Assembly (NCBI GenBank): GCA_024641705.1
Contig: JAHECO010000006.1
Span: 62,001-126,000, forward strand
Length of the DNA: 64,000 nucleotides
Reading direction: 5' to 3'
DNA from: Candidatus Kryptoniota bacterium
GTDB lineage: Bacteria > Bacteroidota > Ignavibacteria > Kryptoniales > JAKASW01
The stretch's first letter is position 1. Each line of letters opens with the position of its first letter. The notes beneath the pieces are model-generated. The model did not search any database, was not told where the DNA came from, and saw nothing but the letters and a program-made list of their open reading frames with translations. A program made the translations under genes and the position numbers. Shown in pieces: positions 1-64,000 of the stretch.

Positions 1-689
1 ACGGTGCCGGCAATTCATGGTTCAGCGGCGCTGCGGATGTGGACGGGTATCGAGTTTACAGGTCGACCGACTTTCAGTATGTCAGCGATACCCAACCATC
101 TACGTTTCGTGGTGCAGCTTGGAACCTTATCGCCGATATTCCGAAAGCCGACTTCGGTAACTACTGGAATCCATCATTGAACGAATATGAATATCCGGAT
201 TCATCGGTTCAGTTCGGAGTCAAGTACGGCTATTATGTTGCCGCGTACTGGAAGAAGCCTGCGCCATGGACTTCAGTGAACGGCACCGTGGTGACCAATC
301 TCCCCCAGCTTCAGAATGGCGACTACAATTATGTCGCCCCGGCATCAGCCGCGGCAGGGCCGGTCACCTCTTTTGATATTTACGTCGTGCCCAATCCGTA
401 TGTTTATAATAGCCCTCTGCGAAGCTTTGGTATCAACGATCCTTTCAAGATTGAGTTCCGAAATCTTCCCGCGAAATGTGTGATTCGGATCTATACGATT
501 GGCGGTGATTTGATTCGCACAATTATACATGGTCCAGACAGTCAGGGGAACGAGTACGGAACTGAAGATTGGGACCAGAAGAGTGATTCAGGTTTGCTCG
601 TTGCGCCCGGTTTATACATTTACAATGTCCAGTCGACAACACCGGGGCTGGATAAATCATTCACCGGTAAATTGATGATAATAAGGTGA
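1..689 (+). CDS. Secreted protein, C-terminal part (5' end outside window)
   Basis: The reading frame is open from base 3, so this is the 3' end of a larger gene cut by the window edge. The last ~100 residues look like a FlgD-like/T9SS C-terminal module: a VVPNPYVYN segment, then a beta-rich stretch with IRIYTIGGDLIRT and a closing GLYIYNVQST...GKLMIIR. Such modules end proteins exported by the type IX system in Bacteroidota and relatives. The part before it (DGYRVYRSTDFQ) resembles a fibronectin-III-like segment of extracellular proteins. The stop overlaps a possible GTG at 686, but the next gene more likely starts at 782. The family of the missing N-terminal region cannot be told. Confidence 0.75.
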   Translation, partial: GAGNSWFSGAADVDGYRVYRSTDFQYVSDTQPSTFRGAAWNLIADIPKADFGNYWNPSLNEYEYPDSSVQFGVKYGYYVAAYWKKPAPWTSVNGTVVTNLPQLQNGDYNYVAPASAAAGPVTSFDIYVVPNPYVYNSPLRSFGINDPFKIEFRNLPAKCVIRIYTIGGDLIRTIIHGPDSQGNEYGTEDWDQKSDSGLLVAPGLYIYNVQSTTPGLDKSFTGKLMIIR

Positions 690-781
690 AAAAGATGTCG
701 GCACAAGACGAAGAGAAAGCGACGCGGGCCTCCAACCAATGTTGGACTGCGTCGCAGAGAACCCTGAGGTTGAGGTGGATT

Positions 782-1771
782 ATGAAGAACGCCTTCCGGT
801 TTGGCCTGCTTATCATCACAATAATTTCCACGTCCTCGCTGGTTTATGGACAGTCGTTCAACAAGGGAGGCAGAACTGCTTTGCAGTTTCTGAAAATAGG
901 AATCGGGGCGAGGCAAGCGGCATTAGGTGAGGCGAATATCGCTGCTGTCAGTGATGTGAACTCGATTTTCTGGGATCCCGCCGGTCTGACGGGAATAAAG
1001 AGCGCCGAGGCGTCTGCAGATTACACATCTTGGTTCGGAGGGATGAATTACTACGCCGGGGCCGCAGGTTTTCGGATCAAAAACATCGGCGTGTTCGGTT
1101 TGGATTTTGCCAGCCTGAGCTACGGAAATATACCGGAGGCGCTGGTTTCAGTGCCGAGCGGCTCAAACGACACTCGGACAGGTAATACTTTTACCGGCGG
1201 AGATGTCCTACTCGGCGTTGCCTACTCGCATGATTTCACGGATCAACTTTCCATTGGAATTGCAGGGAAGTACCTGCGGGAAAATTTATTCACTTACACT
1301 ACAAGCAGTCTCGCTTTCGACGTAGGGACACTTTACAATGTGGGCTATAAGAATATCCACGTAGCCATGAGTGCACAAAATTTTGCCGGCACGGTCAAGT
1401 GGCTCGCAAATAGCAACAATACCTCTGGGTACGAACTTCCGCTATTGTTCCGCATCGGGATGTCGTTCGGACTCTTGGGGGGAAAAGATGCATTCGTTAA
1501 CGTCGGGGACCTGAACCGCATGGATGTAAGCGTGGACGCTGTTCATTCGAATGACTATTCCGAGAGACTTGACGTGGGTGGTGAGTATGTGTTTGATAAC
1601 TTTCTTTCGTTGAGAGCTGGCTATCGGTTTAATTATACAGAGGGAAATCTGTCCCTTGGCTTCGGCCTGAAGACCACGATTACTGGCGTAAGCATGGAGA
1701 TTGATTATGCGTACACGCAATACACCTATTTGGAATCCCCGAATAGGTTAACGGTCATGTTCGATTTTTAA
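782..1771 (+). CDS. PorV/PorQ-family outer-membrane beta-barrel protein
   Basis: About 329 residues. I chose ATG 782 because it follows a purine-rich GAGGTGGA site and opens a clear signal peptide (MKNAFRFGLLIITIISTSS, cleavage after ...VYGQ). An in-frame GTG at 686 would add 32 non-signal residues. The mature N-terminus carries the family pattern FLKIGIGARQAALGEANIAA followed by IFWDPAGL. The rest is alternating beta strands with many Gly/Tyr, ending in the aromatic VMFDF typical of outer-membrane barrels. Members include PorV and PorQ, partners of the type IX secretion translocon, and many uncharacterised paralogues. It sits directly behind a protein with a T9SS-like tail, a common pairing in Ignavibacteria-type genomes. 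Calling it PorV itself would be too specific. Confidence 0.82.
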   Translation: MKNAFRFGLLIITIISTSSLVYGQSFNKGGRTALQFLKIGIGARQAALGEANIAAVSDVNSIFWDPAGLTGIKSAEASADYTSWFGGMNYYAGAAGFRIKNIGVFGLDFASLSYGNIPEALVSVPSGSNDTRTGNTFTGGDVLLGVAYSHDFTDQLSIGIAGKYLRENLFTYTTSSLAFDVGTLYNVGYKNIHVAMSAQNFAGTVKWLANSNNTSGYELPLLFRIGMSFGLLGGKDAFVNVGDLNRMDVSVDAVHSNDYSERLDVGGEYVFDNFLSLRAGYRFNYTEGNLSLGFGLKTTITGVSMEIDYAYTQYTYLESPNRLTVMFDF

Positions 1772-1844
1772 AACCTCAACAAGTCAAGGAGAAACACCAC
1801 GAAGAGTCTGCAATAATTGTCGTCATCAAATGGAGATGTAGGAG

Positions 1845-4800
1845 ATGGATATCAAGACACTGCTTAACGGGTTACAGCTGGACAAGAAAACCTTCAAGAA
1901 CCCTCCGCCGGAGATGGGTATTTTACCATTCTGGTTCTGGAATGGGGAAATGGATGACGACGAGATGGAGTGGCAATTACGGGAATACTTCAGTAAGGGT
2001 GTACCCGGAGTGTTCATTCATGGAAGATTCGGTCTCAAAGTCCCTTATCTTTCGGATAGGTGGTTTGAGAAGGTAAAAGTCGCAGTCAAGAAGGCCAAGG
2101 AAATAGGCATCGACACTTGGGTATATGATGAGATGAATTGGCCAAGCGGTACAGCTGAAAGACAAATCCCCACGAAATTCCCACAACTACGGCAAAGGTA
2201 TCTCGAATTGGTAGCTCTGCGGGTGGACGGGCCGCTGTTTAATTTTCTCGAGGCTACAGACAATCGATATGTCAACACCGGTGACTCTTATCCGATCGCG
2301 GCTTTCGGTTGCACTGAAGAAGAGTTCCAAAACGGTATCAGAAATCCGATAGACCTCACTCAGAATCTTTCATTTGACAAAGTGATTCCCTGGGAAGCAC
2401 CGCCCGGGAAATGGCGATTGCTGTATTTTCTAGAAAAAGAGGCGCCTTACTACATAGATGCATTGGATCCTGCATCAACTAAGAAATTCATCGAGCTTAC
2501 GCACGAAAAATACAAAACTGCTGTAGGTTCGGAGTTCGGTAAGACAGTCCCTGGATTTTATACCGACGAGCCTGCTATGCACTATTATCATGTGGGTCTC
2601 GACAATTACGTTGTCCCATGGACAAGGCAGATGTTTAAGGTGTTCAGAGAGAAACGCGGCTATGACCTGCGTCCTTATCTGCCCGCGTTGTATACAAGCA
2701 TGGGCGAGAAGACGGCGAAGATCAGGTACGACTTCTGGAGAACACTCACCGAGCAGTACTCCGAAAGTTATTACGGGCAGCTCAGGAAATGGTGTAACGA
2801 TAACGGACTCATTTTCACAGGACACTTGCTTTTCGAGGAGTGGATCAGGTTACATGCCCGATGTGAAGGAAACCTATTTGAGCATCTCAAGCATATGCAC
2901 ATTATCGGCGTGGACCATCTCTATCCCAAGATAGGCACCGAACAGGAGCCGGACCAACATGTAGCCCTAAAAATGGCAAGCTCTGCGGCACACATATTCG
3001 GCAGCAAGCGGCTCCTTTGCGAGTCGATGGGCGGAACGTACTGGGATTGTTCGCTCGAGCGGATGAAATGGATTTTGAATTGGGAATATGTACTGGGGGT
3101 GAACCTCTTTAATAACCATGGTTACCACTATTCCATCGAAGGCGAACGAAAGCGAGATTGGCCTCCTTCGCAATTCTATCATCATACATGGTGGAAGTAC
3201 TACAATCGATTTACCGACTATTCCGCTCGGCTTAGCGATATTTTGTCGGGTGGCACTCACATAGCCAAGGTGCTCGTTCTTTATCCACTCACGAGCATCT
3301 GGACGAACTATGTTCCCCAGGAAAGAAATGCCATCGGCAACGTGATCGAGGCGGACTACAACTACCTTGCAGATACTCTGCTCAGACTTCACTACGACTT
3401 CGATTATGTCGACGAAGAAAGGCTTTCCGCTGCGAAGATGGTGGACGGCAAGATCAGGCTTTCGGATGAGGAATACTCGGTTCTTGTCCTACCACCGGTT
3501 ACGCACATCCGTAAATCGACACTTGAGGCAATTAATAAATTTCTAAAATCCGGTGGAAGCGTGGTGGCGGATACGCTGCTGCCGGTCGAGCTGGTCGACG
3601 GTCCAGCTAAAGGTGCCACAAAAGACATAAAGAAGCTCTTCGCAGTTGATCCGGATGAACTTCTCGCAAGCTTTACTGCAAATGGCAGCTCAGGGAAAGG
3701 GACGGTGCACAAGAATTCCAGGGGGAGGACCTTCGTGATCAGGGGTGCAGGCCTGCACAAAAGCAAATCGCGGGACGAACTTGGAAAGATACTCGCGAAA
3801 TGTATTCAACCGGATGTGACGATAAGCGATCCGGATGTATTCTATCTTCACAGAAGGAAAAGCGGCCATGACATTTATTTCCTTGTAAACACAACTAAGA
3901 CGCCGAAGCAAGGAGTGGATGTTTCGTTCGAGGTGGTGGCGCGACCGGAGTTGTGGGACGCTGAGTCAGGCGAAACGCGTCCGATACATGTTTACAACGT
4001 GAGCAAGGGCAGGATGTCACTCACATTGAATTTCGCGGCAGCAGAAGCGAAGGTGATCGTGCTCGGCGGGGAGATCGACAGGCGTCATATTGTCAGGACA
4101 AACCTCGACGTGACGAGCATCAGCGGGTCCGCGGTTGAGGGCTCGTCAAGTTCAAGTACCCCTATAACTTTGGAGTATACCGCGGGCAAGTCGATTCTTA
4201 CGAAACGAGTGAAGCCGTCAAAACCGCTCAAGCCCATCTCGTTTGGCAAGAGGGCTTCATTTGCAATTGAGCAGGACAATGTGCTTGCACTCGGGAGTTG
4301 GAAGATGTCTGTGGATTCAGACAGCAAGAACTCAGAAGAGTTTGCAAAAACTGAATTCGATGATTCCTCGTGGCTATCCGTTACAGCAGGAGCCTGGGAA
4401 ATGCAGCTCCCCCAGGAGCGAGATGCTCAAACATACCCGGTCAATTTGTGGTATAGGACCTCATTCTTCGCCGACGAGGTTCCAATGAATATGAGGGTCT
4501 TGATAGACGGGTTCAGCGGCAGCGGGTTTAGACTTTTCATAAACGGTACGCAAGTCAGGGACCCAGGGAAACGCAGCTGGCTGGATGCCGAGATTAAGGA
4601 AATCGACATAAGCCCATTCTTGCTAGTTGGCAAAAACAATGTCACCGTCAATTTGAAGGTACAGAAAAGGACAGATGGGATCCTCGATCTTCTGAAGATA
4701 GTGGGGAAGTTTAAAATTTCCGAAAGTAAAGGTGTGTACCATTTGTCCCCGGCTTTGAGTACGATAGAATTTCGCGATTGGGCAAGTCAGGGACTACCAT

Positions 4801-5114
4801 ACTTCTCCGGTACCGGCAAATACACTGCTGAGGTCGATATTCCGAAGAAGTACCTAACAGGACGGTTATTCCTTGAAGCCAATTGCGGCGAAGATGTATT
4901 GGAAGTCAGCGTGAACGGGGGTCATCCGCTCACGGCTCCGTGGCACCCGTACCGGATTGAACTCACGAAGCTGCTGAAGTCCGGCAAAAACGTCGTTGAA
5001 CTAAAAGTGACAAACTCGCTGATCAACATTCTTGAGGGAGTTCGAAAGAGTTCAGGTCTTCTCGAGGCTCCCAAAATAATATGCGAACCAGTATACAGAA
5101 TAGAATTGAAATGA
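1845..5114 (+). CDS. GH106-like glycoside hydrolase (probable alpha-L-rhamnosidase)
   Basis: A 1089-residue protein. The N-terminal third shows hallmarks of the GH106 family: FWFWNGEM near residue 30, VYDEMNWPSG near 94-102 and GFYTDEPAMHYY further on. Two beta-sandwich regions of the GH2 sugar-binding kind follow in the last ~280 residues (WYRTSFFADE..., then LFLEANCGEDVLEVSVNG). GH106 enzymes remove terminal alpha-L-rhamnose from pectin-type chains or glycosides. No signal peptide is visible, so it probably acts in the cytoplasm on imported oligosaccharides, although related proteins are usually exported. ATG 1845 follows a GGAGATGTAGGAG ribosome site. It is followed at 12 bp by ribokinase. 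The family call is fairly firm; the substrate is inferred. Confidence 0.75.
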   Translation: MDIKTLLNGLQLDKKTFKNPPPEMGILPFWFWNGEMDDDEMEWQLREYFSKGVPGVFIHGRFGLKVPYLSDRWFEKVKVAVKKAKEIGIDTWVYDEMNWPSGTAERQIPTKFPQLRQRYLELVALRVDGPLFNFLEATDNRYVNTGDSYPIAAFGCTEEEFQNGIRNPIDLTQNLSFDKVIPWEAPPGKWRLLYFLEKEAPYYIDALDPASTKKFIELTHEKYKTAVGSEFGKTVPGFYTDEPAMHYYHVGLDNYVVPWTRQMFKVFREKRGYDLRPYLPALYTSMGEKTAKIRYDFWRTLTEQYSESYYGQLRKWCNDNGLIFTGHLLFEEWIRLHARCEGNLFEHLKHMHIIGVDHLYPKIGTEQEPDQHVALKMASSAAHIFGSKRLLCESMGGTYWDCSLERMKWILNWEYVLGVNLFNNHGYHYSIEGERKRDWPPSQFYHHTWWKYYNRFTDYSARLSDILSGGTHIAKVLVLYPLTSIWTNYVPQERNAIGNVIEADYNYLADTLLRLHYDFDYVDEERLSAAKMVDGKIRLSDEEYSVLVLPPVTHIRKSTLEAINKFLKSGGSVVADTLLPVELVDGPAKGATKDIKKLFAVDPDELLASFTANGSSGKGTVHKNSRGRTFVIRGAGLHKSKSRDELGKILAKCIQPDVTISDPDVFYLHRRKSGHDIYFLVNTTKTPKQGVDVSFEVVARPELWDAESGETRPIHVYNVSKGRMSLTLNFAAAEAKVIVLGGEIDRRHIVRTNLDVTSISGSAVEGSSSSSTPITLEYTAGKSILTKRVKPSKPLKPISFGKRASFAIEQDNVLALGSWKMSVDSDSKNSEEFAKTEFDDSSWLSVTAGAWEMQLPQERDAQTYPVNLWYRTSFFADEVPMNMRVLIDGFSGSGFRLFINGTQVRDPGKRSWLDAEIKEIDISPFLLVGKNNVTVNLKVQKRTDGILDLLKIVGKFKISESKGVYHLSPALSTIEFRDWASQGLPYFSGTGKYTAEVDIPKKYLTGRLFLEANCGEDVLEVSVNGGHPLTAPWHPYRIELTKLLKSGKNVVELKVTNSLINILEGVRKSSGLLEAPKIICEPVYRIELK

Positions 5115-5126
5115 TGAGAAGAAGAA

Positions 5127-6053
5127 TTGAATGAGTCTGTGTTAGTTGTTGGCAGTGCTAACATGGATCTTGTTGCAAGAGTCAGAAGGTTTCCCAACCC
5201 CGGCGAGACGATCCTTTGTAACGACTTTGCAATGTATCCCGGCGGGAAGGGTGCCAACCAGGCGGTTTGTTGCGCCAAGCTCGGTGCCCGTGTCGATTTC
5301 ATAGCAAAAACGGGAGATGACATTTTCAGGGAAAGACTTATCCAAAGCCTCAGTCGTCACGGCGTCAGGACAGCGCTTATTTCCAGTGATGGTTCAGCTT
5401 CCACGGGTGTAGCATTGATCCTCGTGGAGGATGGAGGGCAAAACGAGATTACGGTTGTTTCTGGAACTAATATGTTGCTTCTCCCAGCTGATTTGGAGGG
5501 CCATCCGCGTCCTTTTAAGGAAGCACGGGTGGCTCTCCTGCAGCTAGAAATTCCGCTCGAAACTGTGATGAAGGCGTTGCAACTGGCCAAGATGGGGGGT
5601 GCCATTACTATCCTGAATCCAGCCCCCGCTCGCGATTTGCCCCTCGCGCTGTTGAGATTTATAGACGTTCTGACACCGAACGAGACCGAGTGCGAAATGC
5701 TCTCCGGGATCAGAGTGGTCGATGAGGACAGCGCGGAAGAGGCAGCAGTGAATCTCCTCCGCAAGGGAGTCAAAAATGTTGTTGTCACGATGGGAGATAA
5801 AGGTGCTCTGCGAGTTAATGCGTCGGGCTCGCGCTTTTTCGATGCACTTCGTGTCGAGGCGGTCGACACGACAGCGGCAGGAGATGCCTTTAACGGCGCG
5901 CTTGCCGTCTCTCTGGGTGCGGGGAAGACGTTGGATGAGGCGATCGGCTTCGCAAACTCAGTAGCTGCGTTTTCCGTGACCAGAAAAGGGGCGCAGACCT
6001 CAATGCCGACAATGGATGAGTTTAACGAGTTTCTTAAGAGTCAGGAAGATTAA
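5127..6053 (+). CDS. rbsK: Ribokinase (PfkB family)
   Basis: A 308-residue PfkB-family sugar kinase that phosphorylates D-ribose at O5 with ATP. The PfkB signature 1 GGKGANQA lies at residues 39-46 and signature 2 DTTAAGDAF at 247-255, with Asp253 as the catalytic base. The substrate motif SANMD is at 10-14. The start is a TTG 12 bp after the GH106-like stop, behind a GAGAAGAAG ribosome site, and no ATG occurs earlier in frame. The partner rbsD follows at 126 bp. No ribose transporter lies nearby, so the ribose may come from nucleosides or from the glycan pathway itself. Other PfkB sugars cannot be excluded, but the RbsD neighbour supports ribose. Confidence 0.87.
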   Translation: MNESVLVVGSANMDLVARVRRFPNPGETILCNDFAMYPGGKGANQAVCCAKLGARVDFIAKTGDDIFRERLIQSLSRHGVRTALISSDGSASTGVALILVEDGGQNEITVVSGTNMLLLPADLEGHPRPFKEARVALLQLEIPLETVMKALQLAKMGGAITILNPAPARDLPLALLRFIDVLTPNETECEMLSGIRVVDEDSAEEAAVNLLRKGVKNVVVTMGDKGALRVNASGSRFFDALRVEAVDTTAAGDAFNGALAVSLGAGKTLDEAIGFANSVAAFSVTRKGAQTSMPTMDEFNEFLKSQED

Positions 6054-6179
6054 TGCGGATGTGCGAACGTCAGGGAGACGTATTTCACCATTGCAGATTC
6101 GATGCGAGTGAAATGCCGAGCTGGTTAGCTGGCTCTGCATTGTCTCGTACACCAAAAACCAAAGAACGCTAAGACCTAC

Positions 6180-6584
6180 ATGAAGAAAAACGGGACTTTA
6201 AACACGTCGCTGTCGCGGACGATAGCATCTATGGGGCACACAGACAAACTGGTAGTGTGTGATAGTGGGTTGCCCATTCCGCGAGAAAGCGACATTGTCG
6301 ATCTCGCGCTGACCATGAACATTCCGAGGTTTATCGACACAGTACGTGTGATTCTTGAAGAACTACAGATTGAGCAGGCAATTATTGCAAAGGAGCTCCC
6401 GCAAAGGAACAAAGAAGTCTATCGGGAGCTAATGACTCTGCTCAAAGGCGTGAAAGTTATTGAAGTTTCCCATAATGAATTCAAAAAAATGACGCGCGAC
6501 GGCGGTAACATATCCTTCGTAAGAACAGGAGAGGCCACTCCCTTTTCGAACGTAATACTCGTGTCCGGCGTCGTGTTCGGCTGA
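6180..6584 (+). CDS. rbsD: D-ribose pyranase
   Basis: A 134-residue protein matching RbsD/FucU over its full length. It opens MKKNGTLNTSLSR and has the catalytic-His segment MGHTDKLVVCDSGLPIP near residues 18-34, with the family C-terminus RTGEATPFSNVILVSGVVF. RbsD interconverts the beta-pyranose and beta-furanose forms of ribose, supplying the furanose used by ribokinase, and acts as a cytoplasmic decamer. Here rbsK precedes rbsD instead of the usual Rbs transport operon, and no rbsACB genes are seen. The 126-bp gap upstream contains no gene and no clear terminator. Confidence 0.9.
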   Translation: MKKNGTLNTSLSRTIASMGHTDKLVVCDSGLPIPRESDIVDLALTMNIPRFIDTVRVILEELQIEQAIIAKELPQRNKEVYRELMTLLKGVKVIEVSHNEFKKMTRDGGNISFVRTGEATPFSNVILVSGVVFG

Positions 6585-6611
6585 CAACGAGTTTCAGGCA
6601 GGAAATTTCAG

Positions 6612-7601
6612 ATGAATTATGGACTCTTCGGCAGCCTTGGCTGGAAAGTTTCCGAGCTCGGATTTGGTGCTTGGGCCATTGGAGGAGACATGTGGGGCCC
6701 GCAGGCCGACTCGGACTCTATCGCTGCACTGAACAAAGCAATTGATCTCGGGGTCAACTTCATCGATACTGCCCAGGGTTACGGTATGGGACACAGCGAA
6801 GATCTAATCGGCGCCGTCTTGCAGGGACGGAGAGAGACTGTGTTCGTTGCCACCAAAGTCCCGATGAAACCAGGGTCCCCCTGGCCGCTCCCTCTTCTCG
6901 CAGATTCCGAAGAAATCTTTCCGAGGAAATACGTTATAGAGGAGTGCGAGAAATCCTTGAGGAGGCTCCACCGGGATTATATCGACGTCTACCAGTTCCA
7001 TACTTGGTCCGCGAACTTTAATCAGCAAACGGAGTGGTTCGAAGCGGTGTGCAGGCTGAAGCAGGATGGAAAGATCAGGGCCTTCGGAGTATCCGTCCCT
7101 GATACAAATCCAGAATGTGTGGTGGGAGGCGTCGCTTTGGGCAGGGTTGACGCGGTCCAGACGGTTTACAATATCTTCGAGCAGTTCCCTCAGCAGAATC
7201 TTTTCCCGGTTTGCACCCGGGTGAATGCTGCTGTGATCGCCCGGGTGCCGTTTGACGAAGGCGCCCTGACTGGAAAATTTACGGATTCCACCGTGTTTGC
7301 CAGTGGGGATATACGTAGCCGTTATTTCCGTGGAACAAATCTGAAAAGGGTTGTGGAACGCGTGAATGCAATCCGCAGATTCAAGGAGAAGCGTTATCCG
7401 GATATCAGCATGGCTGAGTACGCCCTGCGATTTTGTGTCAGCTCACCGGGTATAACCACTGTCATACCAGGCATGCGAACACCCGCACAAGTAGAAGAGA
7501 ACGTGCGAGCTGCTCAAGCCGGCCCCCTCGACCTCGACGAGATAGCTGGACTGAAAGCTCATTCCTGGCGGAAAGACTTTTGGCACCAGGAAGAAGTTTG
7601 A
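6612..7601 (+). CDS. Aldo/keto reductase
   Basis: A 329-residue TIM-barrel NAD(P)H oxidoreductase. It has the family motifs FIDTAQGYGMGHSEDLIG (catalytic Asp and Tyr), VATKVP (catalytic Lys) and YIDVYQFHTW (active-site His). The C-terminal cofactor-binding part reads TTVIPGMRTPAQVEEN. The N-terminus NYGLFGSLGWKVSELGFGAW is typical of the AKR11/AKR12-type group that reduces or oxidises sugars. ATG 6612 lies 28 bp after rbsD. The setting among glycosidases, a Gfo/Idh/MocA dehydrogenase and a sugar isomerase suggests a carbohydrate substrate, but nothing in the sequence fixes which one. Confidence 0.86.
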   Translation: MNYGLFGSLGWKVSELGFGAWAIGGDMWGPQADSDSIAALNKAIDLGVNFIDTAQGYGMGHSEDLIGAVLQGRRETVFVATKVPMKPGSPWPLPLLADSEEIFPRKYVIEECEKSLRRLHRDYIDVYQFHTWSANFNQQTEWFEAVCRLKQDGKIRAFGVSVPDTNPECVVGGVALGRVDAVQTVYNIFEQFPQQNLFPVCTRVNAAVIARVPFDEGALTGKFTDSTVFASGDIRSRYFRGTNLKRVVERVNAIRRFKEKRYPDISMAEYALRFCVSSPGITTVIPGMRTPAQVEENVRAAQAGPLDLDEIAGLKAHSWRKDFWHQEEV

Positions 7602-7637
7602 AGTTTGGTTGGAAATTTAAATCACAAGGAGTCTGGA

Positions 7638-9074
7638 ATGATTAAGTCCGTTTCTGTCACGATCCTTTTATCATTGCTCGTTACGGTTGCCGCAAAATCG
7701 CAGGACAACAAATTTGTTTACAGGGATCTTCTGAAGAAGCCTAACACTCTTTACTGTCACATGGCTGTCGGCCTCTGCGAAGACTATCCGCCCGAGACAA
7801 CCGCGCCCGCCAAGATCGAAGGGGACATGAAAGTCATGAAAGCGGCAGGGGTGAAGTTCCTGCGATTCGGAATGGGATGGGACCACATCGAGACCGCAAA
7901 AGGAGAATTCAACTGGTCGTTCTGGGACCAGTTCGTCAAAATTGCGGTCGACAAATACGGAATGACACTCATTCCATATTTTTGTTATACCCCGAAGTGG
8001 AACTCCACCGGCGACACTTCGAATTACTGGAACCATACGCCGATGGATTACAACGAGTTTGGCAAGTTCGTGTACGAAGCTGTGAGCCGATACAAGGACA
8101 AGATAAAGTCGTGGGAGATCTGGAACGAAGCGGACATACCTGATTTCTGGTCGGGGGACGTAAAAGACTACGCGAAGCTCCTGAAGATCGGATCGGAAGC
8201 GGTACGCAAGGCGGATCCGAAGGCAATTGTAGTGCTTGCCGGACTCGCTTGGAATACGAATTTTACCTATGCGCTCTTTCACGATTACGGTATCAGCAAG
8301 TTCGTCGATGTCGTCAACATCCACAGTTATAATGAGACGTGGAGCGGCCTGCCGCTGGAGCATTTGTATGATCATATAGAAAGGATCTCGGACATCGTCA
8401 GGCAGTACGGCAACCACCAATCGATCTGGCTTTGCGAAGTAGGTTATAGTGATTGTCGAAAAGGCGCATACGTTTCTTACAATTACGATGCGAAGTATAA
8501 GTATGAACATACACCGGAATACCAGGGTAACGATCTATTCAGGACGTTGACGCTTATTATGTCGACCGGGAAGGCAGCAGCCGCGGCATGGTATCGGATC
8601 GAGGACCTCCCTGTAGGCACAAATGTGATCGGAGACGTGAATAATGATTTCCTCGGTGTAGTCAACACGAAATTTCGACCAAAACCCGCTGAGGGGGCTC
8701 TGAAATTTTTCGTTAAATTCTTCCATGAGAAGAATAAATGCATAGACGAACAAGTCACTATAACGAGGAAGATCGGATCAAACAGCGTCGTCCACGTATT
8801 TGAGAACGAGGATGGAAGCGTATCAATTGTCGCATGGCTGCAAACTCACGTCCCCGGAACGTACGAGCAGACCGACAATGGAGACCTTAGGGATGGGCGC
8901 ATAGAAAACATCAGCATCTCTATCCCGATGAAGCTTTCCACCGATGCTGTCGCGTTTAACGAGTTGGGGGACAAACTTGCGAGTCCGCACGTCTCGGCTG
9001 AGTTCAACAGCACGGTCGTCGACAGTCTCTCGCTTAAGGGTGGGAAAATCTATATCATTCGAATCCCCAAGTAG
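7638..9074 (+). CDS. Exported clan GH-A glycoside hydrolase (GH39/GH5-like)
   Basis: About 478 residues from ATG 7638, which follows AAGGAGTCTGGA and opens a signal peptide (MIKSVSVTILLSLLVTVAAK, then SQ). An upstream TTG at 7605 would give a poor signal. The barrel carries the clan GH-A acid/base motif in IWNEADIPDF (Glu164) and a nucleophile in IWLCEVGYSD (Glu267). The early part (KFLRFGMGWDHIETAKGEFNW) resembles beta-xylosidase- and cellulase-like barrels. A C-terminal beta domain follows after residue ~370. The product is exported to the periplasm or outside. It could belong to GH39, GH5 or an unassigned GH-A family; placing it needs a profile search. Confidence 0.75.
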   Translation: MIKSVSVTILLSLLVTVAAKSQDNKFVYRDLLKKPNTLYCHMAVGLCEDYPPETTAPAKIEGDMKVMKAAGVKFLRFGMGWDHIETAKGEFNWSFWDQFVKIAVDKYGMTLIPYFCYTPKWNSTGDTSNYWNHTPMDYNEFGKFVYEAVSRYKDKIKSWEIWNEADIPDFWSGDVKDYAKLLKIGSEAVRKADPKAIVVLAGLAWNTNFTYALFHDYGISKFVDVVNIHSYNETWSGLPLEHLYDHIERISDIVRQYGNHQSIWLCEVGYSDCRKGAYVSYNYDAKYKYEHTPEYQGNDLFRTLTLIMSTGKAAAAAWYRIEDLPVGTNVIGDVNNDFLGVVNTKFRPKPAEGALKFFVKFFHEKNKCIDEQVTITRKIGSNSVVHVFENEDGSVSIVAWLQTHVPGTYEQTDNGDLRDGRIENISISIPMKLSTDAVAFNELGDKLASPHVSAEFNSTVVDSLSLKGGKIYIIRIPK

Positions 9075-9087
9075 GGAGGGCATTTCG

Positions 9088-9561
9088 ATGGCTAAGCTTA
9101 TCAGCAAACATATAACTCGGAAGAACTTTGCGAAGTTCGGAAAGATCGTAACGGCGCCCACCGGTGTGCCGACATCCGAAGGAACTAACTACAAGTTCTG
9201 GTCGGACATCGCGGATTATAATATCCGCGGAGAAACCGAAGTTGGGATTTGCACGGTGTATCGCCAGTCCGGAAATTCTGTTTCGAGCGTTGAGCAGCAC
9301 AAGATGACGCCGGAAATCCTCATACCGATCGACGCTCCTTTCATTCTGCCTCTGCTTGCGGAAGGGAGGCCTGCTAATGAGATGGAGGCATTCGAGGTGA
9401 ACCCCGGCGAAGCAGTGATTATTAATGAGGGGGTCTGGCATGCGGCGTGTCTCCCGGCTGGCGCTGACAAATCGTCGTACTTTGTTATCTTCCGCAAAAA
9501 CACTCCTCACGAAGATGTCGCTAATAAATCTGTCACGACAGTGACAATCGAGAAGAAATGA
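9088..9561 (+). CDS. AllA-like cupin (ureidoglycolate lyase family)
   Basis: 157 residues from ATG 9088, which sits behind a good GGGAGGG site 13 bp after the preceding stop. The sequence fits the AllA fold: FAKFGKIVTAP at the start, SVEQHKMTPEILIPID, then the cupin segment NPGEAVIINEGVWHAA near residues 110-125. AllA proper splits ureidoglycolate in purine catabolism, but no allantoin genes are near. In this glycan-degradation run the protein more likely handles a sugar or sugar acid, as other AllA-like cupins may. The stop overlaps the next start as ATGA. The fold is fairly clear; the reaction is unknown. Confidence 0.68.
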   Translation: MAKLISKHITRKNFAKFGKIVTAPTGVPTSEGTNYKFWSDIADYNIRGETEVGICTVYRQSGNSVSSVEQHKMTPEILIPIDAPFILPLLAEGRPANEMEAFEVNPGEAVIINEGVWHAACLPAGADKSSYFVIFRKNTPHEDVANKSVTTVTIEKK

Positions 9562-11276
9562 GGTCCGTTATCGGTAGGATAATTTCAAACGAAATACGGC
9601 TTGAGATGCGCGCCAACGCACCGGGAATGCTCACGCTTGTGAACAAGAACACGCATGAGATTGTAGCAAAGTCGACACGGATGGAGTTGCTTGTCCGCAC
9701 ACCAGACGAAATATCTGAGCCGGTGTTCCTATCGAACGTGACGTCAGCTGAAATTTCCGACGAATCCTTCATCAGGCTGAAGTATGGCGACAGATCGTCG
9801 GGATATGAAGCCTTGTTGACCATCTCAGGGTCTGAACATGGAATAAAATTCGATATTGATGTCAAGTCTCCGAAAGTAATTTGGCTTGTCGAATGGAAGA
9901 TTACCGGACTTGTGCTGGAAGGTGTTGTCGTTCCCGCGCTCGGAGGGCAGATCCTTACCGAGGAGATGCCGCCCGGACAGTCGGTCAGTTACAAATATCC
10001 ATTTTGGTGGAACGCTCAGTTCGTTTTGGGCCAGACCGAAAAGGGCGGCATATTGCTCGGCTCGCGTGACCCCAGTCCCGATCTAAAGATGCTGAGGGTC
10101 ACGAGAGACGCGGCAGGATTTGGGTTAGCACTGGGCTTTGAAGCGCCCGGACCGCTCCGGGAAAAGACGCTGAAAGCTGAGTGGTATCTGGACTGTTATC
10201 ATGGCGACTGGAAAAGTGCGGCGGTCAAATACCAACACTGGATGGAGAAGGCGTTTCGGGTAGAGCCGCTCGACTCGAACAAGTATTTCCCTTCATGGGC
10301 AAAGTCGATAGACTTCGTGCTGGAAATATGGGGAATGAGAAAGGACCGGCCTCAACCTCATCACACTTTCGGACAAATCGCCGATAGGCTGAAGGCCTGG
10401 CGGAAGCTTCATCCTCCCGAACGGACGCTCGTCTATCTTCCCGGCTTTGCGGAAGGAGGGATAGACTCCAGAGCTCCTGATTATAATCCGAGCGCTGAAC
10501 TCGGGGGAAAGCAAGGGTTCAGGGATCTTGTCGATCTGGCGCACACTCTCGGTTACAAGGTCATGATACACACTAACGTGCTTGCGCTTACTTACAGCCA
10601 TCCTTTGTTTCCATCGCTGAAAGAGCATCAGGTCGTAGATGTCTTCGGAAGGCCGCAGGGTTGGGCTCTCGACATGGATGGCGATTGGCTGACAGAACCG
10701 TATTTTGCTTACGTCAATCCCGGCGCGAAGGCGTGGGGAGATTTAATGGAGAAAGTCCTCGGTAATCTGATTAGGGAATTTTCTCTCGATGCTGTGTTTC
10801 TTGATCAAACGCTCCTCGCATTCAACGTTTCGAAGGGGCCGAACTTCGTTGCGGGAATGAGGTCGCATATCGCTCGCCTGCAAAAGTCGTTTCCCGAGAT
10901 TCTCTTCGCTGGAGAAGGAATGCACGAACAGGTGGTAAGCGTGTTACCGATGGCGCAGATACACGGCATTGACAGCATAACCGAAGTCCACGGGCTCGAA
11001 GGCGTAACACGCTGGAAGAAGGCGCACCCAATTTCGACATTTATTTTCGGCCGCTACACCCGTTTCGTGGCTCATTTGTTGGCAAAGCATCCTTCTAATC
11101 CAATATTTCATTTGCAGGAGAAAGCTTACTCGGAACTCGGTGTGATACCGGCGCTTTGTCTTTACGACAACGACCAACCGATCGATATGCCGGAGGTCAG
11201 GAGAATGATTAGGCGTGCGTCTAGGCTGATGACGCACACGAAGCCAAACCAGGAGAAGAAGATTGGAAAGAATTAA
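9558..11276 (+). CDS. GH-D/DUF6259-like glycoside hydrolase
   Basis: A 572-residue protein with an N-terminal beta-sandwich (residues 1 to ~240, including YPFWWNAQFVLGQTEKGG) and a TIM-barrel half. Barrel signatures are VYLPGFAEGGIDSRAPDYNP, GYKVMIHTNVLALTYSHP, FSLDAVFLDQTLLAFN (candidate catalytic Asp) and LFAGEGMHEQ (candidate catalytic Glu). This layout resembles DUF6259 proteins and distantly GH36/GH101-type alpha-glycosidases. No signal peptide is seen, so it is probably cytoplasmic. The start codon overlaps the AllA-like stop by 4 bp and its tail overlaps the next gene by 14 bp, pointing to tight co-translation. I cannot name the substrate. Confidence 0.6.
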   Translation: MRSVIGRIISNEIRLEMRANAPGMLTLVNKNTHEIVAKSTRMELLVRTPDEISEPVFLSNVTSAEISDESFIRLKYGDRSSGYEALLTISGSEHGIKFDIDVKSPKVIWLVEWKITGLVLEGVVVPALGGQILTEEMPPGQSVSYKYPFWWNAQFVLGQTEKGGILLGSRDPSPDLKMLRVTRDAAGFGLALGFEAPGPLREKTLKAEWYLDCYHGDWKSAAVKYQHWMEKAFRVEPLDSNKYFPSWAKSIDFVLEIWGMRKDRPQPHHTFGQIADRLKAWRKLHPPERTLVYLPGFAEGGIDSRAPDYNPSAELGGKQGFRDLVDLAHTLGYKVMIHTNVLALTYSHPLFPSLKEHQVVDVFGRPQGWALDMDGDWLTEPYFAYVNPGAKAWGDLMEKVLGNLIREFSLDAVFLDQTLLAFNVSKGPNFVAGMRSHIARLQKSFPEILFAGEGMHEQVVSVLPMAQIHGIDSITEVHGLEGVTRWKKAHPISTFIFGRYTRFVAHLLAKHPSNPIFHLQEKAYSELGVIPALCLYDNDQPIDMPEVRRMIRRASRLMTHTKPNQEKKIGKN

Positions 11277-12420
11277 GGCGGCCGTGATTGGCACCGGGTT
11301 CATCGGGCCCGCACATATCGAAGCGCTAAAGAGATCCGGGGGAGTCGACGTTGTCGCCGTCGCTTCTGCTGAGCCGGAAAAGGCAAGGGCGATCGCTGAC
11401 GAATTTGCCATCACAAGGGTCTATACCGATTGGAAGGACGCGGTCGCGGATAAAGAAGTACAGGTCATTCACAATTGTACCCCGAACAACCTCCATTACC
11501 AGGTTAACAGGGCCGCTATTCTTGCGGGAAAGCACATAATCTCGGAGAAGCCGCTGACGCTGAACTCACGCGAGTCAGCAGATCTTGTCAAGCTGGCGAG
11601 AACACAACGCGTCGTAAACGCGATCGACTTCAACTATCGGTTCTACCCGCTTATACAGCAAGCAAGGGAGATGATTCTTCGTGGTGAACTTGGAGCAATC
11701 TTTCTCGTACACGGCCATTATCTGCAGGATTGGCTTTTCTACGTGACAGATTGGAACTGGCGGCTGGACACAAAAGCCGGCGGGTCGTCGCGGGCCGTGG
11801 CAGACATAGGATCCCATTGGTGCGATTTGATGCAATTCGTCACCGGGCAAAGAATCGAGAGCGTTTTCGCGGAACTTGTAACCGTACACACAAAACGAAA
11901 CAAACCGGCTCACTCTGTTGAGACCTTTAAGGGCAAGGAGTCACACGGCGACGGTGAATTTGAGTCCGTCCCGATAAAAACCGAGGACGCTGGGATCGTG
12001 ATTCTCAAATTTGAGAACGGTACGCGCGGAGTGTTCACTGTCTCGCAAGTAAGCGCCGGAAGAAAAAACTATCAGTCTTTCGAGATCGACGGCAGCCGGA
12101 AGTCGCTGGCATGGAACCAGGAAGATCCGAACCAACTGTGGATCGGTTACAGGGAGAAGCCGAACGAGATCCTCTTGAAAGATCCGTCGCTGATGAGTCC
12201 AAGAGTCAATAAGTACGCCCATTACCCCGGCGGCCACCCGGAAGGCTATCCTGACGGCCTGAAGAATTTCTTCGGAAACGTTTATGATTTCATCAGGAGT
12301 AAACGGAACCCCCTCAAGGACCGACCCGACTTCCCGACTTTTGAGGACGGACATTTTGAGATGAAGCTCGTAGATGCCGTCCTTAGAAGCAACAAGGAGA
12401 AGAGATGGATCCAGGTGTAA
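11263..12420 (+). CDS. Gfo/Idh/MocA-family oxidoreductase
   Basis: A 385-residue NAD(P)-dependent dehydrogenase of the glucose-fructose oxidoreductase / inositol dehydrogenase type. The Rossmann motif AVIGTGFIGPAHIEAL is at the start and the catalytic EKP motif is in HIISEKPLTLN near residue 95. A C-terminal alpha/beta domain of the GFO_IDH_MocA_C kind follows, with GGSSRAVADIGSHWCDLMQF. The start is TTG 11263, inside the end of the preceding gene, preceded by GAGAAGAAG. Together with the next sugar-isomerase-like gene it fits the oxidise/isomerise/hydrolyse scheme used for 3-keto-glycoside breakdown. That role is inference from neighbours only. Confidence 0.85.
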   Translation: MERIKAAVIGTGFIGPAHIEALKRSGGVDVVAVASAEPEKARAIADEFAITRVYTDWKDAVADKEVQVIHNCTPNNLHYQVNRAAILAGKHIISEKPLTLNSRESADLVKLARTQRVVNAIDFNYRFYPLIQQAREMILRGELGAIFLVHGHYLQDWLFYVTDWNWRLDTKAGGSSRAVADIGSHWCDLMQFVTGQRIESVFAELVTVHTKRNKPAHSVETFKGKESHGDGEFESVPIKTEDAGIVILKFENGTRGVFTVSQVSAGRKNYQSFEIDGSRKSLAWNQEDPNQLWIGYREKPNEILLKDPSLMSPRVNKYAHYPGGHPEGYPDGLKNFFGNVYDFIRSKRNPLKDRPDFPTFEDGHFEMKLVDAVLRSNKEKRWIQV

Positions 12421-12453
12421 GTACTAACCGTCAAAGGCGTTGGAGGAATTAAC

Positions 12454-13380
12454 ATGAAACTTGGTTTTCTTACCGCTTGCCTGCCGCAGGTAGGGTTGAC
12501 TGAGCTTGTCAAATGGGCTTCAAGCAAGGGGTTTGAAGCGCTCGAACTCGCTGCATGGCCGGTGAATTCCAGCCGCGATTACCAGGCGCGCCAGATAGAT
12601 GCGGCTCGCTTCACGAAAGAAGAAGCGAAGCGAGTGAAAGATCTGTTTGCTGAATATAAGATGGCAATTTCAGCAATGGCATACTACGACAATAACCTCG
12701 ATCCCGATTTGAAGGTGAGAAAACATCATCTCGATCATTTGTACAAGGTAATCAGTTCGGCTTCGCTTCTCGGTGTTCCATACGTCGGTACATTCGTTGG
12801 GGGTAGACCCGACAAGGAACCGGGCGAGATTATCAGAGAAATCGGCAAGGTATTCAAAGAGATTATGAAGATTGCCGACGACAACGGCGTGAAGATTATG
12901 ATCGAAAACTGTCCCATGGAGAACTGGCAAAGGTTCGGCCTTCCCGGCAACTACGCTTATTCGCCGGAGTTGTGGGACGCGCTGTTCAATGAAATACCAA
13001 GCGACAGCTTCGGATTGAATCTCGACCCATCTCATTTATATTGGCTCGGCATAGATTATATCCAGTGTATCAAAGACTACGCCCCGAAAATCTTCCACAC
13101 TCATGCCAAGGACGCGGAAATACTTATCGATGGGAAACAAAGGTACGGAATTTTCTCACGCCAGATCGAACCAACGCCCTGGAAGTCGGGTTGGTGGAGA
13201 TACAGGATGCCGGGACTAGGTCAAATCGACTGGCAGAAGTACATTTCGGCACTTCAGGAAGTTGGTTACGAAGGAACTCTTTCGATTGAACATGAGGATC
13301 CGGTCTGGGAGGGATCCGAAGAGAAAGTGAAGCGGGGACTTGTCGCCGGCCTGAAGCATTTGTCGCAATTCGTGGTATAG
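12454..13380 (+). CDS. Sugar phosphate isomerase/epimerase (AP-endonuclease-2-like TIM barrel)
   Basis: A 308-residue xylose-isomerase-like TIM barrel. Metal-ligand segments typical of the family are present: VKIMIENCPMENW (Glu), GLNLDPSHLYW (Asp and His), HTHAKDAE (His) and TLSIEHEDPVWEGS (Glu). Members isomerise or epimerise free or keto sugars and are often paired with Gfo/Idh/MocA dehydrogenases, as here. ATG 12454 has a strong GGAGGAATTAAC ribosome site 33 bp after the dehydrogenase. There is no export signal, so it is cytoplasmic. The exact sugar cannot be read from the sequence. Confidence 0.82.
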   Translation: MKLGFLTACLPQVGLTELVKWASSKGFEALELAAWPVNSSRDYQARQIDAARFTKEEAKRVKDLFAEYKMAISAMAYYDNNLDPDLKVRKHHLDHLYKVISSASLLGVPYVGTFVGGRPDKEPGEIIREIGKVFKEIMKIADDNGVKIMIENCPMENWQRFGLPGNYAYSPELWDALFNEIPSDSFGLNLDPSHLYWLGIDYIQCIKDYAPKIFHTHAKDAEILIDGKQRYGIFSRQIEPTPWKSGWWRYRMPGLGQIDWQKYISALQEVGYEGTLSIEHEDPVWEGSEEKVKRGLVAGLKHLSQFVV

Positions 13381-13416
13381 GCATTGGCAGCCAAGAGAGG
13401 AATAAGAAAAGGTAGA

Positions 13417-15561
13417 ATGGAAACAAACGATTTATCCCCAAAGGAATGCATTCTATACGGCGCCCAATATTACCGGGCACCTTCTCCCGCCGAGAGTGAC
13501 TGGGACAGCGACCTCAGGAGGATGTCGGAACTCGGCTTCAATACCGTGAAGTTCTGGCTGCAATGGCGTTGGAACAACCCACGGGAAAACGAGTTTTATT
13601 TCGACGACATAGATAAGCTGATGGCGCTTGCCGACAAACATCACCTGCGTGTGATGCTAAATACAATTTTCGATGTTGCACCGGCTTGGATTTACAAAAA
13701 GTACCCGGACGCCTCGATGGTTACGCTGGATGGGAGGATGATCGGTCCACAGACACAGCCTCACAGACAAATCGGAGGGCTCGGTCTCTGCTTCAACCAT
13801 GACGAGGCGATGGAATACATGTTCGCTTTCCTCCGCGAAGCCGTGAACCGCTACAAGAATCATCCCTCGCTTGAAATATGGAACGTCGGCAGCGAACCGG
13901 AGCTGACGAGCAGCATGAGCGAGATGCGGCTCTACGCAGATGACTCGAACAAAATGGGGGACATGCTCTGTTATTGCAACAGGTGCCGGAACAAGTTCAG
14001 AATCTGGCTTCGTAAGAAGTACGGGGAGATCGGGAGGCTGAATATTTCATGGAACAGGAATTACTTGTCATTTGAAGACGCAGAAGTTCCGATGACCAGG
14101 AATACATTTAACGACCTTTCCGACTGGCGTATGTTCTTCGTCCACACACTCGGTGAGAACGTAAAACGCAGATTTGAAGAAGCCAAAGCGATCGATGCGG
14201 GAAAGCACAGGCTTATGTGCCACCATGTTTTCGTCCAGGGATTTCCCGTCGTATCTACGGCCAATGATCCCTGGAACGTGGCGCGATTCGGCGACATGCA
14301 TGGCATTACTCAAATGGACGACCCGATGATGGTCGATATCCTAAGATCGAGTGCTCATGATAAGACAATAATCTCGGCCGAAATGCTGATGCTTCCGGGT
14401 TACACTCTGGATCTTCCGCGGACAATCGATATGAACGACATAAAGAGATTTGTCTTTAGCGGGATTGCGGCGAACTTGAAAGGTTTTCTCTTCTGGCAGT
14501 TCCGTCCTGAACTGCTTGGGAGGGAAGCACCCACGTGGGGGTTGACTTTTCCCGACGGCCGGGATACTCCATGGCTAAAAGCGTTTGCGGAAGTCGGTAG
14601 GGTAATTCAAAAGAACGGCGATCTCTTCCTGCATGCGCGTCCGCGGGAAGCCGAAGTCGCTCTTCTATACAGCCCGGAGAACCAGATATTTGCATGGGCT
14701 TCGACAGGTTCGGAGATGAATGTGACGCGCTCCCTCCTTGGTGTGCACAAGGCGCTTTATAACAGGAACTTCAACGTGGACTTCGTGCATCCGACGGATT
14801 TCGAGACGGGATACTTCAAGAAATACAAGGTCATATATATCCCCTTTCCTTACCGAATCGACAAGAAAGTTGCTGAATCGCTCGAGTCGTGGATTAAAAG
14901 CGGTGGAGTACTGGTGGCGGAAGCGTACTTCGGCGGTTGGAACACGGAGCTTGGGCGCCATTCGGACAAGATTCCGGGATACGGCTTCGATCGGATATTC
15001 AAAGTGATTCAGGGCGTCGTTGAGCCGGCAGATGTGTCAATGTCCTCTAATATTGTATCAAAGAAGAAGCTGCCCGGTGCACCGGCGGGGACTCCAGCCG
15101 CCTGCTCGATCGTGAAAGAAGCGCTCATTCCTAAGGGCGCAAATGTCCTGGCGGAGTTCGAAACGGGTGAACCAGCAATAACTCTCTCTGAGTACGGAAA
15201 AGGGAAGGCGATACTGATAGGAACGTATCTTGGGCTGTCATACCATCGTACGGGAAGTGATAAGTCCGGTGACCTGATCGCGTCTCTCGTGAAACATGCG
15301 GTGAAGATCGAAGGACCGGAGGTCATAGGAAAATCCCGCGTAAGAATCGACGTGTTAGAAAACAGTGGCGAACCCGTCTTCGTGATTTTCAGGAACCTTA
15401 GTGACAGGACGACGAAGTCTACGTTTGCGCTGCCGTCATTCGATAAGTCCGCTTTGATTGAGGTCTTCAGCGCAGAGAAAATGAAGCTGCGAGTAAACAA
15501 ATCTACCTCTGCTGGTGAAATAATCTTGAAACCGCGCGAAGTGAAGGTCTTCCGTGCCTAG
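13417..15561 (+). CDS. GH42-family beta-galactosidase-like protein
   Basis: 714 residues from ATG 13417, which sits 5 bp after AAAAGG. A TTG at 13384 could add 11 residues. The barrel starts with YGAQYYRAPSPAESDWD...FNTVKFWLQWRW, the GH42 opening. The zinc-type cysteine set is intact: C125, C185, C187 and C190 (MLCYCNRCRNKFRIWLRK). The nucleophile is likely Glu322 in ISAEMLMLPG. The acid/base segment reads WNVGSEPE, so the usual Asn before the catalytic Glu (Glu160) is Ser159. A trimerisation-like domain (LLYSPENQIFAWA) and a small C-terminal beta domain follow. There is no signal peptide. The substrate may be a galactoside, an arabinoside or something else in view of the altered motif. Confidence 0.82.
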   Translation: METNDLSPKECILYGAQYYRAPSPAESDWDSDLRRMSELGFNTVKFWLQWRWNNPRENEFYFDDIDKLMALADKHHLRVMLNTIFDVAPAWIYKKYPDASMVTLDGRMIGPQTQPHRQIGGLGLCFNHDEAMEYMFAFLREAVNRYKNHPSLEIWNVGSEPELTSSMSEMRLYADDSNKMGDMLCYCNRCRNKFRIWLRKKYGEIGRLNISWNRNYLSFEDAEVPMTRNTFNDLSDWRMFFVHTLGENVKRRFEEAKAIDAGKHRLMCHHVFVQGFPVVSTANDPWNVARFGDMHGITQMDDPMMVDILRSSAHDKTIISAEMLMLPGYTLDLPRTIDMNDIKRFVFSGIAANLKGFLFWQFRPELLGREAPTWGLTFPDGRDTPWLKAFAEVGRVIQKNGDLFLHARPREAEVALLYSPENQIFAWASTGSEMNVTRSLLGVHKALYNRNFNVDFVHPTDFETGYFKKYKVIYIPFPYRIDKKVAESLESWIKSGGVLVAEAYFGGWNTELGRHSDKIPGYGFDRIFKVIQGVVEPADVSMSSNIVSKKKLPGAPAGTPAACSIVKEALIPKGANVLAEFETGEPAITLSEYGKGKAILIGTYLGLSYHRTGSDKSGDLIASLVKHAVKIEGPEVIGKSRVRIDVLENSGEPVFVIFRNLSDRTTKSTFALPSFDKSALIEVFSAEKMKLRVNKSTSAGEIILKPREVKVFRA

Positions 15562-16903
15562 TTTCCCTGGCATATCGCAATTCGAAAATGAATACCTGCG
15601 TCTTCGCTGGAACCTTGCCGCGAATTTGTTCGACGGCTCGCTTTATGCATTTGGAATGAGTTTCGTCACGCTGCACACAGTACTTCCGGTATTGGTGGAG
15701 AAGATCGGCGGCAGCAACGTCGCCATCGGCCTGATCACCGTCGTCTGGACGATCGGGTTCAATTTCCCGCAGATCTTGGTGGCTAATTTCGTTCAGAAGT
15801 ACGAACCAAAGAAGACACTCATGCTGATTACCTCTATGGCGCAGAGAATCCCCTGGCTGCTCCTCTCGCTTACCTGTTTCTTCCTGATCGGTAAGGTCAA
15901 CAAGCCGATGGGACTCATCTTGTTCTTTGTCCTGTTCGGGCTGGCCGCTGTCGGGGGGAGCATAAACCTCACGGCTTGGTTTTCGCTCGTCATGCGAATA
16001 ACTCCGGTTCAACTTCGTGGCCGCATGTTCGCAGCAAGGGCTATCGTGGGCGCCATCCTGGGCATCATCGGCGGAATTCTGGTAACCGAGATACTTGGAG
16101 CTGTCTCATATCCTGACAACTTCGGGTTACTTTTTCTCATCGCATTTACATGCATGATGCTCTCTTACGTTTCCCTCACTACGCTTGAGGAAGGGAAGAA
16201 TAGGCCGCGGTCGCCAGGCATGGATTACGCAAGATTCTTCCGTGCGCTTCCCAGGATACTGAGTTCAGAACACAACTTTCGTAACTTCATGATTTCCGAT
16301 TCATTACAGATCGCTTCTACCATGGCGGGAGCGTTTTATATCGTTCATGCCATCCAGAAATTCTCGCTCTCTTACATTTATGCCGGCACATTTACCGTTG
16401 TAAATATGGTCAGCATGATAGTCGGAAACGTGTTCTTCGGATTTATCGCTGACCGGTTTGGGCACAAACTGAATATCATCCTTGCCGGTCTCTCAGCTTT
16501 CGGGGCGGCGCTCACCGCGATAATTGCGCCAAGCGTTGAGGCCTACTTTTTAGTGTTCGTTTTCTGGACTTTCATGAACGGGCTAAACGGAGTCTCCAGG
16601 CTTCCGATCATTGCGGAGATATCACCGGAAGATGAACTTCCGACCCATATAGCGCTGGCAAATATGATCGATTCGCCCTTTGCACTCACTGGCATACTGG
16701 CGGGGTTCATCGCCAACTTTTGGGGATACGACCTGGTCTTCGCGGTGGCGGCCCTGCTGGCAATTACCTCAGTCGTATGGCTAATCGTCACCTTCGAGGA
16801 GCCCAGAAATAAAGTCTCGAAGCACCCAGGCTCAGGTGCACCCGTGTTGGAGAGAATCATTCCATTCAGTGAACCGGACCTAAGAATGAGTCTCTCCGAG
16901 TGA
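15554..16903 (+). CDS. MFS transporter, probable sugar uptake carrier
   Basis: A 449-residue protein with about 12 hydrophobic helices, beginning at LAANLFDGSLYAFGMSFVTL. The cytoplasmic loop QLRGRMFAARAIVGAILG after helix 4 and the repeated GFIADRFGHKLNIILAG loop between the two halves mark the major facilitator superfamily. It starts at GTG 15554, overlapping the GH42 stop by 8 bp, which implies coupled expression. It is the only permease in the glycan run and there is no SusC/SusD, so it is the best candidate for bringing oligosaccharides to the signal-less GH42, GH106-like and DUF6259-like enzymes. Specificity is not visible. Confidence 0.83.
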   Translation: MPSFPGISQFENEYLRLRWNLAANLFDGSLYAFGMSFVTLHTVLPVLVEKIGGSNVAIGLITVVWTIGFNFPQILVANFVQKYEPKKTLMLITSMAQRIPWLLLSLTCFFLIGKVNKPMGLILFFVLFGLAAVGGSINLTAWFSLVMRITPVQLRGRMFAARAIVGAILGIIGGILVTEILGAVSYPDNFGLLFLIAFTCMMLSYVSLTTLEEGKNRPRSPGMDYARFFRALPRILSSEHNFRNFMISDSLQIASTMAGAFYIVHAIQKFSLSYIYAGTFTVVNMVSMIVGNVFFGFIADRFGHKLNIILAGLSAFGAALTAIIAPSVEAYFLVFVFWTFMNGLNGVSRLPIIAEISPEDELPTHIALANMIDSPFALTGILAGFIANFWGYDLVFAVAALLAITSVVWLIVTFEEPRNKVSKHPGSGAPVLERIIPFSEPDLRMSLSE

Positions 16904-16924
16904 AGATAAGAATCGGGACCTAAC

Positions 16925-18601
16925 ATGGATCGCAGGAAATTTCTAAGGGATACCGCTCTGGCGGGAATCGGGACGGCCATTTCAACACGCAAATTGTTTG
17001 CAGCTCCGATGATACTTACACCGAAGCGAACGCCGGCCCGGACTGCGGCCGGACAAGTTGCATTCAGGCCCGTTTATGTGCAGAAGAGTCTTGGACCGAA
17101 CCTCCTGAACTGGGCTTACGCGACTGATTCGAATTGGGACACTTTCCATTCGAACATCAATGCTGACAACAAGGGAGTCTACATCTCCGACACCGAGGGA
17201 CATGAGAAGTTCGGCGTGAATGTTCGCTGGAACGTTGAGGGATTCGGCTACACTTTCATAACTGCCGACAATGCAGGTGAGTTCTATGAACTTCCGCCCG
17301 AAGGCAAGACACTCAATTTGAACCTCAATTACGAGCTTGCCGCCAGCCGTGTTGCCCGGAACAGATTGAGATCAAGCCTGCACAGTCGCGACGGATGGCA
17401 GGCTTCGCACGAGGCTGCCGGATTTCTTGCTCTGTCGGAGGAATACCTTGCTGAAGCAAAGAAACACTTGGGCGACCATGAGGAAGTCGGCGGACTCTCC
17501 CAGAAGTCTCTCTATTACGCGTTATGGGGGAGCGAAATGCTCGAGCTCGATTATGCGAAGTCCCAAATTCTGAAGAACGGCCCCAAACCGGGTTTCTTCT
17601 TTGGATGCGACGCCCGCGCGTTCTACCAGATGTACCAGGATATTTTCGTTCCTCTGTTCACCGACATCTTCAATTACGGCACTATTACATTTGTCACCAA
17701 GGGGGACGGTATTATAAACGATTTTGAGCCGAAGGAGGGAGATTTGCGCTTCGGAATCAGAGACTTGCTCTACGATAAGCTGAAGCAAAAGGGCTTGAAA
17801 GTCGAAGGGCGGTTACTCTTCTGGTTCCATGAATGTTGTACTCCCGAATGGCTTAAGAAGAAGACATACCCTGAATTGTTGCGCTATGTCGAGCGGCATA
17901 CAAGGGAAGTTATCGGCCATTACGGCGAAGGGATGTATGCCTGGGAAATTGTTAATGAGCTCCATGACTGGGCGAACGAGCTTCAGCTGAACAACGAGCA
18001 GACCGTAGAGTTGACCAAACTTGCCTGTGAAGTTGCGAAGGACACTGCGCCTAATGTGCGCCGGCTGATAAATAATTGTTGTCCATTTGCAGAATATGTC
18101 CAGATGAAGCAATGGTCGGGCGAACCCGCGAAATATAACCAGCGAACGCCTGTCCAGTTCATCAGAGACCTTGTAGATGCAGGTGTTGACTTCGACATAA
18201 TAGGTCAACAAATGTATTTTCCCGAGCGAGATCTGCAAGACATAATTATGATGGTCGAAAGGTATGAACAGTTCAACAAGAAAGTACAGCTTTCAGAAAT
18301 CGGTGTGACAGCAGGTCCTACAAACAGGTCGGTGAAACTCGCAACCGTCGGGCTGCCGACCAAGCCTTATGAATGGCATAGGCCGTGGGATGAAGAGATG
18401 CAGGCAAACTGGTTAGAGGGAGTTTACACTCTCGGTTACAGCAAGCCGTATATCGAAGCAGCAGACTGGTTTGACTTCGTGGATCCATTCTCCTACATGG
18501 AGAACGGCGGACTGCTCAGAAATCCTGAAGGTGACAAGAAGGCCTCTTATTATCGTCTCCAGAAAATTGAAAAGGAATGGGGTGGACTACCTAAGAGCTA
18601 A
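16925..18601 (+). CDS. GH10 endo-xylanase-like protein with Tat signal (paralogue 1)
   Basis: A 558-residue protein. The N-terminus MDRRKFLRDTALAGIGTA is a twin-arginine signal, so it is exported folded. Residues ~45-220 form an N-terminal region of unknown fold shared with the next two genes (FHSNIN, GFGYTFITADN). The GH10 barrel follows, with the acid/base in YAWEIVNELHDWANE (Glu345) and the nucleophile in VQLSEIGVTAGP (Glu458). GH10 enzymes cut internal beta-1,4 bonds in xylan. It lies 22 bp after the MFS gene and heads a tandem set of three GH10 paralogues. The N-terminal region could be a carbohydrate-binding domain, but I do not recognise it. Confidence 0.85.
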   Translation: MDRRKFLRDTALAGIGTAISTRKLFAAPMILTPKRTPARTAAGQVAFRPVYVQKSLGPNLLNWAYATDSNWDTFHSNINADNKGVYISDTEGHEKFGVNVRWNVEGFGYTFITADNAGEFYELPPEGKTLNLNLNYELAASRVARNRLRSSLHSRDGWQASHEAAGFLALSEEYLAEAKKHLGDHEEVGGLSQKSLYYALWGSEMLELDYAKSQILKNGPKPGFFFGCDARAFYQMYQDIFVPLFTDIFNYGTITFVTKGDGIINDFEPKEGDLRFGIRDLLYDKLKQKGLKVEGRLLFWFHECCTPEWLKKKTYPELLRYVERHTREVIGHYGEGMYAWEIVNELHDWANELQLNNEQTVELTKLACEVAKDTAPNVRRLINNCCPFAEYVQMKQWSGEPAKYNQRTPVQFIRDLVDAGVDFDIIGQQMYFPERDLQDIIMMVERYEQFNKKVQLSEIGVTAGPTNRSVKLATVGLPTKPYEWHRPWDEEMQANWLEGVYTLGYSKPYIEAADWFDFVDPFSYMENGGLLRNPEGDKKASYYRLQKIEKEWGGLPKS

Positions 18602-18670
18602 AAAGAGACGAAGATCTCCAGACATTGGCTGCAGATGCAGACGCGTACAGGTTATATGTGACAATTAGCG

Positions 18671-20263
18671 GTGAGTGAAATGGGAAAATTGACAAAAGGT
18701 GAATTGATTTTCAAACCGTACTTCGTGCAGAAAAGAGTGGGCACAAATTTTCTGGATTGGGCTTATGCGAGCGACGTGAACTGGGACGCCTTCCATTCAA
18801 ATATAAATGTTGACTCAGATGGTCTCAAGATTTCAGATACTGAGGGCCACGATAAATTCGGTATCAATGTAAAGTGGAACACCGAAGGATTCGGTTACCT
18901 TTTTATCACGGCTGATAACGGCGGGGAATATTATGAACTCCCTCCTGCGGGCACTACCAGGGAATTGAACCTCAATTTCGAGATGGCTCGAAGTCGTGTC
19001 GTCCGCAACAGGAAACGATTCAATAGATTCTCCTCTGAAGGGTGGATTCCGTCTCCTGAAGCGAGGAAGTTTCTACAAATCTCCGAAGAATACCTGGAAG
19101 ATGCTTCAAAGCTGCCCTCCGATGAAGGGAAACGTGCTGAGCTCTCGGAAAAGGCGCTCCTTTACGCAATGCATAACAGCGAGCAGATAGAAATTGAGAG
19201 CGCGTGGAGCCGGATCGCGAGGGTCCCCTTCCGTGAAGATTTCTTTATCGGCTGCGACGCCCGCGGATATATGCAAATGGATATAGAATTATTCTTTGAA
19301 CGATTCATCGAATTGTTTAATTATGCTACGATAACCCATTACCTTGTCAGTGGAGTTTACGACGACTTCGAACCAATACGGGGCGAACTTCAGTTCGATC
19401 TCAGAGACGTCGTCCTTCGCCAGCTGAGAAAGAGAAACATAACGGTTGAAGGCCGTCCGCTTTTCTGGTTCTATAAGACCACCACCCCGGATTGGTTGCG
19501 CAAGATGAATTATGATCAGCTCCTGAAGTATGTGGAATCGCACGCGCGGGAAGTGGTCGGACACTACGGCGACGAAATGTACGCCTGGGAAGTCGTCAAC
19601 GAGATGCACGATTGGGCGAACGAGCTCCAATTGAATCCGGAACAGCTCGTCAATGTTGCGAAGCTTGCGTGCGAGGTAACGAAGGCGACCAACCCGAAGG
19701 TGCTCCGGCTTATAAATAATTGTTGCCCTTTCGCAGAGTACGTGCAATTGGGAAAATGGACTGACCTTCCAGCGAAATATCCGCAGCGGACGCCGTACCA
19801 GTTCATGAAAGATCTGGTCGACGCCGGCGTCGAGTTCGATATCTCGGGTATTCAGATGTATTTCCCCTACCGCGATTTATCCGATACGATTATGCTCATC
19901 GAAAAATTCGAGTCCCTGGGGAAACCGATACACGTTACGGAGATCGGGACATCGTCAGGGCCGTCTGCGCTTTCGGTACAAAGCGGCAAACTTGAAATAT
20001 CTCAGGACGCATATGCATGGCACATGCAGTGGGACGAAGAAAACCAGGCGAATTGGCTCGAAGGCACTTACACTCTCGCGTACAGTAGACAATCGGTTAA
20101 ATCGATAAGCTGGTACGATTTTGTCGATCCGTTCGATTGGATCCCGAACGGAGGTTTCTTGTCATCGGCAAAAGGAGAGAAGAAGGCCGCATTCGATCGG
20201 CTGAAATCCCTCAAGAGCCGATGGCAGCAGGTTTCAATGGCTCCAGGCAGGGGCATGAAATGA
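18671..20263 (+). CDS. GH10 endo-xylanase-like protein without signal peptide (paralogue 2)
   Basis: A 530-residue close paralogue of the preceding gene, colinear from FKPYFVQKRVGTNFLDWAYA onward. Catalytic residues are Glu311 in YAWEVVNEMHDWAN and Glu424 in IHVTEIGTSSGP. It lacks the Tat leader of its neighbours: frame stops precede the start (GTG 18671 or ATG 18680), so the leader is absent rather than missed. It would therefore stay in the cytoplasm and could trim imported xylo-oligosaccharides. A 69-bp gap separates it from paralogue 1, and its stop overlaps paralogue 3 as ATGA. The enzyme class is firm; the intracellular role is inferred. Confidence 0.85.
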   Translation: MSEMGKLTKGELIFKPYFVQKRVGTNFLDWAYASDVNWDAFHSNINVDSDGLKISDTEGHDKFGINVKWNTEGFGYLFITADNGGEYYELPPAGTTRELNLNFEMARSRVVRNRKRFNRFSSEGWIPSPEARKFLQISEEYLEDASKLPSDEGKRAELSEKALLYAMHNSEQIEIESAWSRIARVPFREDFFIGCDARGYMQMDIELFFERFIELFNYATITHYLVSGVYDDFEPIRGELQFDLRDVVLRQLRKRNITVEGRPLFWFYKTTTPDWLRKMNYDQLLKYVESHAREVVGHYGDEMYAWEVVNEMHDWANELQLNPEQLVNVAKLACEVTKATNPKVLRLINNCCPFAEYVQLGKWTDLPAKYPQRTPYQFMKDLVDAGVEFDISGIQMYFPYRDLSDTIMLIEKFESLGKPIHVTEIGTSSGPSALSVQSGKLEISQDAYAWHMQWDEENQANWLEGTYTLAYSRQSVKSISWYDFVDPFDWIPNGGFLSSAKGEKKAAFDRLKSLKSRWQQVSMAPGRGMK

Positions 20264-21924
20264 AAGAAATGTCGAGAAGAGATTTCCTGAGGACAGGTGC
20301 AACCGGCGCAGCTGTGCTTGCAGCCTCGCCTTTGCTAAACAGATTCCCCGGCGCCATTACCTCTTTGCCGCGCTTGGCGAAGAAAGGGGACCTGGTATTC
20401 GTTCCGCATCCACATCCAGCCATGCCGGCGATCGATTTTGTATATGCTTCCGACGAAGAAGACCAGCCGTATAAATCGACAATGTACCCTGGCAGCGAAG
20501 GGATCGTGGTCCCGGAAGAGTTCGGTGGCCGTCGTTTCGGCGTCAATCTGAGATGGTACGTGGAAGGCTTCGGTTCTATCTGGCTGTGCGCCGATAATGA
20601 GGGCGAGTTGTATAGTCTGAAGGAAGCATCGGGCCGAAAAACCTTTAATCTGAATTTGGAGATAGCCAAGAGCCGGGTGAAGCGGAATGCCGGAGTTTTC
20701 GATGACTACAAAAAATCCGGAACGGCATTTTCGGAGGAAGTCAAAGGACTTATGGCATTGTCGGAAAACTTGCTTGAGGACGCGGTGAAGTCGGCGGCTG
20801 ACCAAGAGAAGTCGACACGACTGGCGGACAAATCGCTTTTGCATGCACTCTGGTGTGGCGAGAAGATCGAACTCGAAAATGCAAAGACCTGGATCGCGCG
20901 CAAGAAAATCGATGGTGAAGGGTATTTCGGGTGCGAGACGCGGCAGTATGTCTGGGTCAAATCCGAAGCTTTTGTGAAGAGATTTCCCGAGCTTTTCAAT
21001 TTCGCGACGGTCACTCACTATGTGTGGGATTCATGGTATGAACTGTTTGAGCCGAGTGAGGGTGAATACAACTGGGGGATTAAAGACGACATCGTTAATT
21101 GGCTGTCAAAATCGGGGATCACGATAGAAGGGAGACCTTTGTTCTGGTTCCATCCGAGCGTCACACCTGAATGGATGAAGACATTCGACTTCGCCCAACA
21201 GAAGAAATATGTTGAGAAACATGCTCGTGACCTCGTCAGCCATTACGGAGACAAGGTCCTCGAATGGGAAGTGATCAACGAATATCATGATTGGGCGAAT
21301 GTTTTAAATAATACCCCTGAACAGATGACTGAAATTGTGCGGTTAGCATGCGATACAACCGCCGCTGCCAACTCGAAGGTCAGGAAAATTATCAACAACT
21401 CCGGCCCATTTGGAGAGTATGTCGCTCGAGGCATGATGGCGGGCAACATGGAGGCCGACCGACCGCTGAGAACTCCTTTTCAGTTTCTCAGGGAGTTGAT
21501 CAAAGACGGAATAGATTTCGATGTTTTGGGAATACAGGTGTATTTCCCGGACCGGGACCTTTCTGATATAGCACGGCTTGTAGACCGGTTTGCGACACTT
21601 GGGAAGCCCATATACATCACCGAGATCGGCGCGACGTCAGGCCCGTCAGCCGCATCTGTCGGTTCCGGTCAACGAATTCCCCAGGGTCCCTATTCATGGC
21701 ACCGCCACTGGGACGACGACCTTCAGGCCGAGTGGCTTGAGGCGGTCTATTCGATTTACTACAGCAGGCCTTTTGTAAAGGCTGTAAACTGGTACGACTT
21801 TGCTGATTTTCGCACTTATATTCCGAATGGCGGACTAGTTCTTGAAGATTGTACGCCCAAACCATCCTTTGACCGACTGAATGAGATCCTTACTAACTGG
21901 CATATTAATCGCCGCAAACTATAA
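20260..21924 (+). CDS. GH10 endo-xylanase-like protein with Tat signal (paralogue 3)
   Basis: 554 residues from ATG 20260, overlapping the previous stop by 4 bp. The leader MKEMSRRDFLRTGATGAAVL contains a textbook twin-arginine motif (SRRDFLR) and a hydrophobic stretch ending before NRFPGA. The same N-terminal region (GFGSIWLCADNEGELYSL) and GH10 barrel as its neighbours follow. The acid/base is Glu341 in LEWEVINEYHDWAN and the nucleophile is Glu455 in IYITEIGATSGP. It is the most divergent of the three, for example PHPHPAMPAIDFVYASDEED replaces the N-terminal segment of the others. A reading frame open further upstream (from 20137) only reflects overlap with paralogue 2 and lacks a leader. 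Confidence 0.85.
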   Translation: MKEMSRRDFLRTGATGAAVLAASPLLNRFPGAITSLPRLAKKGDLVFVPHPHPAMPAIDFVYASDEEDQPYKSTMYPGSEGIVVPEEFGGRRFGVNLRWYVEGFGSIWLCADNEGELYSLKEASGRKTFNLNLEIAKSRVKRNAGVFDDYKKSGTAFSEEVKGLMALSENLLEDAVKSAADQEKSTRLADKSLLHALWCGEKIELENAKTWIARKKIDGEGYFGCETRQYVWVKSEAFVKRFPELFNFATVTHYVWDSWYELFEPSEGEYNWGIKDDIVNWLSKSGITIEGRPLFWFHPSVTPEWMKTFDFAQQKKYVEKHARDLVSHYGDKVLEWEVINEYHDWANVLNNTPEQMTEIVRLACDTTAAANSKVRKIINNSGPFGEYVARGMMAGNMEADRPLRTPFQFLRELIKDGIDFDVLGIQVYFPDRDLSDIARLVDRFATLGKPIYITEIGATSGPSAASVGSGQRIPQGPYSWHRHWDDDLQAEWLEAVYSIYYSRPFVKAVNWYDFADFRTYIPNGGLVLEDCTPKPSFDRLNEILTNWHINRRKL

Positions 21925-21936
21925 GACGGAATACCG

Positions 21937-24372
21937 ATGATTATCTCAGGTGCTCCAAAACCACGGAAGTTCAACATGCCAGCTGTTAGCGCCGGCTTCT
22001 CGGCGAGTATATTCAGCCCTAGCATATTGCTCTTGTCGCTGGTTCTTTTTCCAGTCGGATCCGTCTTGGGGACACAGGTGACGATTTATCAGAAAGATGC
22101 CGTTGTCTGGGGACAGTCTCAGGTAATCACGGGAATAGCGACTGGTGTCACTACGAACGCTGCCGTTCTGTACCTGAACGGTACACAGTTTCCGTTCACT
22201 CTTCAGTCCCCTGGAAATACCTTCTCCGTTCCCGTGTGGATTGGGAGAGGTTTGAATAATATAATCGTGAGCGTGGACAGTGCAGGGGAGACATTTTATT
22301 CTGATACGGTTCGTTTTACGCTAGGCTACACTCCAGTCCCCGAACTATATGCATACGTCACAATTTCGGGAAGGAACATAACCCTCCATTCGTCCGTCGT
22401 CTCGAATCCCGATACCTCAATTATGACATATATGTGGGGCCAGGACGCCGATAATCCGTCCCAAGTGGACCTTGTTAGTTCAACCGACACGGCGCTGACT
22501 TTTTCGCTTCCTCAGGGCGCTCCGCTGGGTGAATACTATTTCACGTTGACGGGATACACCAACACGAACGACACCCTGACAGCACGGACTTACTTCACAG
22601 TGGACACATCTGGTATCAAGCCTTTCGACATTTATACCGATCACGCGGCTTGGATTGACAGCTCTGTTGTATACGGAATTACTCCGTACATTTTCGTCTT
22701 CGAGGGGCGATTCAATGATATCACGAAGAAGATTCCGGAAATCGCCTCGTTGGGCGTAAATACGATCTGGATCCAGCCGGTTTACCAGACTCAAAACGGA
22801 GGGCAGGGATACGATGTGACAAATTATTTTGCGGTCCGCCCCGACCTGGGTACGTCAGCTGATCTTCATACTCTCGTGAATACTGCGCATCAGTACGGCC
22901 TGAAGGTGTTGTTTGATTTTGTCCCGAACCATTCATCTGTCTACCACCCGTACGCGCAGGACGCGATTAATTATGGACAGGATTCTCATTACTACAATTT
23001 CTACGAGCGACAGAAAGATTCCGCTCCGTATTCGAACAATGAAAATCTTACCACGATTGGGGAAATGCAGTTCGTTTACTATTTCTGGAACGAACTGATG
23101 AACCTGAATTATGATAATCCTGAAGTACGGAACTGGATCATCCATGCAGCAGAATATTGGATAAAAGAATACGGTATAGATGGATACAGGTTCGACTCGG
23201 CGTGGGCGGTCGATGCAAGGGAGCCCGGATTCATGGATACGCTTCGCCTTGCACTAAAAAGAATCAATCCGTCAGTCATGCTGCTGGGCGAGGCAAAAGC
23301 TTCCGATCCGGCTACCTTCGATGTCAACGGGTTCGATGCGGCGTACGACTGGACAAGCAGTACCAGCTGGATATCTCAATGGGTGTTCGAGACTTCGTAC
23401 AGCACAACTTCTAATCCGACCATTTTCAACAATAGTAATCAGAACGCCAGAGCCGCGCTTCTGCACAACGCCCTTACAAACAACGGCAACAGGTATTTGT
23501 CCAAGGCTAAAATCTTCAGGTTTATCGAAAACAACGACACTTACAGGTTTCTCCCAACTCATGATCTTCCCAGAACGAAGATGGCCGCCGCGCTTGAATT
23601 TTCTCTTCCCGGCATTCCGTTGATTTATAACGGTCAAGAAATAGGCTCGCCCGGTTACCCATACACCAGCAGTTACATCTTCTCGGCGAGTTCATCGATA
23701 ATGTCGCAGGACAACTATGGCCTCTTCTCGTATTATCATAACCTTGCGCATATCAGGACTTCGCTGCCCGCACTTTACTCCAGTAACTTCCAGGAATTGA
23801 GCGTATCCCCAAATGCTTACGTCTACGCCTACAGGCGCTGGCAAGGACATCAGAATGTCTTTGGAATTATTAATATGGGAAACGCGTCTGTATCGGCGAC
23901 CATCCAGCTGCCTGTCGGCTCTTTGAATCTCGATTCGTCGAAGACTTACTACCTTAGCGATCTACTGAGCGGCCAGCACTATCCGGTCACGTCCGGTGAG
24001 TTGTCGTCATATAATGTCTCGGTCGACCCGTACACTACATGTCTCTTTATACTGGCGGATTCGGAAGTCATACTCGGTATCAGATCGGCGATTGCATCAG
24101 CGCTACCGACGAAGTTCGAGTTGGACCAGAACTATCCTAATCCGTTCAATCCCGCCACGTTGATCGGATTTGATTTGCCGCGCTCGGGTAATGTGGTCAT
24201 GCAGGTTTACGATGTCCTCGGGCGGCGCGTTGCTACACTTCTGAACGGACCTGAGACGGCAGGGCACCACGATGCCGAGTTCAACGGGATGGACCTCTCA
24301 AGCGGGGTTTACTTCTGCGTCCTTCACTACGAGGGGTTGCAGAAGGTTATGAAAATGCTTCTTCTCAAGTGA
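21937..24372 (+). CDS. GH13 alpha-amylase-type enzyme with T9SS sorting domain
   Basis: An 811-residue exported protein. A hydrophobic signal near residues 28-45 (SPSILLLSLVLFPVGSVLG) is followed by two N-terminal beta domains (to ~225) and a GH13 barrel. The four conserved regions are VLFDFVPNHS (327-332), GYRFDSAW with nucleophile Asp420, LLGEAKA with acid/base Glu452, and FIENNDTYR with Asp534. In the last the usual His before Asp is Asn533. A C-terminal beta domain leads to a type A sorting tail from ~726 (QNYPNPFNPATLIGFDLP...VYDVLGRRV), which directs secretion by the type IX system. Expected action is on starch-like alpha-glucans at the surface or outside. It begins 12 bp after paralogue 3 of GH10. 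Confidence 0.88.
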   Translation: MIISGAPKPRKFNMPAVSAGFSASIFSPSILLLSLVLFPVGSVLGTQVTIYQKDAVVWGQSQVITGIATGVTTNAAVLYLNGTQFPFTLQSPGNTFSVPVWIGRGLNNIIVSVDSAGETFYSDTVRFTLGYTPVPELYAYVTISGRNITLHSSVVSNPDTSIMTYMWGQDADNPSQVDLVSSTDTALTFSLPQGAPLGEYYFTLTGYTNTNDTLTARTYFTVDTSGIKPFDIYTDHAAWIDSSVVYGITPYIFVFEGRFNDITKKIPEIASLGVNTIWIQPVYQTQNGGQGYDVTNYFAVRPDLGTSADLHTLVNTAHQYGLKVLFDFVPNHSSVYHPYAQDAINYGQDSHYYNFYERQKDSAPYSNNENLTTIGEMQFVYYFWNELMNLNYDNPEVRNWIIHAAEYWIKEYGIDGYRFDSAWAVDAREPGFMDTLRLALKRINPSVMLLGEAKASDPATFDVNGFDAAYDWTSSTSWISQWVFETSYSTTSNPTIFNNSNQNARAALLHNALTNNGNRYLSKAKIFRFIENNDTYRFLPTHDLPRTKMAAALEFSLPGIPLIYNGQEIGSPGYPYTSSYIFSASSSIMSQDNYGLFSYYHNLAHIRTSLPALYSSNFQELSVSPNAYVYAYRRWQGHQNVFGIINMGNASVSATIQLPVGSLNLDSSKTYYLSDLLSGQHYPVTSGELSSYNVSVDPYTTCLFILADSEVILGIRSAIASALPTKFELDQNYPNPFNPATLIGFDLPRSGNVVMQVYDVLGRRVATLLNGPETAGHHDAEFNGMDLSSGVYFCVLHYEGLQKVMKMLLLK

Positions 24373-24458
24373 TGTTCCGTAGTTTTATGAAGATAGATGA
24401 TTTTGGAACGCCGGCTAAGAATCGATGGAAGTCCCAGGGACATTCATAGGAGGGTACA

Positions 24459-25678
24459 ATGAACCCAAATAGCAAAGCGGGAGTCAGGAAAATAATCAAG
24501 GACGAAATAATGAAGAGTGGTGGTATACTGCGTTTGAAGCCGGCGTGGGTTGCGAGGGACTTCATTCCTCCCGGACGAAGGCTTGGACTCCCGCAGTCCG
24601 ATTATGAGCTTGGGCCACGAGGAGGGATTTGCGAACGGTGGCTTGCATCGACGACGAAAGCAGATAACAAAGTCGGGGTCCCGAACGAAGGCCTGAGTCT
24701 GCTCGACATTTCTTCACCTTCTGGCATCACATTAAGAGAAGGAGTGGAGTACGCTGGTGACTTAATCATGGGTAAGTGATACGCGGCTGCACATTCTGGC
24801 CTCGGGAGGCTTGCCAAAATCTTCGACTACGCCGACAGGTTGCCTCTTCATATACACCAGATGCAGAAACATGCGAAGCTGGTCGGAAGAAACTCGAAGG
24901 AAGAGGCCTATTACTTTCCGGAAGGCGTAGATATGGGTCCTCATCCCGAAACCTTCTTCGGAGTGCACCCTCATATCGCGACAAAAAAATGTACCGCGTC
25001 CTGCTTCCTCACCTTGTGGAGTGGAAGGACGACAAGATCCTGCAACACTCGTTCGCGTATCAACAGAAGCCCGCCGACGGATTTCATGTCCCCGCAGGAA
25101 CGCTTCACGCACCCGGTTCGGCCCTTACAATCGAACTTCAGGAAGACTCTGACGTTTTTGCCATGATGCAGGCGGTAGTCGGATCCACTCCTATCTCGAA
25201 AGACCTCCTTTACAAAGACGCCCGACCGTCAGACGTGAAAAAGTACGGCGAGAGAATCATACTGGAAATGGTGAACTGGAAAATTAGCGGTGATCCGTAT
25301 TTTTATGAGAACAGGCACACTCCTCCGCTCCTTATAAAACCCTCCAGGAATTCAAATGGCGAGGAGTCTTGGATATACTACAATGCACGGAAGTTCAGCG
25401 GTAAGAAGATGATCGTCCATCCCGGCAAACGGTACATGTCCCGCGATGCCGGCGTTTACAATATCCTTGTTTGGAGAGGCGTTGGAATTTACGGAGGGAT
25501 TAACGTCGAGGGACAAAACCCCGATATGGATGAATTATTGGTCTGCCACGACCGTGCGGTTAACGAGACAGAGGTTTGGAATACGGGAGATACAGACTTG
25601 GTCGTCTTCAAATTCTTCGGACCGGACATCAACAGGGATGTCCCTTTCCTTCCTTCTTATCGTGGGCGGGCTAAGTAA
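24459..25678 (+). pseudogene. Broken mannose-6-phosphate-isomerase-like cupin gene
   Basis: A strong AGGAGG site precedes ATG 24459, and the protein reads well to IMGK before an in-frame TGA at 24777. The same frame continues as YAAAHSGLGRLAKIFDYADR and PLHIHQMQKHAKLVGR. At an A7 run (about 24984-24990) the coding frame then moves by -1 to MYRVLLPHLVEWKDDKIL and runs to 25678. If whole it would be ~406 residues, close to class I phosphomannose isomerase-like proteins, with cupin signatures HIHQ and GFHVPAGTLHAPG. Two lesions argue for decay or consensus-sequence errors. The A_AAA_AAA run lies in the right phase for -1 slippage, but the TGA would still need bypass. Confidence 0.72.
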
Positions 25679-25688
25679 ATTTATGCTC

Positions 25689-25702
25689 GGTTGATGTCAA
25701 CC
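25689..25702. promoter_or_regulatory. Short inverted repeat upstream of the PhyH gene
   Basis: GGTTGATGTCAACC has two perfect 6-bp arms around TG, just after the broken isomerase gene and 149 bp before the PhyH start. A TTGACA hexamer follows at 25704. It could be an operator or just a chance palindrome; no regulator can be assigned. Confidence 0.3.
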
Positions 25703-25850
25703 GTTGACAAGACAATCCATCCTGCGATTCTTAATTTAGTATGAGATTATTAAGGGAAGTTGGTCGTTGCCAATTCGCTATCGAGGCGCAAATTGAGATG
25801 ACCAACCAGCTTCCGCAAATGTTAAGTGAGGACACAAGGAGGAAGGACAA

Positions 25851-26609
25851 ATGCTGACACAGACTAAATTTCAAATTCCCAAGGCCAAAAAAGAGCAATA
25901 TAAAAAAGACGGGTACTTCTTTTTAGAGAAGGTAATCCCGGACGACACGTTGAGGACGCTTCGAGCCGAATGCGATTTCCTGATCAGAGAGCAGGAAGCT
26001 GAGATGGACAAGCAAGGGACGGACGTTCTCAATCTCAGCAGGAGAAACAGCAGATACTTCGTCTTTCTTGCGTACAAGAATCGCCCCGAGTTGGGTAAGA
26101 TCATCTTTAGCGATCTCATGGCGGAGATTTGTCGAGCGACGATAGGCGACACGGCCATGCTTTTCTGGGAGCAATTTGTTGTCAAAGGAATGGACAAGAA
26201 GGGGGCGGAATTCACCTGGCACCAGGATTCCGGCTACGTGGATCGATCTCATAAACCGTATTTTAATGCTTGGATTCCCCTGGACGATGTCACTGAGGAA
26301 AACGGTACTATTTATCTCCTCTCATACGACAAGGCCGGGACTAAAGAAAAAGTCCCGCATAAGTCGGTTCCTAATTCCAGCGACAGGGTGGGTTACTTCG
26401 GAAGTGAAAAGGGTGAACCCTTCATTGCACCGGCAGGCTCCATAGCCGTTTTCTCGAGCACCACTTTCCACAGGTCGGGTGCGAATTTCACGAACAAGAT
26501 GAGAAGGGCTTACGCAGTCCAATTCTCCCCTGAAACCATATACGAGCCCGATGGTTCTCTTAAGGGACTTGCTGAGCCTTTTTTACAGAACGGAATAAGA
26601 ATTCGGTAG
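25851..26609 (+). CDS. Phytanoyl-CoA dioxygenase (PhyH) family protein
   Basis: A 252-residue non-haem Fe(II)/2-oxoglutarate oxygenase. The iron triad is visible: His124 and Asp126 in FTWHQDSGYVD and the distal His207 in FSSTTFHRSGAN. Arg218/219 (NKMRRAY) is placed to hold 2-oxoglutarate. ATG 25851 follows AAGGAGGAAGGAC. Bacterial PhyH proteins hydroxylate many small substrates, and in Planctomycetes and Verrucomicrobia-type genomes they are common in carbohydrate clusters. It is separated from the broken isomerase gene by 172 bp that hold a short palindrome and no gene. The gene converges with the glycyl radical activase. An oxygenase beside an oxygen-sensitive radical enzyme suggests that the two are used under different conditions. 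Confidence 0.84.
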   Translation: MLTQTKFQIPKAKKEQYKKDGYFFLEKVIPDDTLRTLRAECDFLIREQEAEMDKQGTDVLNLSRRNSRYFVFLAYKNRPELGKIIFSDLMAEICRATIGDTAMLFWEQFVVKGMDKKGAEFTWHQDSGYVDRSHKPYFNAWIPLDDVTEENGTIYLLSYDKAGTKEKVPHKSVPNSSDRVGYFGSEKGEPFIAPAGSIAVFSSTTFHRSGANFTNKMRRAYAVQFSPETIYEPDGSLKGLAEPFLQNGIRIR

Positions 26610-26618
26610 GTATCTAAA

Positions 26619-26685
26619 GCCGGCAGGATTTGGAATGACCAAGGAAAGAGCTTCCGCCAGGAGCATTTATTTTCAACCTGCCGGC
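26619..26685. terminator. Inverted repeat between convergent genes
   Basis: GCCGGCAGG (26619-26627) is repeated as CCTGCCGGC (26677-26685) with short AAA and TTT flanks. This gives a 9-bp stem with a loop of about 49 bases between the PhyH gene and the oppositely oriented activase. It is a plausible two-way terminator, although the loop is long. Confidence 0.45.
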
Positions 26686-26699
26686 GTTTCAAATTCAGA

Positions 26700-27620
26700 T
26701 TAACCCAAACGCACTTCTTCGCACCCGTATTCCTTGAGCTTGCTGAGCCACTGCGAAGCCTGTTCCGGAGCAGTCGTGGCGATGTCTGATAGTTCGAAAT
26801 TTAATCCGATCCGCTCCGCTTTACCCTTCCCCATGCTATGATATGGAAGGACCTCGATTGCCGTAAGGTTCGGGTACTTCTCCGTTAGCGCATGAATGCC
26901 GGACAGATGACTTTTCGTGTCGTTCACGCCTGGAATGATGGGGCACCTAAGAATAATATTTGCCTTCTCATTGTAAAGGAAATTCAAGTTCTCGAGAATT
27001 AAACGATTCGAGACCCCGGTCATAAGTTTGTGTTCGTCCGGGTCGGTCTCCTTGTAATCGAAGAGAAAGAGATCGACATAATTGAGCAGCTGAGCAAATC
27101 TATCAGTGGGCGCGTGGCCGCAGGTCTCGATGCAGGTATGGACATTGTGTGTCTTCGCGGCTTCCAGGAGTTCGAGCGTGAATTCGAATTGTGCCATCGG
27201 CTCGCCCCCTGAAACTGTCAAGCCGCCGCCTGATTTCTTGTAATAGGCATGGTCTTTCAATACTATAGAGATGACGTCGTTTACAGTCCAGAGCTTTCCA
27301 TAAATCTTGAAAGCATCACGAGGACAAGCGTCCACACAATCTCCACAGGCGTTGCATAGATTGAAGTTCACTCTGAGCTTCTCATTGACCGAAGAGAGCG
27401 AATTCGTTGGACATGCCACTACGCATTCCATGCAGTTCGTGCATTTGCTCGAGTCAAAGGAAAGTTGCGGCTTGTAAGACTGCGACTCGGGATTATGACA
27501 CCACTTGCAGCTCAGTGGACATCCCTTGAGGAACACCGTCGTTCTTATTCCGGGTCCGTCATGCAGTGAGAAGCGCAGGATATCCAGTACCATCCCCGTG
27601 TCAGCGAAAGACACTCTCAA
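26700..27620 (-). CDS. Glycyl radical enzyme activase (radical SAM)
   Basis: A 306-residue radical SAM protein. The catalytic 4Fe-4S motif is C34-x3-C38-x2-C41 (GCPLSCKWCHNPES). A ferredoxin-like insert carries two more cluster sites, C60/C63/C66/C70 and C89/C92/C95/C99. The insert is typical of activases for eliminase-type enzymes such as glycerol or choline radical enzymes rather than of the short PflA. SAM-binding GGEP follows (GLTVSGGEPMAQ). It makes the 5'-deoxyadenosyl radical that takes hydrogen from the partner's C-terminal glycine. The partner lies 10 bp upstream on the same strand, so the two form an operon. Confidence 0.92.
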   Translation of the reverse strand: MRVSFADTGMVLDILRFSLHDGPGIRTTVFLKGCPLSCKWCHNPESQSYKPQLSFDSSKCTNCMECVVACPTNSLSSVNEKLRVNFNLCNACGDCVDACPRDAFKIYGKLWTVNDVISIVLKDHAYYKKSGGGLTVSGGEPMAQFEFTLELLEAAKTHNVHTCIETCGHAPTDRFAQLLNYVDLFLFDYKETDPDEHKLMTGVSNRLILENLNFLYNEKANIILRCPIIPGVNDTKSHLSGIHALTEKYPNLTAIEVLPYHSMGKGKAERIGLNFELSDIATTAPEQASQWLSKLKEYGCEEVRLG

Positions 27621-27630
27621 TCCCCCCCGT

Positions 27631-29943
27631 TCAGTACAGCGTTCTGCTTAGAATGTCCAGCTGAACATCCCTATCGAGCTCGACAAATCGAGCACTGAAT
27701 CCACCGACTCTGACGAAAATGTGGCGGTAATTCCCCGGATTCTGCATGGCTTTTTCAAGATCCCCCTTGCTGACCACTGTTATCATAGCTTGCGTTCCGC
27801 CTTTTTCGAAGTAGGTCTCAAGCAACGCCTTCAGCTCGGGGCGCTTATTGACAAAAAGGTCTTTGCTGAATTTCATGTTCTGCACCGCGCCGGCATGTAT
27901 CGACGGATCCGGCTTCACAATTGAATTAAGCATCGCAGTTAATCCCTCGGCGTCGTTTCCGCTTGACGGTGCATTGCCGTTGTTCATGAAGGTCTTCGAG
28001 AGCCTTCCGTCAGCGGAAGCGGCGGTCTGGTGGCCCATCAACGTGTTTGCGCTGTTGTTTATAATCACCACCGAATATGAATGGAGACCCGTCTTCTTCT
28101 TCTGATCCCTCACGTAATTGCAGACGTGATTATGGACCCTGAGCAGCATATCGTCGGCGGCTTCGTCGTCGTTGCCATACTTTGGGCATTCTCGAAGTTC
28201 TTTTCGTATTCTCTCGTGTCCAACGAAATTGGAATCCAAAGCTGCGAGCAGTTCTTCAGGAGTAACGGTCTTTTTCTCGTATACCAGCTGCTTTATCGCC
28301 GTCAGACTGTCCGCTGCGCTTGTATTTCCGTACGTCTCAAGCGTACCGCCTAGACAGTGAATTCCTCCGGAGAAGATTGCCTTCCCGCGCTCCATACAAT
28401 CATCGTATAGCATCGAGGCAAACAGGAAAGCAGCCGATTCGCCGGCAACTTTGTATTCAAGCTCTTCTTGTCTTGCCATGAAGTCGACGAAGAATTCCAC
28501 CTGTCGTTTATAGGCCGCCCATAGCTCCTCGAAATCCTTGAAATCCTTGAATTCACCGAGTGCTAATCCAGCAACCTTCTCCGTCAGCGGGTCCTTCCCG
28601 TTGTGCAACGTTACTTCCAGAGCTTTCAGGAGATTTATGACACCGCTGGGTGTCCCGAAACTCTTGTGATCTATTATGTACTCACCGCAACCGAACGGAA
28701 CGTACTGTTCGGCTTCACTAATACTTACTTCAAATCCTTTTGCGACAGCAGGGATGTTCACATCGTCGTTGTATATGATAGGGAAGGTGCGGCCCTCTCC
28801 GATCACCTCCAGGGCCTTCTCCATCAGTTCTGGATTCATCCCTTGGTAAATGCGAAGCGACAACTGCGGCTCGATTTCCTTTACCGTCCGGGATGCTTCC
28901 ATGGCGAGCAACGCAAACTTGTCGGCACTCTCAATATTGGGCCGGCCCATCCCGCCTATGATAACGCGGCCATGCACCCTGGTATTCCGATCGGCCATCA
29001 ATTGCCAAAGTGACTGGAGGAGCTTGAGCGCTTCTTCTTCGCTCAGCATTCCTGATCGCAGATCGTTCGCGTAAAAGTCACCGAGATACACATCCATCCT
29101 GCCATAATTTCGTATGTCACCAACCAGCGAGTAAAGCCAGAAGAGTTGAATTGCTTCCCGAAGTGTTTTTGGCTTTGATACAGTTATCATCTCCAGAGTG
29201 GTTGCTATCTTCAGGAGCTCTGCGCTTCTCTTCGAATCCGTAATTCGGACATCTGCCGCTTTTTGCTCCGCCGTTTTCTGATAGTACTTGCATACGTCTA
29301 CAAGAACGTCTACCGCTATCTCCATCGCTTCGAACAGCCTATGGTCTCCTCCTGACTGCACCGCCTTCGCTCTTGAGTCACGAATCTTCCGCAGCAGACC
29401 GGGGATACCGAGTACCATCAACTCCTTGAAATTCACGTTGGCACCAGTCAGGCGATAGAGCGGAAAGGCTATGCCGGACGAACCCATCCAATCATCTGAA
29501 GGGAGATACTCCGCCATTTCTTTCGGATATGAAGCGCGAAGTTTTGAGGAAGTGTCTTCATGTTTCCAAAACGCTGCCATCTCCATGATGGCATCTTTTC
29601 GTTCGGGAGGAACGAGCCCGTCCTCTATAGCTTTCATAATCTCGTCCGGCTGACAGTAATAGCCAAATGCGGTGGGTCCCCACTCATCCATACTGAAACC
29701 GACGCGTCCATGTTTTATTCTACCTGCGAACAGGTCGTCATCACGGATAGCAGTAAAATAAGATGGATACTCCGCCTTGAGGCACATGGCTTCTCGGATC
29801 GCCGGGTGTGCGTCGGTGAATCTCTTATAAGTTTCGGTAAACTTCAGTTCAGTAGTGTAAGCCCCATCCGACGAGTTATAAGTCGTCGGTTGAACGGCGA
29901 TCTCCGGTTCACCGGCGCTGTTGCTGTCGGTAAGTTTAGCCAT
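27631..29943 (-). CDS. Glycyl radical enzyme, eliminase-type, substrate unknown
   Basis: A 770-residue member of the pyruvate formate-lyase/glycerol dehydratase superfamily. The glycyl loop IFVRVGGFSARF near the end marks Gly748 as the radical site, and the thiyl Cys419 sits in YVPFGCGEYII. It has a single Cys followed by x-Glu (C419, E421), as in dehydratases and C-N or C-S eliminases. It lacks the adjacent Cys pair of true pyruvate formate-lyase. It therefore probably removes water or another group from a small substrate. The neighbouring rhamnosidase-like gene invites a propanediol role, but this is only context. ATG 29943 follows GATGGAGGGAC. The activase is the next gene downstream. Confidence 0.88.
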   Translation of the reverse strand: MAKLTDSNSAGEPEIAVQPTTYNSSDGAYTTELKFTETYKRFTDAHPAIREAMCLKAEYPSYFTAIRDDDLFAGRIKHGRVGFSMDEWGPTAFGYYCQPDEIMKAIEDGLVPPERKDAIMEMAAFWKHEDTSSKLRASYPKEMAEYLPSDDWMGSSGIAFPLYRLTGANVNFKELMVLGIPGLLRKIRDSRAKAVQSGGDHRLFEAMEIAVDVLVDVCKYYQKTAEQKAADVRITDSKRSAELLKIATTLEMITVSKPKTLREAIQLFWLYSLVGDIRNYGRMDVYLGDFYANDLRSGMLSEEEALKLLQSLWQLMADRNTRVHGRVIIGGMGRPNIESADKFALLAMEASRTVKEIEPQLSLRIYQGMNPELMEKALEVIGEGRTFPIIYNDDVNIPAVAKGFEVSISEAEQYVPFGCGEYIIDHKSFGTPSGVINLLKALEVTLHNGKDPLTEKVAGLALGEFKDFKDFEELWAAYKRQVEFFVDFMARQEELEYKVAGESAAFLFASMLYDDCMERGKAIFSGGIHCLGGTLETYGNTSAADSLTAIKQLVYEKKTVTPEELLAALDSNFVGHERIRKELRECPKYGNDDEAADDMLLRVHNHVCNYVRDQKKKTGLHSYSVVIINNSANTLMGHQTAASADGRLSKTFMNNGNAPSSGNDAEGLTAMLNSIVKPDPSIHAGAVQNMKFSKDLFVNKRPELKALLETYFEKGGTQAMITVVSKGDLEKAMQNPGNYRHIFVRVGGFSARFVELDRDVQLDILSRTLY

Positions 29944-30170
29944 GTCCGTCCCTCCATCTTTGAGATGACAACCTTCTGAGGTTCAAAATCGGATGCACAA
30001 CAAAGTCTAACTCTTTCGATTTATTTGAACATCAGTTACATTCTATTGATATTATTAAACGTTGCTATTGTCATTACGATGAAATAATAGCCACTTTGAG
30101 ACGCATTGTCTTGTTGCAAAATGACATAAATATTGTTCCTAATTGACATCGGAATTTTCAAGTTGAGAAA
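29944..30170. promoter_or_regulatory. Divergent promoter region of the radical enzyme and AraC gene
   Basis: This 227-bp AT-rich space separates two divergent starts. TGACAT occurs at 30122 and again at 30144, same orientation, 22 bp apart, or two helix turns. That is the spacing of paired half-sites bound by AraC-type regulators. The divergent AraC gene is the natural candidate to act here. The assignment is inference from spacing. Confidence 0.4.
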
Positions 30171-31034
30171 ATGACGGATCCGACCCCGCGACTGTACACC
30201 AAAGATCTTCTGGATCCAGAAACCGAGATCCATTACGCGCTTCATAAATCGCTGCAAGGCATAACCATTGCGCATCGTCATGAATTCTATGAGATTTTTC
30301 TCATAGTGAGGGGCGAAGTAACGCACAACGTGAATGGCACCACCGCAATCCTGAAGGAAGGCTCCATCGCATTTATTCGCCCGGATGATATTCACTCCTA
30401 CGAAAAGAGCGGCAATAAGGAGGTTTACCTAATAAACGTCGCGTTTCTGCGGGAGACGTGTGGAGAGCTGTTTTCCTATTTAGGTCCTGGTTTTCCTTCG
30501 AAGGAATTGTTGGAGTCTGAATATCCGGCCGTGATTATTTTGCCGAAGAGCGAGAAAGAGATTGTTCAATCTAGACTCGAGCACCTGAATACACTGCCTA
30601 GGACCGACAAGCCGCTCATCAGGACAAGTCTCAGAATTTTGCTGGTCGAGATCTTCACCAAATACTTTGCGTCAACTTTCAGAGAAAGGAATGGCAATGT
30701 CCCCGAGTGGATCGATTGGCTCAGAGAAGAGATGAGCAAGAAAGACAATTTCACTAGAGGAGTGACAGCGATGCCGAAACTGGCCCTCAGAAGCAAGGAA
30801 CACATCTCCAGACTCTTCAGGCGGCATTACTCGCAAACGCCCACGGATTTCGTGAATGACCTCAGGCTCAACTATGCCGCAAACATGCTTGCCAGCTCCG
30901 ATGAGGAGATTATCCAGATTTCTATGGATTCGGGCTTCGAGAGCCTCAGCCATTTCTATCATCTGTTTAAGAGTAAGTTCGGTGTTTCTCCCCAAGAGTT
31001 CAGGTACGCGAACCACAGGAAAAGTATCCTTTAG
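30171..31034 (+). CDS. AraC-family transcriptional regulator
   Basis: A 287-residue protein. An N-terminal cupin (HRHEFYEIFLIVRGEVTHNV, residues ~37-85) senses a ligand and two C-terminal helix-turn-helix motifs bind DNA. The first is near MPKLALRSKEHISRLFRRHY, and the second lies in IIQISMDSGFESLSHFYHLF followed by the family signature KSKFGVSPQEFR. This layout matches sugar regulators such as RhaS/RhaR or AraC. It is transcribed away from the glycyl radical enzyme, so it most likely controls that operon and perhaps the glycan genes. ATG 30171 was chosen as the first Met. A hairpin with a T-run lies 122 bp after the stop. Confidence 0.9.
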   Translation: MTDPTPRLYTKDLLDPETEIHYALHKSLQGITIAHRHEFYEIFLIVRGEVTHNVNGTTAILKEGSIAFIRPDDIHSYEKSGNKEVYLINVAFLRETCGELFSYLGPGFPSKELLESEYPAVIILPKSEKEIVQSRLEHLNTLPRTDKPLIRTSLRILLVEIFTKYFASTFRERNGNVPEWIDWLREEMSKKDNFTRGVTAMPKLALRSKEHISRLFRRHYSQTPTDFVNDLRLNYAANMLASSDEEIIQISMDSGFESLSHFYHLFKSKFGVSPQEFRYANHRKSIL

Positions 31035-31155
31035 TTCTTTGCGCACGAAGCCGCTTTTCATACCACCATCACCCCGATCCGCCGCCAGAACTCAGTCCAA
31101 TCTGTTCGTAATCCTGTTAGCTTACTTCGATCGATCCTCTCGAGTAATCCAGTTT

Positions 31156-31187
31156 AAGACGGGCGCACACATTCACGTCTTCTTTTT
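31156..31187 (+). terminator. Intrinsic terminator after the AraC gene
   Basis: AAGACG (31156-31161) pairs with CGTCTT (31176-31181) and is followed at once by CTTTTT. The 6-bp stem is modest, but stem, T-run and position between convergent genes fit a plus-strand terminator. Confidence 0.5.
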
Positions 31188-31228
31188 GCAGCAGCAGTTC
31201 CTGTCTAATTACGCCACACAACAGGTAA

Positions 31229-32338
31229 TCAACTAAAGAAGAGCGCAGTTTCATTCTGCGTGCTGAAGAAATGGGCACGCGTCGTGTCGAAATACATCTT
31301 CAGCTCCGTACCCGGCTTCGGATCGATAACTATCGTCACTCTAGACACTATCTGGCTCGTCCTTGATTGGAAGTATAAGTACACTTCATTACCCATAGGC
31401 TCTGAGATCTCAACCCTCAACGGCCATGACGAATCCAGTTCACGTTTCTTGCCCTCTTCAAGCACTATATGCTCGGGCCTTATACCAAGATAGACTTCCT
31501 TCCCAAGGACCCCGCTGAGTCTTGGCTCATATGAGCCGGGTATCTCCAGTCTAATTCCCTCACCCGTCTCCTCAAAGTAGATTTTCCCGTTTTTCTTTAT
31601 TTTCCCCTGGAAGAAATTCATCGCCGGCGTTCCTATAAAACCGGCCACGAACTTGTTTACTGGCCCATTGTAAAGCTCCAGCGGCTTCCCGATCTGCTGC
31701 ACGACGCCGTCCTTCATCACAACTATTCGGTCTCCCATAGTCATGCCTTCTACCTGGTCGTGCGTAACATAAATCATCGTCGCGTCAAGTCTGCCGTGAA
31801 GCTTCGATATCTCCGCACGCATCTGTACCCTCATTTTCGCGTCAAGGTTCGATAACGGCTCGTCAAACAAAAATACCTTCGGCTTCCTTACTATCGCTCT
31901 TCCGAGAGCTACCCTCTGTCTCTGGCCTCCCGAAAGTGCCTTCGGCTTTCTCTTTAGATAGTCCCTTATTCCGAGTATTTCCGCCGCCTCAGTGACTCTT
32001 TCCTCGATCTCAGGTTTAGAGTACTTCCTCAGTTTCAGTCCAAAGGCCATATTATCATATACTGTCATGTGCGGATAGAGAGCGTAGTTCTGGAATACCA
32101 TCGCGATATCCCGGTCCTTCGGAGGCACATGGTTCATCAGCCTGTCACCGATGTATAACTCTCCGCTCGTTATTTCTTCCAGTCCGGCTATCATCCGAAG
32201 GACAGTTGTCTTTCCGCATCCCGACGGCCCCACAAGCACAAGGAATTCTTTATCCTTGACCGCGATGTTTATATCCTTGGCGGCGCTTATCCCGCCCTCG
32301 TATGTCTTGCACATGTTGACTAGTTTCACTTCCGCCAC
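31229..32338 (-). CDS. ABC transporter ATP-binding protein (MalK/UgpC/MsmX type)
   Basis: A 369-residue ATPase. Walker A is GPSGCGKTT, the signature is [15 protein letters not shown], and Walker B is [12 protein letters not shown] followed by the switch His in [15 protein letters not shown]. The C-terminal ~130 residues form the TOBE/OB regulatory domain that marks the sugar-importer subfamily ([13 protein letters not shown]). No permease or binding protein lies nearby, so it may serve several sugar importers, as MsmX does in Bacillus. ATG 32338 has AAGGAGAAC upstream on the minus strand. It converges with the AraC gene. Confidence 0.9.
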
Positions 32339-33117
32339 GTTGTTCTCCTTGCAATTTATGAAATTACACTAATAAAGTGATCCGTAACCACTTAATTAGC
32401 TGTGCCTGTCGCCGGGCCTGTTCACTTGGGGTTGCCAAGCCCCCACTCCAATTCAAGACCGGCGTGCCAATCGCAGATGTACGAAATTGATGTTCAGGGG
32501 GGATTGTATCACGTTGACAATATCCAACCAGGCAATGCCTTCCGTGAGAAAGGTCTTGATCAATCATTTCATTCATCACGGTTAGCGGAGCGGAACACGT
32601 CTACTCCAGCGTCAAATAGGAGCCTGGCATTATTACTTACGAATTTGAACAGGGATGGTCGGCTTCTCAGGTTCATCTTGAAAGTTACTATACTCAGTTC
32701 AATCGGAAAAGGCTTCGAAATGTGAACTGATAAACACTTTTGCTACTCGACCTTCATTCAAACCGTTGCCAGGACAGGGATGTGATATATAATTTCCTGA
32801 CCTCTTCCCGATTGTTATACCAACGCTAAGTTAGTAATCCGGTCAGGCACGGTTGCACGACGTAGCAGCCAGCTACAAAGGGGAGCAATGTACCCGTCTC
32901 AGCAATAATATGCTGGCGCGTTTTTTTTCAATAATAAAACCCAGCAGAGTCTGGATGAGTATCACACAAATTGCCCGTATCTTGTCGATGGGACGGCAAA
33001 ACACTAGAGCCAGATTAGAAACTGAAGATACTCAGGTCCAGTGGGTCAAGAGTCATAGAAGACCAAACTGTCACTTCACGCAGTCGCTAAGTCGCCGATA
33101 TGGAGCCGGTGGGCGGC
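32339..33117. other. Gene-poor stretch with a possible transposase scrap
   Basis: No convincing gene is seen in these ~780 bases. Around 32477-32580 the plus strand reads MYEIDVQGGLYHVDN, which resembles the start of REP-associated (Y1) transposases, whose N-termini carry a G-x-YHV motif. The match then fades, so at most this is a decayed fragment. The rest lacks long codon-like frames and recognisable signals. The stretch ends at the left inverted repeat of the IS481-type element. Confidence 0.35.
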
Positions 33118-34112
33118 TGTAATATATCGGACCCTGCCGGACAAATTCTAGCTCACTTCAATAGAGACTTCAGCGCCTCGTAAGGCGTCTTCCCGTTCAA
33201 CGAACCATGTGGTCGATTGAAATTGTAGAAATCTTCCCACGCCTTGAGTTTCTTTTCCAGGTCGACATCCCCCTTGTAGGTAAGGAGCTGATAGAACTCA
33301 TCCTGGTCAGTACGATGAGAACGTTCGACTTTGCCATTGAGCTCCGGTGATCTTGGCTTGATATAGATATGCCTCATGCCCTTGTCCTCCACGTGCCAGT
33401 GGAATAGCGCCTGGAACTCATGCCCCCGGTCAGTCCGGATCGTATGGATGCGAAACGGGAATTTATCGGTCACATAGTCAATGAAATTCATCGCGTTGGT
33501 CTGGTTGTGCCGCATATAGATCTTGAGAGCTCTCATGCGGGTGGCGTCATCGATGGCCGTGTACTGAAAACGGCGTACCAGACGGCCGCGTTTGCACTTA
33601 AGGCTCAAAATCTTCACGTCTACCTGGACATGATGCCCTGGGACCTCTTTGGCGTATCTCTGTGTGTGAATAGCCCGCCTGCCCGCGCGCGTGTCAAGCG
33701 GCTGAGCCCGTGACGAACCAGCGTACGGTAGACACTTGCGCAGGATGTTTTGATGCCATGATAGCGTTCGAGGTACCAGCATATTCGCTGTGGGCCTAGA
33801 CTATAGTCCTTTCTGAGCTCAATAATCTTATCGACCGTCTCAGATGACAACGCTTTAGGATGGTGTAAGGCTACGGGTCTGCTCGGCATTAGTCCGGCCA
33901 TGCCCTTTTGCCGATAGGCTCTTCTCCATCCGTAGAACGTAGATCTTGACACTCCAAACTCCCTGTAGGCTTCAGCATCCTTCCTGCATGCTTCCGAGTA
34001 GTCTAGGATGACCTCTTCAACGCTACATTCCATCTCTTTCCCATAGGTCTGACCTCCGATCTCTCCATAACAATCTAACAAATTATGTCCACGAAGGTCT
34101 GATACTGCTACA
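33118..34112 (-). mobile_element. IS481-family insertion sequence (995 bp)
   Basis: The ends carry imperfect terminal inverted repeats. The left end begins TGTAATATATCGGACCCTGC. The right end, read from 34112 inward on the minus strand, begins TGTAGCAGTATCAGACCTTC. Both continue with a GGACA...AATT match. About 1 kb with one transposase gene fits IS481. No target duplication is visible next to these boundaries, so one end may have been rearranged. The transposase has a frameshift, which makes self-mobility doubtful. Confidence 0.7.
33153..34033 (-). pseudogene. IS481-family transposase, frameshifted
   Basis: The N-terminal half (from ATG 34033, behind GGAAAGAG on the minus strand) carries a helix-turn-helix (FGVSRSTFYGWRRAYRQKGM). 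It runs to RLTRARAG and then continues out of frame. The catalytic half resumes one frame over at RRAIHTQRYAKEVPGHHVQ near 33665-33690, a GC-rich gcgcgcggg stretch. The DDE core is otherwise intact: Asp in VQVDVKIL, Asp in IRTDRGHEF and Glu in NGKVERSHRTDQDEF, then the C-terminal FNRPHGSLNGKTPYEAL. IS481 enzymes are normally single frames, so the break is a mutation or a sequencing error rather than programmed shifting. Confidence 0.75.
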
Positions 34113-34113
34113 A

Positions 34114-34288
34114 TCAATCACAAGGTACTGTGAGGCGTTGGACAACGTAACGCCAGCCGATGTGTACTACGGAAGAAAGGAGGAGATACTTACATGAAGA
34201 GAAAAGATCAAACGAAGGACACTCAAACGTAGAAGACTTTGCGACTTATCACAAACAACTGCTCAAAAGCCGTCTCTAAACAAAAACG
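34114..34288 (+). pseudogene. Tail of an IS3-family transposase (IS150-like OrfB), decayed
   Basis: Right next to the IS481-type right end the plus strand reads RYCEALDNVTPADVYYGRKE, the C-terminal end of IS3/IS150-type integrase cores. An in-frame TGA at 34195 interrupts it, after which the same frame goes on as REKIKRRTLKRRRLCDLSQT and ends near SLNKN, again as in the family. The upstream catalytic part is missing. The break at the IS481 boundary suggests that the younger element inserted into the older one and the other half was lost. Confidence 0.6.
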
Positions 34289-34542
34289 CTGATTTGCCCG
34301 CTTTCATATATGACTTCGAAGACGTGCAGTCGCCCCCTTGTGGACTAGCCCGGGTCCAGTCGCCGATGTTTGACCGGCCAACTGACTCGGCATCAACCTA
34401 ACTTGGGGGTGGAGGTTCATCCGTCGTGTAGCACGGATTATGATCGGGCCAGTGCTGTACCATGATGCCGTCCAAGGAGAGGGAAATCCAGAGAAGAGTG
34501 GTGACAATTTGGGGACAGTTTCTGAAAAAACCGCGAATTCAG
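34289..34542. other. Non-coding spacer before the tRNA
   Basis: No gene is supported here. A short minus-strand frame at 34304-34507 has no recognisable features. A TTTGGGGACAGTTTC stretch near 34508-34522 resembles ends of some insertion sequences, but no partner repeat was found. Confidence 0.3.
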
Positions 34543-34616
34543 TGCGCCTGGAGGGATTCGAACCCCCAACCCTCAGATCCGTAGTCTGATGCTCTATCCA
34601 ATTGAGCTACAGGCGC
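34543..34616 (-). tRNA. tRNA-Arg(ACG)
   Basis: Read on the minus strand, the 74-base gene folds as a full cloverleaf. The acceptor is GCGCCTG/CAGGCGC with discriminator A, the D arm is around AGCTCAATTGGATAGAGC, the anticodon stem is TCAGA/TCTGA with loop CTACGGA, and the T arm carries GGTTCGAATCC. The anticodon ACG is at 34580-34582. CCA is not encoded directly. It borders a patch of mobile-element remains. Confidence 0.95.
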
Positions 34617-34762
34617 AGCATTATTAAATTAGCAACTGAACGACGAATTTCAAAGAATGTAATTCCCGGGCACACTGGCGGTCCGCTATCGGCAAATGTT
34701 TTGTGCGGACCGGCTGAAACCAGTTCGGTTTTCTTGCATCAAAAAATAAGAATGGAGAGATC

Positions 34763-35218
34763 ATGGCAGAAAAATCCGCGGTAGTTAGACAAGTCAGAGG
34801 GATGACGTTCGCCGGACTCACAGAGTCGGGCCACTGGGTCACTGTTGACGGCCCGCCCGAGTTCGGGGGGAGCAGTGCCGCTATCAGGCCGAAAGAGCTG
34901 ATACTTATTTCGCTCGGTGCGTGCACAGGCAGCGACGTCGTTTCGATACTTCAGAAGAAGAGGGTAAAGCTCGGAGGCTTCGAGGTCAGGTTGAAAGCCC
35001 AGGTCGCGGAGGAACACCCGCAGGTATACACGAAGATACATATCGAGTATGTGTTCTACGGCGAAAACCTCTCTGCCGCGGACCTCGAGCGTGCCATCGA
35101 CCTATCCCAGAACAAGTATTGTCCGGTGAGCGCGATGCTGAAGAATTCGGTAGAGATAACCAATTCGTACGTCGTCCTTCCGCCCGACGATTTTCACGCA
35201 GTCAAACCAGGAACGTGA
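34763..35218 (+). CDS. OsmC/Ohr-family protein
   Basis: A 151-residue OsmC-like protein of the kind that reduces organic hydroperoxides with a Cys pair. The two family cysteines are in SLGACTGSDVVSILQKK and NKYCPVSAMLKN. Typical OsmC segments IRPKELILISLGAC and VYTKIHIEYVFYG are also present. ATG 34763 follows AATGGAGAG. Glutaredoxin and GroES genes follow at 9 and 17 bp, so this looks like a small thiol/stress operon. Many OsmC members are uncharacterised, so the peroxidase role is likely but unproven. Confidence 0.87.
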   Translation: MAEKSAVVRQVRGMTFAGLTESGHWVTVDGPPEFGGSSAAIRPKELILISLGACTGSDVVSILQKKRVKLGGFEVRLKAQVAEEHPQVYTKIHIEYVFYGENLSAADLERAIDLSQNKYCPVSAMLKNSVEITNSYVVLPPDDFHAVKPGT

Positions 35219-35227
35219 GATAAGAAA

Positions 35228-35479
35228 GTGATCACCCCACAGCCCAAAGTTGTAATCTTTACAACCCCCACCTGCAGTTTCTGCAGGCTCGCGAAACAGT
35301 ATTTCAACGAGAAGAAAGTCAGATATACGGAGATCGATGTCGCTCGCGACCAGCGTGCCGCACAGGACATGTTGAGAAGAACCGGACAAATGGGAGTACC
35401 AGTTATCCTCATCAATAATCGACCCATCGTGGGATTTGACAAACCGAGGATCAACCAGATGCTCGGCATAAAGGACTAA
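35228..35479 (+). CDS. Glutaredoxin-like protein
   Basis: An 83-residue thioredoxin-fold protein with the redox motif CSFC in TPTCSFCRLAKQYFNEKKV. The cis-Pro segment MGVPVILINN and the GFDKPRINQML helix are as in NrdH/glutaredoxin-type proteins. It would reduce disulfides or supply electrons to a reductase. The start is GTG 35228, 9 bp after the osmC-like stop, with GAGATAAGAAA upstream. The CxFC motif with Ser in second place differs from the CPYC of classical glutaredoxin, so the electron donor is uncertain. Confidence 0.87.
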   Translation: MITPQPKVVIFTTPTCSFCRLAKQYFNEKKVRYTEIDVARDQRAAQDMLRRTGQMGVPVILINNRPIVGFDKPRINQMLGIKD

Positions 35480-35496
35480 ATAAACTTGGAGACCAA

Positions 35497-35772
35497 ATGA
35501 AAATTCAACCCCTGGACGACAGAGTCCTCGTAGAATTCGAAGAAGAGAAAGAAGAACGAACCTCATCCGGATTGATCATACCCGACACGGCGAAGGAAAA
35601 GCCGCGCACCGGTATGGTCGTCGCCGTAGGGACAGATGAAGACCTTCAATCAAAAGTGAAGGTGGGAGATAAAATCCTGTTTGCCAAGTACGGCGGGGAA
35701 GAGATCCAGATGGAAGGGAAAGACTTCCGGATAGTTCAGCGCAGCGACATTCTCGCCGTATTTAAGAACTAA
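35497..35772 (+). CDS. groES: Co-chaperonin GroES
   Basis: A 91-residue Cpn10. It begins KIQPLDDRVLVEFEEEKEER, the mobile loop region reads TSSGLIIPDTAKEKP, and the body ends with GDKILFAKYGGEEIQMEGKD and YRIVQ-type FRIVQRSDILAVF. It caps the GroEL ring during protein folding. Unusually, groEL does not follow; the next gene is convergent and unrelated. It either pairs with a groEL elsewhere or is an extra copy expressed with the thiol-stress genes upstream. A hairpin terminator follows 15 bp after the stop. Confidence 0.92.
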   Translation: MKIQPLDDRVLVEFEEEKEERTSSGLIIPDTAKEKPRTGMVVAVGTDEDLQSKVKVGDKILFAKYGGEEIQMEGKDFRIVQRSDILAVFKN

Positions 35773-35787
35773 CCCGTTTCGATCGAG

Positions 35788-35830
35788 CGGCGGCTTGTCC
35801 CGGTATGAAACCGGACGCCGCCGGTCTATT
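35788..35830. terminator. Bidirectional hairpin terminator after groES
   Basis: CGGCGGC (35788-35794) pairs with GCCGCCG (35817-35823). Inside, GTCCCGGT and ACCGGAC pair with one bulge, giving a long hairpin followed by GTCTATTT. It lies between convergent genes and overlaps the last bases of the debranching-enzyme gene. Confidence 0.65.
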
Positions 35831-37655
35831 TCAACTTAAGCTTCTTTATCACCCGTATAGCCTCGCCTACCACGACGGCCGAAGACACGTCCTGCGGGTG
35901 GCCTTCTGAGAGGTCTAGCCCGCACCGCGGCAATCCGTCCACACAATTACTGAACTCCCGCAAGGTCAGGAGCTGTGTCAGAAGCTCCCTTAGCTTCATG
36001 TTTTCCTCATTGAACGCCTCAAACGCGCTACCTGCCTCAGCCAGGTAAATGATAAGGAGGTTGCATGAGTGCCCCGGCATTGCATGAAGATGCTGCCCGC
36101 CGAGTGATTCGAGAAACCTCGAAGAAATATTCCTGAATACGATTTCTTTCTGCTTCGCATCAAGAGGCGAGAACGGCGACAGAAGAGGGATCACCATATC
36201 GGATGTCAACTCGCTGTCGGCGTTCATGCCGATGTAAGCCCCACCCCGGTCGAAAAACGTGGCGAAGTATTCCGACTCGATCTCTGCCGCGATATCGGCA
36301 TAGCTCGAGAGCGACTCGGTAGGAGACTTGCCCTCGTCGATCACCTTCAAGAGATTATACCAGAGTGCATTCGCGGCAGCATTTGAGACGATGGACTGCA
36401 GACCGCCCGGCTTGCCTCCCGATACATCGATCAGATGAGTCCCCTTGAGCTTTGTTACTCCCTGGCTCCCCTGCAGAAGAATTTCAATGCCGTCTTCCAT
36501 TATCGGAAGATAGCGCCTTAGACATTCATTGCTCCCTTCCTTCTCGGCGCATCTCTTGAGGGCCATGGCAAAGTAGAGCGAAACTGTCGGGTCATCGTAC
36601 TTGACTTGTGTATCCAGCTCCTCCATCCCCGACGGCAGGGTACCCCCCACTTCAATCGTTACCAGATCATAAAAGAATTCCTGCTCATAATTATGTTTCT
36701 GCGAAACATCGGCGATGCCGCCTGCTGAAATGAGCGAATCTCTTACGGACAGCCCGCCGTACGGGTATCCGCTTATCACGACGGGGCTTCTCGTGATCTT
36801 GTTCTTCACAAGATGATTGGAGGCCGCGTCGGCAAGATGGACGTATCTTTTTGGAAGTCCGCTGGATTCCCTCAGTTTGTCCACCGATTCAATGTAGTGG
36901 GCCTCGATCTCTCCGTAGTCAAATTCGGCGAGATCGCGTGTGGACGCGGCAAGCGTCAGGCTTCTGCCCGGCTCAAGCTCGGTTTCCCAGAACCCTATGT
37001 TGAAAAGGTCCTCTCCGACTTCCTCGTACAGCCCGGCGTCGTGGGGGTAGATAAAGTCGTAGTACCAGTGAGATTCCGGGCTTGTGGCGTAAATCTGAGA
37101 CAGTTTAAGGTATAACCTGGGTAGATTCATTTCGGATATGATCCGGACTCCGTCGGGAAGTTCGTCCACCAGGAATCCGTCCCCTGCCTTCCTGATAGAG
37201 TCTCTCCATCTGAAACTGATAAGCGGGAGGAGGCGAAGTGTCATTGTTTTCTTCGACCCGTTCTCGTAGTGCAGGTAAATCGAGCTGGAGCCCTTAGGCA
37301 TCAGCAACTTCTTGATGATCTGGCTCCCCTCGAGGTCGAAAGTAACCTGTGGAAAATGGTCGAAAACAAACTTCGACTGCAGTTTGTAGCCTTCGGGGAA
37401 GACGGTACCGGGGTAAGTGTTTGTCGACAGCATAAACGATTTGCCGTCGATGATTACTTCCTCGTCTACCTTGTTCAGAAGCGTGAACCTCTTCAAAGGA
37501 GAGTTGGTCGACACTGTAAGAAGAGAGTGCTGGCGGCGCGTATTCATGAACGAAATCGTGCTGCAGGCGTAACCTCCATCCCCGTCCGATAGCAGCCACT
37601 CTTTTGTCGAGGAAATCTTGAAATCACGCAGCTGTTTTTGAGTGTAGCTGATCAT
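35826..37655 (-). CDS. Glycogen debranching enzyme-like protein (GDE N- and C-domains)
   Basis: About 609 residues from ATG 37655, which has AGAAAG just upstream. A TTG at 37700 would add 15. The N-terminal domain opens with EWLLSDGDGGYACSTISFMN TRRQHSLL (written with a break), the counterpart of the GGYA...NTRRYHGLL hallmark of prokaryotic GDE N-domains. The Tyr of the RRYH motif is Gln here. The C-terminal (alpha/alpha)6 barrel of the amylo-1,6-glucosidase type follows from ~280. The usual catalytic acids are not easily placed, so activity is uncertain. It probably acts on glycogen or a related alpha-glucan in the cytoplasm. It is convergent with groES. Confidence 0.68.
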   Translation of the reverse strand: MISYTQKQLRDFKISSTKEWLLSDGDGGYACSTISFMNTRRQHSLLTVSTNSPLKRFTLLNKVDEEVIIDGKSFMLSTNTYPGTVFPEGYKLQSKFVFDHFPQVTFDLEGSQIIKKLLMPKGSSSIYLHYENGSKKTMTLRLLPLISFRWRDSIRKAGDGFLVDELPDGVRIISEMNLPRLYLKLSQIYATSPESHWYYDFIYPHDAGLYEEVGEDLFNIGFWETELEPGRSLTLAASTRDLAEFDYGEIEAHYIESVDKLRESSGLPKRYVHLADAASNHLVKNKITRSPVVISGYPYGGLSVRDSLISAGGIADVSQKHNYEQEFFYDLVTIEVGGTLPSGMEELDTQVKYDDPTVSLYFAMALKRCAEKEGSNECLRRYLPIMEDGIEILLQGSQGVTKLKGTHLIDVSGGKPGGLQSIVSNAAANALWYNLLKVIDEGKSPTESLSSYADIAAEIESEYFATFFDRGGAYIGMNADSELTSDMVIPLLSPFSPLDAKQKEIVFRNISSRFLESLGGQHLHAMPGHSCNLLIIYLAEAGSAFEAFNEENMKLRELLTQLLTLREFSNCVDGLPRCGLDLSEGHPQDVSSAVVVGEAIRVIKKLKLK

Positions 37656-37762
37656 CTTTCTAAATATAAACAAAGTCCTATCAAGTGAAAACTCGTCCAA
37701 CCTTCAAGTAAAATTAGAAGTGAGCTTGATTAACTTCTTGTCGGACTATAAATTCCTACCAA

Positions 37763-40700
37763 ATGAGGAACGTCCGAGCAGTCTTTTTCTCGATTCTGGT
37801 GCTTCTGGCGCCGGCTATATCTTTTTGTCAGGTTGCAGGCGGAACCGTTGCCGAACAGCAGGATTACTCGTTCGCGGTGGGGCTGTATCGTGACGGCCAA
37901 TATCCGCTGGCTCTTCAGCAATTCAAAGCATTTCTGAAAAACTACCCCGCTTCCCAGCGATCAGACGAAGTGACATTTCTTGCGGGTGAGTGCCTTCTTC
38001 AGGAGAGGATGTACGACACTGCTCTGGGCTACTACCAGACGGTGATGGAGAAATCCCCCGGTTCCACCTATTTCATGCGATCCCAGCTGCGTTCGGGAGA
38101 GATCTATCTCCAGCTTCAGAAACTGGACAGGGCCGAGAAGCTTCTCAAGAGCGTCCTCTCGAGTTCGACCAGTGATGATGTGAAGGGAGAAGCCGCGTAC
38201 AAGCTGGGCCAGTTATTCGTTGCCAGGGGCGACTACGACAACGCCGTGAAGTATTTCGATTTGACTTACGAGGGATATCCCTCCTCTCAGTTTGCTGACT
38301 ACGCGATGTATGGGACAGCCTGGTCTTACGGGAAGATGTCCGACTTCGCCAGAAGCAAACAGATCTTCAACTCTCTGCTCGCTAAATATCCAAAAACGGC
38401 CCTCATTGCGGACGCGACGGAAAAAATTGGGGAATGCGATTTCTTCACCGGAAAATTCGATAGTGCGGTGGTCGACTTTGACGGGGCAATCAATGGTACC
38501 TCCGACGGTCAGATTCTGGAGTCGGCGCTGTACTATCAAGCCAGGACGTACGTCGCATTGGGACAGCCGGACAGTGCCAGAGTCGTTTTCTCGGAATACT
38601 TGCGGAAGTTTCCTTCGGGGGAACATGCCCAGAATGTTCGTGTCCTGTACTCAGGCCTTCTTATCGATGCCAGGTCCAACCTGTCTGAAGCACTGAAATT
38701 GCTCGATGAAATAAAGCCCGGCGACCCAACTTACTTCAATTCGAGGCTGGAACTTGCGAGGGCTTACGAAGCTTCAGGCTCGGCCGACTCGGCAGAATCG
38801 ACGCTGCTAACGCTGGCCAAATCAACGAAAGATGTCAACGAGACAGGGCGGGCGTATTTTCAGCTCGGGAAATTCTACTTCCAGAACAAATTGTACAAAA
38901 GGAGCCAGGAGGCGTTCCTCCTCGCGTCAAAGGATCCTGGTCTCTATGCCGAATCCATGAAGAACGCGGCGATTTCTGCCGCCTCGGAAAACGACTATGC
39001 CGGCGCGAAACTCTATTTCCTGAATGCTATTTCGAAGCTGAAAGGGCAGGAGTCTCTGAACGCGCACTTCGACTACGCGGCCGCTCTCTACGCGGCAGGA
39101 GACTACCGGGGGGCGGCGCAGATCTACACCACCGCTGCCGATATCGCCGGTCCTGACAGTTCAAGAGGTCAGGCCCTTTACATGGCCGCGGAAGCCTCTT
39201 ACAGGGCAGGGATGTATGCCCAGGCGATCTCCAACTATCAAGAATATATGAAGGGCTTTGCCGGGCAACCAAGAGCTCAGACCGCACTTCTTGGGATAGG
39301 ATATTCTCAGTATTTTTCCGGTGATTTCGTCGTCGCGGCCGCAACCTTCAAAGATTTCATAAGCCGTTATCCCTCCTCGCCACTTATATCCGATGCCTAT
39401 CTGAGAATGGGTGATTGCTACTACTACAACAAAGACTTTCAACAGGCACTTAGCGTCTATCAGGACGCCGCGGCCCGGTTTGCCGGCGATACCGCATCGG
39501 CTTACGCCTGGTACCAGGTTGGACAATCATATTTCAGGATGGGACAATCCAGTCAGGCCATGAGAGCCTTCGAGCTGGTGTTGAACAAGTACGCCGGCTC
39601 GTCAATCGCCCCGGAGGCCCGCTACGCGATTGGGTGGGTCTATTTTTCTCAGAAGGACTATGCCGACGCGATAACGAACTTCAGCAAAGTGGCGGACAGC
39701 TACCCGGGTACTGCCGTCGCGGCGCGCGCACTTTACAGCAAAGGGGATTCCTACTACAACTCGGGCAATTACCAGAGTGCTCTGATGAGTTACAGGCAGC
39801 TCCTCGAAAAGTACCCGACCAGTGTCTATGTGGATAATGCCATTGTTGGGATGCAGTATTGTTACACGGTCCTCGGCAGGACTGAGGAAGCTGAAAGCGT
39901 GATAGATAATTTCGTCAAGGACCATCCCGACCTCGCGAACGTTGACCGGATCTATTACAAGAAAGTCGAGTATGCGCTGAATCAGAAGAGCTACTCCGAG
40001 GCCGAGAAGGACCTGCGTGAGTTCATGATAAGATTCCCGCACAGCTCTATGGCTCCCAGAGCGCTTTATAACCTCGCCCTGGTAGAAATTCATCTCGGAA
40101 AAAACAATTCTGCCGTAGGCTTCCTCTCCGACCTGATCTCCAAAAAACCCCGCACGGAATATACGACGGCGGGGCAGGTGAAGCTTGCCGAGATTTATAC
40201 CACGCGGAAAGGGTACGACGAGGCCGAGAAACTTCTCTCTGATGCGGCCTCAGCCGGAGATGATTACAGCACCCCCGCTCAAGTGGATCTCGGGAGGCTC
40301 TATCTGATGAAAGGCGACACGCTCAGAGCGGAATCGAGTTTCTCGAAGGCCGCGCTGTCACAGAGCGATTCCGTTAACGACGCAGATAAGGCGGAGGCAA
40401 AAGTGCTCCTGAGCGAGATATACTTCGGCAAGGGGCGCGCAGCCGACGCGATTTCGCTGGCGAGTTCCATAGCCAAAACGCGGGAAGATCTCATCGGCGC
40501 GCGGGCGCAGCTGCGAGTCGCCGAATACTATTGCAGCTCCGGCGACAGCTCCAACGCAGTGCTCGCATTCCTTCGTGTCAAATATGTATTTCCCAGCTTC
40601 GGTGATATCGTAGCCAGGTCCCAGCTTGAGCTTGCCGGCTGTCTCGCGAAATTCGGCAACACGAGCGGCGCTAAGTCGCTCCTTCAGGAGTTTTTGAAGG

Positions 40701-40765
40701 GAAGAAGTGAAGATGTGTTTACCAAAGAAGCCCGGGAAGAATTGAAAAAGTTGAAATCCAGTTAG
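37763..40765 (+). CDS. TPR-repeat envelope protein (1000 aa)
   Basis: It has a signal peptide MRNVRAVFFSILVLLAPAI ending near SFCQ, then about 960 residues of tetratricopeptide repeats. The repeats recur as A-x-Y-x(3)-G-x-(2)-Y-x(2)-A, for example YSFAVGLYRDGQYPLALQQF, YKLGQLFVARGDYDNAVKYF and YLRMGDCYYYNKDFQQALSV. They resemble YbgF/CpoB- and BamD-like repeats of periplasmic adaptors. ATG 37763 was taken as the first Met of the signal. It heads a plus-strand run with a cytochrome, a barrel protein, a SPOR protein and TonB, so a scaffold role in envelope assembly or energy transduction is plausible. No enzymatic domain is seen. Confidence 0.85.
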   Translation: MRNVRAVFFSILVLLAPAISFCQVAGGTVAEQQDYSFAVGLYRDGQYPLALQQFKAFLKNYPASQRSDEVTFLAGECLLQERMYDTALGYYQTVMEKSPGSTYFMRSQLRSGEIYLQLQKLDRAEKLLKSVLSSSTSDDVKGEAAYKLGQLFVARGDYDNAVKYFDLTYEGYPSSQFADYAMYGTAWSYGKMSDFARSKQIFNSLLAKYPKTALIADATEKIGECDFFTGKFDSAVVDFDGAINGTSDGQILESALYYQARTYVALGQPDSARVVFSEYLRKFPSGEHAQNVRVLYSGLLIDARSNLSEALKLLDEIKPGDPTYFNSRLELARAYEASGSADSAESTLLTLAKSTKDVNETGRAYFQLGKFYFQNKLYKRSQEAFLLASKDPGLYAESMKNAAISAASENDYAGAKLYFLNAISKLKGQESLNAHFDYAAALYAAGDYRGAAQIYTTAADIAGPDSSRGQALYMAAEASYRAGMYAQAISNYQEYMKGFAGQPRAQTALLGIGYSQYFSGDFVVAAATFKDFISRYPSSPLISDAYLRMGDCYYYNKDFQQALSVYQDAAARFAGDTASAYAWYQVGQSYFRMGQSSQAMRAFELVLNKYAGSSIAPEARYAIGWVYFSQKDYADAITNFSKVADSYPGTAVAARALYSKGDSYYNSGNYQSALMSYRQLLEKYPTSVYVDNAIVGMQYCYTVLGRTEEAESVIDNFVKDHPDLANVDRIYYKKVEYALNQKSYSEAEKDLREFMIRFPHSSMAPRALYNLALVEIHLGKNNSAVGFLSDLISKKPRTEYTTAGQVKLAEIYTTRKGYDEAEKLLSDAASAGDDYSTPAQVDLGRLYLMKGDTLRAESSFSKAALSQSDSVNDADKAEAKVLLSEIYFGKGRAADAISLASSIAKTREDLIGARAQLRVAEYYCSSGDSSNAVLAFLRVKYVFPSFGDIVARSQLELAGCLAKFGNTSGAKSLLQEFLKGRSEDVFTKEAREELKKLKSS

Positions 40766-40778
40766 GAGAATCATATAG

Positions 40779-41219
40779 GTGAAGATGAACAAGACCGCAG
40801 TATTCTACGGCATCCTGATAACGATTATTGTACTTGCACTCATAATCTCATCCGATCTGAACAAGACCCCGGATCTGAAAGCTAAATACGCCGACTTTGT
40901 CACGGAACAGATTCTCTCGCAAGATACGACAAACACTTTCGGCGATAACCTCAAGGTGCTGCGCGGTATTCATTCACGCAATCAGCTTCTCAACGTAATG
41001 CGTGGATTCACAGAGGCGCTCGGCGTTAAATGCGATTTTTGCCACAACACCGATAATTTTGCCAGCGACGAGAAGATACAGAAGAGAACCGCGCGTGTGA
41101 TGATCAGGATGGTTGCAGACATTGACAGGAGTTATCTCGATGGACCGCGCATGGAAAAGGTAACCTGCTTCACGTGTCACCGCGGTGCAAGTATTCCAAA
41201 GCTGGTCGTCGAGAGGTGA
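40779..41219 (+). CDS. Dihaem c-type cytochrome (reaction-centre cytochrome-like)
   Basis: A 146-residue protein with one N-terminal membrane anchor (AVFYGILITIIVLALIISSD) and two haem c sites, CDFCH and CFTCH. The segment around the first site (NVMRGFTEALGVKCDFCHNT) and the RMVADIDRSYL stretch between the sites resemble fragments of the photosynthetic-reaction-centre cytochrome c subunit family. That family is widespread in non-phototrophs as small electron carriers. The start is GTG 40779 or ATG 40785, after a TTAGGAGAATC site. It lies 13 bp after the TPR gene and overlaps the next gene by 4 bp. It is likely anchored in the inner membrane facing the periplasm. Confidence 0.86.
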   Translation: MKMNKTAVFYGILITIIVLALIISSDLNKTPDLKAKYADFVTEQILSQDTTNTFGDNLKVLRGIHSRNQLLNVMRGFTEALGVKCDFCHNTDNFASDEKIQKRTARVMIRMVADIDRSYLDGPRMEKVTCFTCHRGASIPKLVVER

Positions 41220-42904
41220 AACTGAAAGGGGGCATAATAATAATGGCGCTGGCGGCTTTCGTGGTGACCGCGAGAGCACAGGGAGTGGAGTCCCCGCCTG
41301 TCACCAGCTTCAAGCCGGACACGGCGATGCCGAGCGTCAAGGTCCCCGAGTTTGTCATCACAGGTAAAGCGCGGATCGAACTCCCGAAGGCAGACAAACC
41401 TACCGTGCAGATCGACTCCTCTTACTTCCAGAACAGGGAACTGCAGGGAGTCGATATCTCAGTCCCTGTCTGCCGCACTCTGGGCGACAGGTCCGAAGGG
41501 ACCGGCAGCTCATCTTCAGGGCTTTTCATCCGTGCATCGATCGGACACTATTCGACCGCGAGATACCTGGTTTCGGGGGACGCGGTCGTGGGCGGATTCA
41601 ACTTCAACGGAAGCGTGGCGGGTGATTACACCTCCGGATTCATCCCGAACACTTTGCAGAGGAGGTTGTCGATACAGGGCGGCATATCGAAAGAACTGGA
41701 CTTCGATGGCGGAACTAAGTCGAACAACTCCATGAATCTCGGATACATCAACTCTGCTTACTCTCTCTACGGCGTAACTCAGCCCGCTGTCTTTCAGAGG
41801 ACCATTAACGATGTGAAGTTCGGATTGAATTCCGATATGTACCTGAACGATCTCCCGCTCGCTTTTTCGCTCAACTTCGACAGATTTGCGTTGGCGGATA
41901 TATGGGACAACACGCTATCCTCGCTCAGAATCAATGCGAGCACCCAAATCCAGTTTTCCTCCGGCTGGATGGGCTTCAACGGCGGACTCTTTTTCGGGAA
42001 CCACACTCTCAGTGCTTCGCCAATAAATCCGATCCTTCTATCGGCAAGTCCGCTTGCTCCGCCGAGTCTGGATCGCTCCCTGTACGATATCGTCATCGGT
42101 GCCAACTACGGCAACACACTTTTCATGGGAAGCCTGTCGTATTCGCTTGGAGTTTCATATCTCCAATATCGCGACGACTCCTCCAGCGCGATCGCGAAAC
42201 TTTTTCCGGATGTGAAACTGAGTTACAGGTTCAATGACGTAACATCGCTGTTTGCCGGATTCAGCGGGAGTGTCCGTGAAGCCGGGCTTTCCGGCATCCT
42301 GGCAACCGACAGGTACGTCGACGGCCTGCTTGCGGTCATCAATACCCAGGACAATGTCGACCTTACGGCGGGAGCTCACATCGCGTTGCCTAACGGTATT
42401 ACGTTGACGCCGAGCCTCAACATCCTCGGTTCCAGGCAGTTGCCGGTGTTCGTATCGGACACGGCGAACGGCAGCAACCTTTTATATGCGTCGAAGACTT
42501 CGATCGTTTCGTTCTCCATGGCAGCCGGGTACAAGCAGGAGAATTTGACGGCGGGTCTCACGCTCCGGTACCGGAAAGGGAAGATGGATTCTCTTTCCTC
42601 GATCCCGAACCTTCCCTCTTTCGACGCAGATATGCACGCCGCCTACGATATCGTGCCCGGGCTCATCGCGAGCGCTTCAATCCTCTTTCTCTCATCGCGC
42701 TACGCCGACCTTGCACTCAGCGACAGGCTGGACCCCGTCGGGGTGGTGAATTTCAGGCTCTCGTATGACTTTGATATTGCCAGGCTGCCGGTCCGAGTCT
42801 TTGTCGGAGGCGACAACGTACTCAACGAGAAGTACTTCATTTGGCGCGGATATCAGGAATTTCCTCTTACTCTTTACCTCGGAGTCAGCAGTAGAATCCT
42901 ATGA
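41216..42904 (+). CDS. Outer-membrane beta-barrel protein (TonB-receptor-like)
   Basis: About 562 residues. GTG 41216 overlaps the cytochrome stop and opens a good signal peptide (MKLKGGIIIMALAAFVVTAR, then AQ), so I prefer it to an upstream in-frame start at 41174. The mature part has an N-terminal segment VPEFVITGKARIELP, seen in barrels that pair with TonB-type machinery, and then many amphipathic strands. It ends with FVGGDNVLNEKYFIWRGYQE and an aromatic strand, like the last strands of TonB-dependent receptors. No clear plug domain is visible, which is unusual for a true receptor. The adjacent TonB gene supports a related function. Confidence 0.7.
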   Translation: MKLKGGIIIMALAAFVVTARAQGVESPPVTSFKPDTAMPSVKVPEFVITGKARIELPKADKPTVQIDSSYFQNRELQGVDISVPVCRTLGDRSEGTGSSSSGLFIRASIGHYSTARYLVSGDAVVGGFNFNGSVAGDYTSGFIPNTLQRRLSIQGGISKELDFDGGTKSNNSMNLGYINSAYSLYGVTQPAVFQRTINDVKFGLNSDMYLNDLPLAFSLNFDRFALADIWDNTLSSLRINASTQIQFSSGWMGFNGGLFFGNHTLSASPINPILLSASPLAPPSLDRSLYDIVIGANYGNTLFMGSLSYSLGVSYLQYRDDSSSAIAKLFPDVKLSYRFNDVTSLFAGFSGSVREAGLSGILATDRYVDGLLAVINTQDNVDLTAGAHIALPNGITLTPSLNILGSRQLPVFVSDTANGSNLLYASKTSIVSFSMAAGYKQENLTAGLTLRYRKGKMDSLSSIPNLPSFDADMHAAYDIVPGLIASASILFLSSRYADLALSDRLDPVGVVNFRLSYDFDIARLPVRVFVGGDNVLNEKYFIWRGYQEFPLTLYLGVSSRIL

Positions 42905-43023
42905 CTGGCAGGCCATTCGGCAGAGTGATGCCGGTAAATAGCGCATGAAATGCGGTTGAATCAATTGAAAATATTTTGCACTTTGAGTGCGATGATGTCC
43001 AACCAATCGAGGAGGTACGAATT

Positions 43024-43590
43024 ATGGGCAATCTGAACTTTCAGGATCCGGACAGTGAGAATCCCCAACAAAACGAGCCGGATCCTTCGCCCCGGAAGAG
43101 CGGCAGGGAGGATGACGCCTACATAGATGACCCGACCAGCAATTCGAAGCTTCTCTGGATTGCGATTATCGTCATTGTTGTAGCCGGAATCGGCGGGGCG
43201 CTCTACATGCTCAACCGCTCGGGCCATCTCAATTTCCTGAAGAAGAGCAGGACAGCGGTGACGACTACGATGACGACTCCTGCTCCTTCGGCACCGGCAC
43301 CGGTAGAGAAAACCACGCCGGCGAAGGCGGCAAAGACTGTCGCGAAGCAACCGGGGAGTTTTGCTCTTCAGGTTTCGGCGTTCAAGACAAAGGCGCAGGC
43401 AGACAGGTATGTGGCGGCACTCAAGAAGAAGGGCATCGATGCATGGGTCGTTACAGGAGAAGGCGCCCCCGAGACGAAATGGTACAGGGTCTGCACAGGA
43501 TCGTTTGATACGAAACTTAGGGCGATTGCGGCGGTTCAGAATATGAAGAAAAAAGTTGGAACAGATGTCTGGGTTGTCCCCGCTCAATGA
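43024..43590 (+). CDS. SPOR-domain membrane protein
   Basis: About 188 residues from ATG 43024, behind a GAGGAGGTACG site; an upstream frame from 42976 lacks one. The order is an acidic N-terminus, one transmembrane helix (LLWIAIIVIVVAGIGGALYM), a Pro/Ala/Thr-rich linker and a C-terminal SPOR domain (GSFALQVSAFKTKAQADRYV ... WYRVCTGSF). SPOR domains bind peptidoglycan stripped of stem peptides, often at division sites. Its end overlaps the following TonB gene by 26 bp. It fits an inner-membrane protein that reaches into the periplasm and links the TPR/TonB set to the cell wall. Confidence 0.88.
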   Translation: MGNLNFQDPDSENPQQNEPDPSPRKSGREDDAYIDDPTSNSKLLWIAIIVIVVAGIGGALYMLNRSGHLNFLKKSRTAVTTTMTTPAPSAPAPVEKTTPAKAAKTVAKQPGSFALQVSAFKTKAQADRYVAALKKKGIDAWVVTGEGAPETKWYRVCTGSFDTKLRAIAAVQNMKKKVGTDVWVVPAQ

Positions 43591-44491
43591 CAAACCGAGC
43601 AGTGTAGCAGGCTCGTACTACTTCAGGCAGTACGAGATAAAAAGAATTTACAAGAAGAACTTTTACAACGGCATGTTGCTCGCCCTGGGTGTACATGCCG
43701 TTGTCTTTGTGTTGCTCATAGTGTACGGGGCGGCCCTGAGCAGACCTCCCGAGGTAAGGGTTGTCCTTCTCCCTCCAGTGAACGTCACCTATAAAGTCAT
43801 CGACGTGAAGATAGTCGGACGCCAGTCTTCCGGTATGGATGTCTCCGGCTCGGGTGGAGGAGAAGGGACTATACCTCGTGACGCCGATGCTGCCTTCGGA
43901 AAGGCATCGACCGCCAGGTCGGCAAGTCCGAAGAGTACGATGAATCCCAAAGCTTCCATCGTCCCGCGGTCGCTGCAGGGCCCCGGCATGAACGATATTG
44001 TCGGCGTCAGCCGAAAGCCGGTCTACTTCGATTCTGTGAACGGCTACAGCGGCCTGGCCTCAACGGGCCAGGGCTCGGGCGGTGGAACCGGAACCACCAT
44101 CGGCGACACGATCGGCGCGGGCTCCGGACTTTCAGATAAGCCCGGATTCGGGGGAGGATTCGGAAACAGGTTTGTCCCGGGTAATCCCGCGAACAATTCC
44201 GACGTCGGCACCCCTTACGCAATATCGTGGAATGGCGTCTCGAGGGCGCTGCTCTCCGGAAACAGACCGCAGTTCCCGGCGGGAGTGCAAGCCGGCGGCG
44301 TCGTGAAGATCCGGATCGTCGTGGACCCTGCGGGAAACGTCGTGTCTATGATACCGCTCGAGAAATCGGATTCGCGACTCGAGGAGGCGGCGATGTCTGC
44401 AATACGGACGTGGCAGTTCAGTAAGTTGTCGAGAAGCTATCCTCAGGTGAACCAGAGGGCCGTCGCCACATTTGTATTCAAAGTAGAATAA
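43565..44491 (+). CDS. TonB-family energy transducer
   Basis: About 308 residues from ATG 43565 inside the end of the SPOR gene. A short cytoplasmic part (YYFRQYEIKRIYKKNFYNG) leads into one membrane helix (MLLALGVHAVVFVLLIVYGA), as in Bacteroidota TonB proteins. A long Gly/Ser-rich periplasmic linker (for example STGQGSGGGTGTTIGDTIGA) follows, then a C-terminal TonB domain with VVKIRIVVDPAGNVVSMIPL and AAMSAIRTWQF. It transmits proton-motive force to outer-membrane proteins, probably including the upstream barrel. ExbB and ExbD are not nearby. The linker is rich in Gly rather than the usual Pro/Lys. Confidence 0.85.
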   Translation: MSGLSPLNDKPSSVAGSYYFRQYEIKRIYKKNFYNGMLLALGVHAVVFVLLIVYGAALSRPPEVRVVLLPPVNVTYKVIDVKIVGRQSSGMDVSGSGGGEGTIPRDADAAFGKASTARSASPKSTMNPKASIVPRSLQGPGMNDIVGVSRKPVYFDSVNGYSGLASTGQGSGGGTGTTIGDTIGAGSGLSDKPGFGGGFGNRFVPGNPANNSDVGTPYAISWNGVSRALLSGNRPQFPAGVQAGGVVKIRIVVDPAGNVVSMIPLEKSDSRLEEAAMSAIRTWQFSKLSRSYPQVNQRAVATFVFKVE

Positions 44492-44502
44492 GCCCGGAAC
44501 AT

Positions 44503-45270
44503 TTGACCAGATCGGACAACAACAATCTGCTCAAAGGCGATCGCCTCACCCGCAAGCTCGACGTTGTCGCCACAAGACTTCGCGATCTTTTCGGCACCCC
44601 CGCAAGAAAAAGAAAACTCCCAGACCCGCTCGAACTTCTCGTCGCTACCATCCTTTCACAAAACACAAACGACGTGAACAGCCATAAGGCATATGTCAAC
44701 CTAAAGACCAAATACCCCGATTTCATGGATCTGGCGGGTGTGAGGGCAGGTGAAATAGAACGCCTCATCAAGATCGGCGGGATTGCGAAGAAGAAGAGCA
44801 TCACTATAGTGAGAGTCGTTCGCGAAATTCGCCGTCGATTTCCCCGGTTCAATAGGAGGCATCTGAAATCGGAGGAACGCAATTCCCTCATCGACCGACT
44901 GAGGGAGCTCGACGGGGTCGGATACAAAACGGCCTGCTGCGTTTCACTTTTTGCCCTCGGAGACGACGATGCGTTTCCCGTGGACACGCATGTCCACCGC
45001 GTGTTGAACAGGATCGGAGTCGTCAATGAGAAGACGCCTGACAAGACGTATCTGGCTGTCAGGGACTTCATCCCTCCCGGAAAGGGGTACGAGATCCATA
45101 TCAACTTGATACGGTTCGGGCGGAAAGTCTGTACCGCACAGCGCCCGGGATGCAGCCAATGTGTTCTCTTCGACGTCTGCAACTGGAAGGAGAAGTCCCT
45201 TCAGGTTTCCGAAAGGGCTGCGTCGGCAAATGAAGAGAAGGTAAGGTTCATGCTCCTTGAAGAAGTGTGA
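44503..45270 (+). CDS. nth: Endonuclease III
   Basis: A 255-residue HhH-GPD DNA glycosylase/AP lyase. The helix-hairpin-helix LDGVGYKTACC holds the catalytic Lys142, and VDTHVHRV holds Asp161. The C-terminal 4Fe-4S site is C210-x6-C217-x2-C220-x5-C226. It removes oxidised pyrimidines in base excision repair. The start is TTG 44503, 11 bp after the TonB stop. It has ~30 extra residues at the N-terminus and ~25 Ser/Glu-rich residues after the cluster compared with the ~211-residue E. coli enzyme. The 178 bp that follow contain no convincing gene. Confidence 0.93.
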   Translation: MTRSDNNNLLKGDRLTRKLDVVATRLRDLFGTPARKRKLPDPLELLVATILSQNTNDVNSHKAYVNLKTKYPDFMDLAGVRAGEIERLIKIGGIAKKKSITIVRVVREIRRRFPRFNRRHLKSEERNSLIDRLRELDGVGYKTACCVSLFALGDDDAFPVDTHVHRVLNRIGVVNEKTPDKTYLAVRDFIPPGKGYEIHINLIRFGRKVCTAQRPGCSQCVLFDVCNWKEKSLQVSERAASANEEKVRFMLLEEV

Positions 45271-45448
45271 GGGGCCGGTCACGGGCAGAGGGGATGTGAG
45301 GAAGAGCACTGAGGCCGAGACTCACAAGTCCAATTTCACCGGTGCGAAACGGCAATGTGGCCTGCATGCCTCAAGGTTCGCAGAAGCGGGCATCGAGGAT
45401 CGTGAAGCTATTATTGCATTTTATGAGAGTTTTGCTTAAGTACAAGTA

Positions 45449-46450
45449 ATGGAACCGAAAGAACAGGAACGGGCGCCGCGGATAACCGGCATCGACGTTG
45501 CCGGAGGATCGCTTGAAGTCGATTACTCCGCCAACCTGATGAACGTTGTTCTCTTCTTCGAGCCGGTCTCCAGGTACTCGCTGGATATGGTCGAACGCAT
45601 CCGTGTCATGGCCGCCCGCTACGAAAAGCTCTCGGTAGGTTTCTGGTATGTGATGGAGCCGAGAGTCTCGTGCATGTCCCGGTCCGAGGCGGCGAAGAGA
45701 ACTCTCGACAGACTCAGTCTTTTCGGCAACACCCTCTTCGACGCAAACAACATGATCGCGCTTCATGCCGGGATACGTGCCGTCCCCGCCGCCCTGGTTG
45801 TGGATTCGAACTCGTACTTGAGCTCGAGGTTTGAAGGCGAGATTAGTCTGATGGAAATAGAAAGGACCATACAGGCTCGGATCGCGATGTCCGGTTACAG
45901 GGATGAACTTCCTATGATGCAGAGGCTCGAGCGGCCGACTGTGTCGCTGCGGACCGGTGCAGTAATGAGGCAGATGGGGTACGCAAACGGCGATTATGTC
46001 TTCGGTAACATGGTCGTCCCGGAGGCTTCTCAGGAATTTCTGCTGCCGGATTTCTATTTGCTGAATACGATTTATCCGTTCGGCGCATGGTACGTGGGAA
46101 GGGATTTCATAGAAGGGAAAAGCGGAAGCACCATGTACGTCAGCTGTGCAAAGGATGAGAGTGTTTCCGTCTTCGCAGGTGCGGAAACTCCCGCCACACT
46201 AAGGCTTCACACTTCGATCGAATCGCCGCACCGCGTCGCCCTCGGCAAGGACGTCAAAAAGAACGGTTCGCTGATGCAGGTGGAGGTCGACGAATTCCGG
46301 CCGTATGAGATACTCTCAAACTCCGGCGATACCGACGTACTGGTTAGCCTGCAAGTGATGTCGGGTTTGGCGCGTTTGTTCTCCGTTGAATTCTGCCCCG
46401 GGCAGGTCCTGCTCTACAGCGAGCATACCGTTCGCCCCGTCCGCTTCTGA
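45449..46450 (+). CDS. Thioredoxin-fold protein without CXXC, plus beta-sandwich domain
   Basis: A 333-residue protein. Residues ~25-160 look like a thioredoxin/AhpC-type fold (LMNVVLFFEPVSRYSLDMVE, then a cis-Pro-like RAVPAALVVD). The position of the redox motif reads EPVSRYS, so no cysteine pair is present and redox activity is unlikely. Residues ~170-280 resemble the beta-sandwich that ends DipZ/TlpA-like proteins (LLNTIYPFGAWYVGRDFIEG ... VSVFAGAETPATLRLH). There is no signal peptide, so the protein should be cytoplasmic. ATG 45449 is the first Met. The gene stands alone between nth and a convergent thioesterase. Function is unknown. Confidence 0.6.
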   Translation: MEPKEQERAPRITGIDVAGGSLEVDYSANLMNVVLFFEPVSRYSLDMVERIRVMAARYEKLSVGFWYVMEPRVSCMSRSEAAKRTLDRLSLFGNTLFDANNMIALHAGIRAVPAALVVDSNSYLSSRFEGEISLMEIERTIQARIAMSGYRDELPMMQRLERPTVSLRTGAVMRQMGYANGDYVFGNMVVPEASQEFLLPDFYLLNTIYPFGAWYVGRDFIEGKSGSTMYVSCAKDESVSVFAGAETPATLRLHTSIESPHRVALGKDVKKNGSLMQVEVDEFRPYEILSNSGDTDVLVSLQVMSGLARLFSVEFCPGQVLLYSEHTVRPVRF

Positions 46451-46555
46451 TCGGCAGCCCTTCTGCCGGGTCATTTCCCCTCTTTAGCTTCTTCGCTCCC
46501 AGATTTTGTGTGCGGTACAGAAACCAATCCGCGTGCGACCATCCAGTTATCCGGC

Positions 46556-46993
46556 CTAATCGCGTCTCGGCGGAATTCCTTCGAAAGACGATATCTTTTC
46601 CCTGACGTTAGCCGCAATTTCCATCGTCTCCCGGGTAGAATAATCGTACGCGACCAGTATACTCGATCCCTCCGCGACTGTCCGGCCGGTGTCCGTGTCG
46701 ATAATAAGGTAGGCCATCTCGAAACTCTTGTTCTTCAGCCAATTGACTTTCGTGTAAACCCTCAGTATCTCACCGTAGAACGCGGGGGACTTGTACGTGC
46801 AATGCATGTCAAGAACGATCAGCCCGAGTGCCGATGTGTCGTCCCTCGGCAAATCGAACAGCTTTCTGAAGTAATGTACTCTCCCTTCCTCGAAATAGCT
46901 GACGTAGGCGGCGTTGTTGACGTGCCCCAATGAATCCATGTCTGAGAACCGGACCCGGACATCGACGCTGAATTTGAACTCGCTTTGCTTCAT
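46556..46993 (-). CDS. Acyl-CoA thioesterase, 4HBT hotdog family
   Basis: About 145 residues from ATG 46993 (MKQSEFKF); an upstream Met at 47026 is possible but gives an unusual N-terminus. The hotdog signature is RVRFSDMDSLGHVNNAAYVS, with the catalytic Asp in SDMD, then YFEEGRVHYFRKLF. Members cleave acyl-CoA or acyl-ACP thioesters, such as the 4-hydroxybenzoyl-CoA thioesterase and YbgC groups. It is transcribed away from pta, and the shared 165-bp space carries a perfect palindrome. Metabolic linkage to acetyl phosphate is possible but not shown. Confidence 0.86.
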   Translation of the reverse strand: MKQSEFKFSVDVRVRFSDMDSLGHVNNAAYVSYFEEGRVHYFRKLFDLPRDDTSALGLIVLDMHCTYKSPAFYGEILRVYTKVNWLKNKSFEMAYLIIDTDTGRTVAEGSSILVAYDYSTRETMEIAANVREKISSFEGIPPRRD

Positions 46994-47114
46994 ACGTGCA
47001 AAGAATAAGCAACGTAGGGAAGACATTCAAGAAGTCCGGTGACTGAACCGGACCGCCGGAGTTTCACTATCTTGAATTCCGGGATGTACATTCATTGCCC
47101 TTTCAACCCATAGG

Positions 47115-47131
47115 TCTTAGATTATCTAAGA
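47115..47131. promoter_or_regulatory. Perfect 17-bp palindrome upstream of pta
   Basis: TCTTAGATTATCTAAGA has two exact 8-bp arms around one central base. It lies 27 bp before the pta start and in the divergent space shared with the thioesterase gene. Size and position fit an operator for a dimeric repressor, although no regulator gene is adjacent. Confidence 0.5.
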
Positions 47132-47158
47132 ATAACTCCAACAAAACCGCAGATCACA

Positions 47159-48139
47159 ATGGAAACAAAACTAATCGAAACAATCAAATCAAAAGCTAAA
47201 ACTCTAAAACGCCACATTGTACTACCCGACGCTACCGATGAACGGGCAATTCTTGCCGCACGCAAAATCACCGACCAGGCTATCGCCAAGATTTCCCTGA
47301 TAGGGAATGAAAAGGACGTACGCCGGAAGGCCGAAGAATCGCGGACGCATCTGGACGGAATCGAAATCGTTGACCCGGAACGGAGCGAGAATCTTCAGCG
47401 TTACTCGAAATCGTTCTTCGAGCTGAGGAAGTTGAAGGGGATAACTCCCGAACAAGCCCTCGACGCCATGAAGCGTCCTATGTTCTTCGGAGCGATGATG
47501 GTAAAAGAGGGGCTGGCCCACGGAAGCGTAGCCGGTTCGCTCTCTACCACCGGAGACGTTCTGCGCGCCGGCATCCAGGTCATCGGCATGAAGGAAGGTA
47601 TATCTATCGTGTCGAGCTTCTTTCTCATCGTGTTCCCGTCGAAGATTTATTCCTTTGCCGACTGCGCAGTCGTCCCGGACCCGACGGCAGAGCAGCTGGC
47701 CGACATAGCGATAACGACGGCGGAGAATCACAAGAAGCTCGTCGGTGACGAACCGAAAGTTGCGATGCTCTCGTTTTCCACGAAGGGGAGTGCGAAGCAT
47801 GAGCTGATCGATAAAGTCGTTCATGCCACCGACCTTGCGAAGAAGAGAGCTCCCGGCCTGAAGGTCGACGGTGAGCTTCAGCTTGACGCAGCCATAGTAC
47901 CGGATGTCGCGAAGCGTAAGGCCCCGGCCAGCGCAGTGGCAGGAGAGGCCAACATTCTCGTGTTCCCGGATCTCAACGCAGGGAACATAGGTTACAAGAT
48001 GGCTCAACGCATGGGCGGCGCTGACGCACTCGGCCCCATCGTTCAGGGTTTGAACAAACCCGCGTTCGATCTGTCGCGCGGCTGCAGCGTGCAGGATATA
48101 GTGGACGTGGTGGCCATAAACTGCGTCATGGGAGCCTAA
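47159..48139 (+). CDS. pta: Phosphate acetyltransferase
   Basis: A 326-residue short-form Pta/PTB-family protein that interconverts acetyl-CoA and acetyl phosphate. Family segments are [59 protein letters not shown] and [20 protein letters not shown]. The N-terminal DRTGG and P-loop domains of the long E. coli form are absent, as in many Firmicutes and Bacteroidota. No ackA gene is adjacent. Phosphate butyryltransferase is a related alternative, but the C-terminal signature favours Pta. A palindrome lies just upstream and a hairpin downstream. Confidence 0.92.
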
Positions 48140-48160
48140 GCGGCGATTCCCGGAACATCG

Positions 48161-48220
48161 GCCCCGTCTCCACGAAGGAGATGGGGCATGGCCCTGGCGA
48201 TGACGTGGGTCAGCTTTTTT
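48161..48220 (+). terminator. Hairpin and T-run after pta
   Basis: GCCCCGTCTCC (48161-48171) and GGAGATGGGGC (48177-48187) form an 11-bp stem with one G-U pair and a 5-base loop. A second small TGAC/GTCA stem comes 24 bases later and is followed by GCTTTTTTT. Together they probably end pta transcription. Confidence 0.5.
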
Positions 48221-48293
48221 TCTCAAAAGGCATGTGCTAACTTGCATCTTGAAAAAAGGCATTCAGCATCTAAAACAATATTCCGAATGGTAG

Positions 48294-49124
48294 ATGGCTA
48301 ACAAGGTCGGCATCGGGAAAATAAACATCGGGAACAATAATCCGCTGGTAATTATCGCAGGCCCGTGCGTAATTGAGAGCCGCGAACTCGTGATGAGAGT
48401 TGCCGGTGAAGCGAAGAAAGTGACACAGAGGCTCGGCCTTCCCTACATCTTCAAATCGAGTTACAAGAAGGCGAACAGGACGAGCGGGAAATCTTTTGTC
48501 GGGATCGGCATGGATGAGGGACTGCAGATACTCGCCGAGGTTAAGAGGGAATTCGACCTGCCGGTTCTGACAGATGTTCATTCCGAGGCGGAGGTCGAAG
48601 CTGCGGCCGAGGTTGCGGATGTTCTTCAGATACCGGCGTTTCTGTGCAGGCAAACCGAGCTCCTTCAGGCCGCCGGGAGAACGGGAAAGGCAGTGAACAT
48701 CAAGAAGGGGCAGTTCATGGCTCCCGAAGATATGAAGCTTCAAGCGGAAAAAGTGGAAGCTGCCGGGAATTCGAGAGTAATGCTGACCGAACGAGGCACG
48801 AGCTTCGGCTATCACAACCTGGTCGTGGACATGAGGTCGCTCGTGATCATGAAGGAGAGCGGCTATCCCGTCATACTCGATGCCACGCATTCACTTCAGC
48901 TCCCGGGCGGGGAGAAGGACAAAACCGGCGGCCAGCCTCAGTTCATATTTCCGATCGCAAGGGCCGGCGCGGCGGTCGGCATCGACGGACTGTTCCTTGA
49001 AACACATCCGGACCCGTCCAGGGCCCTCAGTGACGCCTCGACCCAGCTGAAGTTCGACATGTTCGAACCACTCCTCAGGCAGGTCAAATCGATCGATTCG
49101 GCGAGACGGGAAAAATTCGGATGA
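48294..49124 (+). CDS. kdsA: 3-deoxy-8-phosphooctulonate synthase (KDO-8-P synthase)
   Basis: A 276-residue TIM barrel that condenses phosphoenolpyruvate with arabinose 5-phosphate. Signatures are VIIAGPCVIESRELVMRVAG, FKSSYKKANRTSGKSFVGIG, INIKKGQFMAPEDM (as VNIKKGQFMAPEDM) and LTERGTSFGYHNLVVDMRSL. The residue equivalent to the metal-binding Cys of metal-dependent forms is Asn in VNIKK, which suggests the metal-independent class. It heads the lipopolysaccharide operon kdsA-kdsC-kdsD-lptC-lptA-lptB and overlaps kdsC by 4 bp. A TTGAAA...TAAAAC pair near 48249-48277 is a possible promoter. Confidence 0.96.
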   Translation: MANKVGIGKINIGNNNPLVIIAGPCVIESRELVMRVAGEAKKVTQRLGLPYIFKSSYKKANRTSGKSFVGIGMDEGLQILAEVKREFDLPVLTDVHSEAEVEAAAEVADVLQIPAFLCRQTELLQAAGRTGKAVNIKKGQFMAPEDMKLQAEKVEAAGNSRVMLTERGTSFGYHNLVVDMRSLVIMKESGYPVILDATHSLQLPGGEKDKTGGQPQFIFPIARAGAAVGIDGLFLETHPDPSRALSDASTQLKFDMFEPLLRQVKSIDSARREKFG

Positions 49125-49624
49125 CGCGGCATCAGAACCTTGTTGCGAAGCTGAAAAAGATCAAAGCGATCCTGCTCGACGTCGACGGTGTGCTTACCGA
49201 CGGCGCGATTATATATGGGGTCGACGGTTTGGAACTAAAAGTTTTCGATTCACAAGACGGCTTCGGCATCGTGAACGCGATCAAACAGGGAATAAGGGTC
49301 GGCATCATCACGGCGCGCAAGTCGGAGGTAGTCGAAAGACGGGCAGCGGAGCTCGGCGTGGTAGACCTGTTTCAGGGTTCGATAGATAAGCTGACGCCTT
49401 ATGAGAAGTTTAAGAAAGCTTACTCGCTCGAGGACGGTGAGATCGCATACGTCGGCGACGATATCCTCGACCTGCCGCTGCTTCAAAGGGTCGGTTTCAG
49501 CGCGGCGCCGTCGAATGCCGTGCGTGACGTCAAAATGAAGGTTGATTACGTCGCGAAGGTGCGCGGCGGACACGGTGCTGTTCGGGAAGTCATCGATCTT
49601 ATTCTGAAATCCCAGAAGAAATGA
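49121..49624 (+). CDS. kdsC: 3-deoxy-8-phosphooctulonate phosphatase
   Basis: A 167-residue HAD phosphatase of the small, cap-less KdsC type, which works as a tetramer. The nucleophile motif is ILLDVDGVLTDG (Asp20 and Asp22), motif II is IITARKS, and the late acids are in IAYVGDDILDLPLLQRVGFS. It removes phosphate from KDO-8-P to give KDO. The start ATGA overlaps the kdsA stop. The next gene is 162 bp away, a gap without a gene that might hold an internal promoter. Confidence 0.94.
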   Translation: MTRHQNLVAKLKKIKAILLDVDGVLTDGAIIYGVDGLELKVFDSQDGFGIVNAIKQGIRVGIITARKSEVVERRAAELGVVDLFQGSIDKLTPYEKFKKAYSLEDGEIAYVGDDILDLPLLQRVGFSAAPSNAVRDVKMKVDYVAKVRGGHGAVREVIDLILKSQKK

Positions 49625-49786
49625 GCCCGGACCGATATGATTGAGCAGGCACACGGCGGTCCACCTGTACATCTGCAGCTTTGCCTGCAAATCTGAGGTA
49701 GAATCGAATTTTGAACGGAAGGCATCAGGCTCCGGCAGCTCGTGGCCCCTTTGGTTTCCGCGACATCTCTAAAATAGACAGGACCT

Positions 49787-50764
49787 ATGGATTCAATTGA
49801 AAAAGGAAAAGAGGTCGTAAAGATCGAGGCGCAGGCCGTCCAGGCCCTTGAAGGCAAAATCGGGAAAGAGTTCGCGGGGGCGGTAGATCTCATCACCAAT
49901 ATTACCGGCCGTGTGGTCATAACCGGCATGGGGAAGTCCGGGCTCATCGCGCGGAAGATCGTCGCTACCATGAACTCGACGGGGACAGCGGCGATTTATA
50001 TGCACCCCAGCGATGCCGTTCACGGCGATCTCGGGATGGTGCGTCCCGAAGACGTGGTCGTTTGCATTTCAAAGAGCGGTGATACCGAAGAAGTGGTCCA
50101 ACTGCTCCCGATGTTCAAGCGGATCGGAGTGCCGGTCATATCGGTGCTCGGAAACAGGGACTCCAAGCTCGGGCGAGAAAGCAACTTCGTGCTCGATGCG
50201 GGGGTCGAACAGGAGGCCTGCCCTTATGATCTGGCACCTACAGCTTCCACGACTGCCGCGCTCGTGATCGGCGACGCGCTGGCCATCGCACTCCTCGAGA
50301 AAAAGAATTTTACCGAAGAAGAGTTTGCCATGTTCCATCCCGGCGGGAACCTCGGTAAGAGGCTTCTCCTGAAGGTGGAAGAGCTCATGGTGAAGGGAAA
50401 GGACATGCCGACCGTTCTCAACACGGCGTCTCTCAGAGAAGCGATCATCGTAATGACCTCCGGAAGACTCGGCGCAGCGTGCGTCGTGAATTCGGCGGGT
50501 GAGCTCGCGGGCATAATTACTGACGGCGACCTTCGCAGACTGCTCCAGAAGAACCTGAATTTCTCCCAGATGACGGCCGAGGACGTGATGACCAAAAACC
50601 CGAAAGTGGTCAAGACGAACGTGCTCGCCGTGGCAGCTATCGAGCTCATGGAGAACTTCAATATTACCCAGCTTGTCGTGATAGATGAATTCCGCAAACC
50701 TGTGGGAATGCTTCACCTACATGACCTGGTAAAGGCCGGACTGTCTCCGAAAAACGACGTATGA
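49787..50764 (+). CDS. kdsD: Arabinose-5-phosphate isomerase
   Basis: A 325-residue protein with a SIS sugar-isomerase domain (VVITGMGKSGLIARKIVATM, SGDTEEVVQLLPMFK, FHPGGNLGKRLLLKVEELM) followed by two CBS domains (~200-320, LGAACVVNSAGELAGIITDG). It turns ribulose 5-phosphate into arabinose 5-phosphate, the KdsA substrate. ATG 49787 follows AGACAGGACC. Its stop overlaps the lptC start as ATGA. The gene order matches the classical KDO/Lpt clusters. Confidence 0.95.
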   Translation: MDSIEKGKEVVKIEAQAVQALEGKIGKEFAGAVDLITNITGRVVITGMGKSGLIARKIVATMNSTGTAAIYMHPSDAVHGDLGMVRPEDVVVCISKSGDTEEVVQLLPMFKRIGVPVISVLGNRDSKLGRESNFVLDAGVEQEACPYDLAPTASTTAALVIGDALAIALLEKKNFTEEEFAMFHPGGNLGKRLLLKVEELMVKGKDMPTVLNTASLREAIIVMTSGRLGAACVVNSAGELAGIITDGDLRRLLQKNLNFSQMTAEDVMTKNPKVVKTNVLAVAAIELMENFNITQLVVIDEFRKPVGMLHLHDLVKAGLSPKNDV

Positions 50765-51285
50765 GGAAATACATCCCCTTCCTTCTTCTCGTCCTGTTCT
50801 TCGGGTGTGAAGAGAAGCTGAAGCCGACGGTCGTGCCCGTTACCGGAAAGCTCCCGGACCAGGAAAGCTGGAATTCGACGATCGTCTTCAGTGATAGCGG
50901 CCAGACGAGGGGAGTGTTAAAAGCGGGGCATCTTCTCGTTTTCAACAACGAGAACAAGACATATCTCGGGGACAGCATCCGCGTCGATTTCTACAATGAC
51001 GAAGGGGAACACACCAGCTATCTGACGGCCGACAGCGGGATCGTGGACAACCAGACCAACAACCTGGAAGCCATAGGAAATGTTTATGCGCACAGCGACA
51101 GCGGCACATCCCTCTGGACGCAGCGCCTTTTCTGGAACGACAAAACGCAGAAAGTAACTTCCAGCGTTTTCGTAAGGATCGTCTCGGCAGAGGAAACACT
51201 CGAAGGCATCGGGTTTCAGTCGGATAGGGATCTTTCCAACTATCGCATCTTCAACGTGAGCGGGGAAGCCAGGACGACCAGATGA
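50761..51285 (+). CDS. lptC: LPS export protein LptC (lipoprotein form)
   Basis: 174 residues. The N-terminus MRKYIPFLLLVLFFGCEEK has a hydrophobic leader and a Cys16 after LFFG, a slightly unusual lipobox, so a lipoprotein anchor is likely instead of the single membrane helix of E. coli LptC. The rest is one beta-jellyroll (STIVFSDSGQTRGVLKAGHL ... LTADSGIVDNQTNNLEAIGN) as in LptC. It receives LPS from the LptBFG extractor and passes it to LptA. It sits between kdsD and an lptA-like gene with 4-bp overlaps on both sides. Confidence 0.85.
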   Translation: MRKYIPFLLLVLFFGCEEKLKPTVVPVTGKLPDQESWNSTIVFSDSGQTRGVLKAGHLLVFNNENKTYLGDSIRVDFYNDEGEHTSYLTADSGIVDNQTNNLEAIGNVYAHSDSGTSLWTQRLFWNDKTQKVTSSVFVRIVSAEETLEGIGFQSDRDLSNYRIFNVSGEARTTR

Positions 51286-52541
51286 CAAAACATACGCTTC
51301 CGTATGTCTCCCTTGTCATCCTTCTCTTTGCGGCGCTTGCCCGTGCCCAGCAGCCCGTCAAATTGGTACACGCGGACAGTCTGATAGGTTATACCCGTGG
51401 CAGCGATTCGTACCGCGAGCTTATCGGCCATGTGAAACTCGAGCAGGACAGCACTACTTTGAGCTGCGACAGGGCGGTCCAAAACCTGACGCAGGACAAC
51501 GTTGTGCTCTACGGTAACGTGCGGGTGAAGGACGACACTTTGACCCTCCTGACAAGTCACGCAAACTACTCCGGGAAGACCAAGACGGTCAAAAGCGACA
51601 GCGCCGTTTATCTAAACGATACCCGCCGAACGCTGACCGCAGATAGAGGCGACTACGATTCGGAAACGAAGGTGGCGTATTTCTACGGGCATGTCTTCGT
51701 GCGCGATTCGTCGTCGCAATTGAGCAGCGACACGCTCGTGTACTACAGGAACGACGACAGGACATTCGCGGACGGGGACGTCAGGATAAAGAGTCTCGAC
51801 AACAACGTGACCGTTTATGGCGGTCATTTTGAGGATTACGGGAAACGGAAATACAGCCTGGTTACAGTTACACCGCTGCTTGTGCAGATAGACACGTCTT
51901 CGGACGGGAGCATAGACACCCTCATGATAACGGGGAAGACGATGGAAGCGTACCGCGACTCAGCCAGCGAGCGGTTCATAGCGCATGACAGCGTCGAGAT
52001 TGTGCGTGGTTCGCTCTCGGCGCGCTGCGGCTACGGCATCTATTTCTCGAGCGACAGCCTTGTCGTGCTGCAGAAGAATCCGGTGGTCTGGTATGAGGAC
52101 AACCAGCTGACGGGCGACAGCGTCGCGGTCTACATCAGGAACAAGAACCTATCCCGCGTCGATGTCATCGGAGCGGCATTCGCGATCTCGCAGAGCGATT
52201 CTATACATGTGGACAGGTTTAACCAGCTGAAGGGGAAGAGGCTGACGATGTTCCTGCACGACAGGAAGGTCAGCCGCATCATCGTTGAAAGTAACGCTAC
52301 GAGTTTGTATTATCTCTACGACAAGGACAAACCGAACGGCGCCAACAAAGTTAGCGGGGATCGAGTCGTAATGTATTTCACAGACGGTAAGATAGATAAG
52401 ATATCCGTGATAAGCGGCGTCGAAGGCGATTATTACCCGGAGAACATGGTGAAGGACAACTTCGGCACCTACAACCTCGCCGGCTTTGCTTATTACAAGA
52501 ACAGACCCTTGAAGGACAGCCTCCCCGACGTGTGGAAGTGA
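51282..52541 (+). CDS. lptA: OstA/LptA-like LPS transport protein
   Basis: A 419-residue exported protein with signal peptide MTKHTLPYVSLVILLFAALA (cleavage near RAQ). Beta-jellyroll repeats of the OstA type follow, such as RELIGHVKLEQDSTTLSCDR, VVLYGNVRVKDDTLTLLTSH and VAYFYGHVFVRDSSSQLSSD. It is about twice the length of E. coli LptA (185 residues), which suggests a longer periplasmic bridge, as in other members of this phylum group. It ends without a barrel, so it is not LptD. The 10-bp overlap with lptB supports one operon. Confidence 0.85.
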   Translation: MTKHTLPYVSLVILLFAALARAQQPVKLVHADSLIGYTRGSDSYRELIGHVKLEQDSTTLSCDRAVQNLTQDNVVLYGNVRVKDDTLTLLTSHANYSGKTKTVKSDSAVYLNDTRRTLTADRGDYDSETKVAYFYGHVFVRDSSSQLSSDTLVYYRNDDRTFADGDVRIKSLDNNVTVYGGHFEDYGKRKYSLVTVTPLLVQIDTSSDGSIDTLMITGKTMEAYRDSASERFIAHDSVEIVRGSLSARCGYGIYFSSDSLVVLQKNPVVWYEDNQLTGDSVAVYIRNKNLSRVDVIGAAFAISQSDSIHVDRFNQLKGKRLTMFLHDRKVSRIIVESNATSLYYLYDKDKPNGANKVSGDRVVMYFTDGKIDKISVISGVEGDYYPENMVKDNFGTYNLAGFAYYKNRPLKDSLPDVWK

Positions 52542-53344
52542 ATAAAGCTGTGAGTGAAGAAACCCCCATCAGTAGTGAACGAAGCATCGCCGAAACCGTC
52601 GGGTCGAACGGGAGCAGCGTCCTGTTCTCCAGGGAACTGCAGAAAAGGTACAAGAAGAGATATGTAGTTAACGGCGTGTCGGTGGAGGTGAGGCAGGGAG
52701 AAGTTGTCGGACTGCTGGGTCCGAACGGCGCGGGAAAGACGACGACTTTTTATATGATGGTTGGAATGATCAAGCCCAATTCCGGCAAGGTGTTTATCGG
52801 CGACACTGAAATAACGGGACTCCCCATGTACAGGAGGGCCCGGCTCGGCATCGGGTACCTTCCGCAGGAGGCTTCGATCTTCAGGAAGATGAGCGTCGAA
52901 GATAACATCACTGCGGTCCTCGAGTACCGTAAGCTCTCGCACGCCGAACGGAAGGAGAAGTGCGAGCGGCTACTGGAGGAGCTGGGAATAGCGCACATCA
53001 GAAAAGCGCTCGGCTATGCACTCAGCGGCGGAGAAAGGCGCAGGACAGAAATCGCGCGCTCTCTGGCCTCGGAGCCGAAATTCATGCTTCTCGATGAACC
53101 GTTTGCAGGTATCGATCCGCTCGCTGTGGAAGATATCATGAGGATTGTCGCAGGCCTCAAGGAGAAGGGCATAGGCGTGCTCATCACGGATCACAACGTA
53201 CACGAGACGCTGTCGATCGTCGATAGGGCATACCTCCTTTTCGAAGGAAAGATACTGAAATCGGGGACATCTGAATTCCTGGCCAACGATCCCGAGGCAA
53301 GGAAACTGTATCTCGGAGAGAACTTCAAGCTGGATAGGTATTAA
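52532..53344 (+). CDS. lptB: LPS export ABC transporter ATPase
   Basis: A 270-residue ATPase. Walker A is GLLGPNGAGKTTTFYMMVGM, the signature is ALSGGERRRTEIARSLA, Walker B is FMLLDEPFAGIDPLAVEDI, and the switch is LITDHNVHETLSIVDRAYLL. These are LptB-specific segments. GTG 52532 gives a ~30-residue Ser/Glu-rich N-terminal extension compared with E. coli LptB; GTG 52550 is an alternative. It powers LPS extraction with LptF and LptG, which are not in this window. It is the last gene of the cluster before the unusual island. Confidence 0.95.
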   Translation: MEVNKAVSEETPISSERSIAETVGSNGSSVLFSRELQKRYKKRYVVNGVSVEVRQGEVVGLLGPNGAGKTTTFYMMVGMIKPNSGKVFIGDTEITGLPMYRRARLGIGYLPQEASIFRKMSVEDNITAVLEYRKLSHAERKEKCERLLEELGIAHIRKALGYALSGGERRRTEIARSLASEPKFMLLDEPFAGIDPLAVEDIMRIVAGLKEKGIGVLITDHNVHETLSIVDRAYLLFEGKILKSGTSEFLANDPEARKLYLGENFKLDRY

Positions 53345-53829
53345 GGACCGTACGTCTCGTGCACACGGGTGTTCTCGAGGGGTGCAGGCATAGAGATATA
53401 CCCGCGTTGGGCCCCTCTGCCCAGAATCATTGTTTCTTGGCGCTCAAGCTGGTGCATTCGTGGAGAATTGAGTTCTTGACAGGGTATTAACGTGCGGCGA
53501 TGCGGGAACAACGGAACTCACAGGACACAAGAGGCCCGTGTCAAAATCAGATCGGAAGACAATACTAAGGGGCTACCAAACCGAATCAATGCGCGACAGG
53601 CTCGCGCGAGGATTGCAGGATTAATAGCGCTTTCGGGGTGAACTATGATCTAACTCTTCAGCCAATTTGACGCTAAGAGAAGGAGCCTGAAAATCGCCAA
53701 AAAGCGGGAAAGAAGGCTCCATAGGGAGAATGAGGGTGGTCACTTTGCCCCCCAGTTGAATTTGTCCGTTTGATTCATGCATGTTAATTTGTTGGAAAAT
53801 TGGGACTCTGAACTGGTCATAGGTATAAC
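53345..53829. other. Gene-free left flank of the 53.8-kb island
   Basis: No gene is supported in these 485 bases. GGAGCC (53682-53687) and GGCTCC (53715-53720) form an inverted repeat with a nested CGC/GCG, and GAGGGTGGTCACTTTGCCCC follows near 53734. The last string resembles the GTGGTCACTTT repeats at ends of IS21-type elements, but no transposase is present, so this is only a hint of past insertion. Confidence 0.35.
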
Positions 53830-54516
53830 ATGAGGCTGAAAAACTACCGTTGCACCGAGTTGCAGATAACCACTGCCATGCCGTTCAGCAAGATCTCTTG
53901 GAAGAAAATGACTCAGCTCTTGCGGCTGAAGACGGGGCGTGCTGTTCGTGAGGGGGATAAAATCCAGGTAATGGTTGAGCCAAATGAGAAGGCCAGTGAT
54001 TATCACTTCCATGTATCCGCCAGACGGATTAAAGAAAGGAAAACGAGTGACGTTCTAGTTTCAGTGGAAATATATGCCAATCAGAATTTTCGAATGATCC
54101 GCAGAAGCCGAGCGATGGATAAGTCGGGCGGCCTCGATTCATGGATGCGAACTTTATCGGAAGATTGTGGTACAGCCAAAGAATTGAAGCTATCATGTCG
54201 CGCTAGGCTCAGTTATCCATCGTCGAGATTCAGTCCAGTCTTGCCGATGCCATTCAGGGGAGCGTTTGGGGTGAAGGACCAAGACGGTTTCTTTGACGGA
54301 GTGTCTATATCTGGTGTCAAAATGGAAGTCCAAAAATCGTCAGTCGGCATAGGAACGATTTATTTTGAAGTGTTTCCAGAATTCATCGGCGTAGGAATTG
54401 TGTTTTACCAAAAGACCGCGATTGGAACCGGCTTCTTCGAAAACCTGTTAGAAGATATAAACAAACTGGCGCGCATATTAGTAGTCGAAAAGGAGGGGAC
54501 ACATGCCGGGAAGTAG
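53830..54516 (+). CDS. Unknown protein, first gene of island cassette
   Basis: A 228-residue protein that I do not recognise. It is a mixed alpha/beta sequence without signal peptide or membrane helix. Early strands (YRCTELQITTAMPFSKISWK, IQVMVEPNEKASDYHFHVSA) lead to a Gly-rich core (VGIGTIYFEVFPEFIGVGIV) and a C-terminal helix (FFENLLEDINKLARILVVEK). The stop lies 14 bp inside the next gene, so the two are translated together. Codon use looks more AT-rich than the flanking lpt and aro genes, which suggests transfer. A role as a partner or target of the following two proteins is only a guess. Confidence 0.6.
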   Translation: MRLKNYRCTELQITTAMPFSKISWKKMTQLLRLKTGRAVREGDKIQVMVEPNEKASDYHFHVSARRIKERKTSDVLVSVEIYANQNFRMIRRSRAMDKSGGLDSWMRTLSEDCGTAKELKLSCRARLSYPSSRFSPVLPMPFRGAFGVKDQDGFFDGVSISGVKMEVQKSSVGIGTIYFEVFPEFIGVGIVFYQKTAIGTGFFENLLEDINKLARILVVEKEGTHAGK

Positions 54517-55033
54517 ATCGCAGCTAGAGGACGTCGACAAGGTTCACGAAGCTTTTGTGTTCTCGAGCGGCCTCGGTCAGTTTCTACAGGGAACTGGCAG
54601 GTCGGCATTTAATTGCCACATTTATCTTGAAGCTGGAGACATTGATTCATCATCTAGGCGGATACGCTTCCTTCATGGTCCAATAGACATTTTTTCAATT
54701 CTTGAGGAAACGGAGGACACGAGAGAGAAGTTTGTGGGTCTAGTCACTGATTTCTGTAATGAGCTCATCCAGGCAGAGAAGGCATCCGTGAAAGTTAGCC
54801 ATCATGCAGTTAAAATGCCACAACTCAGGGAAACCGAGATGCGGTGGCTTGAGGAGAACAAGGACACGGTTTCTAGTTATGCAGGAGAGTGGATTGCAGT
54901 CGAAGGCGCCCACCTTGTATCCCACTCACCCGATTTTGCGCAAGTGCTGCAAGCGACAAAGGAAGAGGGAATCCCAATCCCGTTTATCTTATTTGTACCA
55001 GAAGCGTCCGAGAATCCAATGATGGGTCTGTAG
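54503..55033 (+). CDS. Protein with DUF5678-like C-terminal domain
   Basis: 176 residues. The first ~110 are unassigned. Residues ~115-172 fit the small DUF5678 pattern: a helix RWLEENKDTVSSYAGEWIAV, then VEGAHLVSHSPDFAQVLQAT and a closing PIPFILFVPE. DUF5678 proteins are small, of unknown function and often sit next to retropepsin-like proteases, as happens here. ATG 54503 follows AAAAGGAGGGGAC inside the preceding gene. There is no signal peptide or membrane segment. The domain match rests on pattern recognition and is moderately sure. Confidence 0.6.
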   Translation: MPGSRSQLEDVDKVHEAFVFSSGLGQFLQGTGRSAFNCHIYLEAGDIDSSSRRIRFLHGPIDIFSILEETEDTREKFVGLVTDFCNELIQAEKASVKVSHHAVKMPQLRETEMRWLEENKDTVSSYAGEWIAVEGAHLVSHSPDFAQVLQATKEEGIPIPFILFVPEASENPMMGL

Positions 55034-55037
55034 CGGC

Positions 55038-55460
55038 TTGCATCGACTGGAATTCAAATACGGCATCAACTACAGGGGGTACGTGGGTCACGAGGGAAAC
55101 TATCCAGTTGTTACGATAAGACTAGCATCCGAGCACGGAACTGCTGATGTGCCGACAATTATTGACACTGGTACCGAATTAACGATAGTATCCGCACAGT
55201 ATGCGTTGGCACTCGGACTGGACCTGCAGTCAGGCAGGCGGAAGACTTTTTCACCGACCAGAGGTGCGGGTCTCCTGACTTGGGGACACAAACTAAGGGT
55301 CAGGATTTTCGATGAAGTATTTGAAAACGAGATCTTCTTTTCTGAGGAGGCGATTTCGCGCTGCCTCCTTGGCAGGGATATTCTTGCGAAGACTCAACTT
55401 GGTCTACGTGAATATCACGGTCAGTTGTTTCTTTTCGAGAATTCTTATAGCTCCAGCTAA
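55038..55460 (+). CDS. Retropepsin-like aspartic protease
   Basis: A 140-residue single-domain aspartyl protease. The active-site segment is VPTIIDTGTELTIVSAQYAL (Asp43-Thr-Gly) and the second family motif is SRCLLGRDILAKTQL near 109-118, the ILG-like element of retroviral-type proteases. Such proteins work as dimers. No signal peptide is seen, so it acts in the cytoplasm. The start is taken as TTG 55038, 4 bp after the DUF5678-like stop; no ATG is available before the conserved region. It closes the three-gene cassette. Its substrate is unknown, and one of the two co-encoded proteins is possible. Confidence 0.75.
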   Translation: MHRLEFKYGINYRGYVGHEGNYPVVTIRLASEHGTADVPTIIDTGTELTIVSAQYALALGLDLQSGRRKTFSPTRGAGLLTWGHKLRVRIFDEVFENEIFFSEEAISRCLLGRDILAKTQLGLREYHGQLFLFENSYSSS

Positions 55461-55893
55461 CGTGCGCTCCGCCCAGCGACATCGGAGGCTGCAAACGCGT
55501 AGGCCATTTTGATTCCCTTCCCTTGCCCTCTCGCAATAAATGAAGAGTTTCTAGTCGGCCAAGTTTATCGCATCCCCTTGCACCATTCGGCGGCGTTTAA
55601 TTATATTCAATCCAATGAAAGCGAGTGTGGACATATATATAGCCGATTACTCCTCGGGCAGAGGGACTTTGCAACCTCCCCTTCCTCATTCGCGGGCGTC
55701 TTGGGGTTCGCCCCTGGCGAACTTTTACTCCTATTTCTATTTCCCCCACCGGGGGATATGATCTTACTCTAGCCGTATATAGCTGTATTTTCCCTAGAAC
55801 TTTCAGAGACATTCAGATAGAATGTGTGAAATCTGTTTCAACAAATGGAGATTCGCGGTCCGGGGCATCGCTCCGGGGAAGGAGTTTTTTTAG
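55461..55893. other. Gene-free right flank of the island and aroF leader
   Basis: No gene is supported in these 433 bases. They contain two tight hairpins (55706-55722 and 55743-55755) and AT-rich segments such as CATATATATAGCC. TCCGGGG is repeated directly close to the aroF start (about 55859 and 55873), just before the GGAAGGAG ribosome site of aroF. Confidence 0.4.
55706..55726 (+). terminator. Intrinsic terminator after the island cassette
   Basis: GTTCGCC (55706-55712) pairs exactly with GGCGAAC (55716-55722) around CCT, and TTTT follows at once. A second CCCCC/GGGGG hairpin comes at 55743-55755. It would isolate the cassette from aroF. Confidence 0.5.
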
Positions 55894-56913
55894 ATGGTTG
55901 TAATATTCGAAGAAGAAGCTACCGAAGATCAAATTGAGAACGTTATAAAGGTTCTCAACGAGTTCGGCTTCGATGTCCACAGGTCGACGGGTGTTTCGAG
56001 GACAATACTCGGTGCGATAGGAGTCAAACCGGACTTCGACCACCGGCAAATTCAGGTGTTGCCCGGCGTCGACGAAGTCTACAGGGTCACGGAACCGTAC
56101 AAGCTTGCCAACAGGTCGTTCAAGCCCGAGGGAACCGTAATCGACATCAAGGGAGTTAAGATCGGCGGCAACGAAGTGGTTGTCATGGCCGGGCCCTGTG
56201 CCGTCGAGAACGAGAAGCAGCTGTTCGCGATTGCCGAGCATGTAGCGAAGAACGGCGCCAAGGTCCTCCGCGGAGGGGCTTTCAAACCACGCACCTCGCC
56301 GTACTCGTTCCAGGGAATGGGCGAGGAGGGCCTCAAACTCCTGAGGAAAGCCGGCGACGAATTCGGCCTTGTCGTAATCACGGAAGTAATGGACAGGAGC
56401 CAGATTGCGTCTGTGGCGGAGTATGCCGACATAATGCAGGTCGGGGCGAGGAACATGCAGAACTTCACTCTCCTCAAGGACCTCGGAAAAATATCCAAAC
56501 CCGTCATGCTCAAGCGCGGACTTGCCGCGACGGTCGAAGAATGGCTGATGGCGGCGGAGTACATCCTGGCCGGCGGGAACAGGGATGTTATGCTCTGCGA
56601 GCGCGGGATACGCACCTTCGAGAACTCGACCCGAAACACATTGGACATCAACGCGATACCAGTTGTGCATAAGAAGAGTCATCTTCCCGTGATCGTCGAT
56701 CCTTCACACGCGACCGGAATCCGTGAAAAGGTAGTCCCGGTGGCGAGGGCGGCTGTCGCGGTCGGTGCGGACGGCATCATGGTTGAAGTACACAATGAAC
56801 CGGGCAAGGCCCTTTCGGACGGTCCGCAATCGCTTTTCCCGGACCAGTTCACGCAGATGATGAAAGAGATCAGGCTCATTGCCGAGGCGATCGGCAGGGA
56901 AATTCCTGTTTGA
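55894..56913 (+). CDS. aroF: 3-deoxy-7-phosphoheptulonate synthase (DAHP synthase)
   Basis: A 339-residue type I-beta enzyme. An N-terminal ferredoxin-like regulatory domain ([20 protein letters not shown], residues 1 to ~70) is fused to a TIM barrel with [60 protein letters not shown] and [11 protein letters not shown]. It condenses PEP with erythrose 4-phosphate at the entry of the shikimate pathway. In relatives the N-terminal domain allows feedback inhibition by tyrosine or phenylalanine, and tyrA follows 167 bp later. ATG 55894 has GGGAAGGAG upstream. Confidence 0.95.
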
Positions 56914-57080
56914 AATCCCTGAGGTTGAGTTGGAATCTGCAACAAAAGCTGCGAATTGATAATGCTGTCGATCAGGAAGCGTCGAAGTGTCCCCAGATAA
57001 TCGACCGCATCGGCTCGATGTTTTCAATTTGTCTGTCTGTTTATTGTCCCTTTCTTCGGGGCGCCCGAAAGTGATTGATC

Positions 57081-58208
57081 ATGCCCGGCACTGAAGAGAG
57101 AATTTCGCCGGCCCGAATAGGTATCATTGGATGCGGCCTCATCGGCGGCTCGATAGCACTCTCGCTTGCAAAAGTGGGCCATCCGGTCTTCGTGACGGAC
57201 AAACCTCAGAACGAAAAGAAAATCAGGAAGCAGATACCGAAGGCTGCGTTCAAGGGAAGCATTGCCGAGCTTTGCGACTCACGCCCGGACGTAATCTTTA
57301 TTTGTGTGCCTTCATCGGAAGTCATCAATGTAATCAGTGACGCGGCTCCGCTTGCCGGACCCGGCACTATAATAACCGACACGGCGGGCATAAAGCAGCC
57401 GGTCATGGCCGCGGCGGCTGGAGTTGTTCCTGAAGGCGTCGTCTTCGTTGGCGGTCACCCGATGGCAGGCTCGGAGAAATCGGGAGTCGATGCGGCGCAG
57501 CCGTTCCTCTTCCAGAATGCCGTATACGCTCTGACGCCGCTCAAGCGGTATCCCGAAGGATCAATGAAGCCGCTCCTGGACGCGGTAGAGCAGCTCGGTG
57601 CGAGAATTCTCCTCATGGATGCGTCTCAGCACGACAGGATCGCAGCGGCGACAAGCCATCTCCCCCAGCTGCTGGCCGTCGAGCTTGTCAATCTGCTGGG
57701 CGATCTTTCATCGACCGACGAGCACTTCAACACGCTGGCCGCCGGCGGGTTCCGAGACATGACCAGGATTGCCTCGAGCGAGTATACTGTCTGGAACGAC
57801 GTGATCAGGTCGAACCGCGAGAACATCGATGCCATGCTGAACGCCCTCATCTCGAGGCTCGTGTCGCTGAGCGCGGAGCTGAAGAAGAGCAACGACTCGG
57901 TGATAGCGGGGGAGTTCGAAAAGGCAAGGCTCGCGCGAGCGGGAATACGCAAGGGAGGAAAAGGATTCCTCCATCCTCTCTACGATCTCTACGTCGTGGT
58001 GGAAGACAAGGTCGGCGTGCTGAAAGAGATTACCTCCTCGCTCGCCGAGGATGGTGTGAACATAAAGGATATCGAGCTCCTCAAAGTCAGGGAAGGCAGC
58101 GGCGGGATGTTCAGGCTCTCCTTCGACACGGAGGAAATCCAGGAAAAGGCATCGGGTATTTTAGAGCGGCACGGCTTCCAGATACTCAGGAAAGAATTCG
58201 AGGGGTAA
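57081..58208 (+). CDS. tyrA: Prephenate dehydrogenase with ACT domain
   Basis: About 375 residues from ATG 57081. The Rossmann motif is IGIIGCGLIGGSIALSLAKV, the catalytic His is in FVGGHPMAGSEKSGVDAA, and AAATSHLPQLLAVELV is the helical dimer segment. A C-terminal ACT domain begins near residue ~300 (YDLYVVVEDKVGVLKEITSS) and would bind tyrosine for feedback control. It turns prephenate into 4-hydroxyphenylpyruvate. The stop codon abuts the stop of the convergent polB with no base between. Confidence 0.93.
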   Translation: MPGTEERISPARIGIIGCGLIGGSIALSLAKVGHPVFVTDKPQNEKKIRKQIPKAAFKGSIAELCDSRPDVIFICVPSSEVINVISDAAPLAGPGTIITDTAGIKQPVMAAAAGVVPEGVVFVGGHPMAGSEKSGVDAAQPFLFQNAVYALTPLKRYPEGSMKPLLDAVEQLGARILLMDASQHDRIAAATSHLPQLLAVELVNLLGDLSSTDEHFNTLAAGGFRDMTRIASSEYTVWNDVIRSNRENIDAMLNALISRLVSLSAELKKSNDSVIAGEFEKARLARAGIRKGGKGFLHPLYDLYVVVEDKVGVLKEITSSLAEDGVNIKDIELLKVREGSGGMFRLSFDTEEIQEKASGILERHGFQILRKEFEG

Positions 58209-60524
58209 CTACTCGTCCTCCTCTTCCTCGACCTTTGAATCCCCGCCTTCGGCCTCGGCGACTTTCAACGTAACCCCATCCAGCGAAGTCTTGAAAAGCG
58301 ACCCCTCATCTGTGGAGAAGACCTTCCTGAAATCCCCCGGTTCAAAGAAGTCGGCGAACCGCTCAGCGTATTCGTTCAGTTTCTTGACGTAATATTGCGC
58401 GTTATAATCCTGCGGGTGCTCATCCTGATCGTCGTAAAGGACGGCATTCATGAAGGTGCGCGGGTTAGGCTCGTTCCCGACGATGTAGTAAGAGACCTTG
58501 TCTCCCGGCCGAATGCTTATCCCGGCGTTGATCGCGGCCTCGAAGGTGGCTGTCCGATTCCGCCGGTTTGCTGCGACAGCTGCCAGATAGTCCTCGATTG
58601 TTTCGCGCACGGCTTCAGTTCTGACCATTTTTTCCAGAGGAAGTTCGCGGTCCAGAATCTTCCTCGTATACTGGACGAACAAATTGTGCAGGCCCTCGAT
58701 GTCTCCGCGCAGCATCAGGGCTACTGATTCGTGGATGAATTCCCTCGCGAACCGCTCCATGCTTCGCGAGATCAGTGCTGAGCCGCGTATCCTTATCCTC
58801 CCGTCGTAACCCAGAAGGGCGTAGTTCTTCTTCTTGTAGCTAAGCATCATAGCATACCGTCCGTCGAGGGAGAGGTTTATGCCTGCCGGGAGTGAGCGGG
58901 CGAGGCTCGCGACGAATTTCGTCTCCTCCTCCTCGCCTCTGAACTCGGGCGGCGGCACGAAATAGAGGCCGTCGGTATCGACTTCCACCAGGGCACCGCG
59001 GCGGTTGTTGATCTCCGCGATCATCTGCCGAAGGATCTTCTGACCCGTCTCTGTTACAACGTCCGCCGACGCGTAGTCGTTGAAAAGGCCCCGCGAATAA
59101 CCGAGGTAGCCGTAGAAGGAGTTGATTAGAATCTTGAGAGAAGATTGCATCGCGTCGAGCCTCGACTTGGCCACCGGATCCGCCTCCTCCTTCATCTGTT
59201 TCTTGGTGGCCAACCTCAGTTTCGTCAGGTGTTTCAGCGTTTTCTGGAACACCCCCAATTCGTCCGCGGGCGGTACGACATTGTAGGTAAGCATGATCGA
59301 GGGGTACAGCGACTCCACGTCTGCGTGGATTATTGGTCCGGCAGCTCCCCTGAGAAAGACATCGGTGTATCCTCCTGACGTCTGCCTTCCTGTCTGCGGA
59401 CGGGGAACCGACTGCTTCTTCCTCAAGTATTCCCGGATGAAGAGCGATTCGATCTTCGTGGCTGATCCACGGGGGATTTGACCGTAATTGTACGGAAGCA
59501 TGCGGGCAAGATAGAAATTCGTCTGCGAGAGGTGTTCGGCCAACGATCTTGTCTCCCTCACATCGTCGAGGGCATACCGGACCAACAGGTCGGGGTTTGT
59601 CAGCCAGGTGTCCGATATCTTCGAGCCGTCGATGTACACCCTTTCCGGGGACGCGAAGCCGAAAAACCTGGCCACGTTCTTCAGCCCGTAGCTTTCAAGT
59701 TCTCTCCGTGTGGCGTCGTAGCTTTGTACCAGCAGATAAGTATCGACGACATGCCTCCCCGGGATCTCGATGCTGAGGTATTCGGCTTCCCGTTCACCAT
59801 ATTGACTTCGCGGCGTGAATACCCTCGGTTCGAGCATCTCCCTGCCGATCCGGAGCTTCACCCCGTTCATTTCGCAGCGCCGCATGATATAGGGAAAATC
59901 GAAGTTATATATGTTGTGCCCCTCGATAACGTCGGGGTCCTTTTCGCGGATGATCTCGACCAACTCGTTCAGCATTTCGGATTCGCTTTTGCCGCGTCCG
60001 TCTATCACGTGTTCCCACCCGGAATTATCCGACAGCGATATGAGGATGATCCTGTCTTCGGGTCTCGACGCGTTGGAAAAGCCCGACTTTGAGAACGTCT
60101 CGATGTCGAGCTGCATTCTTCTCAGGTCGGAGAACTCCATCTCCTTGAAGAGAGTGATTCCCGTTTGCATGAGGAACTGGTACACGGGATCTGCTTTTAC
60201 GTAGAGATCCTCCATGTCCGAGGGCTCCTGCCGCGTGTTCAGGTTCTCGGCAACGATCCGCATCGCAGACTTCATGTCCGACCACCTGCGGAATATGCAC
60301 AGGTGTTTGTAGTAATTGTTGCCCACGAGCCCGACGTTCCAGAACTTCTTTTCGAACCCCCTCAGAAGAAGTGCATCGCTCAGAAAGAAAAACGGAAAGA
60401 ACTTCCGGGTCTCGACGGTGTTTGCTCCTCCTGAACGCTTCACGACTTTCATCACCGTCTCGCCCGACTGGTAAACAGCGACCACGTTGGGCTCCGTGTT
60501 CTTTCCGAAAAGGATGGAATCCAT
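58209..60524 (-). CDS. polB: DNA polymerase family B with 3'-5' exonuclease
   Basis: A 771-residue polymerase. Exonuclease motifs are Exo I MQLDIETF (Asp139 and Glu141 region), Exo II GHNIYNFDFPYI and Exo III YALDDVRETRSL. Polymerase motifs are A ADVESLYPSIM (Asp402), B LKILINSFYGYLGYS and C VEVDTDGLYFV (Asp516 and Asp518). All key acids are present, so both activities are expected. Bacterial family B enzymes (Pol II-like and archaeal-like) assist repair and replication restart. The Ser-Tyr-Pro to Leu-Tyr-Pro form in motif A is archaeal-like. udk lies 27 bp upstream on the same strand. An acidic tail (EGGDSKVEEEEDE) ends the protein. Confidence 0.94.
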   Translation of the reverse strand: MDSILFGKNTEPNVVAVYQSGETVMKVVKRSGGANTVETRKFFPFFFLSDALLLRGFEKKFWNVGLVGNNYYKHLCIFRRWSDMKSAMRIVAENLNTRQEPSDMEDLYVKADPVYQFLMQTGITLFKEMEFSDLRRMQLDIETFSKSGFSNASRPEDRIILISLSDNSGWEHVIDGRGKSESEMLNELVEIIREKDPDVIEGHNIYNFDFPYIMRRCEMNGVKLRIGREMLEPRVFTPRSQYGEREAEYLSIEIPGRHVVDTYLLVQSYDATRRELESYGLKNVARFFGFASPERVYIDGSKISDTWLTNPDLLVRYALDDVRETRSLAEHLSQTNFYLARMLPYNYGQIPRGSATKIESLFIREYLRKKQSVPRPQTGRQTSGGYTDVFLRGAAGPIIHADVESLYPSIMLTYNVVPPADELGVFQKTLKHLTKLRLATKKQMKEEADPVAKSRLDAMQSSLKILINSFYGYLGYSRGLFNDYASADVVTETGQKILRQMIAEINNRRGALVEVDTDGLYFVPPPEFRGEEEETKFVASLARSLPAGINLSLDGRYAMMLSYKKKNYALLGYDGRIRIRGSALISRSMERFAREFIHESVALMLRGDIEGLHNLFVQYTRKILDRELPLEKMVRTEAVRETIEDYLAAVAANRRNRTATFEAAINAGISIRPGDKVSYYIVGNEPNPRTFMNAVLYDDQDEHPQDYNAQYYVKKLNEYAERFADFFEPGDFRKVFSTDEGSLFKTSLDGVTLKVAEAEGGDSKVEEEEDE

Positions 60525-60551
60525 GTCTACCCGAATCGTCTCCGGCCGGCC

Positions 60552-61187
60552 TCAGCTGGCATGGCCGCGCTCTCCGTTGATCAACGAGCGGATACGGGAT
60601 GCCAGCATTGCTATGGCAACCCGGTTCTCGCCGCCCCTCGGTATGATTATGTCGGCCCACATCTTACTCGGTTCAACGAATTCAAGGTGCATAGGTTTCA
60701 CGGTATTTATGTATTGTTCCATAATTGAATCGAGCGATCGTCCGCGCTCCGTTATGTCGCGCCGAAGCCTTCGGAGCAACCTCTCGTCAGCGTCTGTGTC
60801 GACGAATATCTTGATGTCCATCAGGTCCCGCAACTCTTTGTGGACGAATATGAGGATCCCCTCGAGGATTATTATGCTTTTCGGATGCACGATATCTATC
60901 TGTTTGAGCCTCCTGTAGGTCGTGAAGTCGTAGATAGGCTTCTTGACGGAGCGGCCGCCTTTGAGGCTCTTCAAATGTTTCACAAGAAGCGCGGTGTCCA
61001 GCGAGTCCGGGTGGTCAAAGTTGATTTCACTGACCGATTTACCCCTGAAGGATGAGACGTCCTTATAGTACGAGTCATGCTGGAGGATTACCAGGTCGTC
61101 GATATGGAGGCTGTCTATTATTTTGTTGGTAACCGTCGTTTTGCCGGAGCCGGATCCGCCGGCGATTCCGATGAGGATTGGCTTCAT
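60552..61187 (-). CDS. udk: Uridine kinase
   Basis: A 211-residue P-loop kinase that phosphorylates uridine and cytidine. Walker A is GIAGGSGSGKTTVTNKIIDS. The substrate segment is LQHDSYYKDVSSFRGKS, then INFDHPDSLDTALLVKHLKS and VIILEGILIFVHKELRDLMD-like IIILEGILIF. The LID carries RLLRRLRRDITERGRSLDSI. In the leader on the minus strand CCCGCA (61234-61239) and TGCGGG (61221-61226) can pair as a small hairpin. It appears to share a transcript with polB downstream. Confidence 0.95.
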   Translation of the reverse strand: MKPILIGIAGGSGSGKTTVTNKIIDSLHIDDLVILQHDSYYKDVSSFRGKSVSEINFDHPDSLDTALLVKHLKSLKGGRSVKKPIYDFTTYRRLKQIDIVHPKSIIILEGILIFVHKELRDLMDIKIFVDTDADERLLRRLRRDITERGRSLDSIMEQYINTVKPMHLEFVEPSKMWADIIIPRGGENRVAIAMLASRIRSLINGERGHAS

Positions 61188-61313
61188 TACAGGTTTCTCT
61201 TCCTTAAGTGTGCCCTATAACCCGCACAACGCCTGCGGGGAACAGTAGAAAATATCATACGTGGATTTGTTAAGCAATTTGACTGAGAGAGGGAGAGAAG
61301 GGCGTCAGGCCAC

Positions 61314-61347
61314 AAAAAAGTGCGGTGCGCACGAATGCGCACCGCAC
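61314..61347 (-). terminator. Strong intrinsic terminator of citrate synthase
   Basis: Two exact 12-bp arms, GTGCGGTGCGCA (61320-61331) and TGCGCACCGCAC (61336-61347), enclose a CGAA loop on the plus strand. On the minus strand the hairpin is followed by TTTTTT (61319-61314). It lies 27 bp after the gltA stop and insulates udk. Confidence 0.9.
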
Positions 61348-61373
61348 TGATCGTCTAATTCAGAATGTCGCGT

Positions 61374-62666
61374 TTACCTGCGGACCAGCGGAACGTACTG
61401 GCGCGAACCGTGTCCAAGGTAGAGCTGGCGCGGGCGGGCGATCTTCTGCTCAGGATCGAGCAGCATCTCTTCCCACTGCGCCACCCAGCCTGACGTCCTC
61501 CCGATGGCAAACAGCACGGGGAACATGTCGACGGGGAACTTCATTGCCTGGTAAATCAAGCCGGAATAGAAGTCCACGTTCGGATAGAGTTTCCTCTTTA
61601 TGAAATACTCGTCTTCGAGCGCGATCTTTTCCAGTTCCAGGGCGATGTCTAGGAGCGGGTTCCTGCCGGTCACCTCGAACACGTCGTCCGCGAGCTTCTT
61701 GATTATCTTCGCGCGGGGATCGTAATTCTTGTAGACGCGGTGCCCAAACCCCATCAGCCTCTTGTCGCCTTTGCCTTCCTTGACTTCCTTTATGAAAGCA
61801 GGGACTTTGTCTTTCGACCCGATCTCTCTGAGCATGCGAAGGACTGCCTCGTTTGCACCGCCATGAAGCGGACCGTAGAGAGCGGCCGAGGCGCCGGCCA
61901 GCGCGGAATACGGATCGACGTGCGATGATCCTACGTTTCGCATGGCACTCGCGCTGCAGTTCTGCTCGTGATCGGCGTGAAGTATAAACAGGACATCGAG
62001 CGCTTTCTCGAGCGCGGGATTCGGTTTGTACTTGGGCTCTGACATCTTGAACAGCATGTTGAGGAAGTTCCCCGCGTAGCTCAGGTCGTTGTCGGGGTGA
62101 GAGTAAGGAAGACCCATGGCATGACGATACGCGAACGCCGCTATCGTCGTGACCTTCCCGATCAACCTGTAGATCTGGGTCTGCCTGGATTCCTTGTCGA
62201 AGATGTTCTTCGCCTCGGGATAGAACGTGGAGAGTGCGGCCATCGTGCTGGTAAACATCCCCATCGGGTGTGCATCGTAGTGGAAGCCGTCCATGAATTT
62301 CTTGACGTTCTCGTGCACGAAGGTGTGATGAGTGATGTTGTACTTCCAGTCGTCAAGCTGCGTCTTGTTCGGCAGTTCGCCGTAAATGATCAGATAGGCG
62401 ACTTCCAGGTAAGAACTTTTCTCCGCTACCTGTTCGATCGGGTACCCGCGATATCGTAGTATCCCCTTGTCGCCGTCGATGAATGTGATTGTGCTTTTGC
62501 AGGATGCAGTGTTCATGAATGCCGGATCGTAGCTCATCAGTCCGAAGTCGTCTTCCTTGACTTTGATTTGCCGCAGGTCCATCCCGCGTATCGCACCGTT
62601 CTCAATCGGAATCTCGTACTGTTTTCCAGTTCTGTTGTCGGTGACGCTTAAACTGTCTTTTGCCAT
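61374..62666 (-). CDS. gltA: Citrate synthase
   Basis: About 430 residues from ATG 62666, which has a perfect GGAGG site; a longer frame to 62747 adds only a basic stretch without such a site. Catalytic segments are HADHEQNCSASAMRNVGSSH (His), GPLHGGANEAVLRMLREIGS (His) and LMGFGHRVYKNYDPRAKIIK (Asp in a later ...NVDFYSG). The N-terminal beta domain (YEIPIENGAIRGMDLRQIKV, FGLMSYDPAFMNTASCKSTI) is the type II, hexameric form. It condenses acetyl-CoA with oxaloacetate. The strong terminator downstream makes a single-gene transcript likely. Confidence 0.95.
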   Translation of the reverse strand: MAKDSLSVTDNRTGKQYEIPIENGAIRGMDLRQIKVKEDDFGLMSYDPAFMNTASCKSTITFIDGDKGILRYRGYPIEQVAEKSSYLEVAYLIIYGELPNKTQLDDWKYNITHHTFVHENVKKFMDGFHYDAHPMGMFTSTMAALSTFYPEAKNIFDKESRQTQIYRLIGKVTTIAAFAYRHAMGLPYSHPDNDLSYAGNFLNMLFKMSEPKYKPNPALEKALDVLFILHADHEQNCSASAMRNVGSSHVDPYSALAGASAALYGPLHGGANEAVLRMLREIGSKDKVPAFIKEVKEGKGDKRLMGFGHRVYKNYDPRAKIIKKLADDVFEVTGRNPLLDIALELEKIALEDEYFIKRKLYPNVDFYSGLIYQAMKFPVDMFPVLFAIGRTSGWVAQWEEMLLDPEQKIARPRQLYLGHGSRQYVPLVRR

Positions 62667-63057
62667 AAATCCTCCGTTTTTTCGGATTTTGCCCTTGATC
62701 TTCCCGCGCTTTACTCGCGCAGCTTTTGACTGCTTCGGCGTCATCATGCACCGCCGTTATTCGGTGAAGCAGAGGTCATCATGGGAACTCCTTGAGTTTA
62801 GTACAGTTTGCTCTGCAGTGTTTGGTTTTTCAGTTACGAACAAGACCTTCTCTATGTTATTGTCTTTTCGTTCCAACTATGATGGTGCAACATTGCATCC
62901 GATGAAGATCGCCGGCTCCTCGCATTGTGATTCTGATGAATTAGACGAATGAAGCGCGAGATGGATTGCAACTTTCTAAAATCTCCGGCTCTGGCGTGCT
63001 AGTGACCGTGTCGCACTGGATCTGCACCGAGCCGACACGCGTGCTTCCCGCTCGGCC
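62667..63057. other. Non-coding region upstream of citrate synthase
   Basis: No gene is supported in these ~390 bases. They should hold the gltA promoter on the minus strand. The open frames seen across it on both strands lack ribosome sites and family features. Confidence 0.4.
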
Positions 63058-63602
63058 CTAAGCCTTCTTCTTGTTTGACTTCCTACGGTCTATTACCGTG
63101 AACTTGTCGATCTGGACGTGACGGGTGCCGTCGGGACCTGTGCCCACGATACTGTACTCGACTACCTGTCCAGCTCCGAACGGACCGACTATCGCTGCCC
63201 AGTAACTGTTGTTCCTGCCGTAATCATTGTACCGCCACTCAGCGTGGACGACGGTCTTCTTACCCGCAGCGGGAGGATCGGAGACGGTGAGTTCCACGAC
63301 GATCTGCTGTCCAAGTTCGATCGGATAGCTGCCGATCCAGATTACTACCTTATCGTTCGGGAACACCTCGGCCGGTGTCCTCGGAGCATCTTCTGTATTG
63401 TGCCAAATTACCATTTTGCCGGCTTGCGTTTCTACGAACGAATCCAGTGCCGTGTCTCGGAACTGCGTGTGGACTCGATGAGGTATGAACCTGGCGGGGA
63501 GATGTCGGTCGGAATTGTGGGCAGGATCATGAAGTCAACTCGACCATCGGACTTCATGACGGTCGGATAGAACTTCTTCGAACCGATAACACTCTCTCGC
63601 AT
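63058..63602 (-). pseudogene. Unknown beta-sandwich protein gene with one frameshift
   Basis: From ATG 63602, behind AAAGGG on the minus strand, the frame reads MRESVIGSKKFYPTVMKSDG and GRVDFMILPTIPTDISPPGS. It then hits TAG at 63432-63434. One frame over, DTALDSFVETQAGKMVIWHN continues without stop to 63058, ending in a basic tail. Joined, the product would be about 180 residues. The second half (VVIWIGSYPIELGQQIVVEL ... SYWAAIVGPFGAGQVVEYSI) looks like an Ig-like or carbohydrate-binding beta-sandwich. A shorter intact protein from the Met at 63414 (118 residues) is the alternative. The family is not recognised. Confidence 0.5.
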
Positions 63603-63794
63603 CGAGCCCTTTCTCTCGTCTAATTTACTTCTCAACGGTGTTAAGCGCAATGTGCGTGCCGTTAGATACCATGTTAATTGTTGCCCTCGTAGTCGATTTT
63701 CGGCGATCAAATGTTGATAAGCGTTTCCTGAGGCTTTTTTCCGTGGAGATTTTCCTCATCGTGGTACCGCGAGGCCGAATACATGCGCATGTCT

Positions 63795-63998
63795 TCAGGA
63801 GCAACCACCAGGGCGACAGGTTGAACCAGGCGGTCGTTTGTTCTTCCTCTGCATGCACAATCGTGCCGATGCGCAGGAGATGCGGAACACGTGTGCAGTC
63901 TTTTCGTGGTTTGTTTCGCCAATCCCGTTTATTAACTCATCTGCGGCAATTCTTTCGGCATCTTTCTTGACTATCTTATCATAGAAGCCGTGAGAAAG
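63795..63998 (-). other. Possible gene end running in from the right edge
   Basis: On the minus strand a frame is open to the window edge and reads FYDKIVKKDAERIAADELIN, then GIGETNHEKTAHVFRIS, before ending at TGA 63797-63795. Another frame nearby (down to 63707) reads QPVALVVAPEDMRMYSAS and also looks protein-like. This would fit a frameshifted C-terminal part of a gene outside the window. No family is recognised, and it may not be coding. Confidence 0.25.
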
Positions 63999-64000
63999 GT

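Follow-up and report, generated by a model that had tools for sequence, protein, structure and literature searches.

Genes at the lptB-aroF junction

The window, a stretch of 64,000 nucleotides from Candidatus Kryptoniota bacterium, carries three small forward-strand genes between lptB and aroF. P1 (53830 to 54516) encodes an orphan protein of 228 amino acids. P2 (54503 to 55033) encodes a 176-amino-acid protein with an N-terminal half that is unique to this locus and a C-terminal DUF5678 domain, and P3 (55038 to 55460) encodes a predicted retropepsin-like aspartic protease of 140 amino acids. P1 and P2 overlap by 14 bp (54503 to 54516), and a gap of 4 bp (55034 to 55037) separates P2 from P3, just as an earlier note on this DNA had described. 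That these are chance ORFs was rejected: when the segment was shuffled 300 times by dinucleotide, the longest ATG-initiated ORF obtained was 223 amino acids, compared with 228 for P1. The different codon character that had been reported for the genes is also apparent, since GC3 is 0.50 to 0.53 in all three, below each of the 31 other genes in the window (0.631 +/- 0.057, minimum 0.561).

Genomes of the same genus have lptB adjoining aroF, with no P1, P2 or P3, and the genes do therefore interrupt this stretch, as had been claimed. Homology to these genomes resumes near position 55576, at the aroF promoter and leader. The segment from the lptB end to the aroF promoter (53345 to 55575, no strand assigned; ends approximate, from comparison with same-genus genomes) is thus most simply read as a compositionally foreign insertion. 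Mis-assembly was rejected as its source, because both flanks are syntenic with the same-genus genomes. A search at the locus found no repeats bounding the segment, and an Rfam search gave no match. At this junction a further genome of the genus carries an unrelated-looking gene in place of these three (L033, 3484 to 7014). That different insertion is a gene of 825 codons that contains repeats and has a C-terminal tail resembling the type IX kind, and the junction therefore tolerates insertions.

The region behind P3 had been described as gene-free and as containing a hairpin terminator for the three genes, and neither description holds. A conserved aroF promoter is present (region 55578 to 55761; TTGCAC, 18 nt, and TATATT at 55602 to 55607), followed by a conserved Phe/Tyr-rich leader ORF of 48 codons (55615 to 55761) that ends in NFYSYFYFPHRGI. 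The obvious hairpin (CCCCCACCGGGGG, about 55743 to 55755) lies within this aroF leader, not directly behind P3, and is conserved in relatives that lack the module. A pattern scan from P3 to position 55869 found no terminator-like site. The Phe/Tyr-rich ending of the leader recurs in eight same-genus genomes, which suggests that aroF is regulated via attenuation by Phe/Tyr.

Features of P1, P2 and P3

P1 matched nothing in family-profile searches, as expected from the earlier statement that it has no recognized family. Searches of 371 genomes of the class yielded chance-level matches alone, which were short stretches in unrelated frames with a best E of 0.004, and no relatives of P1 were found in genome contigs, plasmids, phages or the PDB. 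Likewise, tblastn searches against plasmids (P1, P2 and P3) and against phages (P1 and P3) gave no matches. An AlphaFold single-sequence model of P1 had a pLDDT of 34 and was unusable. P2 carries a 105-residue N-terminal extension that is unlike the P2 counterparts of all other pairs of DUF5678 and retropepsin genes described below. These comparisons mark both P1 and the N-terminal half of P2 as additions particular to this locus. The overlap of P1 with P2, their similar composition and their presence in the same insertion would fit a lineage-specific cassette of three genes, with P1 as a working third member (a substrate or an effector), but P1 is missing beside every other DUF5678-retropepsin pair and from every collection searched, and we consider such a cassette very unlikely.

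Residues 122 to 167 of P2 (54866 to 55003, forward strand) match PF18929 with 37.6 bits (E 2e-9), well above the curated cut-off of 23.2, so the DUF5678-like domain noted earlier at the end of this protein belongs to the family. The same domain is encoded 5' of retropepsins elsewhere. In the predicted model this part of P2 has a pLDDT above 90 and a helix-strand-strand-helix-strand order. Foldseek and VIA-align searches for a solved relative of the model gave weak, mixed matches, the best of which (Z 4.0) is deaminase-like.

P3 matches gag-asp_proteas (PF13975) with 28.8 bits (E 1.9e-6), a narrow margin over the cut-off of 28.2. This match and the putative catalytic motif Asp43-Thr44-Gly45 (55164 to 55172, forward strand) sustain the previous identification of P3 as a DTG aspartic protease, with its activity still a prediction. 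Asp43, Gly45 and Gly112 are invariant in an alignment of all 22 paired proteases. P3 also has the clan AA arrangement of a D-T/S-G motif and a later hydrophobic-hydrophobic-Gly motif in a single domain. Its scores for TIGR02281 and TIGR03698 were 13.9 and 17.6 bits, far below the NCBIfam cut-offs of 57.95 and 57.35. Retropepsins act as homodimers. No export-type hydrophobic segment was found in P3, in keeping with the reported lack of an export signal, and one of the 22 paired proteases (L109) is marginal in this respect. The start codon of P3 is TTG, and a TTG just after the stop codon of the partner is also found in the closest relative (L007/L111), which has 41% identity in each protein and lacks both P1 and the P2 extension.

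DUF5678-retropepsin pairs in bacteria and phages

Beyond the window, 21 more loci, in bacterial genomes and one phage, have a small DUF5678-like gene directly upstream of a retropepsin gene. A PF18929 search of 395 genomes of the phylum gave three true matches besides the window, all three directly followed by a retropepsin; a fourth match (L008) was discarded as a chance match within a long peptidase frame. When 391 genomes of the class were searched for window-type proteases, six loci were found in four other genomes, all six preceded by a DUF5678-like gene, which in two loci is weakly or not matched to DUF5678 by Pfam and was assigned by similarity and position. Several partners in other pairs exceed the PF18929 cut-off, and several fall below it; among the DUF5678 proteins, P2 is alone in its long extension. 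A search of genome contigs with protease alignment A1 gave no match, its query patterns having fallen in the N-terminus.

A broader protease profile separates the paired proteases of the phylum from other retropepsin groups, whose members are next to murC, have signal peptides or long frames, or occur alone or beside toxin-antitoxin genes. One such clade is directly behind or overlapping murC (L050-L052, L054, L056, L057, L062, L067, L068, L072), with murB next in L072 and a single open frame shared with murC in L056. Unpaired retropepsins of another clade (L079, L095, L098) have neighbors that resemble, by eye, a HEPN-type protein, a nucleotidyltransferase and a VapBC pair.

In the set of 22 pairs that includes the window and the Clostridioides difficile phage, with start codons chosen by rule, the DUF5678 gene is always first and the protease gene second, at a spacing of -26 to +11 nt (median 1.5). 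Distances among the DUF5678 proteins correlate with those among the proteases (Mantel r 0.843, reached by 0 of 20,000 permutations). The paired state also clusters on the protease tree, with 5 changes compared with 19.1 under shuffled labels; many branches are long, and a single origin is not implied. Joint action of the two proteins, with catalysis as an important part of it, is supported by their tight coupling, fixed order and co-variation and by the intact catalytic motif. Co-occurrence and co-variation leave the mode of action unspecified.

The reverse search, with a DUF5678 profile in 301 genomes of the phylum, gave 20 matches in 17 genomes. Reading of these loci revealed an adjacent intact retropepsin in 15, a broken or truncated one in four (L144, L150, L152, L156) and a different gene in one; sampling covers one phylum and viral contigs, and outside this sample DUF5678 proteins may have no protease neighbor. 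The exception (L157, 1452 to 2661) has a DUF5678 gene and then a 291-codon gene, GIY-YIG nuclease-like by eye, with no retropepsin. Another observation concerns the L085 retropepsin, which groups weakly among the paired ones on a long branch and has a different upstream gene of 79 codons with an antitoxin-like look, a possible partner exchange.

With 17 of the 301 genomes carrying it, the module is an accessory one. No third gene recurs consistently around the 16 other pairs; the sole other cluster, in 4 of 17 neighborhoods, consists of loosely linked exported proteins at varying distance and on either strand. The neighborhood survey called for by the earlier note therefore finds pairs that recur in a fixed order. 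The note's self-contained protease cassette survives as the P2-P3 pair, without P1, which does not co-occur with it; the protease has one partner (P2, with DUF5678) and not the two co-translated partners envisaged. As judged from these neighborhoods, P2 and P3 are a real, recurring, mobile two-gene module, and P1 is an orphan third gene at this locus.

The SEC-C motif is found at the end of SecA. It also occurs at the end of four paired proteases (L110, L114, L115 and L116, with a Pfam E of 5e-8 in L116) and in viral loci from L162 onward, and is possibly a targeting tail of paired retropepsins.

The pair is present in C. difficile phage phiCDIF1296T and its relatives. Pfam does not match the phiCDIF1296T partner to DUF5678, and its assignment follows from its position and a weak similarity. 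When IMG/VR was scanned with the SEC-C-bearing subclade of the paired proteases as the query, 51 loci were found. DUF5678 is immediately upstream in all 24 of the best-scoring loci (L162-L185) and in L191 and L196, making 26 contigs, of which some are possibly near-duplicates (L183 and L184). Many of the rest match the SEC-C tail alone, and the more distant viral proteases of L186-L188 have no upstream DUF5678.

The 3-kb flanks of phage-borne pairs reveal varied contexts. In L183 and L184 the pair has a minor head gene on one side and a major head gene on the other, and in L171 and L173 it is near head genes. These arrangements might reflect a phage morphogenesis protease that was captured by bacterial chromosomes. 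However, a head maturation protease would be expected at a fixed place in the head module as the sole protease, whereas the position of the pair varies: it is beside repressor/integrase genes in L162, beside terminase in L165 and L180, and before the tape measure gene in L172. In L171 and L173, moreover, a separate head maturation protease is close by. We regard a morphogenetic origin as highly improbable. DNA methyltransferase genes are another neighbor. Given the varying positions and the separate head protease, the phage-borne pair looks like cargo, not a fixed part of the virion programme.

Possible mode of action and related systems

On balance, and with moderate confidence, we favor the reading that P2-P3 represents a two-gene module, mobile and often carried by phages, whose DUF5678 protein directly controls a cytoplasmic retropepsin-like protease. 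The DUF5678 protein would be made just ahead of the protease and be translationally coupled to it, and so could bind it. It might keep the protease from acting, or bring it its substrate, until a trigger of some kind sets the protease free. DUF5678 would then be a dedicated partner, probably an inhibitor or an adaptor. The most likely purpose, as a hypothesis, is that the freed protease would harm the cell or an infecting phage in a toxin/antitoxin-like manner. Several points weigh against direct control: the DUF5678 gene with a different downstream gene (L157), the protease that groups with paired ones and has another small upstream gene (L085), the fact that no natural single-frame fusion of DUF5678 and retropepsin was seen in the loci, and the extension of P2 that its counterparts lack.

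A toxin/immunity hypothesis is compatible with the small, coupled, co-directional gene upstream, with the patchy and mobile distribution, including phages and sites beside repressor, integrase and methyltransferase genes, and with the four loci in which the protease is broken and DUF5678 persists. In the strict form of this idea, a toxin-antitoxin or abortive-infection system, the free protease would be toxic and DUF5678 would be the antitoxin that is removed by phage or stress; we treat this as a tentative possibility. That unpaired retropepsins of other clades adjoin toxin-antitoxin genes, such as VapBC in L098, is also suggestive. However, no PADLOC 2.0 defense family was matched (one weak hit, PycC, E 0.018, in P2), a Pfam search found no DNA-binding domain in the DUF5678 partner, and the asymmetry of broken proteases is partly ascertainment, because the search that revealed them started from DUF5678. 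A bolder version of the favored reading, which we find tentative and somewhat unlikely, is that DUF5678 checks the retropepsin in a phage-exchanged mobile module, and that infection or stress releases a retroviral-type protease as a bacterial or phage effector.

Searches of the open-access literature found no description of a DUF5678-retropepsin pair, in agreement with the earlier view of the module as undescribed, and nothing relevant on DUF5678 or on retropepsins with a toxin-antitoxin or anti-phage function. Through its protease partner, the pair provides the first strong link to a function for DUF5678, a domain of unknown function, and it shows that one group of bacterial retropepsins, short and apparently cytoplasmic, moves through chromosomes and phages as a two-gene unit. 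The system is small and testable. Should the partner restrain the protease, this would be a case of a naturally occurring protein that inhibits an HIV-protease-like enzyme, or else a new kind of toxin/antitoxin or anti-phage mechanism.

Type II toxin-antitoxin modules likewise consist of two small, coupled genes, with the small partner first, and are mobile and patchy; no retropepsin toxin in such modules was found in the open-access literature. The short prokaryotic clan AA proteases of COG3577 and COG5550 are single-domain proteins of about 120 residues, about which the section of PMC2642776 that treats them reports that little is known. By description, P3 is likened to them as a single-domain prokaryotic clan AA protein, and that section describes no partner gene for these COGs. 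In RloABC of Pseudomonas aeruginosa (PMC12239564), a retropepsin-like protease is likewise encoded in an operon with functionally linked genes. Unlike P2-P3, however, RloA is secreted by means of a signal peptide, and it has a membrane protein and an ATP-grasp protein as partners.

The bacterial retropepsin RimB is cytoplasmic, acts together with partners from its operon, and trims polyglutamylated RpsF (PMC11957791). This precedent, and the SEC-C motif that could target four of the paired proteases, are consistent with a dedicated processing enzyme, in which DUF5678 would serve as an adaptor or activator and the protease would trim a specific cellular target with no toxicity. We judge this unlikely, since no target gene travels with the pair, and since its presence in unrelated phages and its rarity in the phylum speak against a fixed cellular pathway. 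In place of DUF5678, RimABK has an EAL phosphodiesterase and an ATP-grasp ligase as the partners of its retropepsin; P3 matches PF13975. Neither the RimK ligase nor the RimA phosphodiesterase is found beside P3, whose neighbors are P1, lptB and aroF, and no gene family recurs beside the other pairs. Nevertheless, RimABK of Pseudomonas likewise comprises a cytoplasmic DTG retropepsin that is encoded with partner genes and controlled by a partner (PMC11957791), as would be the case for the DUF5678-retropepsin module under direct control by its partner.
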